This document shows positions 1 to 40,088 of a stretch of DNA of 40,088 nt, piece by piece; position 1 is the stretch's first letter, and every line of letters begins with the position of its first letter. Source of the stretch: a virus; the IMG/VR virus record IMGVR_UViG_3300033997_000355, positions 1-40,088 of that record. The stretch is one strand, 5' to 3'. A program made the translations under genes and the position numbers. The notes beneath the pieces were generated by a model, which was given only the letters and a program-made list of their open reading frames with translations, made no database searches and was not told the DNA's origin.

Positions 1-147
1 CGGCCGGCACTACCACCCTGTGCCGGCCATGCCAGGCGGGATGAGGCCGATGGCCTTGGGGTCGGATCCCTTGCTGCAGGCAAGGACTCTGACCCCATCC
101 CCGTACAGCGTGGATCTCCTGGTAGAGCCGGCCGCTGGCCGGCTTCC
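1..147. repeat. Host REP-type repeat unit, left flank
   Basis: This is chromosomal DNA left of the prophage. It matches, almost base for base, the units at 39587-39905 in the right flank: a GGCCGGCAC opening, a central hairpin in which GGGGTC pairs with GACCCC, and a closing GGCCGCTGGCC palindrome. The unit is cut at 147, exactly where the phage sequence starts. No gene is visible here. The palindromes resemble the REP/SMAG elements known from Stenotrophomonas; assignment to a named subfamily would need a database comparison. Confidence 0.85.
142..147. repeat. Target-site duplication, left copy (GCTTCC)
   Basis: The six bases before the phage TGT terminus are repeated directly after the phage ACA terminus at 39581-39586. 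The intact repeat units in the right flank read GGCTTCCCGTA across the same place, so one copy belongs to the host and the second was made by insertion. Confidence 0.9.
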
Positions 148-195
148 TGTTCAGGGGTGAGATATATCCGGGGGAGGCATCGAGATATCTAGCCG
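148..195 (+). promoter_or_regulatory. Left phage end with two transposase-box candidates
   Basis: The terminal TGT is followed by TGAGATATATCC, with GATA starting at 161 (13 nt in), and CGAGATATCTAG, with GATA starting at 184 (36 nt in). The two boxes are 23 bp apart. The right end carries GATA boxes at the same offsets on the opposite strand. By analogy with the L and R sites of Mu these should be binding sites for the A transposase. A further GATAT lies at 230, without an equivalent at the right end. Confidence 0.7.
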
Positions 196-241
196 GAAGA
201 ACCCGGAAGAAGGCGGGCGATGGCGGATGGATATGAAACGC

Positions 242-259
242 CATTGCGCCTGGTGCAAT
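242..259 (-). terminator. Weak hairpin after the mor gene
   Basis: ATTGC (243-247) and GCAAT (255-259) form a short stem at the stop codon of the last early gene. On the minus strand it is followed by a moderately T-rich stretch. It is a poor terminator candidate, and no better one lies before the phage end, so early transcription may run out into the host repeat. Confidence 0.25.
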
Positions 260-615
260 CAAGGGGAAGTGAGGAACAAGCTCATCTGATTGAGGTTCCG
301 ATCCCGGAGGATGGCCCTCGCCAGCAGCTTCCGAATCCCTTGCTCAGACATTTTGTACTGCTTTGCCAGAGCCGGGATGGTCGTGCCGGTCCGCTGAGCC
401 TCCAGTATCTCACGCTCGCGCGGGGTGAGCTTGAAGGCGGCGTCCTGGGGGAAGTAGATGGTCTGTCCTCCCCAGTTCTCGGACAGCATGTCAGCGACCG
501 CCGCTCCGATGTGCTCTGCCACGTCGTCGTCAAGGCCGAACTTCCGCGCAGCCTTCGCCGCCGCAGCAGCGGCGTCATCCAGAAGCGTGTTGCGGCGGGC
601 CTCCATCGACCTCAT
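259..615 (-). CDS. mor: Mor/C-type late (middle) transcription activator
   Basis: This 118-residue protein looks like the Mor family of Mu, DNA-binding dimers that recruit RNA polymerase to promoters lacking a good -35. The family signature GGQTIYFP lies at about residues 49-56, followed by LTPRERE and a C-terminal helix-turn-helix at about 76-105 (IPALAKQYKMSEQGIRKLL). The ATG at 615 overlaps the stop of gemA (ATGA), implying coupled translation; an in-frame ATG at 606 has a GAGG four bases upstream and is an alternative. It is the last gene of the leftward early operon, which suits an activator made late in the early phase. There is no second Mor/C gene in the genome, so it probably does the job of both Mor and C. 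Its likely target is the palindrome found at 12757 and 20464. Confidence 0.9.
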   Translation of the reverse strand: MRSMEARRNTLLDDAAAAAAKAARKFGLDDDVAEHIGAAVADMLSENWGGQTIYFPQDAAFKLTPREREILEAQRTGTTIPALAKQYKMSEQGIRKLLARAILRDRNLNQMSLFLTSP

Positions 616-1076
616 GCCGAAGGGGCCCCCCGCCGGGCGCGGCGATTGGCGTCGATCTGAAGAGCGGCGATCACTTTGGAGAGCTGATCCGGGTTGCACC
701 ATTCCAGGCGTCCTACCTTGAACATGTGGCGGGCCACCGAATGTGCATATTCCCACTCACGCCCCGAATCAGCCAGCAGAGCTTCGATCTTGGACAGCTG
801 CGGGGATAGGTCGCCCTTGGGGCGGCCGGCCCAGCGCTTTGCCGCATACGCGGCCTTGGCCGGGATCCCGCCAAGTCGGCGCAGCTCGTTGGCGATCGCG
901 TCGAGCTGCCGGCGGTCACACTTACCGGCGCTGCGCTGCGCTGGCCCATGCTCCCTGGACACACGCTCGACCAGGTCACGGTACACGTCCTCGGAGAGGC
1001 CGAGCTTCTTGGCACCGGCATGGATCGCCGCCAGCACCCGGTTACGGCCGTCGCCAGTCTTGCGCGCGCGCGTCAT
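612..1076 (-). CDS. gemA: GemA / Mu gp16 family protein (DUF1018)
   Basis: The 154-residue product carries the family core near its N-terminus, RNRVLAAIHAGAKKLGLSED (about 12-31), and a conserved tryptophan-containing C-terminal half. In Mu, GemA (gp16) is an early protein reported to modulate host gene expression and DNA topology; its biochemical activity is not settled. The start at 1076 is chosen for its strong AAGGAG seven bases upstream; a longer reading to 1121 has no such site. The start codon overlaps the stop of the 58-residue gene upstream, and the stop overlaps the mor start, so the three are probably translated as a coupled unit. Confidence 0.9.
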   Translation of the reverse strand: MTRARKTGDGRNRVLAAIHAGAKKLGLSEDVYRDLVERVSREHGPAQRSAGKCDRRQLDAIANELRRLGGIPAKAAYAAKRWAGRPKGDLSPQLSKIEALLADSGREWEYAHSVARHMFKVGRLEWCNPDQLSKVIAALQIDANRRARRGAPSA

Positions 1077-1249
1077 GCCTTGCTCCTTGTGGCCTGGGCA
1101 GCCCGGAGGGCGGTCTGCCAAGCGGGAACTTCCTGGCCAGTCCGGTCGAGGAGCCGCAGCAGTCCGTCACGCGCCCCCGGCACAATACGGCCACCGGCCT
1201 TCAGCGCATCGGCGACCTGGGCCTTCTTCGTCAGCGGGTCACGGCGCAT
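1073..1249 (-). CDS. Small conserved-looking early protein, 58 aa
   Basis: This short reading frame starts at ATG 1249, nine bases after a GAGGGA, and ends in a TGA that overlaps the gemA ATG. It also overlaps the end of the preceding gene by 11 bp, so it fits seamlessly into the operon and would otherwise leave an unusual 160-bp gap. The product is basic (MRRDPLTKKAQVADALKAGG at the N-terminus) with a helical, leucine- and arginine-rich middle. I recognise no family. Functionally it can only be called an early operon protein, perhaps a small nucleic-acid binder given its charge. Confidence 0.7.
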   Translation of the reverse strand: MRRDPLTKKAQVADALKAGGRIVPGARDGLLRLLDRTGQEVPAWQTALRAAQATRSKA

Positions 1250-1898
1250 CAGTCATTCCCTCTTGGCTATCGATCAGGTCGATCTGCGCAGCGATCAGCG
1301 CGCCAGCGCGCACCAGGTCGCGGCGCGTATCTACCGGCTTCCACCACTCCGGGGCCCACGGCCAGATGGAAGGTGGCGGCAGCCCGGCGATGTAACCGCG
1401 GGTGCCGCAGTAGAGATCCATCGCAGCCACTTGCGCGTAGGCTGTCGCGGCTCCGGCCAGCTCGCCACGGCGGTACTGCCGGTCACCGTCGCGCGTGAAA
1501 CCTTCGGGCCCCAGTTGGCGCTCACGTTCGGCGGCGATGGCTTTGACGCCCGGCCCCAGCACCTGCGCGAGTGGCCCCGCTGGCTGAATTAACCACGCAT
1601 CTTCGTCATCCTTGGAGAACGCCTCGGCATCGACGCGGCGGGCAAAGTGGAGCGCCTCATCTCGGTCGCCGGTCCACTCAGGGCCGAAGTCGCCCCACTT
1701 CCTCCAGCGGGTACCTTGCCCGTCGGCGACTACCCAACCGTGAGCCGACGTGAGGCCCGCTGCCTGCTCGGCCCGCTGATGGGCCGCGATAGCCGCATCC
1801 GCTGCCGCCCTCACTGCCGACCGTGAGGGACCGTTTGCTACCGCTCGGGGCGCTGCCTTGTAGGCCCGCCATGCGGCGTCATACACGGTCTCATCCAC
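1239..1898 (-). CDS. Phage early protein with C-terminal ERERQLGPEG...WPW...WWKP domain
   Basis: The 219-residue protein has a variable N-terminal half and a C-terminal half (about 125-219) matching a domain common in unrelated phages and prophages. Its marks are AAERERQLGPEGFTRDGD, an ELAGAATAYA helix, WPWAPEWWKP, then RRDLVRAGALIAAQI. No biochemical role is established for the domain; it is often seen as a module on different phage N-termini. I chose the GTG at 1898 because GGAGG lies six bases upstream; the next upstream ATG (1913) would place that site inside the gene. The start overlaps the end of rdgC. Confidence 0.75.
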   Translation of the reverse strand: MDETVYDAAWRAYKAAPRAVANGPSRSAVRAAADAAIAAHQRAEQAAGLTSAHGWVVADGQGTRWRKWGDFGPEWTGDRDEALHFARRVDAEAFSKDDEDAWLIQPAGPLAQVLGPGVKAIAAERERQLGPEGFTRDGDRQYRRGELAGAATAYAQVAAMDLYCGTRGYIAGLPPPSIWPWAPEWWKPVDTRRDLVRAGALIAAQIDLIDSQEGMTDAP

Positions 1899-2808
1899 GT
1901 TGCACCTCCGCATCGGAAAGCCGGAAGGACTGCTCCAGCATCTGGAACAGGCGACGGATCTCGCCGCTCTGCAGGGCAAAGCGGGCGTCGAACTCGGCGC
2001 GGTGGCTATCGGCGTCGACCTGCTCCAGCTGGGAGAGCGCTCCGTCCAGGAACTTCAGCTTGCGCACCACCAGGTCCTCGCCCAGCTCGAAGGACAGCGC
2101 GTCCTCCAGCACCAGGGCCAGGCGGGTGACCTGCTTGCCGGCATCCAGATGCTTGTCGATCTCGTCGCTGCGCAGTTCCTGGTCGCTGCAGCGCACCTTG
2201 GCACCACCCTCGACCGGATCGCGCAGTTCGGCGGACTCCCCGAGAGACAAGCCATCCGGCAGGGGCTCACCAGCGATCCAGCCAGTCAGGATCGAGCGCG
2301 GCGCGACTTCGGCGTTCAGCGGCATCGCCGGGAAGCTGCCGAGCAGGCCGCGGATGTCGGACACGAGGGCCTCAGCCACCTTGCGGCTGGAGGTATCCAC
2401 GGCCACGTAGCCGTTGGCAAGGTCCAGGATGGCGTCGTGGCGGCTGTTCTTGACGAAGGCCTTCGGCAGCAGCTCGTGCAGGATGTCGTCCTTCATACGC
2501 TTGCGCTCGCGACCACCCGGTCGACGCCCATGTTCCTGTTCCATGACCTGAAGACGGCTCTCCAGCGCACGGTTAACCACCGCGGCCGGCAGGATCTTGT
2601 CCTCGCCGCCCACGGTCAGCCAAAGGAAATCGCCCTGCCGGCAGGACAGGAGCTCCTGCTCCTCGCGGCCGAAGGGGGAAATGAAGCCGCGCGAGTTCAT
2701 TTCCAGCGGACCGACCGGCTTCAGCACGCCATGCGGCAGCACGGATTCGACTTCGGAGAAGTCGGTGCTGGTCGGGAAGCGGAACAGCACCAGGTTACGC
2801 ATCAACAT
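1891..2808 (-). CDS. rdgC: Recombination-associated protein RdgC
   Basis: At 305 residues this matches the bacterial RdgC family in length and pattern: an N-terminal FRF segment, GEDKILPAAVVNRALE at about 68-83, DDILHELLPKAF at about 107-118, a GYVAVDTSSRKVAE strand-helix, and GKQVTRLALVLED near 223-235. RdgC forms a ring-shaped dimer that binds double-stranded DNA without sequence preference and restrains RecA. Here it sits in the early operon of a transposing phage, where it could protect replication intermediates or phage ends, perhaps in place of Mu Gam, for which I see no homologue. The start at 2808 has AGGAGG six bases upstream. The host probably has its own chromosomal rdgC, so this would be a second, phage-borne copy. 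Confidence 0.92.
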   Translation of the reverse strand: MLMRNLVLFRFPTSTDFSEVESVLPHGVLKPVGPLEMNSRGFISPFGREEQELLSCRQGDFLWLTVGGEDKILPAAVVNRALESRLQVMEQEHGRRPGGRERKRMKDDILHELLPKAFVKNSRHDAILDLANGYVAVDTSSRKVAEALVSDIRGLLGSFPAMPLNAEVAPRSILTGWIAGEPLPDGLSLGESAELRDPVEGGAKVRCSDQELRSDEIDKHLDAGKQVTRLALVLEDALSFELGEDLVVRKLKFLDGALSQLEQVDADSHRAEFDARFALQSGEIRRLFQMLEQSFRLSDAEVQRG

Positions 2809-3043
2809 CGTCGTCCTCCTCTTCTTCTTCGGCCTGCTCGCGCTCGGCGGTGTGGATGGCCTCCTGGCACATGTAGATCAGCTTCAGACAGATGCCCCGA
2901 TGAGCACCATCGAGCTTCCCGGCCTGATCGTTGACTTCGAAGAAGGCGACTCCGAGTGCCGCCACTGCCCGTACGCACGGGTCGCTGTCCGGGTTCTGCA
3001 AGATGGCTTCGCAGCTGGGGCGAGTAAGTTGGATTTGTGCCAT
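2795..3043 (-). CDS. Small acidic early protein, 82 aa
   Basis: The product starts MAQIQLTRPSCEAILQNPDS, has a helical middle containing two cysteines, and ends in an acidic run (EEEEEDDDVDA). AAGGAG lies nine bases ahead of the chosen ATG; a longer reading to 3070 has no ribosome site. Its end overlaps the start of rdgC by 14 bp and its start overlaps the stop of the upstream gene (TGATG). No family is recognised. The acidic tail suggests a DNA mimic or a partner for a basic protein, possibly RdgC, but this is a guess from composition and position. Confidence 0.7.
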   Translation of the reverse strand: MAQIQLTRPSCEAILQNPDSDPCVRAVAALGVAFFEVNDQAGKLDGAHRGICLKLIYMCQEAIHTAEREQAEEEEEDDDVDA

Positions 3044-3345
3044 CAGACGTTCTCCTTGGAACCGGTGCACCAGCTATTGGCACTCAGCCCTCCCCAACGC
3101 AGGCGGCGCGGATGCTGGGAACACCACGCAAGCCAGAGGCCAAGCGCGTCCCCCTTGGCCTGCTGCGTCTCCGCCTCTGGCACCCCCGGCACGATCAGCA
3201 TCCCCTGCATCAGGCCCTTTCCATGCCTGGCTACGACGCTGATCACCTTGCGCAGCTGTGCATCACTCCCTTCGGCGATGAAGATCGCACCGTCAGGCAC
3301 GCTCGTGCCAAACCCGATCTGGCCATTGGCCCAGCAGTACGCCAT
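3043..3345 (-). CDS. Conserved phage hypothetical protein, 100 aa
   Basis: The N-terminus (MAYCWANGQIGFGTSVPDGA) and the segment MLIVPGVPEAETQQAKGDAL resemble a conserved protein of unknown function carried in the early region of Pseudomonas and Burkholderia Mu-like phages. A GTG at 3348 lies seven bases from GGAGG and the ATG at 3345 lies ten bases away, so either may start translation. The start overlaps the stop of the upstream gene. No catalytic motif is visible, and the function is unknown. Confidence 0.75.
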   Translation of the reverse strand: MAYCWANGQIGFGTSVPDGAIFIAEGSDAQLRKVISVVARHGKGLMQGMLIVPGVPEAETQQAKGDALGLWLAWCSQHPRRLRWGGLSANSWCTGSKENV

Positions 3346-4055
3346 CACGATTGCACCTCCTTCGCCGCGCCACGCTTGATGAGGTCATTGAGACCGGGCG
3401 GGCAAGGCCCCTGCCATACAAGCACCGGCGGGTGGAGCAGCAGCGCCAGGATGGCGTCGAGGGCCGCTTCGGCCTGGGCCTCGCACTTCTCGGCCATGCC
3501 ATGCCCGACCTGGCGAGCTATGGCTGTGGCCACGGCCCGCTTTGTCTGCGGGTCGCGCAGTCCACACACGAGATCGAGCCCGTCCATTCGCCGAATCGCG
3601 TCAGCGGTAGTCGAAGCCATCGCGCCCACCGCCTGTTGAGCGCACGGACCGCACATGGGCGATTCCGCTGAGCCGGTAGGCAGCTCGCAGTTGATGCACG
3701 CGTGGCGCGGGCCGGAGGTGGCCACCTCACCATCGGAGCGGTCTTCGAAGTGCAGCAGTTCCGGCTGGGAAATGTGTCGCTTCAGGCGCCAGGGGAACAC
3801 ATCTCCGCGCGCCTCGATGTACTGCACCGCCTGGCGGATGGCCTGGCGAGCGGCGGTTGCGTCTTCGCCCTTGGCATTGCCGCAGCTGGCATCGAAGAAG
3901 CACAACCCATCCAGCTCAACAGCCGGCGCGTGGATCTCCACGTCGGCCCGTGCAGCTTGGTCGGCGATCGCCACTGCCAGCGCCAAGGTGCCGGCGTTCA
4001 GTGCACCGCGAACGCCGTCGAAGCGGAAGGTGCAGGTGTCTCGGATCTTCGGCAT
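3345..4055 (-). CDS. Early protein with a C-x2-C...C-x2-C zinc-ribbon-like motif
   Basis: The 236-residue protein has four cysteines arranged as CINC (120-123) and CGPC (135-138), separated by 11 residues, the spacing of a small zinc ribbon or treble-clef finger. The N-terminal half (DTCTFRFDGVRGALNAGTLA) looks like a separate fold, and its C-terminal region is alanine-rich and helical. I know no characterised relative. A DNA- or RNA-binding role would fit the zinc motif and the early operon, but is inference. The ATG at 4055 directly follows the DUF3164 stop; an upstream extension to 4127 lies inside that gene and is rejected. Confidence 0.7.
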   Translation of the reverse strand: MPKIRDTCTFRFDGVRGALNAGTLALAVAIADQAARADVEIHAPAVELDGLCFFDASCGNAKGEDATAARQAIRQAVQYIEARGDVFPWRLKRHISQPELLHFEDRSDGEVATSGPRHACINCELPTGSAESPMCGPCAQQAVGAMASTTADAIRRMDGLDLVCGLRDPQTKRAVATAIARQVGHGMAEKCEAQAEAALDAILALLLHPPVLVWQGPCPPGLNDLIKRGAAKEVQS

Positions 4056-4056
4056 G

Positions 4057-4668
4057 TCAGACCCCCGCCACGTCGAGGGAGATCGGCTGGTACTGGCCCC
4101 GCGCGTCGCGCTCGTAGAACCGCACATAGGTCTTGCTGCCCACCACCGTCACCGCGTCGCTGATGGCCTTCATCGCCTGCTGCCAGCGCGGATCATCGAA
4201 CTTGAGGCGATGCAGCGAGAGCACCTCGCCGGTCTTGATGCTGCCGTCCTGGCCCACCTTGAAGGCGCTATTGACCAAGGTGCGCAGTTCGGCTCGGGAG
4301 CCTTCGGTCCAGTCGTTCAGGCACTCATCGATGAGGGCCTTGGCCGCCTGCAGGCGCTCATCGAATTGAATGCTGTCCTGGCAGGCGCGCAGGATCTTGT
4401 AGCGGCCGTCGTAGGTGTACAGGCTCACGTTGCCCTTATCGCCGCCGATCTTGGCACCGTACTGCTCGCCACTGAGCTGCACGAAGGCTGCAATGTCAGC
4501 GAACGTGTCCGCTTTGAAGGTGCGCAGCTCTTCGCGCAGCTGCAGGGCGCGCTGGATCTTCTCCTGCACCAGCTGGTCGCGCGCCAGATCGATTGGCTTG
4601 ATCTGTGCCTCGGGCACCAGCCGACCGTTACGGTCCTCGCGGTAGCCTTCGGGAATGGTAGGGGTCAT
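4057..4668 (-). CDS. DUF3164 family early protein
   Basis: This 203-residue protein is a clear member of DUF3164, found next to the transposition genes in Mu-like phages. The pattern is IPEGYREDRNGRLVPEAQIK at the N-terminus, FKADTFADIAAFVQLS, YGAKIGGDKGNVSLYTYDG at about 70-88, and FDERLQAAKALIDECL. The biochemical role is unknown. AAGGAGG lies six bases before the ATG at 4668, giving one of the best ribosome sites in the operon and hinting at high expression. Confidence 0.9.
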   Translation of the reverse strand: MTPTIPEGYREDRNGRLVPEAQIKPIDLARDQLVQEKIQRALQLREELRTFKADTFADIAAFVQLSGEQYGAKIGGDKGNVSLYTYDGRYKILRACQDSIQFDERLQAAKALIDECLNDWTEGSRAELRTLVNSAFKVGQDGSIKTGEVLSLHRLKFDDPRWQQAMKAISDAVTVVGSKTYVRFYERDARGQYQPISLDVAGV

Positions 4669-4919
4669 TGGGCGCCTCCTTGGGCGACAGTGGTAGTAAA
4701 CGGCTGGGTGGGTCGGAGGAGATCGGGGACGCCTTCGACATGAATTGGGCTGGTGGCGGTGAACCAGTCGGCGCGCCAGCGACGTGCGGCGTCCAGCGAG
4801 ATACCGAGCAAGCCCGATATGCGCTCAGGGGTGAGGTGGCGGGGATTCTGCGTACGGGCCGACAGCGCGAAGCGCATCGCGCGCAGATGGTCGTAGCGCT
4901 GACGCCCGGTGCGTGCCAT
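4665..4919 (-). CDS. Small putative helix-turn-helix protein, 84 aa
   Basis: The short product begins MARTGRQRYDHLRAMRFAL and contains ERISGLLGISLDAARRWRAD (about 33-52), which reads as a helix-turn-helix with the recognition helix LDAARRWRAD. That suggests DNA binding, perhaps as a regulator or origin/end accessory factor. The ATG at 4919 overlaps the upstream stop (TAATG), so it depends on coupling. The stop overlaps the DUF3164 start. I recognise no named family. Confidence 0.7.
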   Translation of the reverse strand: MARTGRQRYDHLRAMRFALSARTQNPRHLTPERISGLLGISLDAARRWRADWFTATSPIHVEGVPDLLRPTQPFTTTVAQGGAQ

Positions 4920-5398
4920 TACTCCACTCCGCCGAGAATGCGATCGAAGTGGTCGTGCAGCGAGTCGACCAGGCGCCCGCCGAGATACGGCGGCAACTCG
5001 CCCTCCAGTTCTTCCTGGGACTGGCACACGGTGCCGATGGAAGGCGTCAGGGGGCCTTTGTCGAAAGCGGGGCCTTCGTAGCCGCCAGCAGCAGATTGGG
5101 CCTTCTGTACCCCTGTCGTGCCTGGCCGGTTACCACGCACGCGCTGTGCCTGCGCGGCGGCCAACGCCGCCGGGTCGATCTTCCAGTCGGGGTTGAGGCG
5201 GTAGTTGCGGGCCAGCCCTTCGCCAACGCGCAGGATCATTCCGCACCGCACCGCCTTGGCGACCGCGTTGGACACGTAGCCGCGGTACTGAAAGCCGTGC
5301 TCCATCACCCGGTCGATCAGGTCTTCAGACCGGACCACGCTGCCGCCCAGCGACAGCGCGATAGCATGCTGCAGCGCGGGACTGGGGATGGCGCTCAT
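4919..5398 (-). CDS. Hypothetical early protein, winged-helix-like N-terminus
   Basis: The 159-residue protein opens with ALQHAIALSLGGSVVRSEDL and continues through YVSNAVAKAVRCGMILRVGE, ending in a two-stranded turn before NYRLN. This alternation of helices with a final beta hairpin is what a winged helix looks like, but there is no family match I can name. The C-terminal part is low in structure and rich in Gly and Pro. The start at 5398 overlaps the stop of the next gene upstream. Confidence 0.65.
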   Translation of the reverse strand: MSAIPSPALQHAIALSLGGSVVRSEDLIDRVMEHGFQYRGYVSNAVAKAVRCGMILRVGEGLARNYRLNPDWKIDPAALAAAQAQRVRGNRPGTTGVQKAQSAAGGYEGPAFDKGPLTPSIGTVCQSQEELEGELPPYLGGRLVDSLHDHFDRILGGVE

Positions 5399-5622
5399 GG
5401 CTGAACCACCTGCGGTTGGGTGACGCCGGCCTCGGAGCGCGTCAGCACGATGACCGGCGCCGGGCTGGGCGTGGTGCGGGCGACGACGCAGACCACCGCG
5501 CGGTGCTTGCCGTCGACCTTGCTGCGTGCCTCGGCATCCGCGATGGCCTGGGCCGGATTGGCGAAGGCGTCACCGCCCACCCACTCGGCCGGGACCACCA
5601 GGAACTGGCCACGGTCAGCCAT
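5395..5622 (-). CDS. Small hypothetical early protein, 75 aa
   Basis: The ATG at 5622 follows GGAGG by six bases. The product (MADRGQFLVVPAEWVGGDAF at the start) has a central positively charged segment and a predicted strand RAVVCVVART. It overlaps its neighbours by a few bases at both ends, as do all genes in this cassette. No family or motif is recognised. Confidence 0.65.
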   Translation of the reverse strand: MADRGQFLVVPAEWVGGDAFANPAQAIADAEARSKVDGKHRAVVCVVARTTPSPAPVIVLTRSEAGVTQPQVVQP

Positions 5623-5890
5623 GTGCCACCTCCTGCAGCATCGGCCGCCGCTGGGTCCATTCCAGCTGCACGCCCTGGTACTCGGCAGCCATCACACGGT
5701 CCTGGCCGCCGCGACCGTTGGGTTGGCGGCGCTTGAGGTGGCCGCCAATCATCGGCGGCGGCCGGTTCACGATCAGCACGGCGCGACGGCCATTGCTGTG
5801 CAGACCCAAGACCTCGATGCCGCTGTTCTCCAGCTCGCGTGCGGTGTTGGCGGCGGCGTACAGCACGTCGGAATTGCGTTCATGATTCAT
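5615..5890 (-). CDS. Small hypothetical early protein, 91 aa
   Basis: Beginning MNHERNSDVLYAAANTAREL, the protein has a basic middle (GHLKRRQPNGRGGQDRV) and ends MLQEVAHG. The start at 5890 has GAGGAA nine bases upstream; an upstream reading to 5956 would lie in the neighbouring gene. The segment AVLIVNRPPPMIGG resembles a strand-turn in other phage early proteins but I cannot assign it. Confidence 0.65.
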   Translation of the reverse strand: MNHERNSDVLYAAANTARELENSGIEVLGLHSNGRRAVLIVNRPPPMIGGHLKRRQPNGRGGQDRVMAAEYQGVQLEWTQRRPMLQEVAHG

Positions 5891-6269
5891 GGTTGGATTC
5901 CTCGTCGGTGGCGGGCTTGTCCAGCCCGAGTTGTCCGTACAGATCCGGGAGCGCAACGCGCTTCATCGCGCTGACCTGCTCCAGGGAGGTCATGGCGCGC
6001 CCGACCAGGAAGGTGCAGGCGCGGTCCAGTTCGGCCGCACTGGCGGCCAGGTGGTAGCCGTGAGCCGGGTGGGCGCAGATCGGGTGTCCCTCGCGCCGCA
6101 GCTGCTCGATGATCTGGCGCAGGCGGCGCTCGTCGGCGGTGCTGGTGCGTGAAGTGATCTGCTGCACCAGGTCGCGGGCGGTGATGCCGTTGACGGCGCC
6201 GCGACGGCCCTGCAGCTGCAAAAGCACCGTCTGTGGGGACAGCTCTTGCGGTAGCAGGGCCAGCTGCAT
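5880..6269 (-). CDS. Phage winged-helix-type DNA-binding protein, 129 aa
   Basis: The core ITARDLVQQI...ERRLRQIIEQLRREGHPICA followed by GYHLAASAAELDRACTFLVG is a recognisable phage module. It has a helix-turn-helix (ADERRLRQIIEQLRREG, about 57-73), a wing with GYHLA, and a following helix. Similar proteins occur in the early or regulatory regions of many temperate phages of proteobacteria, without a defined target. The ATG at 6269 sits just two bases below the upstream stop. A role in early transcription or replication is plausible. Confidence 0.75.
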   Translation of the reverse strand: MQLALLPQELSPQTVLLQLQGRRGAVNGITARDLVQQITSRTSTADERRLRQIIEQLRREGHPICAHPAHGYHLAASAAELDRACTFLVGRAMTSLEQVSAMKRVALPDLYGQLGLDKPATDEESNHES

Positions 6270-6270
6270 G

Positions 6271-6573
6271 TCAGTCGGCCCTCCGATCAATGCCGGCGGC
6301 GATGGCCAGGTCGACGATTGCGTCCGCATCCAGGTACCAGCGCTTGCTGGTGCTGGAAGACGTGACCTGAATGCCATAGCTGGGCAGAAGATCGATCCCG
6401 TACTCGCCGCCGGTTTGCTGGTCCAGGATGTACAGCGTGGCCACCGCTGAGTCCTCCAGGAAGGGCGGCTTGCTCGCCACCATTCCTACGGGCCGATGGC
6501 GCTTGGGGTGGGCACTGTGGCTCTTCCGGTTACGCACCTGCCCGTGGCAGCGTTTGAGCGTCGGAACGGCCAT
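6271..6573 (-). CDS. Hypothetical early protein, 100 aa
   Basis: The N-terminal 30 residues are strongly basic (KRCHGQVRNRKSHSAHPKRH), followed by an alpha/beta segment ending in SKRWYLDADAIVDLAIAAG. The ATG at 6573 overlaps the upstream stop and has GAGGAGG four to five bases ahead. An internal ATG around residue 31 could give a shorter product lacking the basic part. No family is recognised. Confidence 0.65.
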   Translation of the reverse strand: MAVPTLKRCHGQVRNRKSHSAHPKRHRPVGMVASKPPFLEDSAVATLYILDQQTGGEYGIDLLPSYGIQVTSSSTSKRWYLDADAIVDLAIAAGIDRRAD

Positions 6574-6815
6574 CACTCCTCCTCGTCGTCATCGCCGTCG
6601 CGCAGCTGGTCGACCAGCGCACGCAGCTGCTGCAGGTTGAGGCTGTCCAGGAGCGAGGCCATGTTCTGGCCGTCCCGCCAGTCGATGTGCGCTCGGCGGA
6701 ACAGATCCCGGTGCATCACCGTCACCTCGCGATCGGGGAGTTCCGCTTCGCGCAGCAGCTGATGCGCGAAGCTGCGCAGGTACGGCAGCCCGTCGGTAGC
6801 AGCGCGGTCAGCCAT
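6573..6815 (-). CDS. Small acidic-tailed early protein, 80 aa
   Basis: The product starts MADRAATDGLPYLRSFAHQL, continues through HIDWRDGQNMASLLDSLNLQ, and ends RDGDDDEEE. The ATG at 6815 is chosen over a longer reading because the extra residues overlap the preceding gene and lack a ribosome site. Like the protein at 2795-3043 it has an acidic C-terminus. Function unknown. Confidence 0.65.
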   Translation of the reverse strand: MADRAATDGLPYLRSFAHQLLREAELPDREVTVMHRDLFRRAHIDWRDGQNMASLLDSLNLQQLRALVDQLRDGDDDEEE

Positions 6816-7044
6816 TCGCCACCCCTTCGCGCTGAAGCACGTCAGCCGGGACATGGGCGGTGATGCGCTCCCAGTTGGCGCGCGGCACGATCACTACCTG
6901 CAGGATGTCCACGTTGATCGGCTCGGGCTTGTCCTGCATTTCGAAGGGAATCAGGATGGCTTCGGTGGCGAACGGCCACACGTCGCCCTGCGGCGTCCTC
7001 ACCATTGCTTCTACCGCCGGCCAGCCTTCAGTTCGAATGGCCAT
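6808..7044 (-). CDS. Small hypothetical early protein, 78 aa
   Basis: The sequence reads as a compact beta-rich protein: GWPAVEAMVRTPQGDVWPFA, then EAILIPFEMQ and VDILQVVIVPRANWERI. It lies directly after the transposition ATPase gene, one base after that gene's stop, with GAGGGG about ten bases ahead of the ATG. No family is recognised. Confidence 0.65.
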   Translation of the reverse strand: MAIRTEGWPAVEAMVRTPQGDVWPFATEAILIPFEMQDKPEPINVDILQVVIVPRANWERITAHVPADVLQREGVANG

Positions 7045-7045
7045 C

Positions 7046-8221
7046 TCACACCCCTCGCACGACGTCGGCGGTGACGGTCGGCACGCCCAGGTCAGCGGCG
7101 CGGTTCATCGCGGCGGTGAGCGCGTTCTGGACGGCCAGTGGGTACAGCAGCGAGCCCGCACCGCGCGAGGGAACCAGCTTGGCCCGCAGCGCGTCGATGG
7201 CACTCTGTTCCACCACCTTGTCCAGCGGCACCTGGGCGCGCTTGAAGCGGTGAGTCAGGTAGGCACCCAGCTCGTTGTCCAGCGGCGGCAGCGTGATGAT
7301 TTCAATGCGCTGTACCACTTCGCGCACCTCCGGGTTGTGCTCGGAGAGCTTCACGCCCAACTCGGGCTGGCCGATCAGGATCACCGACAGCAGCGGGCGC
7401 AGGCCGTCCTTCAACTCGCGGAAGCGCTTGAGGTGCTTCAGCGTGGGCAGCGGCAGGCTGTGGGCCTCCTCGATCACCAGCACGTGGCTGTGGCCGGAAC
7501 GAGCACTGTCGCGCAGCGATTCGTGCAGCTGACGGAAGCGGGCCTCCGGGCTGCTCTTGGGCTTGGCCAGTGGCGCGACGGCGGCCATGATCGCCTCAGC
7601 GATGTGGTGGCTGCGCAGGGTCTTGCCGACGGCGTCACTGCCTTCACTGGCCAGCACATAGGGCTGGATCACAATGACCGCCTGCTCCTCACGCTGGATG
7701 CGATCGACCAAGTCTTCGCGAAGGGTGCTCTTGCCGGCACCGCTTTCGCCGATCACCGCCGCGAAACCACCGTGGCGTGCCACCTGGTACATGCTCTCGC
7801 GGACGTAGCGGATGTCCGGGGAGAGGAACACCTCCTCGGCGCTGGCCGGATCGGCGAAAGGATTGGTGGTCAGGCCGAAGTGACGCTTGGCCTGTGGGGT
7901 CAATGCCTGAAAACGCAGTAGCATGGGATCTTCCTCGTCGTGGATTTCGTTGTCGTTATCGGTGTCTTGCGGTGGGGAAACCGGGGCCGGCGTGTTGGAG
8001 CACGTCGGCCCCTCTTGCTCATGCCAGGCGGCATCGGTCACGCCGTGCTGGTTCAGGCAGGAACTGATGGCAGCGCGCACCGCTGCCGGATCGCAGCTGG
8101 TAGGCAGCTGGCCGTGGTTGATCAGCGCATTGAGGGCCGGACGGCTCAGGCCCGCGGCGCTGGCCAAGTCGCCCTGCTTAATGCCGGCATCGGTGAGCAG
8201 GCGCTTCAGACGCAGGGTCAT
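7046..8221 (-). CDS. tnpB: Mu B-like AAA+ transposition ATPase (target selection subunit)
   Basis: The 391-residue protein has an N-terminal helix-turn-helix (about 12-35, KQGDLASAAGLSRPALNALI), a linker rich in Pro and Asp (71-98), and an AAA+/ExeA-type ATPase core. Walker A is GESGAGKS at 158-165, Walker B is HVLVIEEAH at 246-254, and a sensor-like LLSVILIGQPEL follows. The family polymerises on target DNA with ATP, delivers targets to the transposase and gives target immunity. It is encoded immediately downstream of the A subunit, with four bases of overlap. The order A then B in one operon is typical of Mu-like phages. B of Mu is 312 residues, so this form is longer, as in the D3112/B3 group. 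Confidence 0.95.
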   Translation of the reverse strand: MTLRLKRLLTDAGIKQGDLASAAGLSRPALNALINHGQLPTSCDPAAVRAAISSCLNQHGVTDAAWHEQEGPTCSNTPAPVSPPQDTDNDNEIHDEEDPMLLRFQALTPQAKRHFGLTTNPFADPASAEEVFLSPDIRYVRESMYQVARHGGFAAVIGESGAGKSTLREDLVDRIQREEQAVIVIQPYVLASEGSDAVGKTLRSHHIAEAIMAAVAPLAKPKSSPEARFRQLHESLRDSARSGHSHVLVIEEAHSLPLPTLKHLKRFRELKDGLRPLLSVILIGQPELGVKLSEHNPEVREVVQRIEIITLPPLDNELGAYLTHRFKRAQVPLDKVVEQSAIDALRAKLVPSRGAGSLLYPLAVQNALTAAMNRAADLGVPTVTADVVRGV

Positions 8222-10020
8222 GCGGCACCTCCTTCCACCAGGCGCAGGCCGCCACGTTCCGGTGTGGCCAGGGTCTGTGCCCAGGACTCCACCTGATCCA
8301 CCGGCAGACCATCGGGCCAGCGCTGGGCGGTGCGGGCATAGTGGTCAGCCGTCCAGGTCGAACCCGCCGCCTCCAGCAGGGGCTTCAGACGCATGGCCGC
8401 TTCCACATGGTTCAGCGGCGGCAGCTCGGCCCGGATCGGGGCGGGCTCAATACGCTGGGCGGCCAGCACCTGCGGCACATCGACCTGGGCGACGCGGCCC
8501 GAACGCGGCAGGCTCGGAGCCACGTTGGCCTCGCGCAGGTGCTTCATCGGGTCGACCTGACCACCGAAGGCCACGCGCTTGGCCTTGCGCGCAACCGCTA
8601 CCTCGGCATCGGTCTGGACCTGCATGGCGAGCCGGTCCAGTTCCTTGCGAGCTGCGTCGGCCGGCGTCTCCGGAGCCGTTCGGTACTCCGTGCCAACCTG
8701 GGCAGCGCTGTCCAGGAACCCCCAATCGTCCCGTCCGATGCGCGGTGCGATGTAGTGCACGGGTGCGCAATCCTGTGTGCCCGGCATCAGCACACGCACG
8801 CTCCCCTCTGGATCCAGAGCATTGACCACCACGTCGACGCGCTGACCGTTGATGAGGCCGGGCACACCACGCACGTCGTACTGCTGGGCGCGGAAGCGGA
8901 TCATGCAATCACGTACGGTGCAAGCCTTGGGCGCGCTGGTGGCCAGCTGCCGCAACACCTCTACCGCCGGAGCCAGGCGCAACTGGTCAGGGGTGATGCG
9001 CAACCAGCCATCGCGGCGGGTGTAGCCGGTGCGGCTGTGGGTGCGTGTGGCGTTATAGGCCTGCGCCCACTGCTGGGCCAGAGTGTTGATTTCCTCCAGG
9101 CTGGTAACCGGCGCACGCAGCTTCAGCAGGGCTTCGAAGTGCGTTTCGATCAAGTAGTTCGCATTCTCGACCTGACCCTTTGCGCGTGCATTGCCGACTT
9201 CGTTGATGATCGGCTCGATGCCACAGGCCGCCAGGAAGCTGCTGGTGCTGGTGGCTGTCATGGCGCTGCCCGGATCCATCATCAGGAGCTTGGGGACACC
9301 GTGCATCGTGCCGGTCTCGCGCCGGGTCATCGCATGGATCAGTGCCGAGAGTAGGTTGGCGCTGCTCTCGGCGCCCAGAACGTAGAAAAGCTCAATCGCG
9401 CCGCTGGCATGGTCGGTGATGGCATAGCGCCAGAGCCGTCGTTCGGCGATCTTGGTGAAGTTGCCTGGCTTGCCGCGGTAGAACTCGCGCTTGTCCATCA
9501 CCCGCGTGCCGTCATCGGCCAAGTAGAACTGGCGGCTGACCGAGGCATCGATCTGCCACAGGTAGTTGGGGTGCGGAGAGGACAGGCGTGCAGCTGGTGT
9601 TGCTGCCGCCAGCTGATCACGATGGAAGCCGTAGTGGCGAATGGCGCGGCAGATCGCCGAGGTGCTCAGCTGCACCACCTCGCCGGTACCCTTGTCCACG
9701 CGCATCGCCTCGATCTTTCCGTTAGCGCGCAGGGCATCCACGGCTTCTTCGACCGGCAATGCGCCCGTGCCGGTCAAGCGACGGGTTTCCTCCACAAGCG
9801 CCGCAATCGAGGCGGCTTCATCGCGGGTGAGGGACAGTTCGCCCGCATCGGACCTGCGCTTGCGGGGCTTGAGAGCCGCCGTCACCTTGGACAGGTGACG
9901 GTAGGCCGTCTGGACCGAGCATCCCAGCTGCTCGGCCAGCGCGGAGGCAATGCGCCCCTTGCTGCCGTGCGGCGCCGCCAGCAACTGGCTGGCCGCAGCC
10001 TGGATGAGGACCTCGGACAC
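8218..10020 (-). CDS. tnpA: DDE transposase A subunit
   Basis: This 600-residue protein is the phage transposase/integrase, which pairs the ends, nicks them and joins them to target DNA. An N-terminal helix-turn-helix lies at about 21-46 (KGRIASALAEQLGCSVQTAY). The retroviral-integrase-type core carries the catalytic triad D158 (WQIDAS), D249 (MMDPGS) and E285 (GQVENAN), with 35 residues between the second D and E, as expected. A Mu-transposase C-terminal barrel and a basic tail follow. I start it at the GTG at 10020 because GGGGA lies seven bases upstream and the codon follows the neighbour's stop directly; the longer reading to 10110 overlaps that neighbour. No lesion is seen, so it should be active. 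Confidence 0.96.
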   Translation of the reverse strand: MSEVLIQAAASQLLAAPHGSKGRIASALAEQLGCSVQTAYRHLSKVTAALKPRKRRSDAGELSLTRDEAASIAALVEETRRLTGTGALPVEEAVDALRANGKIEAMRVDKGTGEVVQLSTSAICRAIRHYGFHRDQLAAATPAARLSSPHPNYLWQIDASVSRQFYLADDGTRVMDKREFYRGKPGNFTKIAERRLWRYAITDHASGAIELFYVLGAESSANLLSALIHAMTRRETGTMHGVPKLLMMDPGSAMTATSTSSFLAACGIEPIINEVGNARAKGQVENANYLIETHFEALLKLRAPVTSLEEINTLAQQWAQAYNATRTHSRTGYTRRDGWLRITPDQLRLAPAVEVLRQLATSAPKACTVRDCMIRFRAQQYDVRGVPGLINGQRVDVVVNALDPEGSVRVLMPGTQDCAPVHYIAPRIGRDDWGFLDSAAQVGTEYRTAPETPADAARKELDRLAMQVQTDAEVAVARKAKRVAFGGQVDPMKHLREANVAPSLPRSGRVAQVDVPQVLAAQRIEPAPIRAELPPLNHVEAAMRLKPLLEAAGSTWTADHYARTAQRWPDGLPVDQVESWAQTLATPERGGLRLVEGGAA

Positions 10021-10021
10021 G

Positions 10022-10939
10022 TCAGATCCCCGCGTCGTTGATGACAGGGATCGCGATGGCCAGATCCTCGTCATCGCGGGCGATGCGCACCGACGTGAGG
10101 AGGCGGCCAATCACGTCGCTCAGGAACCGAGCCGCGTCCTCCTCGACGTGGTTGTCGCAGGCAAAGTCGGCCAACGCCTGGATGGAGGCTCGCAGGCCGC
10201 TACCCTCGCTGCCGATGGCAGCCAGAACATTCTGCTCCGCCTCGGTTACCGCCTGCTTGAGGGTGACCAATTGCTCGTCGGGCGTAGCGGCCTTCCAGCG
10301 GCGCTGCGCCTTGATGGTCTTTTCATGCTCCTTGTTCAGATCCTCGCTCAACTTGTTGATGCGCTGATCTTTCGCGTCGGCATCGGCCCTGGCTTCGCGC
10401 AGAGCTGCGCGCAGTTGGCTTGCGCTCATGCGCTCCACGTCGTCCACGGTGATGCCCGCAACCGACTCTCCGGACTCCAGCGCCTGCAGGTCCTCGTCGT
10501 CCAGAACCGCCAGTTCCAGTACCTTTGCTTGGGTGCCGGCGGCCTTCAAAAGTGACACCGTGTCACTTTTGGAGAACTTCAGGGCGACGGTCATCAGGCG
10601 TGCCGCCGTCCGGTAGTTGAACCCGCGCATAGCGATCTGCTCTTGGAACTCGCCATGTGCGGTCTGCTCCTTGATGAGCAGCAGACCCCTGCCCATTTCG
10701 AGGATGTCTTCAACGGAGCGGCGCTGGCGGTACTCGACCATGCTCCAGAGCGAATCGGTGTCCAAGGCGCCGGCATAGCCCAGCGTGGTAGCCAAGGCCT
10801 TCACCTGCGCCTCGGCCTGCGCCATGACTTGCAGTTCCTGGTTGCGCTCGACCAGCTTGCCCGTATCCAGATCCGCGCCAACCGGCTCGGCTTGGGCAAG
10901 CGCCTTAGCGCCGCGCTTATTGGGTTGCTTCTCTGCCAT
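10022..10939 (-). CDS. DUF3102-like early protein, 305 aa, with internal 25-bp palindrome
   Basis: The central segment RQRRSVEDILEMGRGLLLIK...HGEFQEQIAMRGFNYRTAARLM resembles DUF3102-type phage proteins (a helical domain often seen near ParB-like or replication genes). A long charged coiled-coil follows (about 180-235, RADADAKDQRINKLSEDLNK). Acting just ahead of A in the operon, it may help organise the transposition complex, but no function is established. The ATG at 10939 has GAGG six bases upstream; ATG 10954, overlapping the previous stop, is possible. Positions 10547-10571 in the coding strand form a perfect palindrome, described separately. Confidence 0.75.
   Translation of the reverse strand: MAEKQPNKRGAKALAQAEPVGADLDTGKLVERNQELQVMAQAEAQVKALATTLGYAGALDTDSLWSMVEYRQRRSVEDILEMGRGLLLIKEQTAHGEFQEQIAMRGFNYRTAARLMTVALKFSKSDTVSLLKAAGTQAKVLELAVLDDEDLQALESGESVAGITVDDVERMSASQLRAALREARADADAKDQRINKLSEDLNKEHEKTIKAQRRWKAATPDEQLVTLKQAVTEAEQNVLAAIGSEGSGLRASIQALADFACDNHVEEDAARFLSDVIGRLLTSVRIARDDEDLAIAIPVINDAGI
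10547..10571. promoter_or_regulatory. 25-bp perfect palindrome inside the DUF3102-like gene
   Basis: CAAAAGTGACAC (10547-10558) and GTGTCACTTTTG (10560-10571) are exact reverse complements around one central C. Twelve-base arms with no mismatch are not required by the encoded peptide. The element could be a binding site for a phage or host protein (an operator, a parS-like centromere, or an accessory transposition site), or an RNA hairpin within the early message. I see no second copy in the window. Confidence 0.6.
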
Positions 10940-10953
10940 TTCGATCCTCGTCA

Positions 10954-11247
10954 TCAGTTGGGGCTACGGCTGTAGCGGTTCTTGAAGTCATCCAGCTGCC
11001 GCTCTTCACGGGCCACCTCGGCTTGATGGGCCAAGGCGATCTGGACAATTCGGGGGGACAGACGCCAGTTGTCCTGGTCAAAGGGAGAGCGCTCGACCAA
11101 GCCGTCCTCGGCCAGGCGCTGCAGGTTGCGCAGCGTGGTGCTGGGGGATTCGCCGATGGCGTCGGCAACGGGTTTCAGGCGCAGACCGGTGCGGCTGTGC
11201 CCGGCCAGCGCGAACAGCAGGCGGGTGAAGATGCTCTGCTCGCTCAT
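10954..11247 (-). CDS. Winged-helix regulator-like protein, 97 aa
   Basis: The protein starts MSEQSIFTRLLFALAGHSRT and contains LKPVADAIGESPSTTLRNLQRLAEDGLVER (about 24-53), an IclR/MarR-like winged helix in which ESPSTTLRNLQRL is the recognition part. A charged C-terminal helix follows. The start at 11247 overlaps the upstream stop (ATGA). Position in the early operon near the repressor suggests a phage regulator acting on early promoters or on the ends, perhaps in the role of Ner, but no direct evidence is visible. Confidence 0.75.
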   Translation of the reverse strand: MSEQSIFTRLLFALAGHSRTGLRLKPVADAIGESPSTTLRNLQRLAEDGLVERSPFDQDNWRLSPRIVQIALAHQAEVAREERQLDDFKNRYSRSPN

Positions 11248-11477
11248 GCCGCAGCACCCTGCTGGCGGCGCGCCAGTTCCTTCAGGATGCGAACGACGCG
11301 GCGGTCGGCTGCGTCGCAGGCGCCGGCCAGTGGCAGGGTGAGCGCCAGCGGCTCGTCCGATTCGACAGCACGCTGCCAGCTGCTCACTGCGGTGGCGTAC
11401 TGGTCGCGGGCTGAGGCGAGCAGCAGCTCCAGTTCGCGGGTGGAGACCTCGTCCATTGGGCGGCCCGGGGCGTTCAT
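11244..11477 (-). CDS. Small helical early protein, 77 aa
   Basis: The product is almost wholly helical (STRELELLLASARDQYATAV and a basic C-terminal ADRRVVRILKELARRQQ). ATG 11477 overlaps the stop of the first operon gene, and an in-frame ATG lies at 11456; neither has a clear ribosome site, so translation is probably coupled. Its stop overlaps the next gene's start. No family is recognised. Confidence 0.65.
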   Translation of the reverse strand: MNAPGRPMDEVSTRELELLLASARDQYATAVSSWQRAVESDEPLALTLPLAGACDAADRRVVRILKELARRQQGAAA

Positions 11478-11683
11478 GCGGAGGCACTCAGGCCAGCGGC
11501 CTTCAACAGCCTGCGCCGCAGGGCCTGACCCTTCGGGCCATTCCAGCGCCCGATGAGGACGTCCCGTGCGTTCTGCGGCGGCACGCCGTTCTCCATGCAC
11601 CAGCCGCGGAGGCTGGTTCCCTTGCCAACGAAGGCGGTACGGACCTTGAGGTGAAGATCCAGGCTGGGGGCGGGTTCGCTCAT
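11474..11683 (-). CDS. Ner-like DNA-binding protein, first gene of the early operon
   Basis: The 69-residue protein has KVRTAFVGKGTSLRGWCMEN followed by VPPQNARDVLIGRWNGPKGQ. This is a small helix-turn-helix type in which SLRGWCMENGVPPQNARDVL forms the two DNA-binding helices. Such proteins are found as the first leftward gene opposite the repressor of Mu-like phages, where Ner dampens early and repressor promoters. AAAGGAT lies seven bases before the ATG at 11683. Divergent to the repressor and just below the predicted early promoter, it is probably a Cro/Ner-type negative regulator. Identity as Ner proper is inferred from position and size. Confidence 0.75.
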   Translation of the reverse strand: MSEPAPSLDLHLKVRTAFVGKGTSLRGWCMENGVPPQNARDVLIGRWNGPKGQALRRRLLKAAGLSASA

Positions 11684-11745
11684 CGCGTGTATCCTTTGAT
11701 CCTTGTTCCATTGGTTGGCTGCTCTAGGCGCTGCCAGTGGAAGTA

Positions 11746-11774
11746 ATCATGGTACGGATTTCCGTGCCTGTCAA
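11746..11774 (-). promoter_or_regulatory. Early promoter (Pe), leftward
   Basis: Read on the minus strand, a perfect -35 TTGACA (11774-11769) is followed by exactly 17 bases and a -10 of CATGAT (11751-11746). The start of transcription would fall near 11740, giving a leader of about 55 bases before the first early gene at 11683. It is the only strong sigma-70 promoter I find on this strand near the operon. Confidence 0.75.
11754..11765. promoter_or_regulatory. Operator O1, palindrome in the Pe spacer
   Basis: ACGGA-TT-TCCGT is a perfect 12-bp inverted repeat lying wholly between the -35 and -10 of the early promoter. A dimeric repressor bound there would block RNA polymerase. It is the best candidate binding site for the C-type repressor encoded at 11797. 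Confidence 0.65.
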
Positions 11775-11784
11775 CACATATGGC

Positions 11785-11796
11785 ATGGAATTTCGT
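11785..11796. promoter_or_regulatory. Operator O2, imperfect copy at the repressor start
   Basis: ATGGAATTTCGT matches O1 at 9 of 12 positions and lies 31 bp from it, about three helical turns, so two dimers could sit on one face of the DNA. It abuts the repressor ATG and covers its ribosome site, which suggests autoregulation. Confidence 0.45.
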
Positions 11797-12168
11797 ATGA
11801 CGATCGGAACCCGTCTGAAGAGCGAGCGGGAACGCCTGGGGCTCACGCTGCCTGAGTTCGCGGAACTCGCAGGGGCGAAGAAGAACACCGTGATTGACTG
11901 GCAGAGAGACACATCCAGCCCCCCTGCCGCTAAGCTGGCTGCACTTGCTGAAGCTGGAGTGGATCCGCTTTACGTGTTGACGGGGCAGCGCAGCATCGCG
12001 CGGCCCGGCATGACGAACGCTGAGATCACGCAGTTCAATGACGTGGTGGATACGTTCTGGATGCTGTCCGATCCCGGTCGCGTAATGGCCTTGAACATGC
12101 TGACGGCCTTACTAGCGAAGGAGACCCAAGAAGGGTCGTCTCGTGGATTGCGTAAGCCAAAGGCCTGA
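11797..12168 (+). CDS. C-type phage repressor (XRE helix-turn-helix)
   Basis: The 123-residue protein has an N-terminal XRE domain: MTIGTRLKSERERLGLTLPE, the helix-turn-helix at about 17-36 (TLPEFAELAGAKKNTVIDWQ), and the fifth-helix motif VDPLYVLTGQ near 55-64. A C-terminal helical region (about 75-110) probably dimerises. There is no LexA-type self-cleavage domain, so induction would not go through RecA-driven autoproteolysis. It is the first rightward gene, divergent from the early operon, and should keep the lysogen by binding the operators at 11754 and 11785. I chose ATG 11797 over 11785 or 11737 because GGAA lies six bases ahead and the domain starts there. Confidence 0.88.
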   Translation: MTIGTRLKSERERLGLTLPEFAELAGAKKNTVIDWQRDTSSPPAAKLAALAEAGVDPLYVLTGQRSIARPGMTNAEITQFNDVVDTFWMLSDPGRVMALNMLTALLAKETQEGSSRGLRKPKA

Positions 12169-12247
12169 CTGCCGTAGGTGCGGTGCCGTCGAGCTTTAAG
12201 TCGCGCATCCTTCGGTGCGCTGAATCCAAATCGGACAAGGAGGCGTC

Positions 12248-12667
12248 ATGAAGAAGTTGGTTTTTTCGCTCGTGGTTCTGTTGGTGCTGCTCGGTGCAAA
12301 GGCTGTAATCGGCCAAGACTTCAAAGATCAGAATCTCAAGCATCTAGTCATCGGAAAAACCACGCTTAGCGAGGCAACTGCCCTCTTGGATGCGCCGCCA
12401 CTGCGATCATCGGTTGGGGCGAGCGGCGCCACTGGCTACACCTGGCAGTACATCCAGTCGAAAGCCAGCCTATGGACCGGAAACGTTCGCAGCTCCAGTA
12501 AGCAGGTCATCCTCGTCTTCAACACCGATGGAACGTTCCAGAGGATTTTCCAAATGGATGGCATTCAGCTGTCGCCTGACGATCTCGAGAGGCTCTTCAG
12601 CCAACCAGCTGCCGAGCACGCACACAGGCAGCAGAGCCAAGGGAAATCACGCGCAGTTGCGGACTGA
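12248..12667 (+). CDS. Secreted BamE/SmpA-like protein (probable lysogenic-conversion gene)
   Basis: The 139-residue protein has a clear signal peptide (KK, then LVFSLVVLLVLLGAKAVIGQ, cleavage near residue 20-23) without a lipobox cysteine. The mature part has the BamE/SmpA-type pattern: LVIGKTTLSEATALLDAPPL, a GYTWQY strand, and KQVILVFNTDGTFQRI. That fold forms small envelope proteins. AAGGAGG lies four bases before the ATG. It is placed just after the repressor and before the lysis genes, in the same direction as the repressor, a usual site for genes expressed from the prophage. An envelope role such as superinfection exclusion is possible but unproven. Confidence 0.75.
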   Translation: MKKLVFSLVVLLVLLGAKAVIGQDFKDQNLKHLVIGKTTLSEATALLDAPPLRSSVGASGATGYTWQYIQSKASLWTGNVRSSSKQVILVFNTDGTFQRIFQMDGIQLSPDDLERLFSQPAAEHAHRQQSQGKSRAVAD

Positions 12668-12756
12668 TTCAGGGTGATCGTGATCTGACGCCCCCTCCGC
12701 TGTAGCGTGGATCGCCCCGCCTTCCCACACTCTCACGCGCGCGCGGGAGATTCCTC

Positions 12757-12774
12757 GAAACCAGTTTCAAAGAC
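12757..12774 (+). promoter_or_regulatory. Putative late-activator site upstream of the lysis genes
   Basis: GAAACCAGTTTCAAAGAC contains the palindrome GAAAC-CA-GTTTC. The identical 18 bases occur only once more, at 20464-20481, upstream of the protease gene. Both spots correspond to Mu late promoters (Plys and PI), which are activator-dependent, so this is likely the site for the Mor-type protein. A convincing -10 is not obvious downstream. Confidence 0.55.
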
Positions 12775-12815
12775 GACGCTCAGTCAAACACTGAAACTCT
12801 GCCCATCGGTTCGGT

Positions 12816-12863
12816 GTGCGCATTGCGCACCTGGCCGGCGGGCATCCTCGTCTGCCCGTCGGC
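12816..12863 (+). other. Two hairpins in the leader of the endolysin gene
   Basis: GTGCGCA-T-TGCGCAC (12816-12830) is a perfect palindrome. It is followed by an 11-bp stem, GCCGGCGGGCA (12834-12844) with TGCCCGTCGGC (12853-12863), holding one G-U pair and an 8-base loop. Neither has a T-tract, so they are not plain terminators. They end about ten bases before the GGAG of the endolysin and could control the timing of its translation. Confidence 0.5.
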
Positions 12864-12885
12864 CATCTTTCCTTGGAGATGGCGC

Positions 12886-13404
12886 ATGGCAGCAGAGCAA
12901 CCCGGTAACAAGGCACTGCCCATCGCGGGTGGAATGTTGGCGACCATGCTGGCATTGCTGCTCGGGTTGGTGCAGCCCTTTGAGGGCTACTCGGCCCAGC
13001 CCTACCGTGACGTAGTCGGCAAGCTCACGGTCTGCTACGGCCATACGGCAAAGGTCGAACAGCGCACCTACACCCGTGCCGAATGCGAGCGCCTGCTTCA
13101 GTCGGACCTCGGTGTCGCCTGGAACACCGTGCAGAGTTGCATCAAGGTGCCGATGACGGACTACCAGGCGGCCGCCCTGACATCGTTCGCCTTCAACGTC
13201 GGTCCCGGTGGTGCTGGGGTCAAGGATGGCCTGTGCTTCCTGCGCAACGGCCAGCAGCCGCGGATCCGTGTTTACGCCAACCAAGGCCGCTGGGACCTTG
13301 CATGCGCCCAGCTGAGCAACTGGGCCAACGCAGGAGGCAAGCCCTACAAGGGGCTTGAACGCCGCCGTACGGCGGAGAGAGCGATGTGCGAGGGCCGGTA
13401 CTGA
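12886..13404 (+). CDS. SAR-type endolysin, GH24 lysozyme
   Basis: This 172-residue muramidase cuts the peptidoglycan glycan chain. The T4/P21-type catalytic triad is visible as E33 (FEGYS), D42 (YRD) and T48 (KLT), followed by C50-YGHT. An N-terminal weakly hydrophobic segment (12-29, PIAGGMLATMLALLLGLV) rich in Gly and Ala is a signal-anchor-release type, so the enzyme would be exported by Sec, held inactive in the membrane and released when the membrane depolarises. Cysteines at 50 and 85 could take part in activation. ATG 12886 has GGAG seven bases upstream; the longer reading to 12814 passes through the leader hairpins. The stop overlaps the Rz start. Confidence 0.92.
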   Translation: MAAEQPGNKALPIAGGMLATMLALLLGLVQPFEGYSAQPYRDVVGKLTVCYGHTAKVEQRTYTRAECERLLQSDLGVAWNTVQSCIKVPMTDYQAAALTSFAFNVGPGGAGVKDGLCFLRNGQQPRIRVYANQGRWDLACAQLSNWANAGGKPYKGLERRRTAERAMCEGRY

Positions 13405-13910
13405 TGGTCCGCGCACTGCTCGCAACGGTTGCCCTGCTGCTGGTGCTCCTGCTGATCGCCATTGCCGCAGCACTCCTTTATCGCGGCAATGCGCTGGACG
13501 CGCAGGCTCGTGATGCCACTGCGCAGCAGCGCATGGTCACGCTTGAATCGCAGCTGGCGAACGAGCGCAGCGCTCGCGACACCGAGCACACCCAAGCCAA
13601 GGCAATGGCCCAGATCGGAGACGAACATGAAGATGATAGGGAGGCGGCCGCGTCCATCCCTGCTGCCGTTGTCGCTGGCCTGCGCGCTGGCAATCTCCAG
13701 CTGCGCGACGACCTCGCCACCTGCCACACCGCCCGCTTGTCCCAAGCCGTCTCTGGCGCCGTCGAACGTGATGCGACCGCCGAACTACGTCCGGAGGTTG
13801 CAGGCGTTGCTCTTCAAATCGTCACCGAAGCCGAAGACCACGTCCGCTCCTGTCAGGCCGCCATCGGCGTCCTCACCGGACAGCGTCCAGCCACCGAGAC
13901 CAGCCCATGA
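13404..13910 (+). CDS. Rz-like inner-membrane spanin
   Basis: The 168-residue protein has one N-terminal transmembrane helix (about 3-26, ALLATVALLLVLLLIAIAAA) followed by a long charged, helical periplasmic domain, the plan of an i-spanin. It would pair with the Rz1 lipoprotein encoded in another frame inside it and fuse inner and outer membranes in the last step of lysis. It starts at the TGATG overlap with the endolysin gene. Its C-terminal part is the stretch that also encodes Rz1, which constrains both sequences. Confidence 0.88.
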   Translation: MVRALLATVALLLVLLLIAIAAALLYRGNALDAQARDATAQQRMVTLESQLANERSARDTEHTQAKAMAQIGDEHEDDREAAASIPAAVVAGLRAGNLQLRDDLATCHTARLSQAVSGAVERDATAELRPEVAGVALQIVTEAEDHVRSCQAAIGVLTGQRPATETSP

Positions 13911-13917
13911 TCGTTGA
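13627..13917 (+). CDS. Rz1-like outer-membrane lipoprotein spanin, nested in Rz
   Basis: This 96-residue frame lies in the +1 frame within Rz and runs seven bases past it. It begins MKMIGRRPRP, has a hydrophobic stretch and a lipobox LAISSC with the modified cysteine at residue 26. The mature part is proline-rich (SPPATPPACPKP), as in classical Rz1. GGAG lies seven bases before the ATG at 13627. The mature o-spanin would be about 71 residues. Nested Rz/Rz1 pairs are well known in lambdoid and Mu-like phages. Confidence 0.88.
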   Translation: MKMIGRRPRPSLLPLSLACALAISSCATTSPPATPPACPKPSLAPSNVMRPPNYVRRLQALLFKSSPKPKTTSAPVRPPSASSPDSVQPPRPAHDR

Positions 13918-14224
13918 AGTGCAACCGCTCTACCTGGTGTGGTTTGCCGGCATCGGTATCACGCTGCTCGGCGGGCTGATCGCTGGCGGCCGCTGGTTGG
14001 TCAATCAGTTGCAGCAACGCACAGATCAGCAGCTGGCCATTCTTATCAACGACAGCAAACGCTGGCGCGAGGTCGAGGGCGTGCTCACAAAGTTCCGGGT
14101 GGAAGTAGCCAAGGAATATGTGCGCCGTGAGGACTACGCCCGCGGCCAGAGCGTGATCGAAGCCAAGATCGATGCGGTGGCGTTGGAACTCAAGAAAATC
14201 GAGGAAAAGGGGAGCAAGCCGTGA
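13907..14224 (+). CDS. DUF2730 membrane protein
   Basis: The 105-residue protein has an N-terminal membrane helix (about 8-31, YLVWFAGIGITLLGGLIAGG) and a cytoplasmic coiled coil ending in KIDAVALELKKIEEKGSKP. DUF2730 proteins sit between lysis and terminase genes in Mu-like phages. A role as holin or pinholin partner for the SAR endolysin is possible, since no separate holin gene is visible nearby, but the family function is not known. It overlaps the end of Rz/Rz1 and, with GTGA, the next gene. Confidence 0.8.
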   Translation: MIVEVQPLYLVWFAGIGITLLGGLIAGGRWLVNQLQQRTDQQLAILINDSKRWREVEGVLTKFRVEVAKEYVRREDYARGQSVIEAKIDAVALELKKIEEKGSKP

Positions 14225-14544
14225 GTCACGGAAATCAGGGGCCCGATCTGGGCAAACTGCGGCGGGAGCAGCTCCGCTGGCTGATGCTGCTGGTGCTGGA
14301 TCGCGCTCGTCCGTATCCGATCGGCGAAGCCGTTCTGGCAGGCGCCGCCCAGGACATGTATCCGGATGCCACCGCGTTGGAGGTACGTCGGGAGCTCGAC
14401 TACCTGGACACCCGCCGTCTGATCGAGATCACAAAGTCGCCTTCGGGACCGTGGTCGGCTGAGCTGACGCGCCACGGTGTGGACATTGTCGAGTACAGCA
14501 TCGACTGCGGTCCGGGCATCGCCCGCCCGCCGAAGTACTGGTGA
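14221..14544 (+). CDS. Mu gp26-like hypothetical protein, 107 aa
   Basis: The protein begins at GTG 14221, overlapping the previous stop. It contains LRWLMLLVLDRARPYPIGEA and EVRRELDYLDTRRLIEITKS, which reads as a winged helix. Proteins of this type lie between DUF2730 and DUF3486 genes in Mu-like phages. It may act in packaging or transcription; nothing more specific can be said. Confidence 0.75.
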   Translation: MSHGNQGPDLGKLRREQLRWLMLLVLDRARPYPIGEAVLAGAAQDMYPDATALEVRRELDYLDTRRLIEITKSPSGPWSAELTRHGVDIVEYSIDCGPGIARPPKYW

Positions 14545-14548
14545 TCCC

Positions 14549-15106
14549 ATGCCCCCTGTGAGCAAGATCGACCTGCTGCCGGCCGATGTGCGTGACGAAC
14601 TAGATCGGCGCCTGGTTGCCAACGCCTTCGGCGGCAGCATCTCGCTGTCCGAGTGGCTGGGCGAGCAGGGCTACGAGATCAGCAAGACCACCGTCAACGA
14701 GCGCGCCAAGCGGCTCAAGCGCCGCCTCGCTTCGATCAGTGCCAGCACCGAAGCCATGAAGCTGGTTGCTGAGCAGGCGCCCGACAATGCCGCCGAGCGC
14801 GGCAGCGCGCTGTTGGGCCTGCTGCAGACCGATCTGTTCGAGGCGCTGCTGCAGTTCCAGGAGGCCGCCGACCAGGACGATGAAAGCATCTCACCCGCCG
14901 ACCGTATTGCTCTGTACAGCAAGGCGGCCAAGGCCATCGCCGAGCTGACCCGCTCTTCCATCGTGCGCGAGAAGTGGGCCGGCGAGATCCGTCAGAAGGC
15001 ACTGGTCGACGCGGCCAGCCGGGTTGAGGAGGCCGCACGGGCGAAGGGCTTGGATGCCGAGGGCGTGGAGTTCTGGCGCAACAAAGTGCTGCATGGAGTC
15101 GGCTAA
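14549..15106 (+). CDS. DUF3486 protein (Mu gp27-like, small terminase candidate)
   Basis: The 185-residue product has the family N-terminus SKIDLLPADVRDELDRRLVA and an adjoining helix-turn-helix region (SLSEWLGEQGYEISKTTVNE), then a long helical domain. DUF3486 genes stand directly before the large terminase in Mu-like phages, where a DNA-recognising small terminase is expected; Mu cuts near its left end. That role is inference from position and fold. ATG 14549 starts the conserved region. Confidence 0.85.
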   Translation: MPPVSKIDLLPADVRDELDRRLVANAFGGSISLSEWLGEQGYEISKTTVNERAKRLKRRLASISASTEAMKLVAEQAPDNAAERGSALLGLLQTDLFEALLQFQEAADQDDESISPADRIALYSKAAKAIAELTRSSIVREKWAGEIRQKALVDAASRVEEAARAKGLDAEGVEFWRNKVLHGVG

Positions 15107-16843
15107 GTGAGTGTATTGGGTCCCCTGCCGGATACCGAGCGCGTCCTGGATTGGGATGAGCTGCCTGAGAGCGTGCGTTCGATCTCGGCAAACTTCGATC
15201 CGAGCAAGGCCGGCGTGCTGATGGCCCATCAGTCCGAATGGATCCGGATGCAGGAAGGGCTGGATATCGCGGTCTGCGAAAAGGGCCGCCGTACGGGCAT
15301 CACCTTCGCGCAGGCGCTGAGCGACACCATCACCGCCGCCTCCGCCAAGGATGCCGGCGGCGACAACGTGTGGTACATGGCCGACACCAAGGAAAAGGGC
15401 CTGGAGTTCATTGGCTACGTGGCCAAGTTCGCGCCGATCATTGCCCAGGGCCAGGCCTCGCGTATCGAGCAGCACATCTTCCAGGACCAGCAGCCTGACG
15501 GCACCAGCCGGCAGATCCAGGCATTCCGGGTTCGCTTCGCCAGTGGTTTCCGTATCACGGCACTCTCCTCCCGCCCTGAGAACATCCACGGCCTGCAGGG
15601 CGTGGTCGACCTGGACGAAGCGGCGCTGCACAAGGACGTGGCCAAGGTGCTCGAATCGGCCACCGCGCTGCTGATCTGGGGGGGCCGGATCCGCGTGTGG
15701 TCTACTCACCGCGGCAAGAAGAATCCGTTCAACCAGCTGGTGCAGGACGTCCAGGCCGGTCGCTACGGCCCGAAGGCCGGGGTCATCCGCATCAGCTTCG
15801 ATGATGCCGTGTCCAACGGGCTGTATGAGCGGGTCTGCGCCATGCGTGGCAAGGTGGCCACCGCCGAGGGCAAGAAGGAGTGGTACACCGCCATCCGCTC
15901 GGCCTATGGCCCGCGCAAGGCCGCCATGCGTGAGGAGCTGGACGTCATCCCGCGCGATGGAGATGGCTCGGCCATTCCCTCAGTCTGGATCGACCGGGCC
16001 ATGCCCGAGACCCGGCCTGTGCTACGCCTGGTCTTCGATGACGACTTCCCCAAGCGCTCGGAAAAGGAGCGCGAGATTTGGTGCTCGGTCTGGATCGCCA
16101 CCACGCTGCTGCCAGTGCTGCGCGCGGCGATGGCCGGGTTTACCGGGCGCTGGGCAATCGGCATGGACTTCGCGCGTCACCGCCACTTCTCAGTGATCAA
16201 GCCGGCCAAGGTCAGTCAAGATCTGCGCCGGGACGTGCCGTTTCTGATCGAGATGGCCAACGCGCCCACCCGCCAGCAGGAGCAGATCCTGTGGGCGCTG
16301 CTGGATGCGCTGAAGGAAGGATGCCCTGGGCGGTGGTCGTTCGCTGGCGACGCCACTGGCCCCGGGCAGACCTTGATGGAATACACCGGCGACCGTTACG
16401 GCCGGGCCGAGCTCGATGCGGAGACGGGGCGCTACAGTGGCGGCCCGATCCATGAGGTCACCCTGTCGCGGCCGTGGTATGGCGAATGGATGCCCAAGTA
16501 CATCGCGTTGTTCGAAGACGGCTTCATCAGCCTTCCCAGGGACGCGTCCCTGGAAGACGACCACCGCGCGGTGGAGTACGTCGACGGCATCCCGATGGTG
16601 CCGCGTCTGGAACGGAAGGACCTGCAGGATCCGGAGCTGGTCCGCCACGGTGATGGCGCGATCGCCGGCGTGCTGATGCAGTTTGCCGCGCTCAACCACG
16701 TCACCTCGGTGCCCATCGAGTTCCAGGCGGCCGGCGCTCGCGCCTATTTCGGCGACGGCCGGGCTGACGGCATGGCCACCGTCGTGACCGATGAGGCCTT
16801 CGGCACCGTCAGCGGCGGCAATGATTTTGGAGGATTCGTATGA
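15107..16843 (+). CDS. Large terminase (Mu gp28-like)
   Basis: The 578-residue motor packages phage DNA with adjoining host DNA into proheads. A degenerate Walker A region lies at about 57-66 (CEKGRRTGIT), Walker B at 166-173 (VVDLDEAA), and the RNase-H-like nuclease starts near 350 with GMDFARHRHF. This matches Mu gp28-type terminases. It starts at GTG 15107 with GGAG eight bases upstream, right after the previous stop, and overlaps the portal gene (ATGA). Confidence 0.92.
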   Translation: MSVLGPLPDTERVLDWDELPESVRSISANFDPSKAGVLMAHQSEWIRMQEGLDIAVCEKGRRTGITFAQALSDTITAASAKDAGGDNVWYMADTKEKGLEFIGYVAKFAPIIAQGQASRIEQHIFQDQQPDGTSRQIQAFRVRFASGFRITALSSRPENIHGLQGVVDLDEAALHKDVAKVLESATALLIWGGRIRVWSTHRGKKNPFNQLVQDVQAGRYGPKAGVIRISFDDAVSNGLYERVCAMRGKVATAEGKKEWYTAIRSAYGPRKAAMREELDVIPRDGDGSAIPSVWIDRAMPETRPVLRLVFDDDFPKRSEKEREIWCSVWIATTLLPVLRAAMAGFTGRWAIGMDFARHRHFSVIKPAKVSQDLRRDVPFLIEMANAPTRQQEQILWALLDALKEGCPGRWSFAGDATGPGQTLMEYTGDRYGRAELDAETGRYSGGPIHEVTLSRPWYGEWMPKYIALFEDGFISLPRDASLEDDHRAVEYVDGIPMVPRLERKDLQDPELVRHGDGAIAGVLMQFAALNHVTSVPIEFQAAGARAYFGDGRADGMATVVTDEAFGTVSGGNDFGGFV

Positions 16844-18366
16844 CCATCGCTCGCCCAGAGATCGGCCGCGAGATCGCCACCACCGCCGACGGCATCGACA
16901 TCACCCGCGGCTACACCGGGCCGCTGCTGCTGCCCTTTGACAGCGTGCTGCGCAATCGGGGCGGCTATGACCTGCAGATCTACGAGCAGGTGCTGTCCGA
17001 TCCGGAGGTGAAAACCACCTTCGGATCGCGCCAGGATTCGGTGGTGGCCTGTGAATGGCAGGTGGAGCCTGGTGGCGAGAAGCGCATCGATCGCCAGGCG
17101 GCAGAGTATCTGCAGGAGCAGCTGCACGGCATTGGCTGGGACAACGTCACCCGCAAGATGCTCTTTGGCGTGTTCTACGGCTATGGAGTGGCCGAGATCC
17201 TGTACAAGGTCGACGGCACCCGCATCGGCCTGGAGGCAATCAAGGTCCGCAATCGCCGGCGCTTCCGCTATGGCAAAGAAGGCGACCTGCGCTTGCTCAC
17301 CCAGACCCAGATGACGGAGGGCGTGCCGGCACTCGCGCCATACTTCTGGAACTTCTGCTCCGGCGCTGACCATGACGATGAGCCGTATGGCCTGGGCCTG
17401 GCGCACTGGCTGTATTGGCCCGTACTGTTCAAGCGCAACGGACTCAAATTCTGGCTGATCTTCCTGGAGAAGTTCGGCATGCCCACCGCGGTGGGCAAGT
17501 ACGACGGTGATGCGACCGATCCGGAGAAGGCCAAGCTGCTGCAGGCCACTCGCGCGATCCAGACCGACAGCGGCATCATCATGCCCAAAGGCATGGAGCT
17601 GGCGCTGCTGGAAGCTGGACGCAGTGGCACGGCCGACTACAAGGCCCTGCAGGACTACATGGATGCCACCATCCAGAAGGTGGTGCTGGGCCAGACCGCC
17701 AGCACCCAGGGCACTCCCGGCAAGTTGGGCAACGACCAGCTGCAGCGCGAAGTGCGCCGCGACATCATCACCTCCGATGCCGACTTGGTGTGCGAATCCT
17801 TCAACAAGGGGCCGGCGCGCTGGCTCACCGAATGGAACTTCCCCGGCGCGGCCATCCCACGGGTCTATCGCGTCACGGAAGAGCCGGAGGATCTGGACGC
17901 CACTGCCAGCCGTGACAAGAAGATCCTCGACCTTGGCTACAAGCCCAAGCAGGTCTACATGGACCAGACCTATGGGGATAACTACGAGCCTGTCCAGGTG
18001 CCGCCGGAGCCGCCTGCGGTACCGACAGCGATCGATGGGCCGCAGTTCGCTGATGCCGGCGGTACCGTGGGTAGCCTGCTGCGCCGGCACTATCCGGCGG
18101 CCTTTGCCGACAGCACCCCGAAGGCGCCTGATCCTGCCGTCGGCCTGGGCCGGCAGCTTGATCGGCAGCTATCGCCCATTGGCAGTGGCTGGGTGGAGCA
18201 GATCCGCCAGCTGGTCGATGAGGTCGATTCGCTGGAGGAACTGCGCGACCGGCTGTTCGAGCTGCATCCGAACATGACCCTGGACGACTACGCCTCGATT
18301 ATGGCCGATGCGATGACGGCAGCGACGCTGGCCGGCCGTACCGACGTCCAGGGCGCGGGAGACTGA
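16840..18366 (+). CDS. Portal protein, DUF935 family (Mu gp29-like)
   Basis: At 508 residues this has the length and signature of DUF935 portals: DPEVKTTFGSRQDSVVACEW near 50-70, FGVFYGYGVAEILYK, and WLIFLEKFGMPTAVGKYDG near 207-225. Twelve copies should form the ring at the capsid vertex through which DNA enters. GGAGG lies before the ATG, which overlaps the terminase stop. The C-terminal 110 residues are acidic and probably bind the head or neck. Confidence 0.94.
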   Translation: MTIARPEIGREIATTADGIDITRGYTGPLLLPFDSVLRNRGGYDLQIYEQVLSDPEVKTTFGSRQDSVVACEWQVEPGGEKRIDRQAAEYLQEQLHGIGWDNVTRKMLFGVFYGYGVAEILYKVDGTRIGLEAIKVRNRRRFRYGKEGDLRLLTQTQMTEGVPALAPYFWNFCSGADHDDEPYGLGLAHWLYWPVLFKRNGLKFWLIFLEKFGMPTAVGKYDGDATDPEKAKLLQATRAIQTDSGIIMPKGMELALLEAGRSGTADYKALQDYMDATIQKVVLGQTASTQGTPGKLGNDQLQREVRRDIITSDADLVCESFNKGPARWLTEWNFPGAAIPRVYRVTEEPEDLDATASRDKKILDLGYKPKQVYMDQTYGDNYEPVQVPPEPPAVPTAIDGPQFADAGGTVGSLLRRHYPAAFADSTPKAPDPAVGLGRQLDRQLSPIGSGWVEQIRQLVDEVDSLEELRDRLFELHPNMTLDDYASIMADAMTAATLAGRTDVQGAGD

Positions 18367-18369
18367 TCA

Positions 18370-19647
18370 ATGGCCGGCGTTGCCTACGCTCAACTGCCGT
18401 TCCAGGAGCAAATCGAGTTCTTCCGTCGCAAGAAGAACGTGCTCACCGAGAGCTACCTGGACGTATGGGAGGCCGAGCACGACACCAGCTTCATGGTGGC
18501 TGGCGCCAACCGCGACGCACTGCTGGCCGACTTCCGGCAATCCATCGACCGTGTCATCGCCGAGGGCCGCACGCTGGAGCAGTTCCGCGAAGACTTCGAC
18601 CGGATCGTGGCCACGCATGGCTGGGACTACAACGGCGGTCGGAACTGGCGTTCGCGAGTGATCTACGAGACCAACCTGCGCCAGAGCTACAACGCCGGGC
18701 GCTGGGCCCAGCTGCAGCAGCTGATCAAGGTGCGGCCGTTCTGGCGTTACAACCACAACGATGCCGTCGAGCACCCTCGGCCGCTTCACGTGTCCTGGAA
18801 TGGCCTGGTGCTGCGCCATGACGATCCGTGGTGGCGCTACCACTATCCGGCCAACGGTTGGGGCTGCCAGTGCTATGTCGATGCGCTCAACGAGCGCGAC
18901 CTGCGCCGCTTGGGCAAGGGCGGTCCCGACACGGCCCCCGAGATCGTGATGCAGTCGGTGATGGTCGGGCAGCGCAGTCCCGGTGGGCCACGTACGGTGC
19001 TGACACCGGCAGGCGTCGATCCTGGCTTCGGCTACGCGCCAGGTGCTACGGCCGATCACTGGCCCATTGGTCGTGGTGGTCCGGCAACACCGCCATCGCT
19101 GACAGGGCAGCTGTCCTCCACTCTGCAGAACGCCCTGGAGACCGGCGCGCGGCTGCCAGCGGCGCCTGCTGCGGCCAGTGCCGCCCAGGCCTTGGCCCGG
19201 CCGCGCGCCAAGGATGCGCTGCAGGCCGGCTATGCCAGCTGGCTGGCCAGCATTGATGCCGATGCTGCCCATGCTGCCCGCTACCTGGCCGGGGCACTGT
19301 CGCCAGGACTGGTATCGCAGCTCCAGCGTGCCGCCCTTCGCCCAGCTACGGCCGCCTTTGCCGTGCTGGCCGAGCAGCTGCCCATTACTCGGCCTGGTGC
19401 GGTGGCCATCGCCGCAGCCGAGCTGCCGATCCGTCTCCTCGACGCGGCGGCCATCCTGCTGGACGCTGCCGCAGAGCGCCTGCGCTACGTACTGGCGGTG
19501 GGGCGCCCTGCGTTCATGGTGGTCGACGTGGCCATCTCGGAAACGGGCGTCAGCACAGTGCAATCACAGCTGCAGATGCTGATGCCTTCTGACCTCAAAC
19601 GCAGCGTCTCCGACGGCACGCTGCAGCTGCTGCAGGGATCGCTCTGA
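18370..19647 (+). CDS. MuF minor head protein with C-terminal extension
   Basis: The N-terminal 200 or so residues match the phage head morphogenesis (Mu F, SPP1 gp7) family: RVIYETNLRQSYNAGRWAQL, WRYNHNDAVEHPRPLHVSWN and NGWGCQCYVDAL, with the conserved Cys pair. MuF proteins bind the portal and may be injected with DNA. Beyond residue 237 comes an Ala-rich extension of about 190 residues ending AILLDAAAERLRYVLAVGRP and a beta-rich tail. This resembles in pattern the toxin-like (PBECR-type) domains known to be fused to MuF proteins, but I cannot identify catalytic residues. The stop overlaps the gpG start. Confidence 0.9.
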   Translation: MAGVAYAQLPFQEQIEFFRRKKNVLTESYLDVWEAEHDTSFMVAGANRDALLADFRQSIDRVIAEGRTLEQFREDFDRIVATHGWDYNGGRNWRSRVIYETNLRQSYNAGRWAQLQQLIKVRPFWRYNHNDAVEHPRPLHVSWNGLVLRHDDPWWRYHYPANGWGCQCYVDALNERDLRRLGKGGPDTAPEIVMQSVMVGQRSPGGPRTVLTPAGVDPGFGYAPGATADHWPIGRGGPATPPSLTGQLSSTLQNALETGARLPAAPAAASAAQALARPRAKDALQAGYASWLASIDADAAHAARYLAGALSPGLVSQLQRAALRPATAAFAVLAEQLPITRPGAVAIAAAELPIRLLDAAAILLDAAAERLRYVLAVGRPAFMVVDVAISETGVSTVQSQLQMLMPSDLKRSVSDGTLQLLQGSL

Positions 19648-20216
19648 TGGCGCATCTGGAAGTGACCCTGGATTCGGCAACGCCCGCACTGGCCGATGCG
19701 CTGCGACAGCTGGAGGGAGAAGCACGGCAGCTGATACTGAAGGATTGGGGCGAGTACCTGCTGGGCTCTACGCGACGCCGCGGGAAACAGCAGGTCGATC
19801 CATCAGGTCGGAAGTGGCGGGCGCTGTCGCCGTCGTACAAGCGCTACAAGCAGCGCAAGCGTCCAGGAAGGCCAATCCTGGAGTTCGATTTTCATATGCT
19901 CGGCGACATGGCGTCGTGGCAGCTGGATGGGAATGACGCGGTCCTGGTCGGCACCAACGCACCCTATGGCGCTATCCATCAGGGTGGCGGAACGATAAGT
20001 CGTCCGGCGCGTTCGACCCGCGTGCATCTGAAGAAGGGCAAAGGCGGAGGTCGTTTCGTCAAAGCCAGTCGGCAGAATGAGCGCTATCGGCGTTGGGTCA
20101 CGCTTCCTGCGTATACGATCACGATGCCGGCTCGCCCTTGGCTGGGCGTCAGTCGCGAGGATGAGAGGGAACTGCTGGATATCGCTCAGGACCACGTGGG
20201 CGGCGCTTTCAAGTAG
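19647..20216 (+). CDS. Virion morphogenesis protein, Mu gpG-like
   Basis: This 189-residue protein belongs to the phage virion morphogenesis (tail completion, gpS/gpG) family. The marks are RRGKQQVDPSGRKWRALSPS, the ILEFDFHMLGDMASWQL segment, VGTNAPYGAIHQGGG and the C-terminal MPARPWLGVS. It is thought to act at the head-tail joint. It directly follows MuF, as in Mu (F then G). Confidence 0.92.
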   Translation: MAHLEVTLDSATPALADALRQLEGEARQLILKDWGEYLLGSTRRRGKQQVDPSGRKWRALSPSYKRYKQRKRPGRPILEFDFHMLGDMASWQLDGNDAVLVGTNAPYGAIHQGGGTISRPARSTRVHLKKGKGGGRFVKASRQNERYRRWVTLPAYTITMPARPWLGVSREDERELLDIAQDHVGGAFK

Positions 20217-20226
20217 CCGGCGCTTG

Positions 20227-20247
20227 AGCGGCGCTCTGCGCGCCGCT
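20227..20247 (+). other. Hairpin after gpG
   Basis: AGCGGCGC and GCGCCGCT form a perfect 8-bp stem with a 5-base loop ten bases after the gpG stop. It has no T-tract. It opens the 215-bp non-coding stretch leading to the protease gene and may be a processing or weak termination signal before the second late transcription unit. Confidence 0.4.
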
Positions 20248-20431
20248 ACAGGCGCGCTGCCACACTCGGGCGTCCGCCGGTCCCGTTTGGTGTCTGACAC
20301 GCCTCTGCGGCCGATAGCGGTACTCGTTTCCACACAGGGCGATCACCACACGCGCAACTTGCATCTGCAATTCGGATTCCCTGCAGCGATCCGTCCCAAG
20401 ACGTGAGACGACGCTGCGGGAAAAAGACGGC

Positions 20432-20515
20432 ATGAGCCAGACCGCCGCAGCCCTTGGAAGTTGGAAACCAGTTTCAAAGACAGCGACGCGTGGCGCGGGA
20501 AAACTGGCGGCATGA
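20432..20515 (+). CDS. Possible 27-codon leader frame, duplicated protease start
   Basis: An ATG at 20432 with its surroundings (GCGGGAAAAAGACGGCATGA) repeats imperfectly the real protease start at 20512. The frame runs 27 codons and ends in a TGA that overlaps the protease ATG. It may be a coupling leader, or simply the remains of a short duplication; the late-activator palindrome lies inside it, which argues against a selected protein. Confidence 0.3.
   Translation: MSQTAAALGSWKPVSKTATRGAGKLAA
20464..20481 (+). promoter_or_regulatory. Putative late-activator site upstream of the protease gene
   Basis: The same 18 bases as at 12757-12774 (GAAACCAGTTTCAAAGAC) appear 31 bp before the protease ATG. 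In Mu, promoter PI lies at this spot and needs the C activator. The pair of exact copies in front of equivalent Mu promoters is the main argument that this is the Mor-like protein's binding site. Confidence 0.55.
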
Positions 20516-21717
20516 ACCAGCCCGCCGCCACCCTGCAGATCTTCAAAGCTGGCACGCACGTTGCCGAGGACGGCCGCACGCTTACCTTCAGCGAAGCGGA
20601 TGTGCAGCAGATCGCTGACAGCTACGATCCGGCGATCCACGAAGCGCCCATCGTGGTGGGTCATCCCAAGACCGACGATCCGGCCTACGGCTGGAGCAAG
20701 GCGCTTCAGGCCAAGGATGGCATCCTGCTGGCCGAGCCACACCAGGTCGATCCTGCCTTCGCTGAGCTGGCCAACAATGGCCGCTACAAGAAGATCAGCG
20801 CCTCCATCTTCATGCCCGACTCGCCGGGCAACCCGACGCCGGGCAAGTACTACCTGCGCCACATCGGCTTCCTGGGCGCGCAGCCGCCGGCAGTAAAGGG
20901 GCTCAAGTCGGCCTCGTTCGCCGAGGGCGACGATGCAGCCTGCTTTGCCATGTCGCTGGCCCCGCTGGGCTGGACGCTGACGGATCTGTTCCGTCGCTTC
21001 CGCGACTGGCTGATCGATACCCAAGGCTTGGAGACGGCCGACCAAGTCATTCCGGACTGGCAGATCCGCGGCATCGAGAGCAGCACACGCGATGACGACA
21101 ACTCGCGCACGTCGGCCCTCTTCGCGTCGCCATTGCTCACCCAGCTCCCGCGCAGCGCCCTCGGTGTGCCTGCGTCTATCCAGGCAACGCCTACAACTCG
21201 TGAACAGGTCAAATCGGAGATCGACCCCATGTCCCAGCAGAACAACGCCGAGCAGGCACAGCGTCAGCAGCAGCTCGACCAGCAGGCTTCCACCCTGGAT
21301 GCTCGCGAGAAGGCCCTCACCGCCCGTGAACAGGCCGCGCGACGCGAAGACGCAGTGGCGTTCGCCGAAGGCCTGGTGAAGGAAGGCAAGGTGCTGCCCC
21401 GTCAGCAGCCGGCTGTGGTTGAGCTGCTGTTGGCCCAGCCGGATGGCAAGGAGCCGCTCAACTTCGCCGAGGGCGAAACGACGGTGTCCAAGCCGGCGGA
21501 GTCGGTGCTTCGCGAGCTGCTGATCAGCCTGCCCAAGGCGGTGGACTTCAGTGAGAAGTCCGGTGGTGACGCCCCCAACGCAGCGGTGAACTTTGCCGCA
21601 CCGCCGGGCTCGCATATCGACGCTGGCCGCGCGGAGCTCTTCAACAAGGCCAAGGCCTATCAGCAGCAGCACCCCGGCACGTCCTGGGCGGCTGCAGTCG
21701 CCGCGGTCGGCGGCTGA
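20512..21717 (+). CDS. Prohead protease fused to scaffold (Mu I-like)
   Basis: The 401-residue protein corresponds to Mu gpI, the maturation protease. Its N-terminal 150 residues carry the family pattern HEAPIVVGHPKTDDPAYGWS, then RYKKISASIFMPDS and KYYLRHIGFLGAQPPAVKGL. The C-terminal part (from residue 240) is a charged coiled coil that serves as scaffold and is also made alone from an internal start at 21229. The protease would cleave the scaffold and itself during head maturation. No strong ribosome site precedes ATG 20512. Confidence 0.9.
   Translation: MNQPAATLQIFKAGTHVAEDGRTLTFSEADVQQIADSYDPAIHEAPIVVGHPKTDDPAYGWSKALQAKDGILLAEPHQVDPAFAELANNGRYKKISASIFMPDSPGNPTPGKYYLRHIGFLGAQPPAVKGLKSASFAEGDDAACFAMSLAPLGWTLTDLFRRFRDWLIDTQGLETADQVIPDWQIRGIESSTRDDDNSRTSALFASPLLTQLPRSALGVPASIQATPTTREQVKSEIDPMSQQNNAEQAQRQQQLDQQASTLDAREKALTAREQAARREDAVAFAEGLVKEGKVLPRQQPAVVELLLAQPDGKEPLNFAEGETTVSKPAESVLRELLISLPKAVDFSEKSGGDAPNAAVNFAAPPGSHIDAGRAELFNKAKAYQQQHPGTSWAAAVAAVGG
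21229..21717 (+). CDS. Scaffold protein from internal in-frame start (Mu Z-like)
   Basis: Within the protease gene, ATG 21229 has GGAG about nine bases upstream and begins MSQQNNAEQAQRQQQLDQQA, a Gln-rich coiled coil of 162 residues. The same nested plan is known in Mu (I/Z) and in lambda (C/Nu3). The product would form the inner scaffold on which the capsid assembles. Confidence 0.8.
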   Translation: MSQQNNAEQAQRQQQLDQQASTLDAREKALTAREQAARREDAVAFAEGLVKEGKVLPRQQPAVVELLLAQPDGKEPLNFAEGETTVSKPAESVLRELLISLPKAVDFSEKSGGDAPNAAVNFAAPPGSHIDAGRAELFNKAKAYQQQHPGTSWAAAVAAVGG

Positions 21718-21739
21718 CCCATCTATCCAGGAGCCAACC

Positions 21740-22081
21740 ATGTCCCAGAACATCGCTCTGCTCACCGTGTCCGTGCTGGCCACGGCAGCGCTCACCCACA
21801 ACCGCTTCGTCTCCCCAACGGGCGGCGTAGCGGCTGCCGGCGGCAACGCCTATGGCGTCACGCGTTCCGACGCGGCCATTGGCCAGCTGGCCCCGGTCGA
21901 CATCCTGGGCACGACCCAGGTGACCGCAGGTGGCGCGATTGCCGCGGGCGCTGCCATCGAGGTCGGGGCCGACGGTAAGGCCGTCACGGCTGATGCGGGC
22001 GCGGTCGTTGCCCGTGCCGCCCCCGGTGCCACGGCAGCAGCCGATGGCGAAGTCCTCGAAGTGATCCTCATCCCGAACTGA
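21740..22081 (+). CDS. Capsid decoration protein, DUF2190 family
   Basis: The 113-residue protein starts MSQNIALLTVSVLATAALTH and is made of small beta-rich repeats with many Ala, Gly and Val, including GGAIAAGAAIEVGADGKAVT, typical of DUF2190 cement proteins that stabilise the capsid surface. CAGGAG lies before the ATG. It is directly upstream of the major capsid gene. The N-terminal hydrophobic stretch is part of the fold in this family, not necessarily a signal peptide. Confidence 0.85.
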   Translation: MSQNIALLTVSVLATAALTHNRFVSPTGGVAAAGGNAYGVTRSDAAIGQLAPVDILGTTQVTAGGAIAAGAAIEVGADGKAVTADAGAVVARAAPGATAAADGEVLEVILIPN

Positions 22082-22106
22082 CCGGCAAGCGCCGCAGGAG
22101 ATTTAC

Positions 22107-23051
22107 ATGTCCGCACAGATGACCCCCGGCCAGGCTCGCGTCGTTGACCCGATCCTCTCCGAACACGCGCGTGGCTACCGCCAGGCGCAGCTCGTGGCCA
22201 CCGCGCTGTTCCCCTTCGCCGACGTCGCCGCCTATGGCGGCCAGGTGATTGAGTTCGGCAAGGAATCCTTCAAGATCTACAACGCAAAGCGTGCGCCGGG
22301 TGCGAACACCAAGCGGATTCGCTTCGGCTATGAGGGCAAGCCGTATGCCATCGTTCCGAGCGCACTGGAGGCGCCGGTGCCGCGTGAACACATGCGGGAT
22401 GCGAGCCAGGTTCCGGGCATCAACCTGAGCACCCGGGCCGTGAACATCGTGCTGCGGTCCCTGCTGCTGGAGTACGAGGTGGACAGCGCCAAGATCGCTA
22501 CCAACGCTGCCAACTACGACAACGACCACAAGGTCACGCTGGCTGGCAACGACGTATGGTCCAGCGACGAGTCGAACCCGGCGCAGGACGTGGAAACCGG
22601 CAAGGAAGCGGTGCGTGACAGCATCGGTCTGTATCCCAACACCATGTTGCTGTCTGCGAAGGCGTTCAAGCAGCTCAAGCAGCATCCGAAGCTGATTGAT
22701 CGCTCGGCCAGCACCGGCATTCGCAAGGTCACCTTGGATCTGCTCAAGCAGGTCTTCGAGATCGACAACATTGTTGTCGGCGGCGGTGTGGTGGCCGATG
22801 ACAACGGCGCGTTCGGTGACGTCTGGGGTACCTCGGCCGTTCTGGCCTACGTCAGCCCGGGTGCCGACGTGAATGCCAACGTTGAGGAACCGAGCTACGG
22901 CTATGGCTATCGCATCGAAGGCATGCCGCTGGTCGAAGTGCCCTACTGGGACAACAGCGCCAAGAGCTGGATCTATGGCGTCAGCAACGATGCCACCCCG
23001 GTTCTGGCCGGTATGGCTGCCGGCTATCTGATCCAGGGCGCTGGTCTGTAA
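22107..23051 (+). CDS. Major capsid protein
   Basis: This 314-residue protein lies just after the scaffold and decoration genes with a strong AGGAG. It has an HK97-fold look: DPILSEHARGYRQAQLVATA, IEFGKESFKIYNAKRAPGAN, a NLSTRAVNIVLRSLLLEYEV strand-helix region, and C-terminal GYGYRIEGMPLVEVPYWDNS. It is the B3/D3112-type capsid rather than Mu gpT as far as I can tell. It should form the icosahedral shell. Confidence 0.88.
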   Translation: MSAQMTPGQARVVDPILSEHARGYRQAQLVATALFPFADVAAYGGQVIEFGKESFKIYNAKRAPGANTKRIRFGYEGKPYAIVPSALEAPVPREHMRDASQVPGINLSTRAVNIVLRSLLLEYEVDSAKIATNAANYDNDHKVTLAGNDVWSSDESNPAQDVETGKEAVRDSIGLYPNTMLLSAKAFKQLKQHPKLIDRSASTGIRKVTLDLLKQVFEIDNIVVGGGVVADDNGAFGDVWGTSAVLAYVSPGADVNANVEEPSYGYGYRIEGMPLVEVPYWDNSAKSWIYGVSNDATPVLAGMAAGYLIQGAGL

Positions 23052-23058
23052 TCGGCCG

Positions 23059-23120
23059 CCGGCGACAGGAAGTCGCCGGGATTGGCTGCCGCTCATCCGT
23101 ACAACCCAGCGAGCGGCAGC
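23059..23120 (+). other. Two perfect hairpins after the capsid gene
   Basis: CCGGCGAC (23059-23066) pairs with GTCGCCGG (23072-23079). GCTGCCGCTC (23085-23094) pairs with GAGCGGCAGC (23111-23120) across a 16-base loop. There is no T-tract. They fill the 162-bp gap between capsid and the next gene, and may stabilise the capsid message or reduce transcription into the tail genes. Confidence 0.5.
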
Positions 23121-23213
23121 ATCAGGCGAACGCGGGCCTGGCCGTGCGCAGCACAGCAGAACCATGCGTGACAGCCGGAGAGCACGGCACTACACCTATT
23201 CGGAGATCTCGAC

Positions 23214-23702
23214 GTGGCCAAGCCCCGCACTGCGCCGCCCAGCGCACCCACGACCGTCCAGGACGACCAGCCGGCCGCCGCGCCGGCCGTCACGGAAGAA
23301 AAGTCCGCAGAGACCGCCACGGCACATCTGGATCCTCCGGCCGATGCCGATATCGATGCCGGCGCCGCCGCATCGTCGGACTTGGCCGCCGACCCGGCGC
23401 TGGCACCGGCCGAGAGCGATCAGGCTCCTGGCGCCGGCGGTGACGTTTCCGCATCTACACCGCCGGCCACCGCTGAGGCCAGCGGCTCGGACGATACCGC
23501 TGCGGGCCTCGGCGCCGACGTGAATTCGCACGATGACGACGCGCCGGCGCGCGTCTGTTTTGAGGTGCTGACCCCGTTCAAGTTCAAGGGGCACCCTGTG
23601 AAGCCGCCGGCCTGGATCGAAATCTCCGAGGACGACGCGGCGATCTACCAGGCCGCTGGCGTCCTCGGCACCGAGCCGGCCGAACCCTTCGACCAGGTCT
23701 GA
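23214..23702 (+). CDS. Low-complexity phage structural protein, 162 aa
   Basis: The first 110 residues are Ala, Pro, Asp and Ser rich and probably unstructured. The last 50 carry a small fold (FEVLTPFKFKGHPVKPPAWI, then EDDAAIYQAAGVLG) that recurs in the neck region of other siphoviruses. It starts at GTG 23214 with GGAG eight bases before. The protein may be a linker in the head-tail joint; no function is known. Confidence 0.75.
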   Translation: MAKPRTAPPSAPTTVQDDQPAAAPAVTEEKSAETATAHLDPPADADIDAGAAASSDLAADPALAPAESDQAPGAGGDVSASTPPATAEASGSDDTAAGLGADVNSHDDDAPARVCFEVLTPFKFKGHPVKPPAWIEISEDDAAIYQAAGVLGTEPAEPFDQV

Positions 23703-23710
23703 GGGCCGCC

Positions 23711-24244
23711 ATGTCCTACTGCACGCTCGAACTGCTGTCGGCGGCCAAGCTCGCGCAGGAACTGGCACAGGTGGCCACGCCGGAGCGCTACCCGATTGTG
23801 GACGACGCACTGATGGATGCCACGCTGCTCGGCGGCGATCGCAGTGCCTTCGACCCGACCGACGTGGCGATCGCCGATGAGGCGGCCGCGCACGTGCAGC
23901 GTGCCTTGGACGACGCCGATGGGGTGATCAACGGCTACCTGGTCATGCGCAAGCCCAAGCCCTATCCAGTGCCACTGCCGGCGCCGGTACCGGGCATCGT
24001 GTCCACTTGGGCGCGATGGATTGCGCGCTACCTGCTGCACAAGGATCGGGTCAACACCGAGGAGCGCACAGATCCGGTGGTGCGCGACTACAAGGAAGCA
24101 CTGCGTTTCCTGGAGTTGGTGCGGGATGGCAAGTTCAGCCTCGGGGCGGATGACCCGCTGCCGGCGCCGAGCGGTGGTGCTCCCCAGGTCTGTGCACCGC
24201 CGCGGGAGTTCAGCCACCGCACCCTGCAGGACTACGGCCGGTGA
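23711..24244 (+). CDS. DUF1320 head-tail joining protein (Mu gp36-like)
   Basis: The 177-residue product is a DUF1320 member with VDDALMDATLLGG near the N-terminus, the VQRALDDADGVINGYLVMRK helix and the IARYLLHKD motif. The family lies after the capsid gene in Mu-like phages and is expected to build the head-tail connector. It overlaps the next gene by GTGA. Confidence 0.9.
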   Translation: MSYCTLELLSAAKLAQELAQVATPERYPIVDDALMDATLLGGDRSAFDPTDVAIADEAAAHVQRALDDADGVINGYLVMRKPKPYPVPLPAPVPGIVSTWARWIARYLLHKDRVNTEERTDPVVRDYKEALRFLELVRDGKFSLGADDPLPAPSGGAPQVCAPPREFSHRTLQDYGR

Positions 24245-24717
24245 GCACTCAGCCCTTCGACACTGGCCTGGTGCGCGATCGCATCCGTCAGGGCGTCAGC
24301 GACAAGGATCTGCGTCAGATCCAGGGCAGCGCCGACTACGCCGCCGTTACAGCGCTGCGCGACTTCCCTGCGCCGTGCTGCTACGTGCTGCTGGCCCGTG
24401 AGATGCCGCTGGAGACCAAGACGGGTGTCTCGATGCCTGGCCAACAGACTCGTCTGGCGCAGCTGGTCGAAGTGAACTTCGCGGTGGTGACCGTGTGCCG
24501 CAACTACCGCGAACAGCGCGGCGCCCAGGTGATCGATGAGCTGCGCCTCCTGCTGGGAAAGGTTCGCCAGCCGCTGTTGGGCTGGACGCCGCCCATTCCT
24601 GGAGGTCGTGCCTGCCAGCTGATCGAGGGCAACCTCGAGGACTACGACGCCGCTACCGCTCTGTGGGTCGACGTATGGAAGACCCAAGCCCTTCTTCAAT
24701 CTGAGATCCCGCGATGA
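24241..24717 (+). CDS. Mu gp37-like neck protein
   Basis: This 158-residue protein starts at GTG 24241, overlapping the DUF1320 stop. The pattern DFPAPCCYVLLAREMPLETK, VEVNFAVVTVCRNYREQRG and LGWTPPIPGGRACQL is that of the gp37 or tail-terminator type proteins in Mu-like phages. It probably caps the tail tube at the neck. Confidence 0.82.
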   Translation: MSTQPFDTGLVRDRIRQGVSDKDLRQIQGSADYAAVTALRDFPAPCCYVLLAREMPLETKTGVSMPGQQTRLAQLVEVNFAVVTVCRNYREQRGAQVIDELRLLLGKVRQPLLGWTPPIPGGRACQLIEGNLEDYDAATALWVDVWKTQALLQSEIPR

Positions 24718-24926
24718 CCACCCAGAAATACACGATCAAGAGGCCGGGCCTGACGCTGTCCCGCAAGCCCGTTGCCGCCGGCGAAACAGTCGAGCTTTCC
24801 GCTGACCTGGTGCCCTGGGCAGTCGAGCGCGGCTTCATCGACGCCCCCGAGGCTGATTCCTCCCCCAACACGTCGCGCAAGGCCAGTGGCCAGCCGACCA
24901 CTGCCAGCGCCCAGGAGGCGAAGTAA
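24714..24926 (+). CDS. Small DUF2635-like protein (Mu gp38-like), 70 aa
   Basis: The product begins MTTQKYTIKRPGLTLSRKPV, has GETVELSADLVPWAVERGFI and ends in a Ser, Ala and Thr rich tail. Similar short proteins lie between gp37 and the tail tube or sheath gene in Mu-like phages. The ATG overlaps the previous stop. Function unknown. Confidence 0.75.
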   Translation: MTTQKYTIKRPGLTLSRKPVAAGETVELSADLVPWAVERGFIDAPEADSSPNTSRKASGQPTTASAQEAK

Positions 24927-24929
24927 GCC

Positions 24930-25685
24930 ATGTCCGATACCGAATATTTCTCCCTGCAGGGTCGCGTGTACCTGGGCCTGCGTAATGCCGACGGCAGCCG
25001 CGCACCGGCGCGCTGGGCCTATGACGCCAGCCAGCTCGAACTGGCCATGTCCAGCACCCGCGAAACCAAGAAGGAAAGCTGGTCCGGTGTGCGCGGCGTA
25101 GGCGCCACCATGACCACCGAACGCACCCTCGGCGTCAATCTCACCTTGGGCCAGCTCAACACCGATCACCTGGCGCTGGCCACTGACGGTACGCGCATGG
25201 AGCTTGCCGCCGGTTCAGTGGCCAACGAGGCCATTGGCACGGTCAAGCCGGGTGACGTGGTCGCGCTGGAGTATGCCGCGATCAGCGAGCTGGCACTGGA
25301 GGGCGGGACACCGGCCGTGCCGCTGGTGCTGGACACCGACTACACCGTCAATCTGACCACCGGCATCATCACCTTCCTCACCGCCCAGACGGCGGTGGTG
25401 GCCAAGACCTACGAGTACGCCGCGCACAGCCTGGTGAAGGTCTTCGAGAGCACCAAGTCCGAGTACTACGTGCTCTTCGATGGGGTCAACAGCGTCGATG
25501 GCACCACCATGCGCTTCCGCGGCGAGGTGCATCGCGTCACCTTCCCGGCCTCGGAGACGCTGTCGCTGATCAATGACACCTTCGGTGAGATCGCGCTCAC
25601 CGGCGAGGCCAAGATCGACCCGGTGCGCCAGGCCGATCCGCGCTTCGGCCTGTACGCTCGCGCCTTGCTGGTGGATGCAGCCTGA
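24930..25685 (+). CDS. Major tail tube protein (siphovirus type)
   Basis: The 251-residue protein replaces the sheath and tube pair of Mu by a single tube protein, so the tail is non-contractile. The start MSDTEYFSLQGRVYLGLRNA, the middle KVFESTKSEYYVLFDGVN and FRGEVHRVTFPASETLSLI match B3/D3112-type tube proteins as I know them. GGAGG lies about ten bases before the ATG. It is followed by the frameshifting chaperone genes and the tape measure, the standard siphovirus order. Confidence 0.85.
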   Translation: MSDTEYFSLQGRVYLGLRNADGSRAPARWAYDASQLELAMSSTRETKKESWSGVRGVGATMTTERTLGVNLTLGQLNTDHLALATDGTRMELAAGSVANEAIGTVKPGDVVALEYAAISELALEGGTPAVPLVLDTDYTVNLTTGIITFLTAQTAVVAKTYEYAAHSLVKVFESTKSEYYVLFDGVNSVDGTTMRFRGEVHRVTFPASETLSLINDTFGEIALTGEAKIDPVRQADPRFGLYARALLVDAA

Positions 25686-26194
25686 TGGCCAAGGTGATCG
25701 GCAATGTCGGTCAGAAGCCCTCCGGGTCCGGCGCAACGGATCCGGAGGCCGTTGCCGGCGAACTGGACATCCTGGCCGGTCAGCAGCACGGGCAGATTGG
25801 CGAAAGGACCGTCACGGTGCGCGAGTACGGCTTCTTTGAGGCCGCCCGCATCCTGCCGACCGCCGCACCACTGGTTGCGGACCTGCAGCCGCTGTTCGAA
25901 GGCGCGGAGCCACCTTCCATGCTGCAGGTGATGGACGCATTGGTGTCCCATCCGGATCTGATCCGGCACCTGCTCGCGTGCTCGATCGCAGCGCCGCCGG
26001 CTGATGCCAAGGATCACGCGGCCGAGGTGCGGGAGCAGGAGGCGTGGCTGGAGACGCTCAACGAATCCGACGGTGAACAGATGCTGCTGCTGTGGTGGCA
26101 GGCCAATAGCAGTTTTTTTCTCCGCCGCCTGCTCCGAAACGCGATCAGTCAAAAGGCACTCCCGTCGGTTACGGACGCGTCTTCACCGACCTGA
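25685..26194 (+). CDS. Tail assembly chaperone G
   Basis: The 169-residue product of the unshifted frame lies between the tail tube and the tape measure, where lambda has G. The N-terminal part contains [20 protein letters not shown], and the C-terminal part [16 protein letters not shown] spans a run of seven T. It would bind the tape measure with the longer GT product during tail assembly. It starts by overlap with the tube gene. Confidence 0.85.
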   Translation: MAKVIGNVGQKPSGSGATDPEAVAGELDILAGQQHGQIGERTVTVREYGFFEAARILPTAAPLVADLQPLFEGAEPPSMLQVMDALVSHPDLIRHLLACSIAAPPADAKDHAAEVREQEAWLETLNESDGEQMLLLWWQANSSFFLRRLLRNAISQKALPSVTDASSPT

Positions 26195-26376
26195 TCAACG
26201 CTGGCTACGGCCGCAGCTTTGGCGATATCGGTCGAATGACCAAGCGCCAGATATCCCTCGCCTGGGAGCACGTCCAGGCTCAGCAGCGGCGGGCTCGGCG
26301 GGAGCGCATTACCGACACCAACGCTGCGTATGCCGGCGGTAAGTCGATGACCACCTTGCTGAAGGATCTGAAATAA
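25685..26376 (+). CDS. Tail assembly chaperone GT, made by -1 frameshift at 26113-26119
   Basis: At T TTT TTT (26113-26119), in the X XXY YYZ register of the G frame, a slip of -1 lets ribosomes continue in an open frame to the TAA at 26374-26376. The product has 145 residues of G plus 85 more, starting [20 protein letters not shown] and continuing [20 protein letters not shown], which looks like a typical T domain (as in lambda GT). The extension has no good start of its own and ends just before the tape measure ATG, so frameshifting is the simplest explanation. Confidence 0.88.
26113..26119 (+). promoter_or_regulatory. -1 ribosomal slippery heptamer T TTT TTT
   Basis: Seven consecutive T lie between AGT and CTC of the G reading frame, so both tRNAs re-pair perfectly after a -1 slip. 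The -1 frame is open for 85 codons and the 0 frame ends after 25 more. GC-rich sequence follows and could form a stimulating structure. Confidence 0.88.
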
Positions 26377-26377
26377 A

Positions 26378-29300
26378 ATGGCCTCCTCGCGCAACCTCGA
26401 ACTGGCGATGCGTATCGCCCTGGACATCGAGCAGGTGCGCCAGGCGCTGCCAGTGGTCCAGAAGGGCCTGACCTCGGTCAAGGGCGCCGGCCAGGATGCC
26501 GGCGCCAGCCTGGGCGACGTCACGAAAGAGGCGAAGAAGGCCGCCGACGCCTTGGATCGGGCCGCCCGCAGCAGCGCCGCCTCGGGCAGCCAAATGGAGG
26601 ATGCTGGCCAGAAGGCGGCCGCCGGCGCGGCGGGCATGGCCACGGCAGGGGAATCAGCCAAGGCCATGTCGGCGGATGTGGCCACCGCCGCAGATCGCGT
26701 CCGAACGTCCGGCGCGGCGGTGCAGAAAACGGTGGCCGATGAGATCCGTCTGATCTCCGAGCTCGATGCACGTCTGGAGCGCGGCGCGGCGAGCATGTCC
26801 GATCTGGCCGACACGGAGGCGATGCTTGATCGGGTGATGGCGCGCGGCCTGATCACCACCGAGGATTACAACAGCGCGCTCAAGGCGTTGGATAAGCAGG
26901 AAGCGGGCCTGGCTCGGTCGGAGCAACAGCGTCAGCGTGCTGTTGAGGGCGCCCTGGGGCGCTATGACAGTGCATCAATAAAGCTGCAGAAGCTGGAGCG
27001 GGACGAGCAGGAACTCAAGGCGGCGGTAGATGCCGGCCGCATCAGTCGCGAGCAGTACAACCGCGCCCTGGCGGGCATCAGCGTCCAGCGCAACGCGGTC
27101 AAGGTTGCCGAAGCGACCAGCCGCAGCCTGGGCGCCGGGGCGATCTCGGCCGGCCAGTACCAGATGGCCATGCGCCAGCTGCCGGCGCAGATCACCGATA
27201 TCACCACCAGCATCGTCAGCGGCATGCCGATCTGGATGGTGGCCATCCAGCAGGGCGGCCAGCTGAAGGATTCCTTCGGCGGTGTCGTGCCCGCCGCGCG
27301 CGCGCTTACCAGTGCGCTCAATCCCACGGCGGTCGTCCTGGGTGGTGTGGCTGCCGGACTGGGTGTTGTTGGCTTTGCCGCGCTGCAGGGATACAAGCAG
27401 CTGCGAGCCTTCGACGGCGCGGTGATCTCGACCGGCCATTCACTTGGCGTGTCCAGCGGTCAGCTCTATGCCCAGGCGAATGCCGTCGGTGCGGTCACCG
27501 GTGAGTACTCCGATGCCACGGCGGCCGCCCAACAGTTGGCGGCCAGCGGGAAGTTGACCGCTAACACCCTGTCTACAGCGATCAGCGTCGCGGTCAATCT
27601 GGCCAAGCTGACGGGCGAGTCGATCGAGGGCACCACCGCCAAGGTGATCGAGGTATCCAAGGCCCCTTCGGCAACACTGGCCAAGCTCAACGAGCAGTAT
27701 CACTTTCTCACTGCGGCGGTGTACGAACAGGTTCGGGCGCTCGAGGACCAGGGCAAGGCGACCGACGCCGCCAAGGTGGCGCTGGAGGCCATCGCAAACG
27801 TCAGTGACCAGCGTGTCAAAGAAATGGAGTCGCGGGCCGGCTCTCTGGAGCGGGCATGGGATGCTGTTGCTCGTACGCTCAAGCGCGTCTGGCAAGGCCT
27901 GAAGGACATTGGTCGGACCGACTCCGAGGCGATGCTCCGCGCGGAGACCGCGGCGATGCGTGGTACGACCGAGCAGCTGCAGCAGGCGCTGAAGAACGGC
28001 AACACGCCGGCCATCAGCTACTACTACGACCAGCAGATCAAGCAGATGGACCGGCTCCGCAAGGCCCGGTCCGCCTATGATCGTGACGTCAGTTCTGCTG
28101 AGAACGCTGCGCAGGCCCAGCGCGTGCAGGATGCCGGCGTCGAAGCCGCGAAGGCGATCGCATCTGGCCTGGAGGAAGGCGCGAGCAAGGCAGAGAAGCT
28201 GAAGAAGGCCACTGAAGAGGTTGCCAAGCAGTTCCGCGAGTTGCGCAAGGCCAATCCAGGGAGCGACCTGCTTAAGGGCGTCACCTTTGGCGACGACGGC
28301 AGCGTCAGTGGCGGCGCCTACGACAAGCGTATTGCCCAGCTGCAAGAAAAATTCAAGGAGCGCACGCCAAAGACCCCGAAGACTGAGGGCCAGAGGGACG
28401 AAGCTGCCGCACAGCGGGAACTTGAGCGGTTGAAACAGCAGATCGACCTGGTCGGTACTCTGGACGAAACCCGCAAGAAGGCGACCGAGACCAGCCGCAT
28501 CCAGGCGGCTATTGCCGAAGGCAACTTCAAGAATGCGTCCGCAAAGACGCGGCAGGAGCTGCTGGACGAAGCCAAGAAGCTTGATATGGCCAACCTGCGG
28601 GTCGAGGCTGACCGCAGGATGCTGGAGATCCGTGATCGTATTGCCGCTCTGCAGGGGCGTGGGCCTGATGCGGAACTGGCCAAGACCACACGTGAGCTGA
28701 CCAAGCTGAAGGAAGAGTTGGAGGCCGCCGGGCGGGCTGCCGACGCCGCGGATGTGGCCAAGCTCCTCAATCTGAGTAAGGCCAGCACGGACCTGAAGAA
28801 CCTTCAGGACACGTACAACCAAGTGATGGCGGGCATCGCCCTCGGGCAGCAGAGAATCCAGGTAGAGCTGCAGGCAGGGCTGATTACCCAAGGTGACGCG
28901 CAGCAACGCATTGTCGATCTGTATCAGAGACAAAGCACGACCTTGCGCGATCTCATTCCACAGATGCGGGCGGCAGCAACTGCACTTGGAACGCCAGAGG
29001 CCATCGCCGCGGTCGATCAGATCGACCTGAAGCTGAAGGAAATGCTTCAGACGACGAACCTACTTCAGCAAACCGTCAGAACCACGCTGCAGAACGGCTT
29101 CAAGGAAGCCTTCATGTCGCTGGCCAATGGAAGCGCCTCCTTGACCGACGCGGTGCGCGGGTTCTTCCTGTCAGTTTCCAGTGGCCTGGCCGAGTTCGTG
29201 GCTGACCAGTGGTCGCAGGCCTTGGCCAATCGAATCACGTCGATGGTGTTCGATAAGGGGGTCGATGTTGGAACTGACGCGGCCGCAGCCGCTGCCACTC

Positions 29301-29899
29301 AGGCGTCAGCAGCAGCCCTGTCAACTGCCGCCGCAGGCGTCACCGCCGGTGCCACGGCAGTGGCCTCCAGCGCAACCGCGCTCAGTACCTCGGGCGCGGG
29401 CTTGATCACCGGTGCATCTGCAGTGACGTCAGCGGCCATCCAGATGCAGGCTGCGGCACAGGCGATGGCCGCTGCCTCCGCCGTGAGAGCTGCCGCCAGC
29501 TATGCGGTTGGTGGCTACACCGGTCCCGGCGGCAAGTATCAGGAGGCCGGCACAGTCCACGCGGGTGAGTTTGTCCATCGTCAGGAGGTGGTCCGCCAGC
29601 CTGGCGCTCTGGCATTCCTCTACGACTTCAATCGGGTGGGTATGGCTGCGCTTGAACGATGGCGCGGCTATGCCGACGGAGGACATGTGGCGGCGCTGCC
29701 CACACTGCAGCGATCCCCTGTGTTCAGCAGTGCGGCTTCGGCGCCACCGAGCACCGCCCGGCAACTGGGCATCCGCCTGATCAACCAGGTGTCGCCAGAG
29801 CTGTTTGGCGAGTATCTGGACGATCCCGGCAGCGACACCGTCATCGTCAACAAGATCAGCCGCAACTCCGCGGCGATTCGTCAAGCACTGGAAATTTGA
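26378..29899 (+). CDS. Tail tape measure protein
   Basis: At 1173 residues this is the longest gene, placed right after the chaperones. The N-terminal 290 residues are coiled coil ([40 protein letters not shown]), followed by [20 protein letters not shown], a motif of Mu-like and D3112-type tape measures, then a hydrophobic segment near 305-345. A second long coiled-coil part and an Ala, Gly rich C-terminus follow, with a final [20 protein letters not shown] motif of tape measures. By the usual 1.5 Angstrom per residue the tail would be about 175 nm. Confidence 0.95.
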
Positions 29900-29901
29900 G
29901 C

Positions 29902-30876
29902 ATGCCCTGGGCAACCGACACCGCAGCCAACATCACCGACCTCATGGCCCGCCTGCGGGACTTCCTGACCGCCAACGCGGCCCTTGTAGCCGCAAACCAG
30001 CAGTGGCAGGTCGTAGGAGGTGTTGCCAGCGGACCGATCGCGGCCAACGATTTCGTGTCGCTCAAAGGCCGTGGACTTGCTGGCGAGGATGAGATCTACC
30101 TGACGCTGCAGGCATGGGTGGTGCCGGCCAGCAACTACTACAACATGCGTGTGCGTGGTCACACGGCGTACAACCCGGACCTTCCGGGTATCACCCAGCC
30201 TGGAGCCAACTCCAACTACGTGTCGATCTTGGGGGTCAACTCACCTATCAAGTACTGGTTCATCGCCAATGGTCGTTGCTTCAAGGTGATCACCCGAATC
30301 AATGGCCGCTACGACGCTCTGTACGCGGGGTTCATCCTGCCTGAGCATCTGCCCGGTGACTGGAGCTACCCGCACTTCATCGGCGGCTCCTACCTGGGCA
30401 GCAACGGATTGGCATCGCTCGACACCTACGAGCATTCCAACTTCTGGAATGCGGTTGCAGCTGCTCGGGATAACGCGGCCCTGAGCCAGGCCTACCTTTT
30501 CACGCCCATGCAGGCGTGGCTGCCGGTTCGTAACGGATACACCACCACAAACATCGCCACTGGGCGCATCACCATGCCCTGGAACCCGAATGTGGGGAAT
30601 CAGAACGTCCGCAGCTGCCTGGACGGTCAGCGTTGGCTGCAGCGTGGTCAGCTGATGGCGGTCGGCTGGGAGTCGGGCAACCCTGATCGCGGCTCGCGCG
30701 TTTCCGAAGTGCCGGAGGGTGGGCAGTTCTACGGCAGCTTCGACGGCGTCTTCTACACCCCGGCCTTCGGCGCCACTGCCGAGCAGATCTCCACTGTGAA
30801 CAGCGTGGATCACCTGCTCATCCCCAACGTGTACCGAACCGGCGACGGCCAGTACGCCGCATTTGCCTTGGAGTGA
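29902..30876 (+). CDS. Tail protein, first of two 324-aa paralogues
   Basis: The 324-residue protein starts with ITDLMARLRDFLTANAALVA and has KYWFIANGRCFKVITRINGR followed by YAGFILPEHLPGDWSY near 119-155. This class lies behind the tape measure in D3112/B3-like phages and is thought to form the distal tail. It aligns in layout with the next gene and has exactly the same length. The longer reading to 29659 overlaps the tape measure and is rejected. Confidence 0.82.
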   Translation: MPWATDTAANITDLMARLRDFLTANAALVAANQQWQVVGGVASGPIAANDFVSLKGRGLAGEDEIYLTLQAWVVPASNYYNMRVRGHTAYNPDLPGITQPGANSNYVSILGVNSPIKYWFIANGRCFKVITRINGRYDALYAGFILPEHLPGDWSYPHFIGGSYLGSNGLASLDTYEHSNFWNAVAAARDNAALSQAYLFTPMQAWLPVRNGYTTTNIATGRITMPWNPNVGNQNVRSCLDGQRWLQRGQLMAVGWESGNPDRGSRVSEVPEGGQFYGSFDGVFYTPAFGATAEQISTVNSVDHLLIPNVYRTGDGQYAAFALE

Positions 30877-30879
30877 GAC

Positions 30880-31854
30880 ATGGCATACGCCGAGTTCAAC
30901 AACGTACCGAACGTGCAGACCTTGATCGACCAGGTTCTCCAGTTCGCCCAGGCGAACGGCTGGACGATCGAGCGCAACAATCTGGTCGGCGCGAACCGCA
31001 CGGCCACGGTTCGCATTCCAGGCGTCTCCGACTATGTCCACCTGTTCAACACTGACCGGCTGAGCCTGAAGTCTCGCTTGTCGATCGGCTATGACGGGAA
31101 CGCAACGCCGTCCGCCCAGCCGCTGGTGTCCCCCCGTGACGTCTCGACATTCGAGCTGGTCGGGCCGTTCCCCCGGCTGAAGTTGTTCGCCAACGGCAAC
31201 TCGATCCATATCGCCATCGCGCAGGCAATCGCCGGCGAGTACCGCCATCACACGTTCGGCGTCCTTGAGAAAGCCGGCGACTATGCAGGCGGAACCTACG
31301 TTGACGGAACCTACTGGGCGCGCACGGGCAGTTGGAGCGGAATGCTGGCCCAGAACGGCAACAACGTCGTGCCCTTCGGCCACAACACCAGCAACACCGG
31401 TTGTGGCCATGTGCGCGCCGATTCAACTGAAGATGGCCGCACCAACAGCTATCACATGCTCAGCAACTACTACGGAAGCACCCTGGGTGTCGAAGGCCAG
31501 GCAGGCAGTGGTGTCGGCAGCATCTACCAGTCCACCACCTCCGCCACCTACGACAGCATGTGGTTGGGCTACGCCCTTGCCGGGTGCGACGAGAACACGT
31601 TCTCTGGCCGCAGCGTGATTCATCCGATCCAGTTGTGCGTCCGCCGCGCCGGTACCGGCGTCTACCTTTCGCCGATCGGGCGGGTGTCCGGGCTTCGTGC
31701 CTGTTACCTGGAAAAGCTGGAACCCGAAATGGAGGTGGCGATCGGCGACGACACGTGGGTGGTGTTTCCGTGGGTGCGGAAGCTGGCAATGAGCTCCACG
31801 ACCAATGCGCCGCCGGCCAGCGGCAACTATGGCTGGGCGGTGAAGAAGTCCTGA
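30880..31854 (+). CDS. Tail protein, second of two 324-aa paralogues
   Basis: This also has 324 residues, with an N-terminal helix VQTLIDQVLQFAQANGWTIE and LKLFANGNSIHIAIAQAIAG followed by EYRHHTFGVLEKAGDYAGG near 102-140. Both the FANG segment with its following basic helix and the GD...GG(T/S)Y turn recur in the gene before it, showing a duplication. Similar proteins are found in several Mu-like siphophages. Its stop overlaps the next ATG (TGATG). Confidence 0.82.
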   Translation: MAYAEFNNVPNVQTLIDQVLQFAQANGWTIERNNLVGANRTATVRIPGVSDYVHLFNTDRLSLKSRLSIGYDGNATPSAQPLVSPRDVSTFELVGPFPRLKLFANGNSIHIAIAQAIAGEYRHHTFGVLEKAGDYAGGTYVDGTYWARTGSWSGMLAQNGNNVVPFGHNTSNTGCGHVRADSTEDGRTNSYHMLSNYYGSTLGVEGQAGSGVGSIYQSTTSATYDSMWLGYALAGCDENTFSGRSVIHPIQLCVRRAGTGVYLSPIGRVSGLRACYLEKLEPEMEVAIGDDTWVVFPWVRKLAMSSTTNAPPASGNYGWAVKKS

Positions 31855-33554
31855 TGGCCATCATCTTCTCCACCCAGAGCAGCACCGGGCCGAACTGGCG
31901 CAGCGGCAATCTGGCGACGCCGCGCACCCGTATTCCCCTGCAGTTCCGAGCGGCGGCCGCAAGGTTGGGCTTCTACACGGGTGTGAGCAGGGAATCGGCT
32001 ATCGAGGTGCCCGAGCAGCGATCGAGCGGTCCTCAGCAGCGAACCTCGTTCGACGACTGGTACTACCGCATCCATGTGCTGCCGCTGCGCATTGACCTGG
32101 GCAACCTGGTCACCAATCAGGTCCGGTACGTTCAGATCTGGAACGCGTTCCTGCAGCAGCAGACGCTGTCGTCCGTGTCGCTGGAGAATGGTGACGGCGT
32201 CGAACTGGTGGGGCCGGGCGCGCCGCCCCTTGCCTTCGCGCCGCTGCAGCTCCGGCGGTGGCAGTTGTCGATTACCACCGAAGGGCCTCCCGTCATCGCC
32301 GCCACGCTGTCTTACGACTTCGTGGCCTTGGGCCAGCGCACTGTCACGATTACCGGGAACCGCATGTCGGCGTGGATGCTGCCGCCGGATTGGTCCCGGC
32401 CCGTGGCGGAAACCTTGGCCTGGCTGACTGATGTCCAGCAGTCCACTGATGGCAGCGAAGCACGTTTCCCACTGCGTGCTTCCCCGCGACGGTCGTGGGA
32501 GTTCAGCGTGCTCGCCGATCGGCGCGAGCGCCAAGTCCTGGAACACGCTCTGTTCGACTGGTCGGCTCGTACCTGGGCGCTGCCGGTTTGGAACGACGTT
32601 TCGTGGCTGCGGGCCAACCTGGCGTTGGGCGTGCAGTCCATCCCGGTGCAGGCCGCCAGCCAGCGCGACTACCGGCCCGGCGGTCTGGCCATGCTCTGGA
32701 AGGACGTGACCACCTACGAGCTGGTTGAGGTGTCGGAGATCACCGCCGATGGCCTGCAGCTGGCCCGACCCACGGCCAACGCCTGGGCACCTGGCACCCG
32801 CGTACTGCCCTGCAGGACCGCCCGCATGGCCGAGACCCCCAGCCTGGAGCGGGTGACCGACCAGGTCATGCGTTCCACCGTGCGCCTGGCTGCAGTAGAA
32901 ACCTGCGATTGGCCGGCAGCTCCGCCGGCGGCGACCTATCGCGGTCGCCCTGTGCTGGAGCAGCGTCCCGATCTGGACCAGGCACAGACGGCCGAGTTTG
33001 GGCGGCAGCTGGTGGTGATCGATGGCGACATCGGTCCTGTTTCGGTAGATGACATCAGCGGCAAAGCCTGGCCGCTGCAGTCACATGCCTGGCAGACGTG
33101 GGGCCGCGCAGAGCAGGCCGGCCTTCGTAGCTTGCTGTACTGGCTGCAGGGCCGTGCCGCCGCGCTGTGGGTGCCGTCCTGGGCGGATGATCTGGAGCTG
33201 GTCGAGCCGTCCCTGACCACCTCCAGCGGCATCGTGGTTGCCTGGGCGGGCGTGGCCCGCTTCGGACGCGCGCAGGCCGGCCGCCGCCATCTGCGTATCG
33301 AGCTGTTCAGTGGACAGGTGCTGTATCGGCAGCTGGTTGAAGCCACCGAGCTGGATTCGCAGCGCGAGTTCCTGCAGCTGGACGTGCCGCACGGCATCGC
33401 CCTGCAGCCCAGCGCCATCCGCCTCATCAGCTGGATGGTGTTGGCCCGCCTCAGCTCCGACACCGTGGAGCTGTCCCATGAAACCGACGGAGAGGGCGTC
33501 GCACGTTGCCGCGTGTCCTTCGCCGGCATCGGCGCCGAGGAGAGCGAGCCGTGA
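31854..33554 (+). CDS. Large distal tail protein, 566 aa
   Basis: The product starts MAIIFSTQSSTGPNWRSGNL. It contains IDLGNLVTNQVRYVQIWNAF near 79-98, RRWQLSITTEGPPVIAATLS, a tail-type PLRASPRRSWEFSVLADRRE segment near 204-223, and an RSLLYWLQGRAAALWVPSWA segment near 425-444 often seen in baseplate-like proteins. It belongs to the B3/D3112 tail tip set by position, before the DUF2163 protein. The longer reading to 31560 lies inside the previous gene and is discarded. Confidence 0.78.
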   Translation: MAIIFSTQSSTGPNWRSGNLATPRTRIPLQFRAAAARLGFYTGVSRESAIEVPEQRSSGPQQRTSFDDWYYRIHVLPLRIDLGNLVTNQVRYVQIWNAFLQQQTLSSVSLENGDGVELVGPGAPPLAFAPLQLRRWQLSITTEGPPVIAATLSYDFVALGQRTVTITGNRMSAWMLPPDWSRPVAETLAWLTDVQQSTDGSEARFPLRASPRRSWEFSVLADRRERQVLEHALFDWSARTWALPVWNDVSWLRANLALGVQSIPVQAASQRDYRPGGLAMLWKDVTTYELVEVSEITADGLQLARPTANAWAPGTRVLPCRTARMAETPSLERVTDQVMRSTVRLAAVETCDWPAAPPAATYRGRPVLEQRPDLDQAQTAEFGRQLVVIDGDIGPVSVDDISGKAWPLQSHAWQTWGRAEQAGLRSLLYWLQGRAAALWVPSWADDLELVEPSLTTSSGIVVAWAGVARFGRAQAGRRHLRIELFSGQVLYRQLVEATELDSQREFLQLDVPHGIALQPSAIRLISWMVLARLSSDTVELSHETDGEGVARCRVSFAGIGAEESEP

Positions 33555-34333
33555 GCCTGTTCTCTCGCCACGTCGAGCTGTATGAGTTTGGGCGCGGTTC
33601 CCAGCGCTGGCGGTACACCTCCAGCGATCGGGTCGAGACCTACGATTCGCAGCTATTCAGCCCCGAGGCAATCAAGCGCGGCCGCATCGGTCAGTCGGCC
33701 CAAGAAGCCAGGTCGAATCTGGAACTGACCGTGCCCTTGTCGCTGCCGCTGGCATCAGTGCTGCGTCCTTACACCCCGACCGAGCGCATCATCGTTCGGT
33801 GGCGCAGGGTGCGGAAGAGCGACGGCGCAATCCGCGGCACATGGAACGGCGTGCTGAGCGACTTCAACGAGCGGCAGAACGACCTCGTGCTGACCTGCCA
33901 GAGCAACGCTGGCGCCGCCGCCACCAATGGCCTTCGTCGTTGCTGGCAGGTGCAGTGCCCCTTCGCGCTGTTTGACGCGGACTGCGGTTTGAACGCGGAG
34001 CTGTTCAGGGTCGACGGGGTGCTGTCGGCGGCAGCCGCCAACACGATCACCTCCAACGCCTTCGCGGCAAAGCCGGATGGCTGGTTCGTTGGCGGCTTCA
34101 TCAGGTGGGCCCGAGGCGCCGCCATCGAGCGTCGCTTTGTCGTTGGCCACACCGGACCAACGCTCACCCTGCTGACACCCGCACCACTGGCAGCCGGCGA
34201 GTTGGTTTCTGCCTATCCAGGCTGTGGCCACTCTCTGCAGATCTGTCACGAGAAGTTCGACAACGCGCTGAGGTATGGCGGGCAGCACACCATCACGTCG
34301 AAGAACCCCTTTGGCCCCGATCCCATCTTCTAA
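33551..34333 (+). CDS. DUF2163/BR0599 tail protein
   Basis: The 260-residue protein begins at GTG 33551, overlapping the previous stop. The signature CWQVQCPFALFDADCGLN near 133-150, preceded by LTCQSNAGAAATNGLRR and followed by GWFVGGFIRWARGA, is typical of the DUF2163/BR0599 family in siphovirus tails and gene transfer agents. Four cysteines, including a late SAYPGCGHSLQICHEKFDN motif, suggest an iron-sulfur cluster or metal site as known for some tail hub proteins. The C-terminus KNPFGPDPIF is also a family mark. Confidence 0.88.
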   Translation: MSLFSRHVELYEFGRGSQRWRYTSSDRVETYDSQLFSPEAIKRGRIGQSAQEARSNLELTVPLSLPLASVLRPYTPTERIIVRWRRVRKSDGAIRGTWNGVLSDFNERQNDLVLTCQSNAGAAATNGLRRCWQVQCPFALFDADCGLNAELFRVDGVLSAAAANTITSNAFAAKPDGWFVGGFIRWARGAAIERRFVVGHTGPTLTLLTPAPLAAGELVSAYPGCGHSLQICHEKFDNALRYGGQHTITSKNPFGPDPIF

Positions 34334-34344
34334 AGGAGCATCCC

Positions 34345-34575
34345 ATGTGGGTTCAAATCGTCATCATGATCGTGGCGCTGGTCATCAGCTACGTGATGCG
34401 CCCGAAGCCAACGGTGCCCAAGCCAGCAGCCCTGGAGGACTTCAACGTTCCGACCGCCGAGGACGGGCGCGAGTGCAGCATGATCTTCGGCACCGTCTGG
34501 ATCGATGACCCCAACGTGCTGTTCTACGGCGATCTGCGCACCACGCCGATCAAGGTCAAGGGCGGCAAGAAATGA
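34345..34575 (+). CDS. Small membrane-type tail gene product, 76 aa
   Basis: AAAGGAG lies six bases before ATG 34345. The N-terminus MWVQIVIMIVALVISYVMRP is one hydrophobic helix, followed by PAALEDFNVPTAEDGRECSM and a beta-rich end. The segment around VPTAEDGRECSMIFGTVWI is seen in short proteins encoded before the tail hub of Mu-like siphophages. It may be a transient assembly factor or a tip component reaching the host membrane. Confidence 0.8.
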   Translation: MWVQIVIMIVALVISYVMRPKPTVPKPAALEDFNVPTAEDGRECSMIFGTVWIDDPNVLFYGDLRTTPIKVKGGKK

Positions 34576-34736
34576 GGCTCCACATCAAGCCGGTTCTTCG
34601 GCGCTACTGGTTTGGGCACCCGGTCTTCTTCTGGTCGCACCGTCATGGCTACGGCTATCGCCGTTGCTGGCTGTGGGTCGACTGGGTGGTCGACCACACC
34701 TATTTCGTGGATGGCCAGGAGGTCGCGCTGTGGTAG
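34572..34736 (+). CDS. Tiny aromatic-rich phage protein, 54 aa
   Basis: ATG 34572 overlaps the previous stop (ATGA) and the frame closes with TAG at 34734. The product starts MRLHIKPVLRRYWFGHPVFF and is very rich in Trp, Tyr, Phe and His (RRCWLWVDWVVDHTYF). It fills the gap between two tail genes exactly and overlaps the next one, so it is probably real. I know no function; its sequence suggests a membrane-associated or tail-tip assembly peptide. Confidence 0.7.
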   Translation: MRLHIKPVLRRYWFGHPVFFWSHRHGYGYRRCWLWVDWVVDHTYFVDGQEVALW

Positions 34737-34954
34737 CGGTAATGGTGACCGTCGAACACGCACGGGCGGCCAAACTTGGCGAGCGCAGCGGCGTACTGTG
34801 CGCCGCCGGCATCCGCACCTGGATGGACCGCCACGGGCTCGACCTCCGCCAGTTCCTGGATGAGGGGCTGCCCGTGGAGCAGTTTGAAGCGCTGGATGAC
34901 GCATTCGCCCAGCGCCTGGCTGCGATCGCCCGTGCGGAGGTCGACCGTGGGTAG
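34730..34954 (+). CDS. Small tail-region protein, 74 aa
   Basis: AGGAGG stands seven bases before GTG 34730, which overlaps the previous stop; ATG 34742 is an alternative start. The protein reads VTVEHARAAKLGERSGVLCA followed by WMDRHGLDLRQFLDEGLPVE and a C-terminal helix. Similar short helical proteins appear next to tail hub genes in Mu-like phages. It overlaps the hub gene by 8 bp. Confidence 0.75.
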   Translation: MVAVMVTVEHARAAKLGERSGVLCAAGIRTWMDRHGLDLRQFLDEGLPVEQFEALDDAFAQRLAAIARAEVDRG

Positions 34955-37205
34955 TGGCAAGAAGCAAACGGTTGGCTATCGCTACTTCATGGGCCTCTAC
35001 TTCGGCGAGTGCCTTGGGCCGGCGGATGCTCTGCGCGAGATCCGTGTCGGCGATCGCAAGGTGTGGGATGGCACCGCGCAGACTGCCTACCTGAGCTGGA
35101 TGGGGATGAAGGTACCGATCACGGTGCCTGCAACAGGGCCGATCACGGCCTCGCGGTCTATCCGCATCCTGGCTCCCGACGTGTTCGGCGGCGACAAGGG
35201 TGAAGGCGGCATCGAAGGAACCCTTGAGGTCCGCATGGGTGAGCCGACCCAGATGCCGAGCGCGTACCTGCAGTCCTTGGTGCCTGGCCCGTGGCCGGCC
35301 GCCCGCAACCTGGTCACGTCGGTGTTCAACGGCCAGGTCTCGGCGATGAACCCCTACATCAAGAACTGGTCGAAGAAGTGGTCGCGCTGGAAGCAAGGCT
35401 GGAAGAACGGCCTATGGCAGGGCGACCTGGTGCAGATCGATGAGGGAATGAACCCGGCCCACATCATCTATCAGGTCCGTACCGAGGGCATGGGCCACCC
35501 GATCGACGTGATCAACGATGAGAGCTTCCGCAAGGCCGCTCAGACCCTGAAGGACGAGGGTTTCGGCCTGTGCCTGAAGTGGTCCCGCTCGGTGCCTGCC
35601 GGCGAATTCATGGACATGGTGTGCGACCACATCGGTGGCATGCGGATCGAGGATCCAGTGACGGGCCTGACCGAGCTGGTGCTGGTGCGGCCGGACTATG
35701 ACCCGGCCACCCTGGACGAGATCGGGCCTGCGAGCATCATCGAACTGCTGGAATGGCAGCAGCCGATGCTGGAGAACAGTGTCAACGAGATCACGGTCGT
35801 CTACCGCGATATCGCCACCAACAAGGATGCGGCCGTCACCTATCAGAACCTGGCCAGCGTGCAGGCGCAGGGACGGGTCGTCAGCAGCCGCAAGAACTAT
35901 CCCGGCCTGTGGAATACCGCGCTCGCGAGCCGCGTCGCCGCCCGTGAGGTCGCTGCCGTGAGCAGCCTTCCCTGCAGGGTGAAGGTCCGCGTGCGGCAGG
36001 ACGCAGGCCCGTACAAGCGCGGGCAGGTGCGGGCCCTGTCGTGGCCACGCCGGGGTGTGACTCGCATGCCTGTGCGGATTCTCGACATCGATGAGGGCAC
36101 GCAGACAGAAAGTTCCGTGGTGCTGACCGTCGTCCAGGATGTCAGCGGAATGGCGGCGGCCAGCTATATCCAGCCATCCGGAAGCGTTTGGGTTGAGCCT
36201 GATACCAAGCCCAAGCCGGTGACCGTGCAACGGCTGCAGGAGGCGAGCTACCGCGATCTGGCCGCCACGCTGGGCGCGGCCGAGCTGGCGGCAGTGTCCC
36301 CCGAGGTCGGCTATCTCACGTCGATCGGCGTGCGGCCGTCGTCGGTGGCCTATGGCTACACCCTGCAGACCCGGCTGGGCAGCGAGGCATTCGCAGAGGC
36401 TGGCACGGCAGACTTCGCCCCCACGGGCCTGCTGATCACCGCCATGACCGCCACAACTACCTCCATCGCGCTGTCCGCTGGCGTCAGTCTGGACGCAGTC
36501 GCAATCGGTACCGAGGCCCTGATCGATGACGAACTGGTGCGCGTGGTTGCCCTCGACCCAGTGGCAGCCACCCTTACCGTTGCCCGTGGCTGCGTAGACA
36601 CGGTGCCGGCGGCGCACGCGGTCGGCACGCGGGTGTGGTTCACCGACGAGTACGTTGGTTTCGACACGCGTGAGTACCTGGCCAACGAATCGCCCCAGGC
36701 GAAGCTGCTCACCCGCACCAGCCAGGGCGAGCTGATCCCTGACCTGGCCACCGCCATCGGCCTGACGGTGCAGCGTCGCCAGATCCGCCCGTACCCGCCT
36801 GGCCGGCTGCGCGTCCAGGGCGCTGCCTATCCACCCGAGGTGTGGGCTGCCGGCGCCGCGCTTACCGTGCAGTGGGCGCATCGCGACCGCCTCCTGCAGG
36901 CCGACCAGCTGATCGACACCGAGCAGGGCAGCATTGGACCCGAACCGGGCACCACCTACACCGTGCGCTGGTACCTCGCTGGCTCGCTGGCTCGTCGGCA
37001 GGCCGATATTGCCGGCACCACCGACGCGTACACCCCGCCGGCCGGCACCGGCGGAATGCAGATCCGCGTCGAGGTGGAGTCCAACCGTGACGGCCACCGC
37101 AGCTGGCAGATCCTGCAGCACACCTTCCTATACCGCGCGCAGCTGGTGACCGAGGCAGGCGATCGCCTGGTCACCGAGGCGGGCGACGTCTTGATTCTGG
37201 AGTAA
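34947..37205 (+). CDS. Tail tip/hub protein (gpJ-like role), 752 aa
   Basis: The protein starts at GTG 34947 with GGAGG six bases upstream: KKQTVGYRYFMGLYFGECLG, a common tail hub N-terminus in which the phage hub meets the tail tube. The middle has DDELVRVVALDPVAATLTVA and SWPRRGVTRMPVRILDIDEG, typical of hub beta domains, and the C-terminus repeats VTEAGDRLVTEAGDVLILE, a short motif that often closes tail hub or fibre proteins. It is the likely central fibre or adsorption platform. The readings upstream of 34947 overlap other genes. Confidence 0.85.
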   Translation: MGSGKKQTVGYRYFMGLYFGECLGPADALREIRVGDRKVWDGTAQTAYLSWMGMKVPITVPATGPITASRSIRILAPDVFGGDKGEGGIEGTLEVRMGEPTQMPSAYLQSLVPGPWPAARNLVTSVFNGQVSAMNPYIKNWSKKWSRWKQGWKNGLWQGDLVQIDEGMNPAHIIYQVRTEGMGHPIDVINDESFRKAAQTLKDEGFGLCLKWSRSVPAGEFMDMVCDHIGGMRIEDPVTGLTELVLVRPDYDPATLDEIGPASIIELLEWQQPMLENSVNEITVVYRDIATNKDAAVTYQNLASVQAQGRVVSSRKNYPGLWNTALASRVAAREVAAVSSLPCRVKVRVRQDAGPYKRGQVRALSWPRRGVTRMPVRILDIDEGTQTESSVVLTVVQDVSGMAAASYIQPSGSVWVEPDTKPKPVTVQRLQEASYRDLAATLGAAELAAVSPEVGYLTSIGVRPSSVAYGYTLQTRLGSEAFAEAGTADFAPTGLLITAMTATTTSIALSAGVSLDAVAIGTEALIDDELVRVVALDPVAATLTVARGCVDTVPAAHAVGTRVWFTDEYVGFDTREYLANESPQAKLLTRTSQGELIPDLATAIGLTVQRRQIRPYPPGRLRVQGAAYPPEVWAAGAALTVQWAHRDRLLQADQLIDTEQGSIGPEPGTTYTVRWYLAGSLARRQADIAGTTDAYTPPAGTGGMQIRVEVESNRDGHRSWQILQHTFLYRAQLVTEAGDRLVTEAGDVLILE

Positions 37206-37210
37206 CGAAA

Positions 37211-37792
37211 ATGGTCGACGTAAAGATCTCTGCCCTCCCCAATGCCGCCGCGCTCACCGGCACCGAGGTGTTGCCTGCTGTCCAAGCTGGCGGCACCGTG
37301 AAGGTCTTGGTCAGCGCTATCCGGGCGGGCCTGGTGCAGAACACGGGCGACGAGGACGTCGGTGGCATCAAGACGTTCACCGGGTCGCAGGTCCGCATGA
37401 GTTCATCCATGCCCGGCCTGTGGATGAATGAGGTCGGAGGCAACTTCTCGTTGTACGTCGTGCTGGACGCCGACAACCTCCAGTTCCAGGTGCGCCCGGT
37501 GGGCTTCGCCAACTCCATTGTCGACATGCCCTTCCGGATTGAGCTGGGGAACAAGGTCATCACCACGGATTACCTGGTTCGGCCTCGGACGACCCTGAAA
37601 GACGACCTGGGCAGTGGCACTTTCCGGTATCGGGACGCCTTCGTGCGCAGCATCAACGTGAACGAGAGCGTCGCGTTCGCCAACGCCACTGCGGTCCGGA
37701 ACACCAAGGCCAACCTGGGCCTGCCGATCACCGTATCGACAACTGCGCCCACCAGCCCGGCCGAAGGCGACATCTGGATTGACATCTCATGA
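37211..37792 (+). CDS. Tail fibre protein, 193 aa
   Basis: The N-terminus MVDVKISALPNAAALTGTEV...VLPAVQAGG is the common start of phage tail fibres and spikes that plug into the tail. A short repetitive beta-structured body follows and the C-terminus ends VSTTAPTSPAEGDIWID, a fibre motif. It lacks a separate large receptor-binding domain; the next gene may supply it. It overlaps the next gene (ATGA). Confidence 0.85.
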   Translation: MVDVKISALPNAAALTGTEVLPAVQAGGTVKVLVSAIRAGLVQNTGDEDVGGIKTFTGSQVRMSSSMPGLWMNEVGGNFSLYVVLDADNLQFQVRPVGFANSIVDMPFRIELGNKVITTDYLVRPRTTLKDDLGSGTFRYRDAFVRSINVNESVAFANATAVRNTKANLGLPITVSTTAPTSPAEGDIWIDIS

Positions 37793-38544
37793 GCATCATT
37801 GCCAATTGGGACGACGTATCTCCCTCCACTACCGGTGGAGGCGGTTCAATGGCAGACACTGCCGGGATCTTCGGCCGTGGGCGCACGGGTAGCAGTCAGA
37901 GCTGGGGATTTCAGCGCATTCCCAGCGCAGCCATTGCTGTAGGTGCAGCCATGCCTGCACACGTGGTCAGCTGTCTGGTGACTGTTCCCAATCGTGGTAG
38001 TTCTCCGCAGATCAACATCGGCGGCATTGGCTACTTCGTCGAAGGATCGTCGGTTGATGCCGCACCGGTAACGTGTGCAGTATTCGACGCCCGTGACAGT
38101 CCTACCGGCACCAGCTCAACTCTTTTCCAGATTCGGCAAGGAACTCTGAACACTGCCGGTGTGGTGGCAGCATCTCCATCGGATAGCAATGTGGTACCCG
38201 GCCGTGTGTATCGGCTGGAACACGTCATCCAGCCCGGTGCAACCGATGTCCTGAACGTCACCGCTCGTTACTACGACCATGCTTCGGGAGTCTTGCTGAA
38301 GAGCCTGACCTCCACCGTGTCGGTAGCTGGCGTGTCCACGATCTACCCCGGATACCTGACCTATGGCGGGGCTGTCATCGACAGTATCCAGCTTCAAGTT
38401 GGTGCAGAAGAGTACCAATCGAATCTGCCGGTGAAAGCACGTATCGGGGGCAACTGGGTCCGCAAGCCGATGAAGCGGTGGAACGGCTCAGCCTGGGTCA
38501 CGCATTACCCGAAGAAGCTCTTCAAGGGCGCCTGGGTCTGGTAA
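37789..38544 (+). CDS. Tail fibre / receptor-binding protein, 251 aa
   Basis: The 251-residue protein has an N-terminal Gly, Ser rich part (SPSTTGGGGSMADTAGIFGR), a beta-sandwich-like middle (VYRLEHVIQPGATDVLNVTA), and the C-terminal WVRKPMKRWNGSAWVTHYPK motif common at the end of tail fibre or glycine-rich adhesins. By position it is the last structural gene and probably determines host range. Lower sequence conservation would be expected here among related phages. Confidence 0.8.
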   Translation: MSIIANWDDVSPSTTGGGGSMADTAGIFGRGRTGSSQSWGFQRIPSAAIAVGAAMPAHVVSCLVTVPNRGSSPQINIGGIGYFVEGSSVDAAPVTCAVFDARDSPTGTSSTLFQIRQGTLNTAGVVAASPSDSNVVPGRVYRLEHVIQPGATDVLNVTARYYDHASGVLLKSLTSTVSVAGVSTIYPGYLTYGGAVIDSIQLQVGAEEYQSNLPVKARIGGNWVRKPMKRWNGSAWVTHYPKKLFKGAWVW

Positions 38545-38578
38545 CAGGCCGCTTCCTGGGCGCTCAGAACTGGGCGCA

Positions 38579-38604
38579 GACCGGTCAGCGGGAACTGACC
38601 GGTC
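38579..38604 (+). other. Perfect hairpin before the methyltransferase gene
   Basis: GACCGGTCAG (38579-38588) and CTGACCGGTC (38595-38604) form a 10-bp stem with a 6-base loop between the fibre and methyltransferase genes, in a 161-bp stretch without another feature. There is no T-tract. It may end fibre transcription, act as an operator, or control translation of the methyltransferase. Confidence 0.5.
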
Positions 38605-38705
38605 GGCACCGCAACACACGCGACAGCCCGCGTGCAATTGGCCAAGGCCCAGCCCCCTCGCGCGGGGAGGCTGAGTCTGGCCGAGAACCATCGCAGAGGC
38701 TGAGA

Positions 38706-39467
38706 ATGAAGACCACAACGCTGTTTCCCTGGCCAGGCGGGAAGACCCGTCTCCTGCCGCACCTGCTGCCCTTGGTGGCCGACACCCCCCATCGCACCTA
38801 TGTCGAGGCGTTCGCCGGCGGCGCCGCGCTTCTGTTCGCCAGGGAGCCGGCCAAGGCTGAGGTGCTGAACGACGCGCACGGCGAGCTGGTGCGCTTGTAC
38901 AGGGTGGTGGCCAACCATCTGGAGGAGTTCGTCCGCCAGTTCAAATGGGCGCTGACCAGCCGCGAGATGTTCCGGTGGTGCCAGCTTCAGCACCCGGACA
39001 CCCTGACCGACATACAGCGCGCGGCGCGCTTCTACTACCTGCAGCGCCTGGCGTGGGGCGGGAAGGCGACGGGGCAAACGCCTGGCTTCGGACGAGGCGG
39101 GAAGGGACTGAACCTGCTGCGGATCGAGGAGGATCTCAGCGCGGCGCACCTCCGACTGCACAAGGTGACCGTCGAGCACCTGGCATGGCAGCAGTGCCTG
39201 GCCAAGTACGACGGGGCCGACACCCTGTTCTTCCTGGACCCTCCGTATTGGGAGACCGAGGGGTACGGGGTGCCCTTCGGTATGGAGCAGTACCAGGAAC
39301 TGGCGGCCAAGATGGCCGGCCTGCGGGGTGCGGCCATCCTGACCATCAACGATCACCCAGCAATGCGGGAGGTGTTCGGCCGGTTCAGAGACAGGGTAGT
39401 GCCCATCCGCTACACAATCGGGCGCCAGGCGGTTCAGCGAAGGGAGCTGATATATACGACCTGGTAG
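38706..39467 (+). CDS. Dam-type N6-adenine DNA methyltransferase (D12 class)
   Basis: The 253-residue enzyme carries motif X PWPGGKTRLLPHL at 8-20, the AdoMet-binding FAGGAAL at about 39-45, and the catalytic DPPYW (motif IV) in the second half, so it should methylate adenine, possibly in GATC. GAGG lies six bases before ATG 38706. It is the last gene before the right phage end, where Mu carries mom, whose product also modifies adenine to resist restriction. A defence-evasion role is therefore likely; specificity cannot be read from sequence. Confidence 0.92.
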   Translation: MKTTTLFPWPGGKTRLLPHLLPLVADTPHRTYVEAFAGGAALLFAREPAKAEVLNDAHGELVRLYRVVANHLEEFVRQFKWALTSREMFRWCQLQHPDTLTDIQRAARFYYLQRLAWGGKATGQTPGFGRGGKGLNLLRIEEDLSAAHLRLHKVTVEHLAWQQCLAKYDGADTLFFLDPPYWETEGYGVPFGMEQYQELAAKMAGLRGAAILTINDHPAMREVFGRFRDRVVPIRYTIGRQAVQRRELIYTTW

Positions 39468-39477
39468 GTCGGCTCAG

Positions 39478-39510
39478 GCACGGGGCCTATCGCCCCGTGC
39501 AATTTCGTTA
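39478..39510 (+). terminator. Rho-independent terminator after the methyltransferase
   Basis: GCACGGGGC (39478-39486) and GCCCCGTGC (39492-39500) form a 9-bp GC-rich stem with a CTATC loop, followed by AATTTCGTTA. It lies 11 bases beyond the stop codon and would end late transcription about 70 bp before the phage end. Confidence 0.75.
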
Positions 39511-39529
39511 CGGGGGGTGCAACATTGCC

Positions 39530-39580
39530 CCTCCACCGTTTATCTCACGTCAGGCGGGCGATTTATCGCGCGCCGTTACA
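39530..39580 (-). promoter_or_regulatory. Right phage end with two transposase-box candidates
   Basis: On the minus strand the terminus TGT is followed by GCGATAAATCGC, with GATA at 39567-39564 (13 nt in), and TGAGATAAACGG, with GATA at 39544-39541 (36 nt in). Offsets and 23-bp spacing are identical to the left end, which strongly suggests common binding sites for the transposase. Confidence 0.7.
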
Positions 39581-39586
39581 GCTTCC
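39581..39586. repeat. Target-site duplication, right copy (GCTTCC)
   Basis: These six bases repeat 142-147 and continue into the host repeat CCGTAATTGCC, matching the junctions between intact repeat units at 39744 and 39905. Confidence 0.9.
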
Positions 39587-39950
39587 CGTAATTGCCGGCC
39601 AGCGGCCGGCACTACCCCCCTGTGCCGGCCATGCCGGGTGGGATGAGGCCGATGGCTTTGGGGTCGGATCCCTTGCTGCAGGCAAGGATTCAGACCCCAT
39701 CCACGCATGGCGTGGATCTCCTGGTAGAGCCGGCCGCTGGCCGGCTTCCCGTAGTTGCCGGCCAGCGGCCGGCACTACCCCCTGTGCCGGCCATGCCGGG
39801 TGGGATGAGGCCGATGGCTTTGGGGTCGGATCCCTTGCCGCAGGCAAGGGCTCTGACCCCATTCCACGCATGGCGTGGATCCTGGTAGCGCCGGCCGCTG
39901 GCCGCCTTCCCGTAATTGCCGGCCAGCGGCCGGCACTACCACCGCGCGTG
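39587..39950. repeat. Host REP-type tandem repeat array, right flank
   Basis: Two full units and the start of a third are visible. Each unit runs from CTTCCCGTA(A/G)TTGCC to the next one, with starts at 39582, 39745 and 39906, giving periods of 163 and 161 bp. Each contains GGCCAGCGGCC at one end, GGCCGCTGGCC at the other and a central hairpin. This stretch holds no gene. The units act as a landing site for the phage here. Confidence 0.88.
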
Positions 39951-39969
39951 CCATTCCCGGTGGGCGCGA

Positions 39970-40000
39970 CAAACAAAAAGGCCGCCCCAGGGCGGCCTTT
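39970..40000 (-). terminator. Terminator of the host cyo operon
   Basis: AAAGGCCGCC (39977-39986) pairs with GGCGGCCTTT (39991-40000) across a CCAG loop. Read on the minus strand the stem is followed by a T-rich run, so it ends transcription from cyoD about 25 bases after its stop codon. Confidence 0.85.
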
Positions 40001-40024
40001 CTGCGTGGCAACGTCGCGCGGACG

Positions 40025-40088
40025 TCAGTGCATCATGTGCACGTTCATGTTGTGCATGACCCACAGGGTACCGACCACGATGATGCCG
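40025..40088 (-). CDS. cyoD: Cytochrome o ubiquinol oxidase subunit IV, C-terminal end (partial)
   Basis: Only the last 20 codons and the stop are inside the window: GIIVVGTLWVMHNMNVHMMH. These match the end of the final membrane helix and tail of CyoD (Escherichia coli ends LVVGSIWIMWNLNYNMMMH). The gene belongs to the chromosome next to the prophage and runs out of the window on the right. CyoD is a small membrane subunit of the terminal oxidase bo3. Confidence 0.85.
   Translation of the reverse strand, partial: GIIVVGTLWVMHNMNVHMMH

Follow-up and report, generated by a model that had tools for sequence, protein, structure and literature searches.

Lambdoid repressors and their palindromic operators diverge together, which gives rise to private specificities; these operators are intergenic and multiple. 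In the ParB–parS and Noc–NBS systems, an HTH protein is associated with a palindromic site of 14–16 bp, and parS is nearly invariant. Specificity in ParB/Noc is determined by residues 173 and 201, which are 28 positions apart; the latter reads base 6 of the 7-base half-site, the second from the dyad (PMC7383237). Among transposable phages, Mu carries in its early region an internal cis site, the enhancer, bound by the transposase MuA itself (PMC5977238), whereas the enhancer-binding domain is reported to be missing from Leptospira transposable prophages (PMC8705779). ParB-like genes are known from the roseophages vB_ThpS-P1 and vB_PeaS-P1 (PMC5488378). The locus described here, a palindrome within a gene of the DUF3102 family, shares traits with the repressor–operator, ParB–parS and Mu enhancer systems.

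The window, a stretch of 40,088 nucleotides from an IMG/VR virus record (IMGVR_UViG_3300033997_000355), resembles B3/BcepMu-type transposable phages according to the gene orders of phiSHP3 and B3, and Stenotrophomonas genomes hold prophages with near-identical genes. Its DUF3102 gene (10022–10954, minus strand; phrog_1748) codes for a protein of 310 aa, P0001, with a predicted ParB/Noc-like DNA-binding domain and a coiled coil. The match to Pfam DUF3102 (PF11300; E=5.7e-6, 27.0 bits) is above the curated cut-off of 24.4. On the 5′ side of this gene lies a small IclR-type winged-HTH gene (10954–11241, minus strand), an order common to B3, phiSHP3, KP12 and PhiKM, and a divergent Cro/CI-type HTH gene, probably encoding the repressor, is found at 11800–12168 on the plus strand. 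Transposase A (8218–10020, minus strand; rve/DDE) has its GTG start one base past the DUF3102 stop and is followed by the AAA+ ATPase transposition protein B (7046–8221, minus strand). Transposase A comes next in 111 of the 116 DUF3102 genes that have room for it on the contig.

The sequence-only reading had noticed a 25-bp perfect palindrome inside the DUF3102-like gene, ahead of transposase A, and its coordinates proved exact: CAAAAGTGACAC-C-GTGTCACTTTTG occupies 10547–10571, nt 384–408 of the gene, directly 3′ of the HTH codons (10568–10651, minus strand) and just upstream of transposase A. It covers the last base of S128 through L136 (KSDTVSLL), encoded on the minus strand. The claim that such a palindrome is beyond chance was also borne out. 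Among short-spacer palindromes in the 40-kb window it has the highest score, no second copy with three mismatches or fewer is present in the window, and 0 chance copies at this level are expected from shuffles. The phage seldom uses the codons found in it (AAA, 8% of Lys; AGT and TCA, 8.5% and 4.6% of Ser; CTT and TTG, 6% and 10% of Leu). Four near relatives show 84–98 differences across the gene, 66–71 of them at third codon positions, and none at the 25 positions of the palindrome.

Homologous loci were chosen by protein similarity and not by the palindrome, except for a handful of pattern matches; 102 non-redundant gene entries were collected, and the 80 that could be placed in one register were used for statistics. 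About 80 of about 100 non-redundant homologous genes carry a palindrome of 25–32 bp at the equivalent position, with 49 distinct cores. The ends of these sites are constant (CAAA...TTTG), the interiors vary symmetrically with compensating changes in the two arms, and the encoded peptide is not conserved. Homologues with as little as about 30% identity still have a palindrome just past the HTH codons, spelled in different letters, for example CAAATGCGTCGACGTCGACGCATTTG, CAAATGTTTCGCATGCGAAACATTTG, GCAAATCCCGAACGCGTTCGGGATTTGC, TCAAAGTTGCCGACGTCGGCAACTTTGA and CAAAACGGGCGACGTCGCCCGTTTTG; it is also present in the phages B3, Fc22, E. coli PhiKM, Klebsiella KP12 and Microcystis Mae-JY22. Synonymous-codon shuffling rarely produced comparable palindromes: a score of at least 11 was reached by 35 of 79 real genes and by 2 of 948 shuffles, and a score of at least 13 by 26 real genes and no shuffle. 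The outcome named beforehand as speaking against a role for the palindrome, homologues keeping the peptide and losing the palindrome, is the reverse of what is seen, since a palindrome of other sequence is kept and the peptide is lost.

No site was found in L220 and L225, and no AAAAGTGACAC-type site in the DNA examined of L229–L232, whose DUF3102 proteins have the helix YRTARRYM; a conserved AAACTGGCCAAATTTGACCAGTTT lies just 3′ of the DUF3102 gene in these four. A tblastn search of phages and plasmids with the L077 protein as query gave no match. Scanning 84,980 genomes for the pattern returned 49 stretches, most of which are unrelated regulatory repeats. In lactobacilli, the core GTGACAC-N-GTGTCAC (L029–L076, genome scan) also lies just 5′ of TetR-like genes; in Cytophagales, it occurs within long inverted repeats between genes, with arms of 28 bp in L035 and 22 bp in L040. 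When L009 and L011 are aligned to P0001, the N- and C-terminal parts are near-identical and the central cassette of HTH and palindrome is swapped, which suggests a modular exchange of specificity.

When protein columns were compared with half-site bases by mutual information, with permutation within linker groups, the pair residue 118–base 7 ranked first (z 24.5), followed by 143–base 12 and 115–base 8. In P0001, the HTH corresponds to AlphaFold helices 102–109 and 114–129 and contains R115 and A118, which covary with site bases 8 and 6–7, respectively; the codon of A143 is at 10526–10528 (minus strand), and its column covaries with site base 12 (S with A and T with T in relatives). None of these three residues is encoded by the palindrome. 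At bases 6–7, R118 goes with CG in 11 of 11 sites, Q118 with GC in 34 of 40 and A118 with GT in 12 of 14. Base 8 is G with R115 (45/45) and H115 (10/10) and C with K115 (4/4), and the pairing of S143 with A or T143 with T holds in all 59 sites that have A or T at base 12. On a tree that left out the HTH, palindrome-encoded and 143 columns, independent switches were concordant in 12.5 of 15 cases for Q118 (p 2e-4) and in 11.4 of 13 for residue 115 (p 1e-3), with no opposite case for either, and independent pairs for residue 143 were 7:0 concordant (p 0.016); R118 and CG changed 11 times each. Pairings of residue 118 derived from one linker group predicted 15 of 21 sites of the other two groups (permutation mean 8.5; 0 of 5000 as good). 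The residue-to-base code, as read from these alignments, is not universal: L077 and L080 (R118) and L021 (N118) pair with the window's GT-type site, and V118 is mixed.

Because the site covaries with the HTH of the DUF3102 protein, we read the palindrome as the putative self-site of this protein. It is very probably a double-stranded DNA site that forms, with its cognate DUF3102 protein, a parS-like pair; a parS-like site bound by the product of this gene was among the options of the sequence-only reading and is strongly supported by the covariation. The site would be two-fold symmetric, about 26 bp long with the half-site CAAA[A/T]NNNNCGNN, and presumably bound by a DUF3102 dimer. The ParB/Noc-like HTH would read it through residue 118 at bases 6–7 and residue 115 at base 8, and through residue 143 at base 12, close to the dyad. 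The site would move with the HTH as one cassette and the two would diversify jointly, leaving each phage lineage with a private recognition pair. This would assign a likely molecular function, and a target on DNA, to a family of unknown function next to the transposase, which occurs in transposable phages of Stenotrophomonas, Pseudomonas, E. coli, Klebsiella and Microcystis and also in a Spirochaetes genome, and natural variation alone yields a readable amino-acid-to-base recognition code. In open-licence full texts, we found no prior description of a DUF3102 self-site (priority elsewhere is possible); DUF3102 is mentioned in three of these texts, none with a title on its function, and searches there by site sequence or peptide gave only chance primer-type matches among those listed.

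In some phages the site is displaced from the DUF3102 gene. Ps60 has no in-gene palindrome, but TCAAATGTGCCGTCAACGCCACATTTGA is present within its repressor gene. The helix of Ps60, IDRHVAARFM, corresponds to LDRHVAARFM in L158, which has the site TCAAATGTGCCGTCGACGGCACATTTGA in its DUF3102 gene. In L193, L204 and L157, the sites predicted from the helix were found 2.2–2.7 kb upstream, in the repressor region. Upstream palindromes are also present in PM105, L111 and L121, and that of PM105 is, as in Ps60 and L021, within the repressor gene. L021 was found by DNA pattern alone, inside an XRE repressor gene, and encodes a DUF3102 protein with a window-like YRTA-R helix. Two prophages co-resident in one Stenotrophomonas genome (L233 and L237) differ both in their recognition helices and in their palindromes, as expected for private recognition pairs.

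Like ParB and Noc, the DUF3102 protein has an HTH and a putative palindromic site, and its predicted fold comes nearest to theirs. The AlphaFold models are confident, with a pLDDT of 85.7 for the whole of P0001 and 91.4 (pTM 0.82) for its DNA-binding domain. With the model of this domain, 13 of 22 PDB matches obtained by Foldseek, the top three included, were ParB, Noc or KorB; the top matches to Spo0J/ParB, Noc and KorB had probabilities up to 0.97 and E-values of 0.17–0.5, individually non-significant. The domain thus appears closest to ParB/Noc in the models, and membership of ParB is not established. A cognate palindromic site, as is typical of ParB/Noc proteins, is indicated by the covariation, and protein and site probably work in a manner resembling ParB/parS recognition. 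Residues R115 and A143, also 28 positions apart, may by analogy be equivalent to ParB/Noc residues 173 and 201, and residue 143 would likewise read the second base from the dyad. Unlike ParB–parS and Noc–NBS, the DUF3102 pair has a 26-bp site, which diversifies fast where parS hardly varies, and is without the ParB_N CTPase domain, ParA or sequence-profile similarity. Profile–profile comparison with ParB (hhalign) found no homology (probability 2.5); ParB_N (PF02195) had no match in P0001, whose N-terminal part is modelled as all-helical or disordered; and a ParA partner gene was absent among the early ORFs tested, where only the AAA+ transposition protein B was seen. As in lambdoid repressor–operator families, protein and palindrome diverge jointly, whereas the DUF3102 site is single and lies within the coding sequence of the protein itself.

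In alphaproteobacterial transposable phages (RcapMu13), ParB-like genes occupy the slot adjoining transposase A, as DUF3102 genes do, but encode a different protein with a true ParB_N domain. The true ParB gene of RcapMu and a 51% relative (L241:5045-5067 and L256) bear different 23-bp in-gene palindromes (CGGTGGGAAAACTTTTCCCACCG, CGGTGGAACAAGTTGTTCCACCG). In L257–L326, the slot before transposase A is taken by JBD18-type genes with diversifying palindromes centred on [GA]ACGGT[TC]; 29 of 51 have a palindrome score of at least 8, and some (L299, L307, L321) have two identical copies. JBD18-type proteins have a divergent N-terminal half and no Pfam DUF3102 match, and match phrog_1748 over residues 87–293. 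Like the Mu enhancer, the site in DUF3102 genes is internal to the early region of a transposable phage and would act in cis; the enhancer is bound by the transposase, whereas a separate protein is proposed to bind the DUF3102 site, whose enhancer role would be one of analogy. The Mu enhancer-binding domain PF02316 is present in transposase A of Mu and D3112, which have no DUF3102- or ParB-annotated gene upstream of the transposase, and was not found in that of the window, B3, JBD67, phiSHP3 and PhiKM. RcapMu, where the ParB gene and a weak PF02316 are both present, weakens a strict rule by which a site-binding protein would replace PF02316 wherever this domain is absent, and the inverse relation between the two is suggestive only.

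In the lytic phase, the bound DUF3102 complex might act in cis, marking the genome of its own phage for transposase A, and so replace the Mu enhancer or a centromere, a role that we consider quite possible. Autoregulation is a real alternative use of the site, which would then be an operator or a transcription roadblock limiting expression of the early operon (A/B). An internal activation site for transposition and an operator for early expression were both among the options of the sequence-only reading, and either may be the use of the site. The site does lie within the operon, 5′ of transposase A, and HTH proteins commonly autoregulate; in addition, the B3-like phage Fc02 transcribes its pE operon (transposases A and B) upon induction (PMC9936078). 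However, no terminator or promoter overlapping the palindrome was found, the sole promoter-like sequence in 9900–11850 being more than 1 kb upstream, and in Ps60, PM105 and L021 the site is in the repressor gene, in the other transcription unit, so that the effect of a roadblock would be reversed. We regard autoregulation as less likely, and the enhancer or self-mark role is preferred since there is a single site, whose location differs from phage to phage. Tentatively, transposable phages may share an architecture in which the gene before transposase A (DUF3102/ParB-like, divergent JBD18 type or true ParB) encodes a self-recognition protein with a private, fast-diversifying in-gene palindrome, which would mark its own genome, separate co-resident prophages and serve as a ParB/parS-like replacement of the Mu enhancer. 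Marking by the DUF3102 complex offers a testable answer to the question of how Mu-like phages without the Mu enhancer-binding domain organise transposition and distinguish the DNA of co-resident prophages from their own.

It is improbable that another protein (repressor, Ner, transposase A or a host factor) binds the site and that the association with the HTH reflects linkage alone. Linkage is tight, as tens of bases separate the palindrome and the HTH codons, and some copies are within repressor genes. However, the strongest covariation is confined to three positions of DNA-contact type and does not extend to all neighbouring columns; it also has independent recurrences on the tree and extends to sites at kilobase distances.

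An RNA hairpin in the early mRNA, acting as a processing, translation or attenuation signal, had also been suggested and is highly improbable. A stem of 11 bp is possible in RNA, but the fold is unremarkable (z -1.1) and the centre is complementary where a loop would be free. In 70 even sites, complementarity outward from the dyad was 0.71, 0.99, 0.97, 0.97, 0.91, 0.99, 0.96, 0.93, 0.74, 0.97, 1.00, 0.97 and 0.93, falling beyond the 13th position to 0.56 and then 0.21; the second base pair from the dyad, unpairable in a hairpin, was complementary in 99% of them. Site bases 1–4 (CAAA) are nearly fixed and variation is highest at bases 5–9 and 12. Base 5 takes A or T with no need of a matching partner (23 T.T mismatches, counted over all positions), and the other mismatches, 8 A.C against 5 G.T, show no preference for G.T. 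Symmetry through the centre and mismatches unlike those of G.U pairing argue for a double-stranded DNA site; together with the displaced copies, which retain their sequence in the other transcription unit, they contradict a hairpin with a free loop and tolerated G.U changes, which would moreover give no reason for the covariation with the HTH. A mobile or mutational palindrome (template switching or a selfish insert) tolerated in the linker would suit the in-frame location in a tolerant region and the occurrence of the same core in unrelated contexts, but is scarcely credible in view of the constant length, ends and position, the helix-specific core and the resemblance of the core elsewhere to ordinary regulatory inverted repeats, and a mobile repeat is contradicted by the single copy in the window and in each of two Stenotrophomonas genomes, where it is within the prophage; one of these two genomes also has a second prophage, whose helix and palindrome differ.

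Other symmetric sequences were noticed in the window. A late gene contains a perfect 18-bp palindrome, CCAGGGACGCGTCCCTGG (16536–16553), which recurs in many relatives (L002, L004, L005, L007, L012, L017), and a near-perfect palindrome, TCTCACGCGCGCGCGGGAGA (12731–12750), lies 5′ of lysis-type genes and is perfect in L003 and L016. Close to the right end there are two large related inverted repeats (GGTAGnGCCGGCCGCTGGCCGGC...; 39723–39779 and 39883–39941) and a terminator-like hairpin at 39977–40000.
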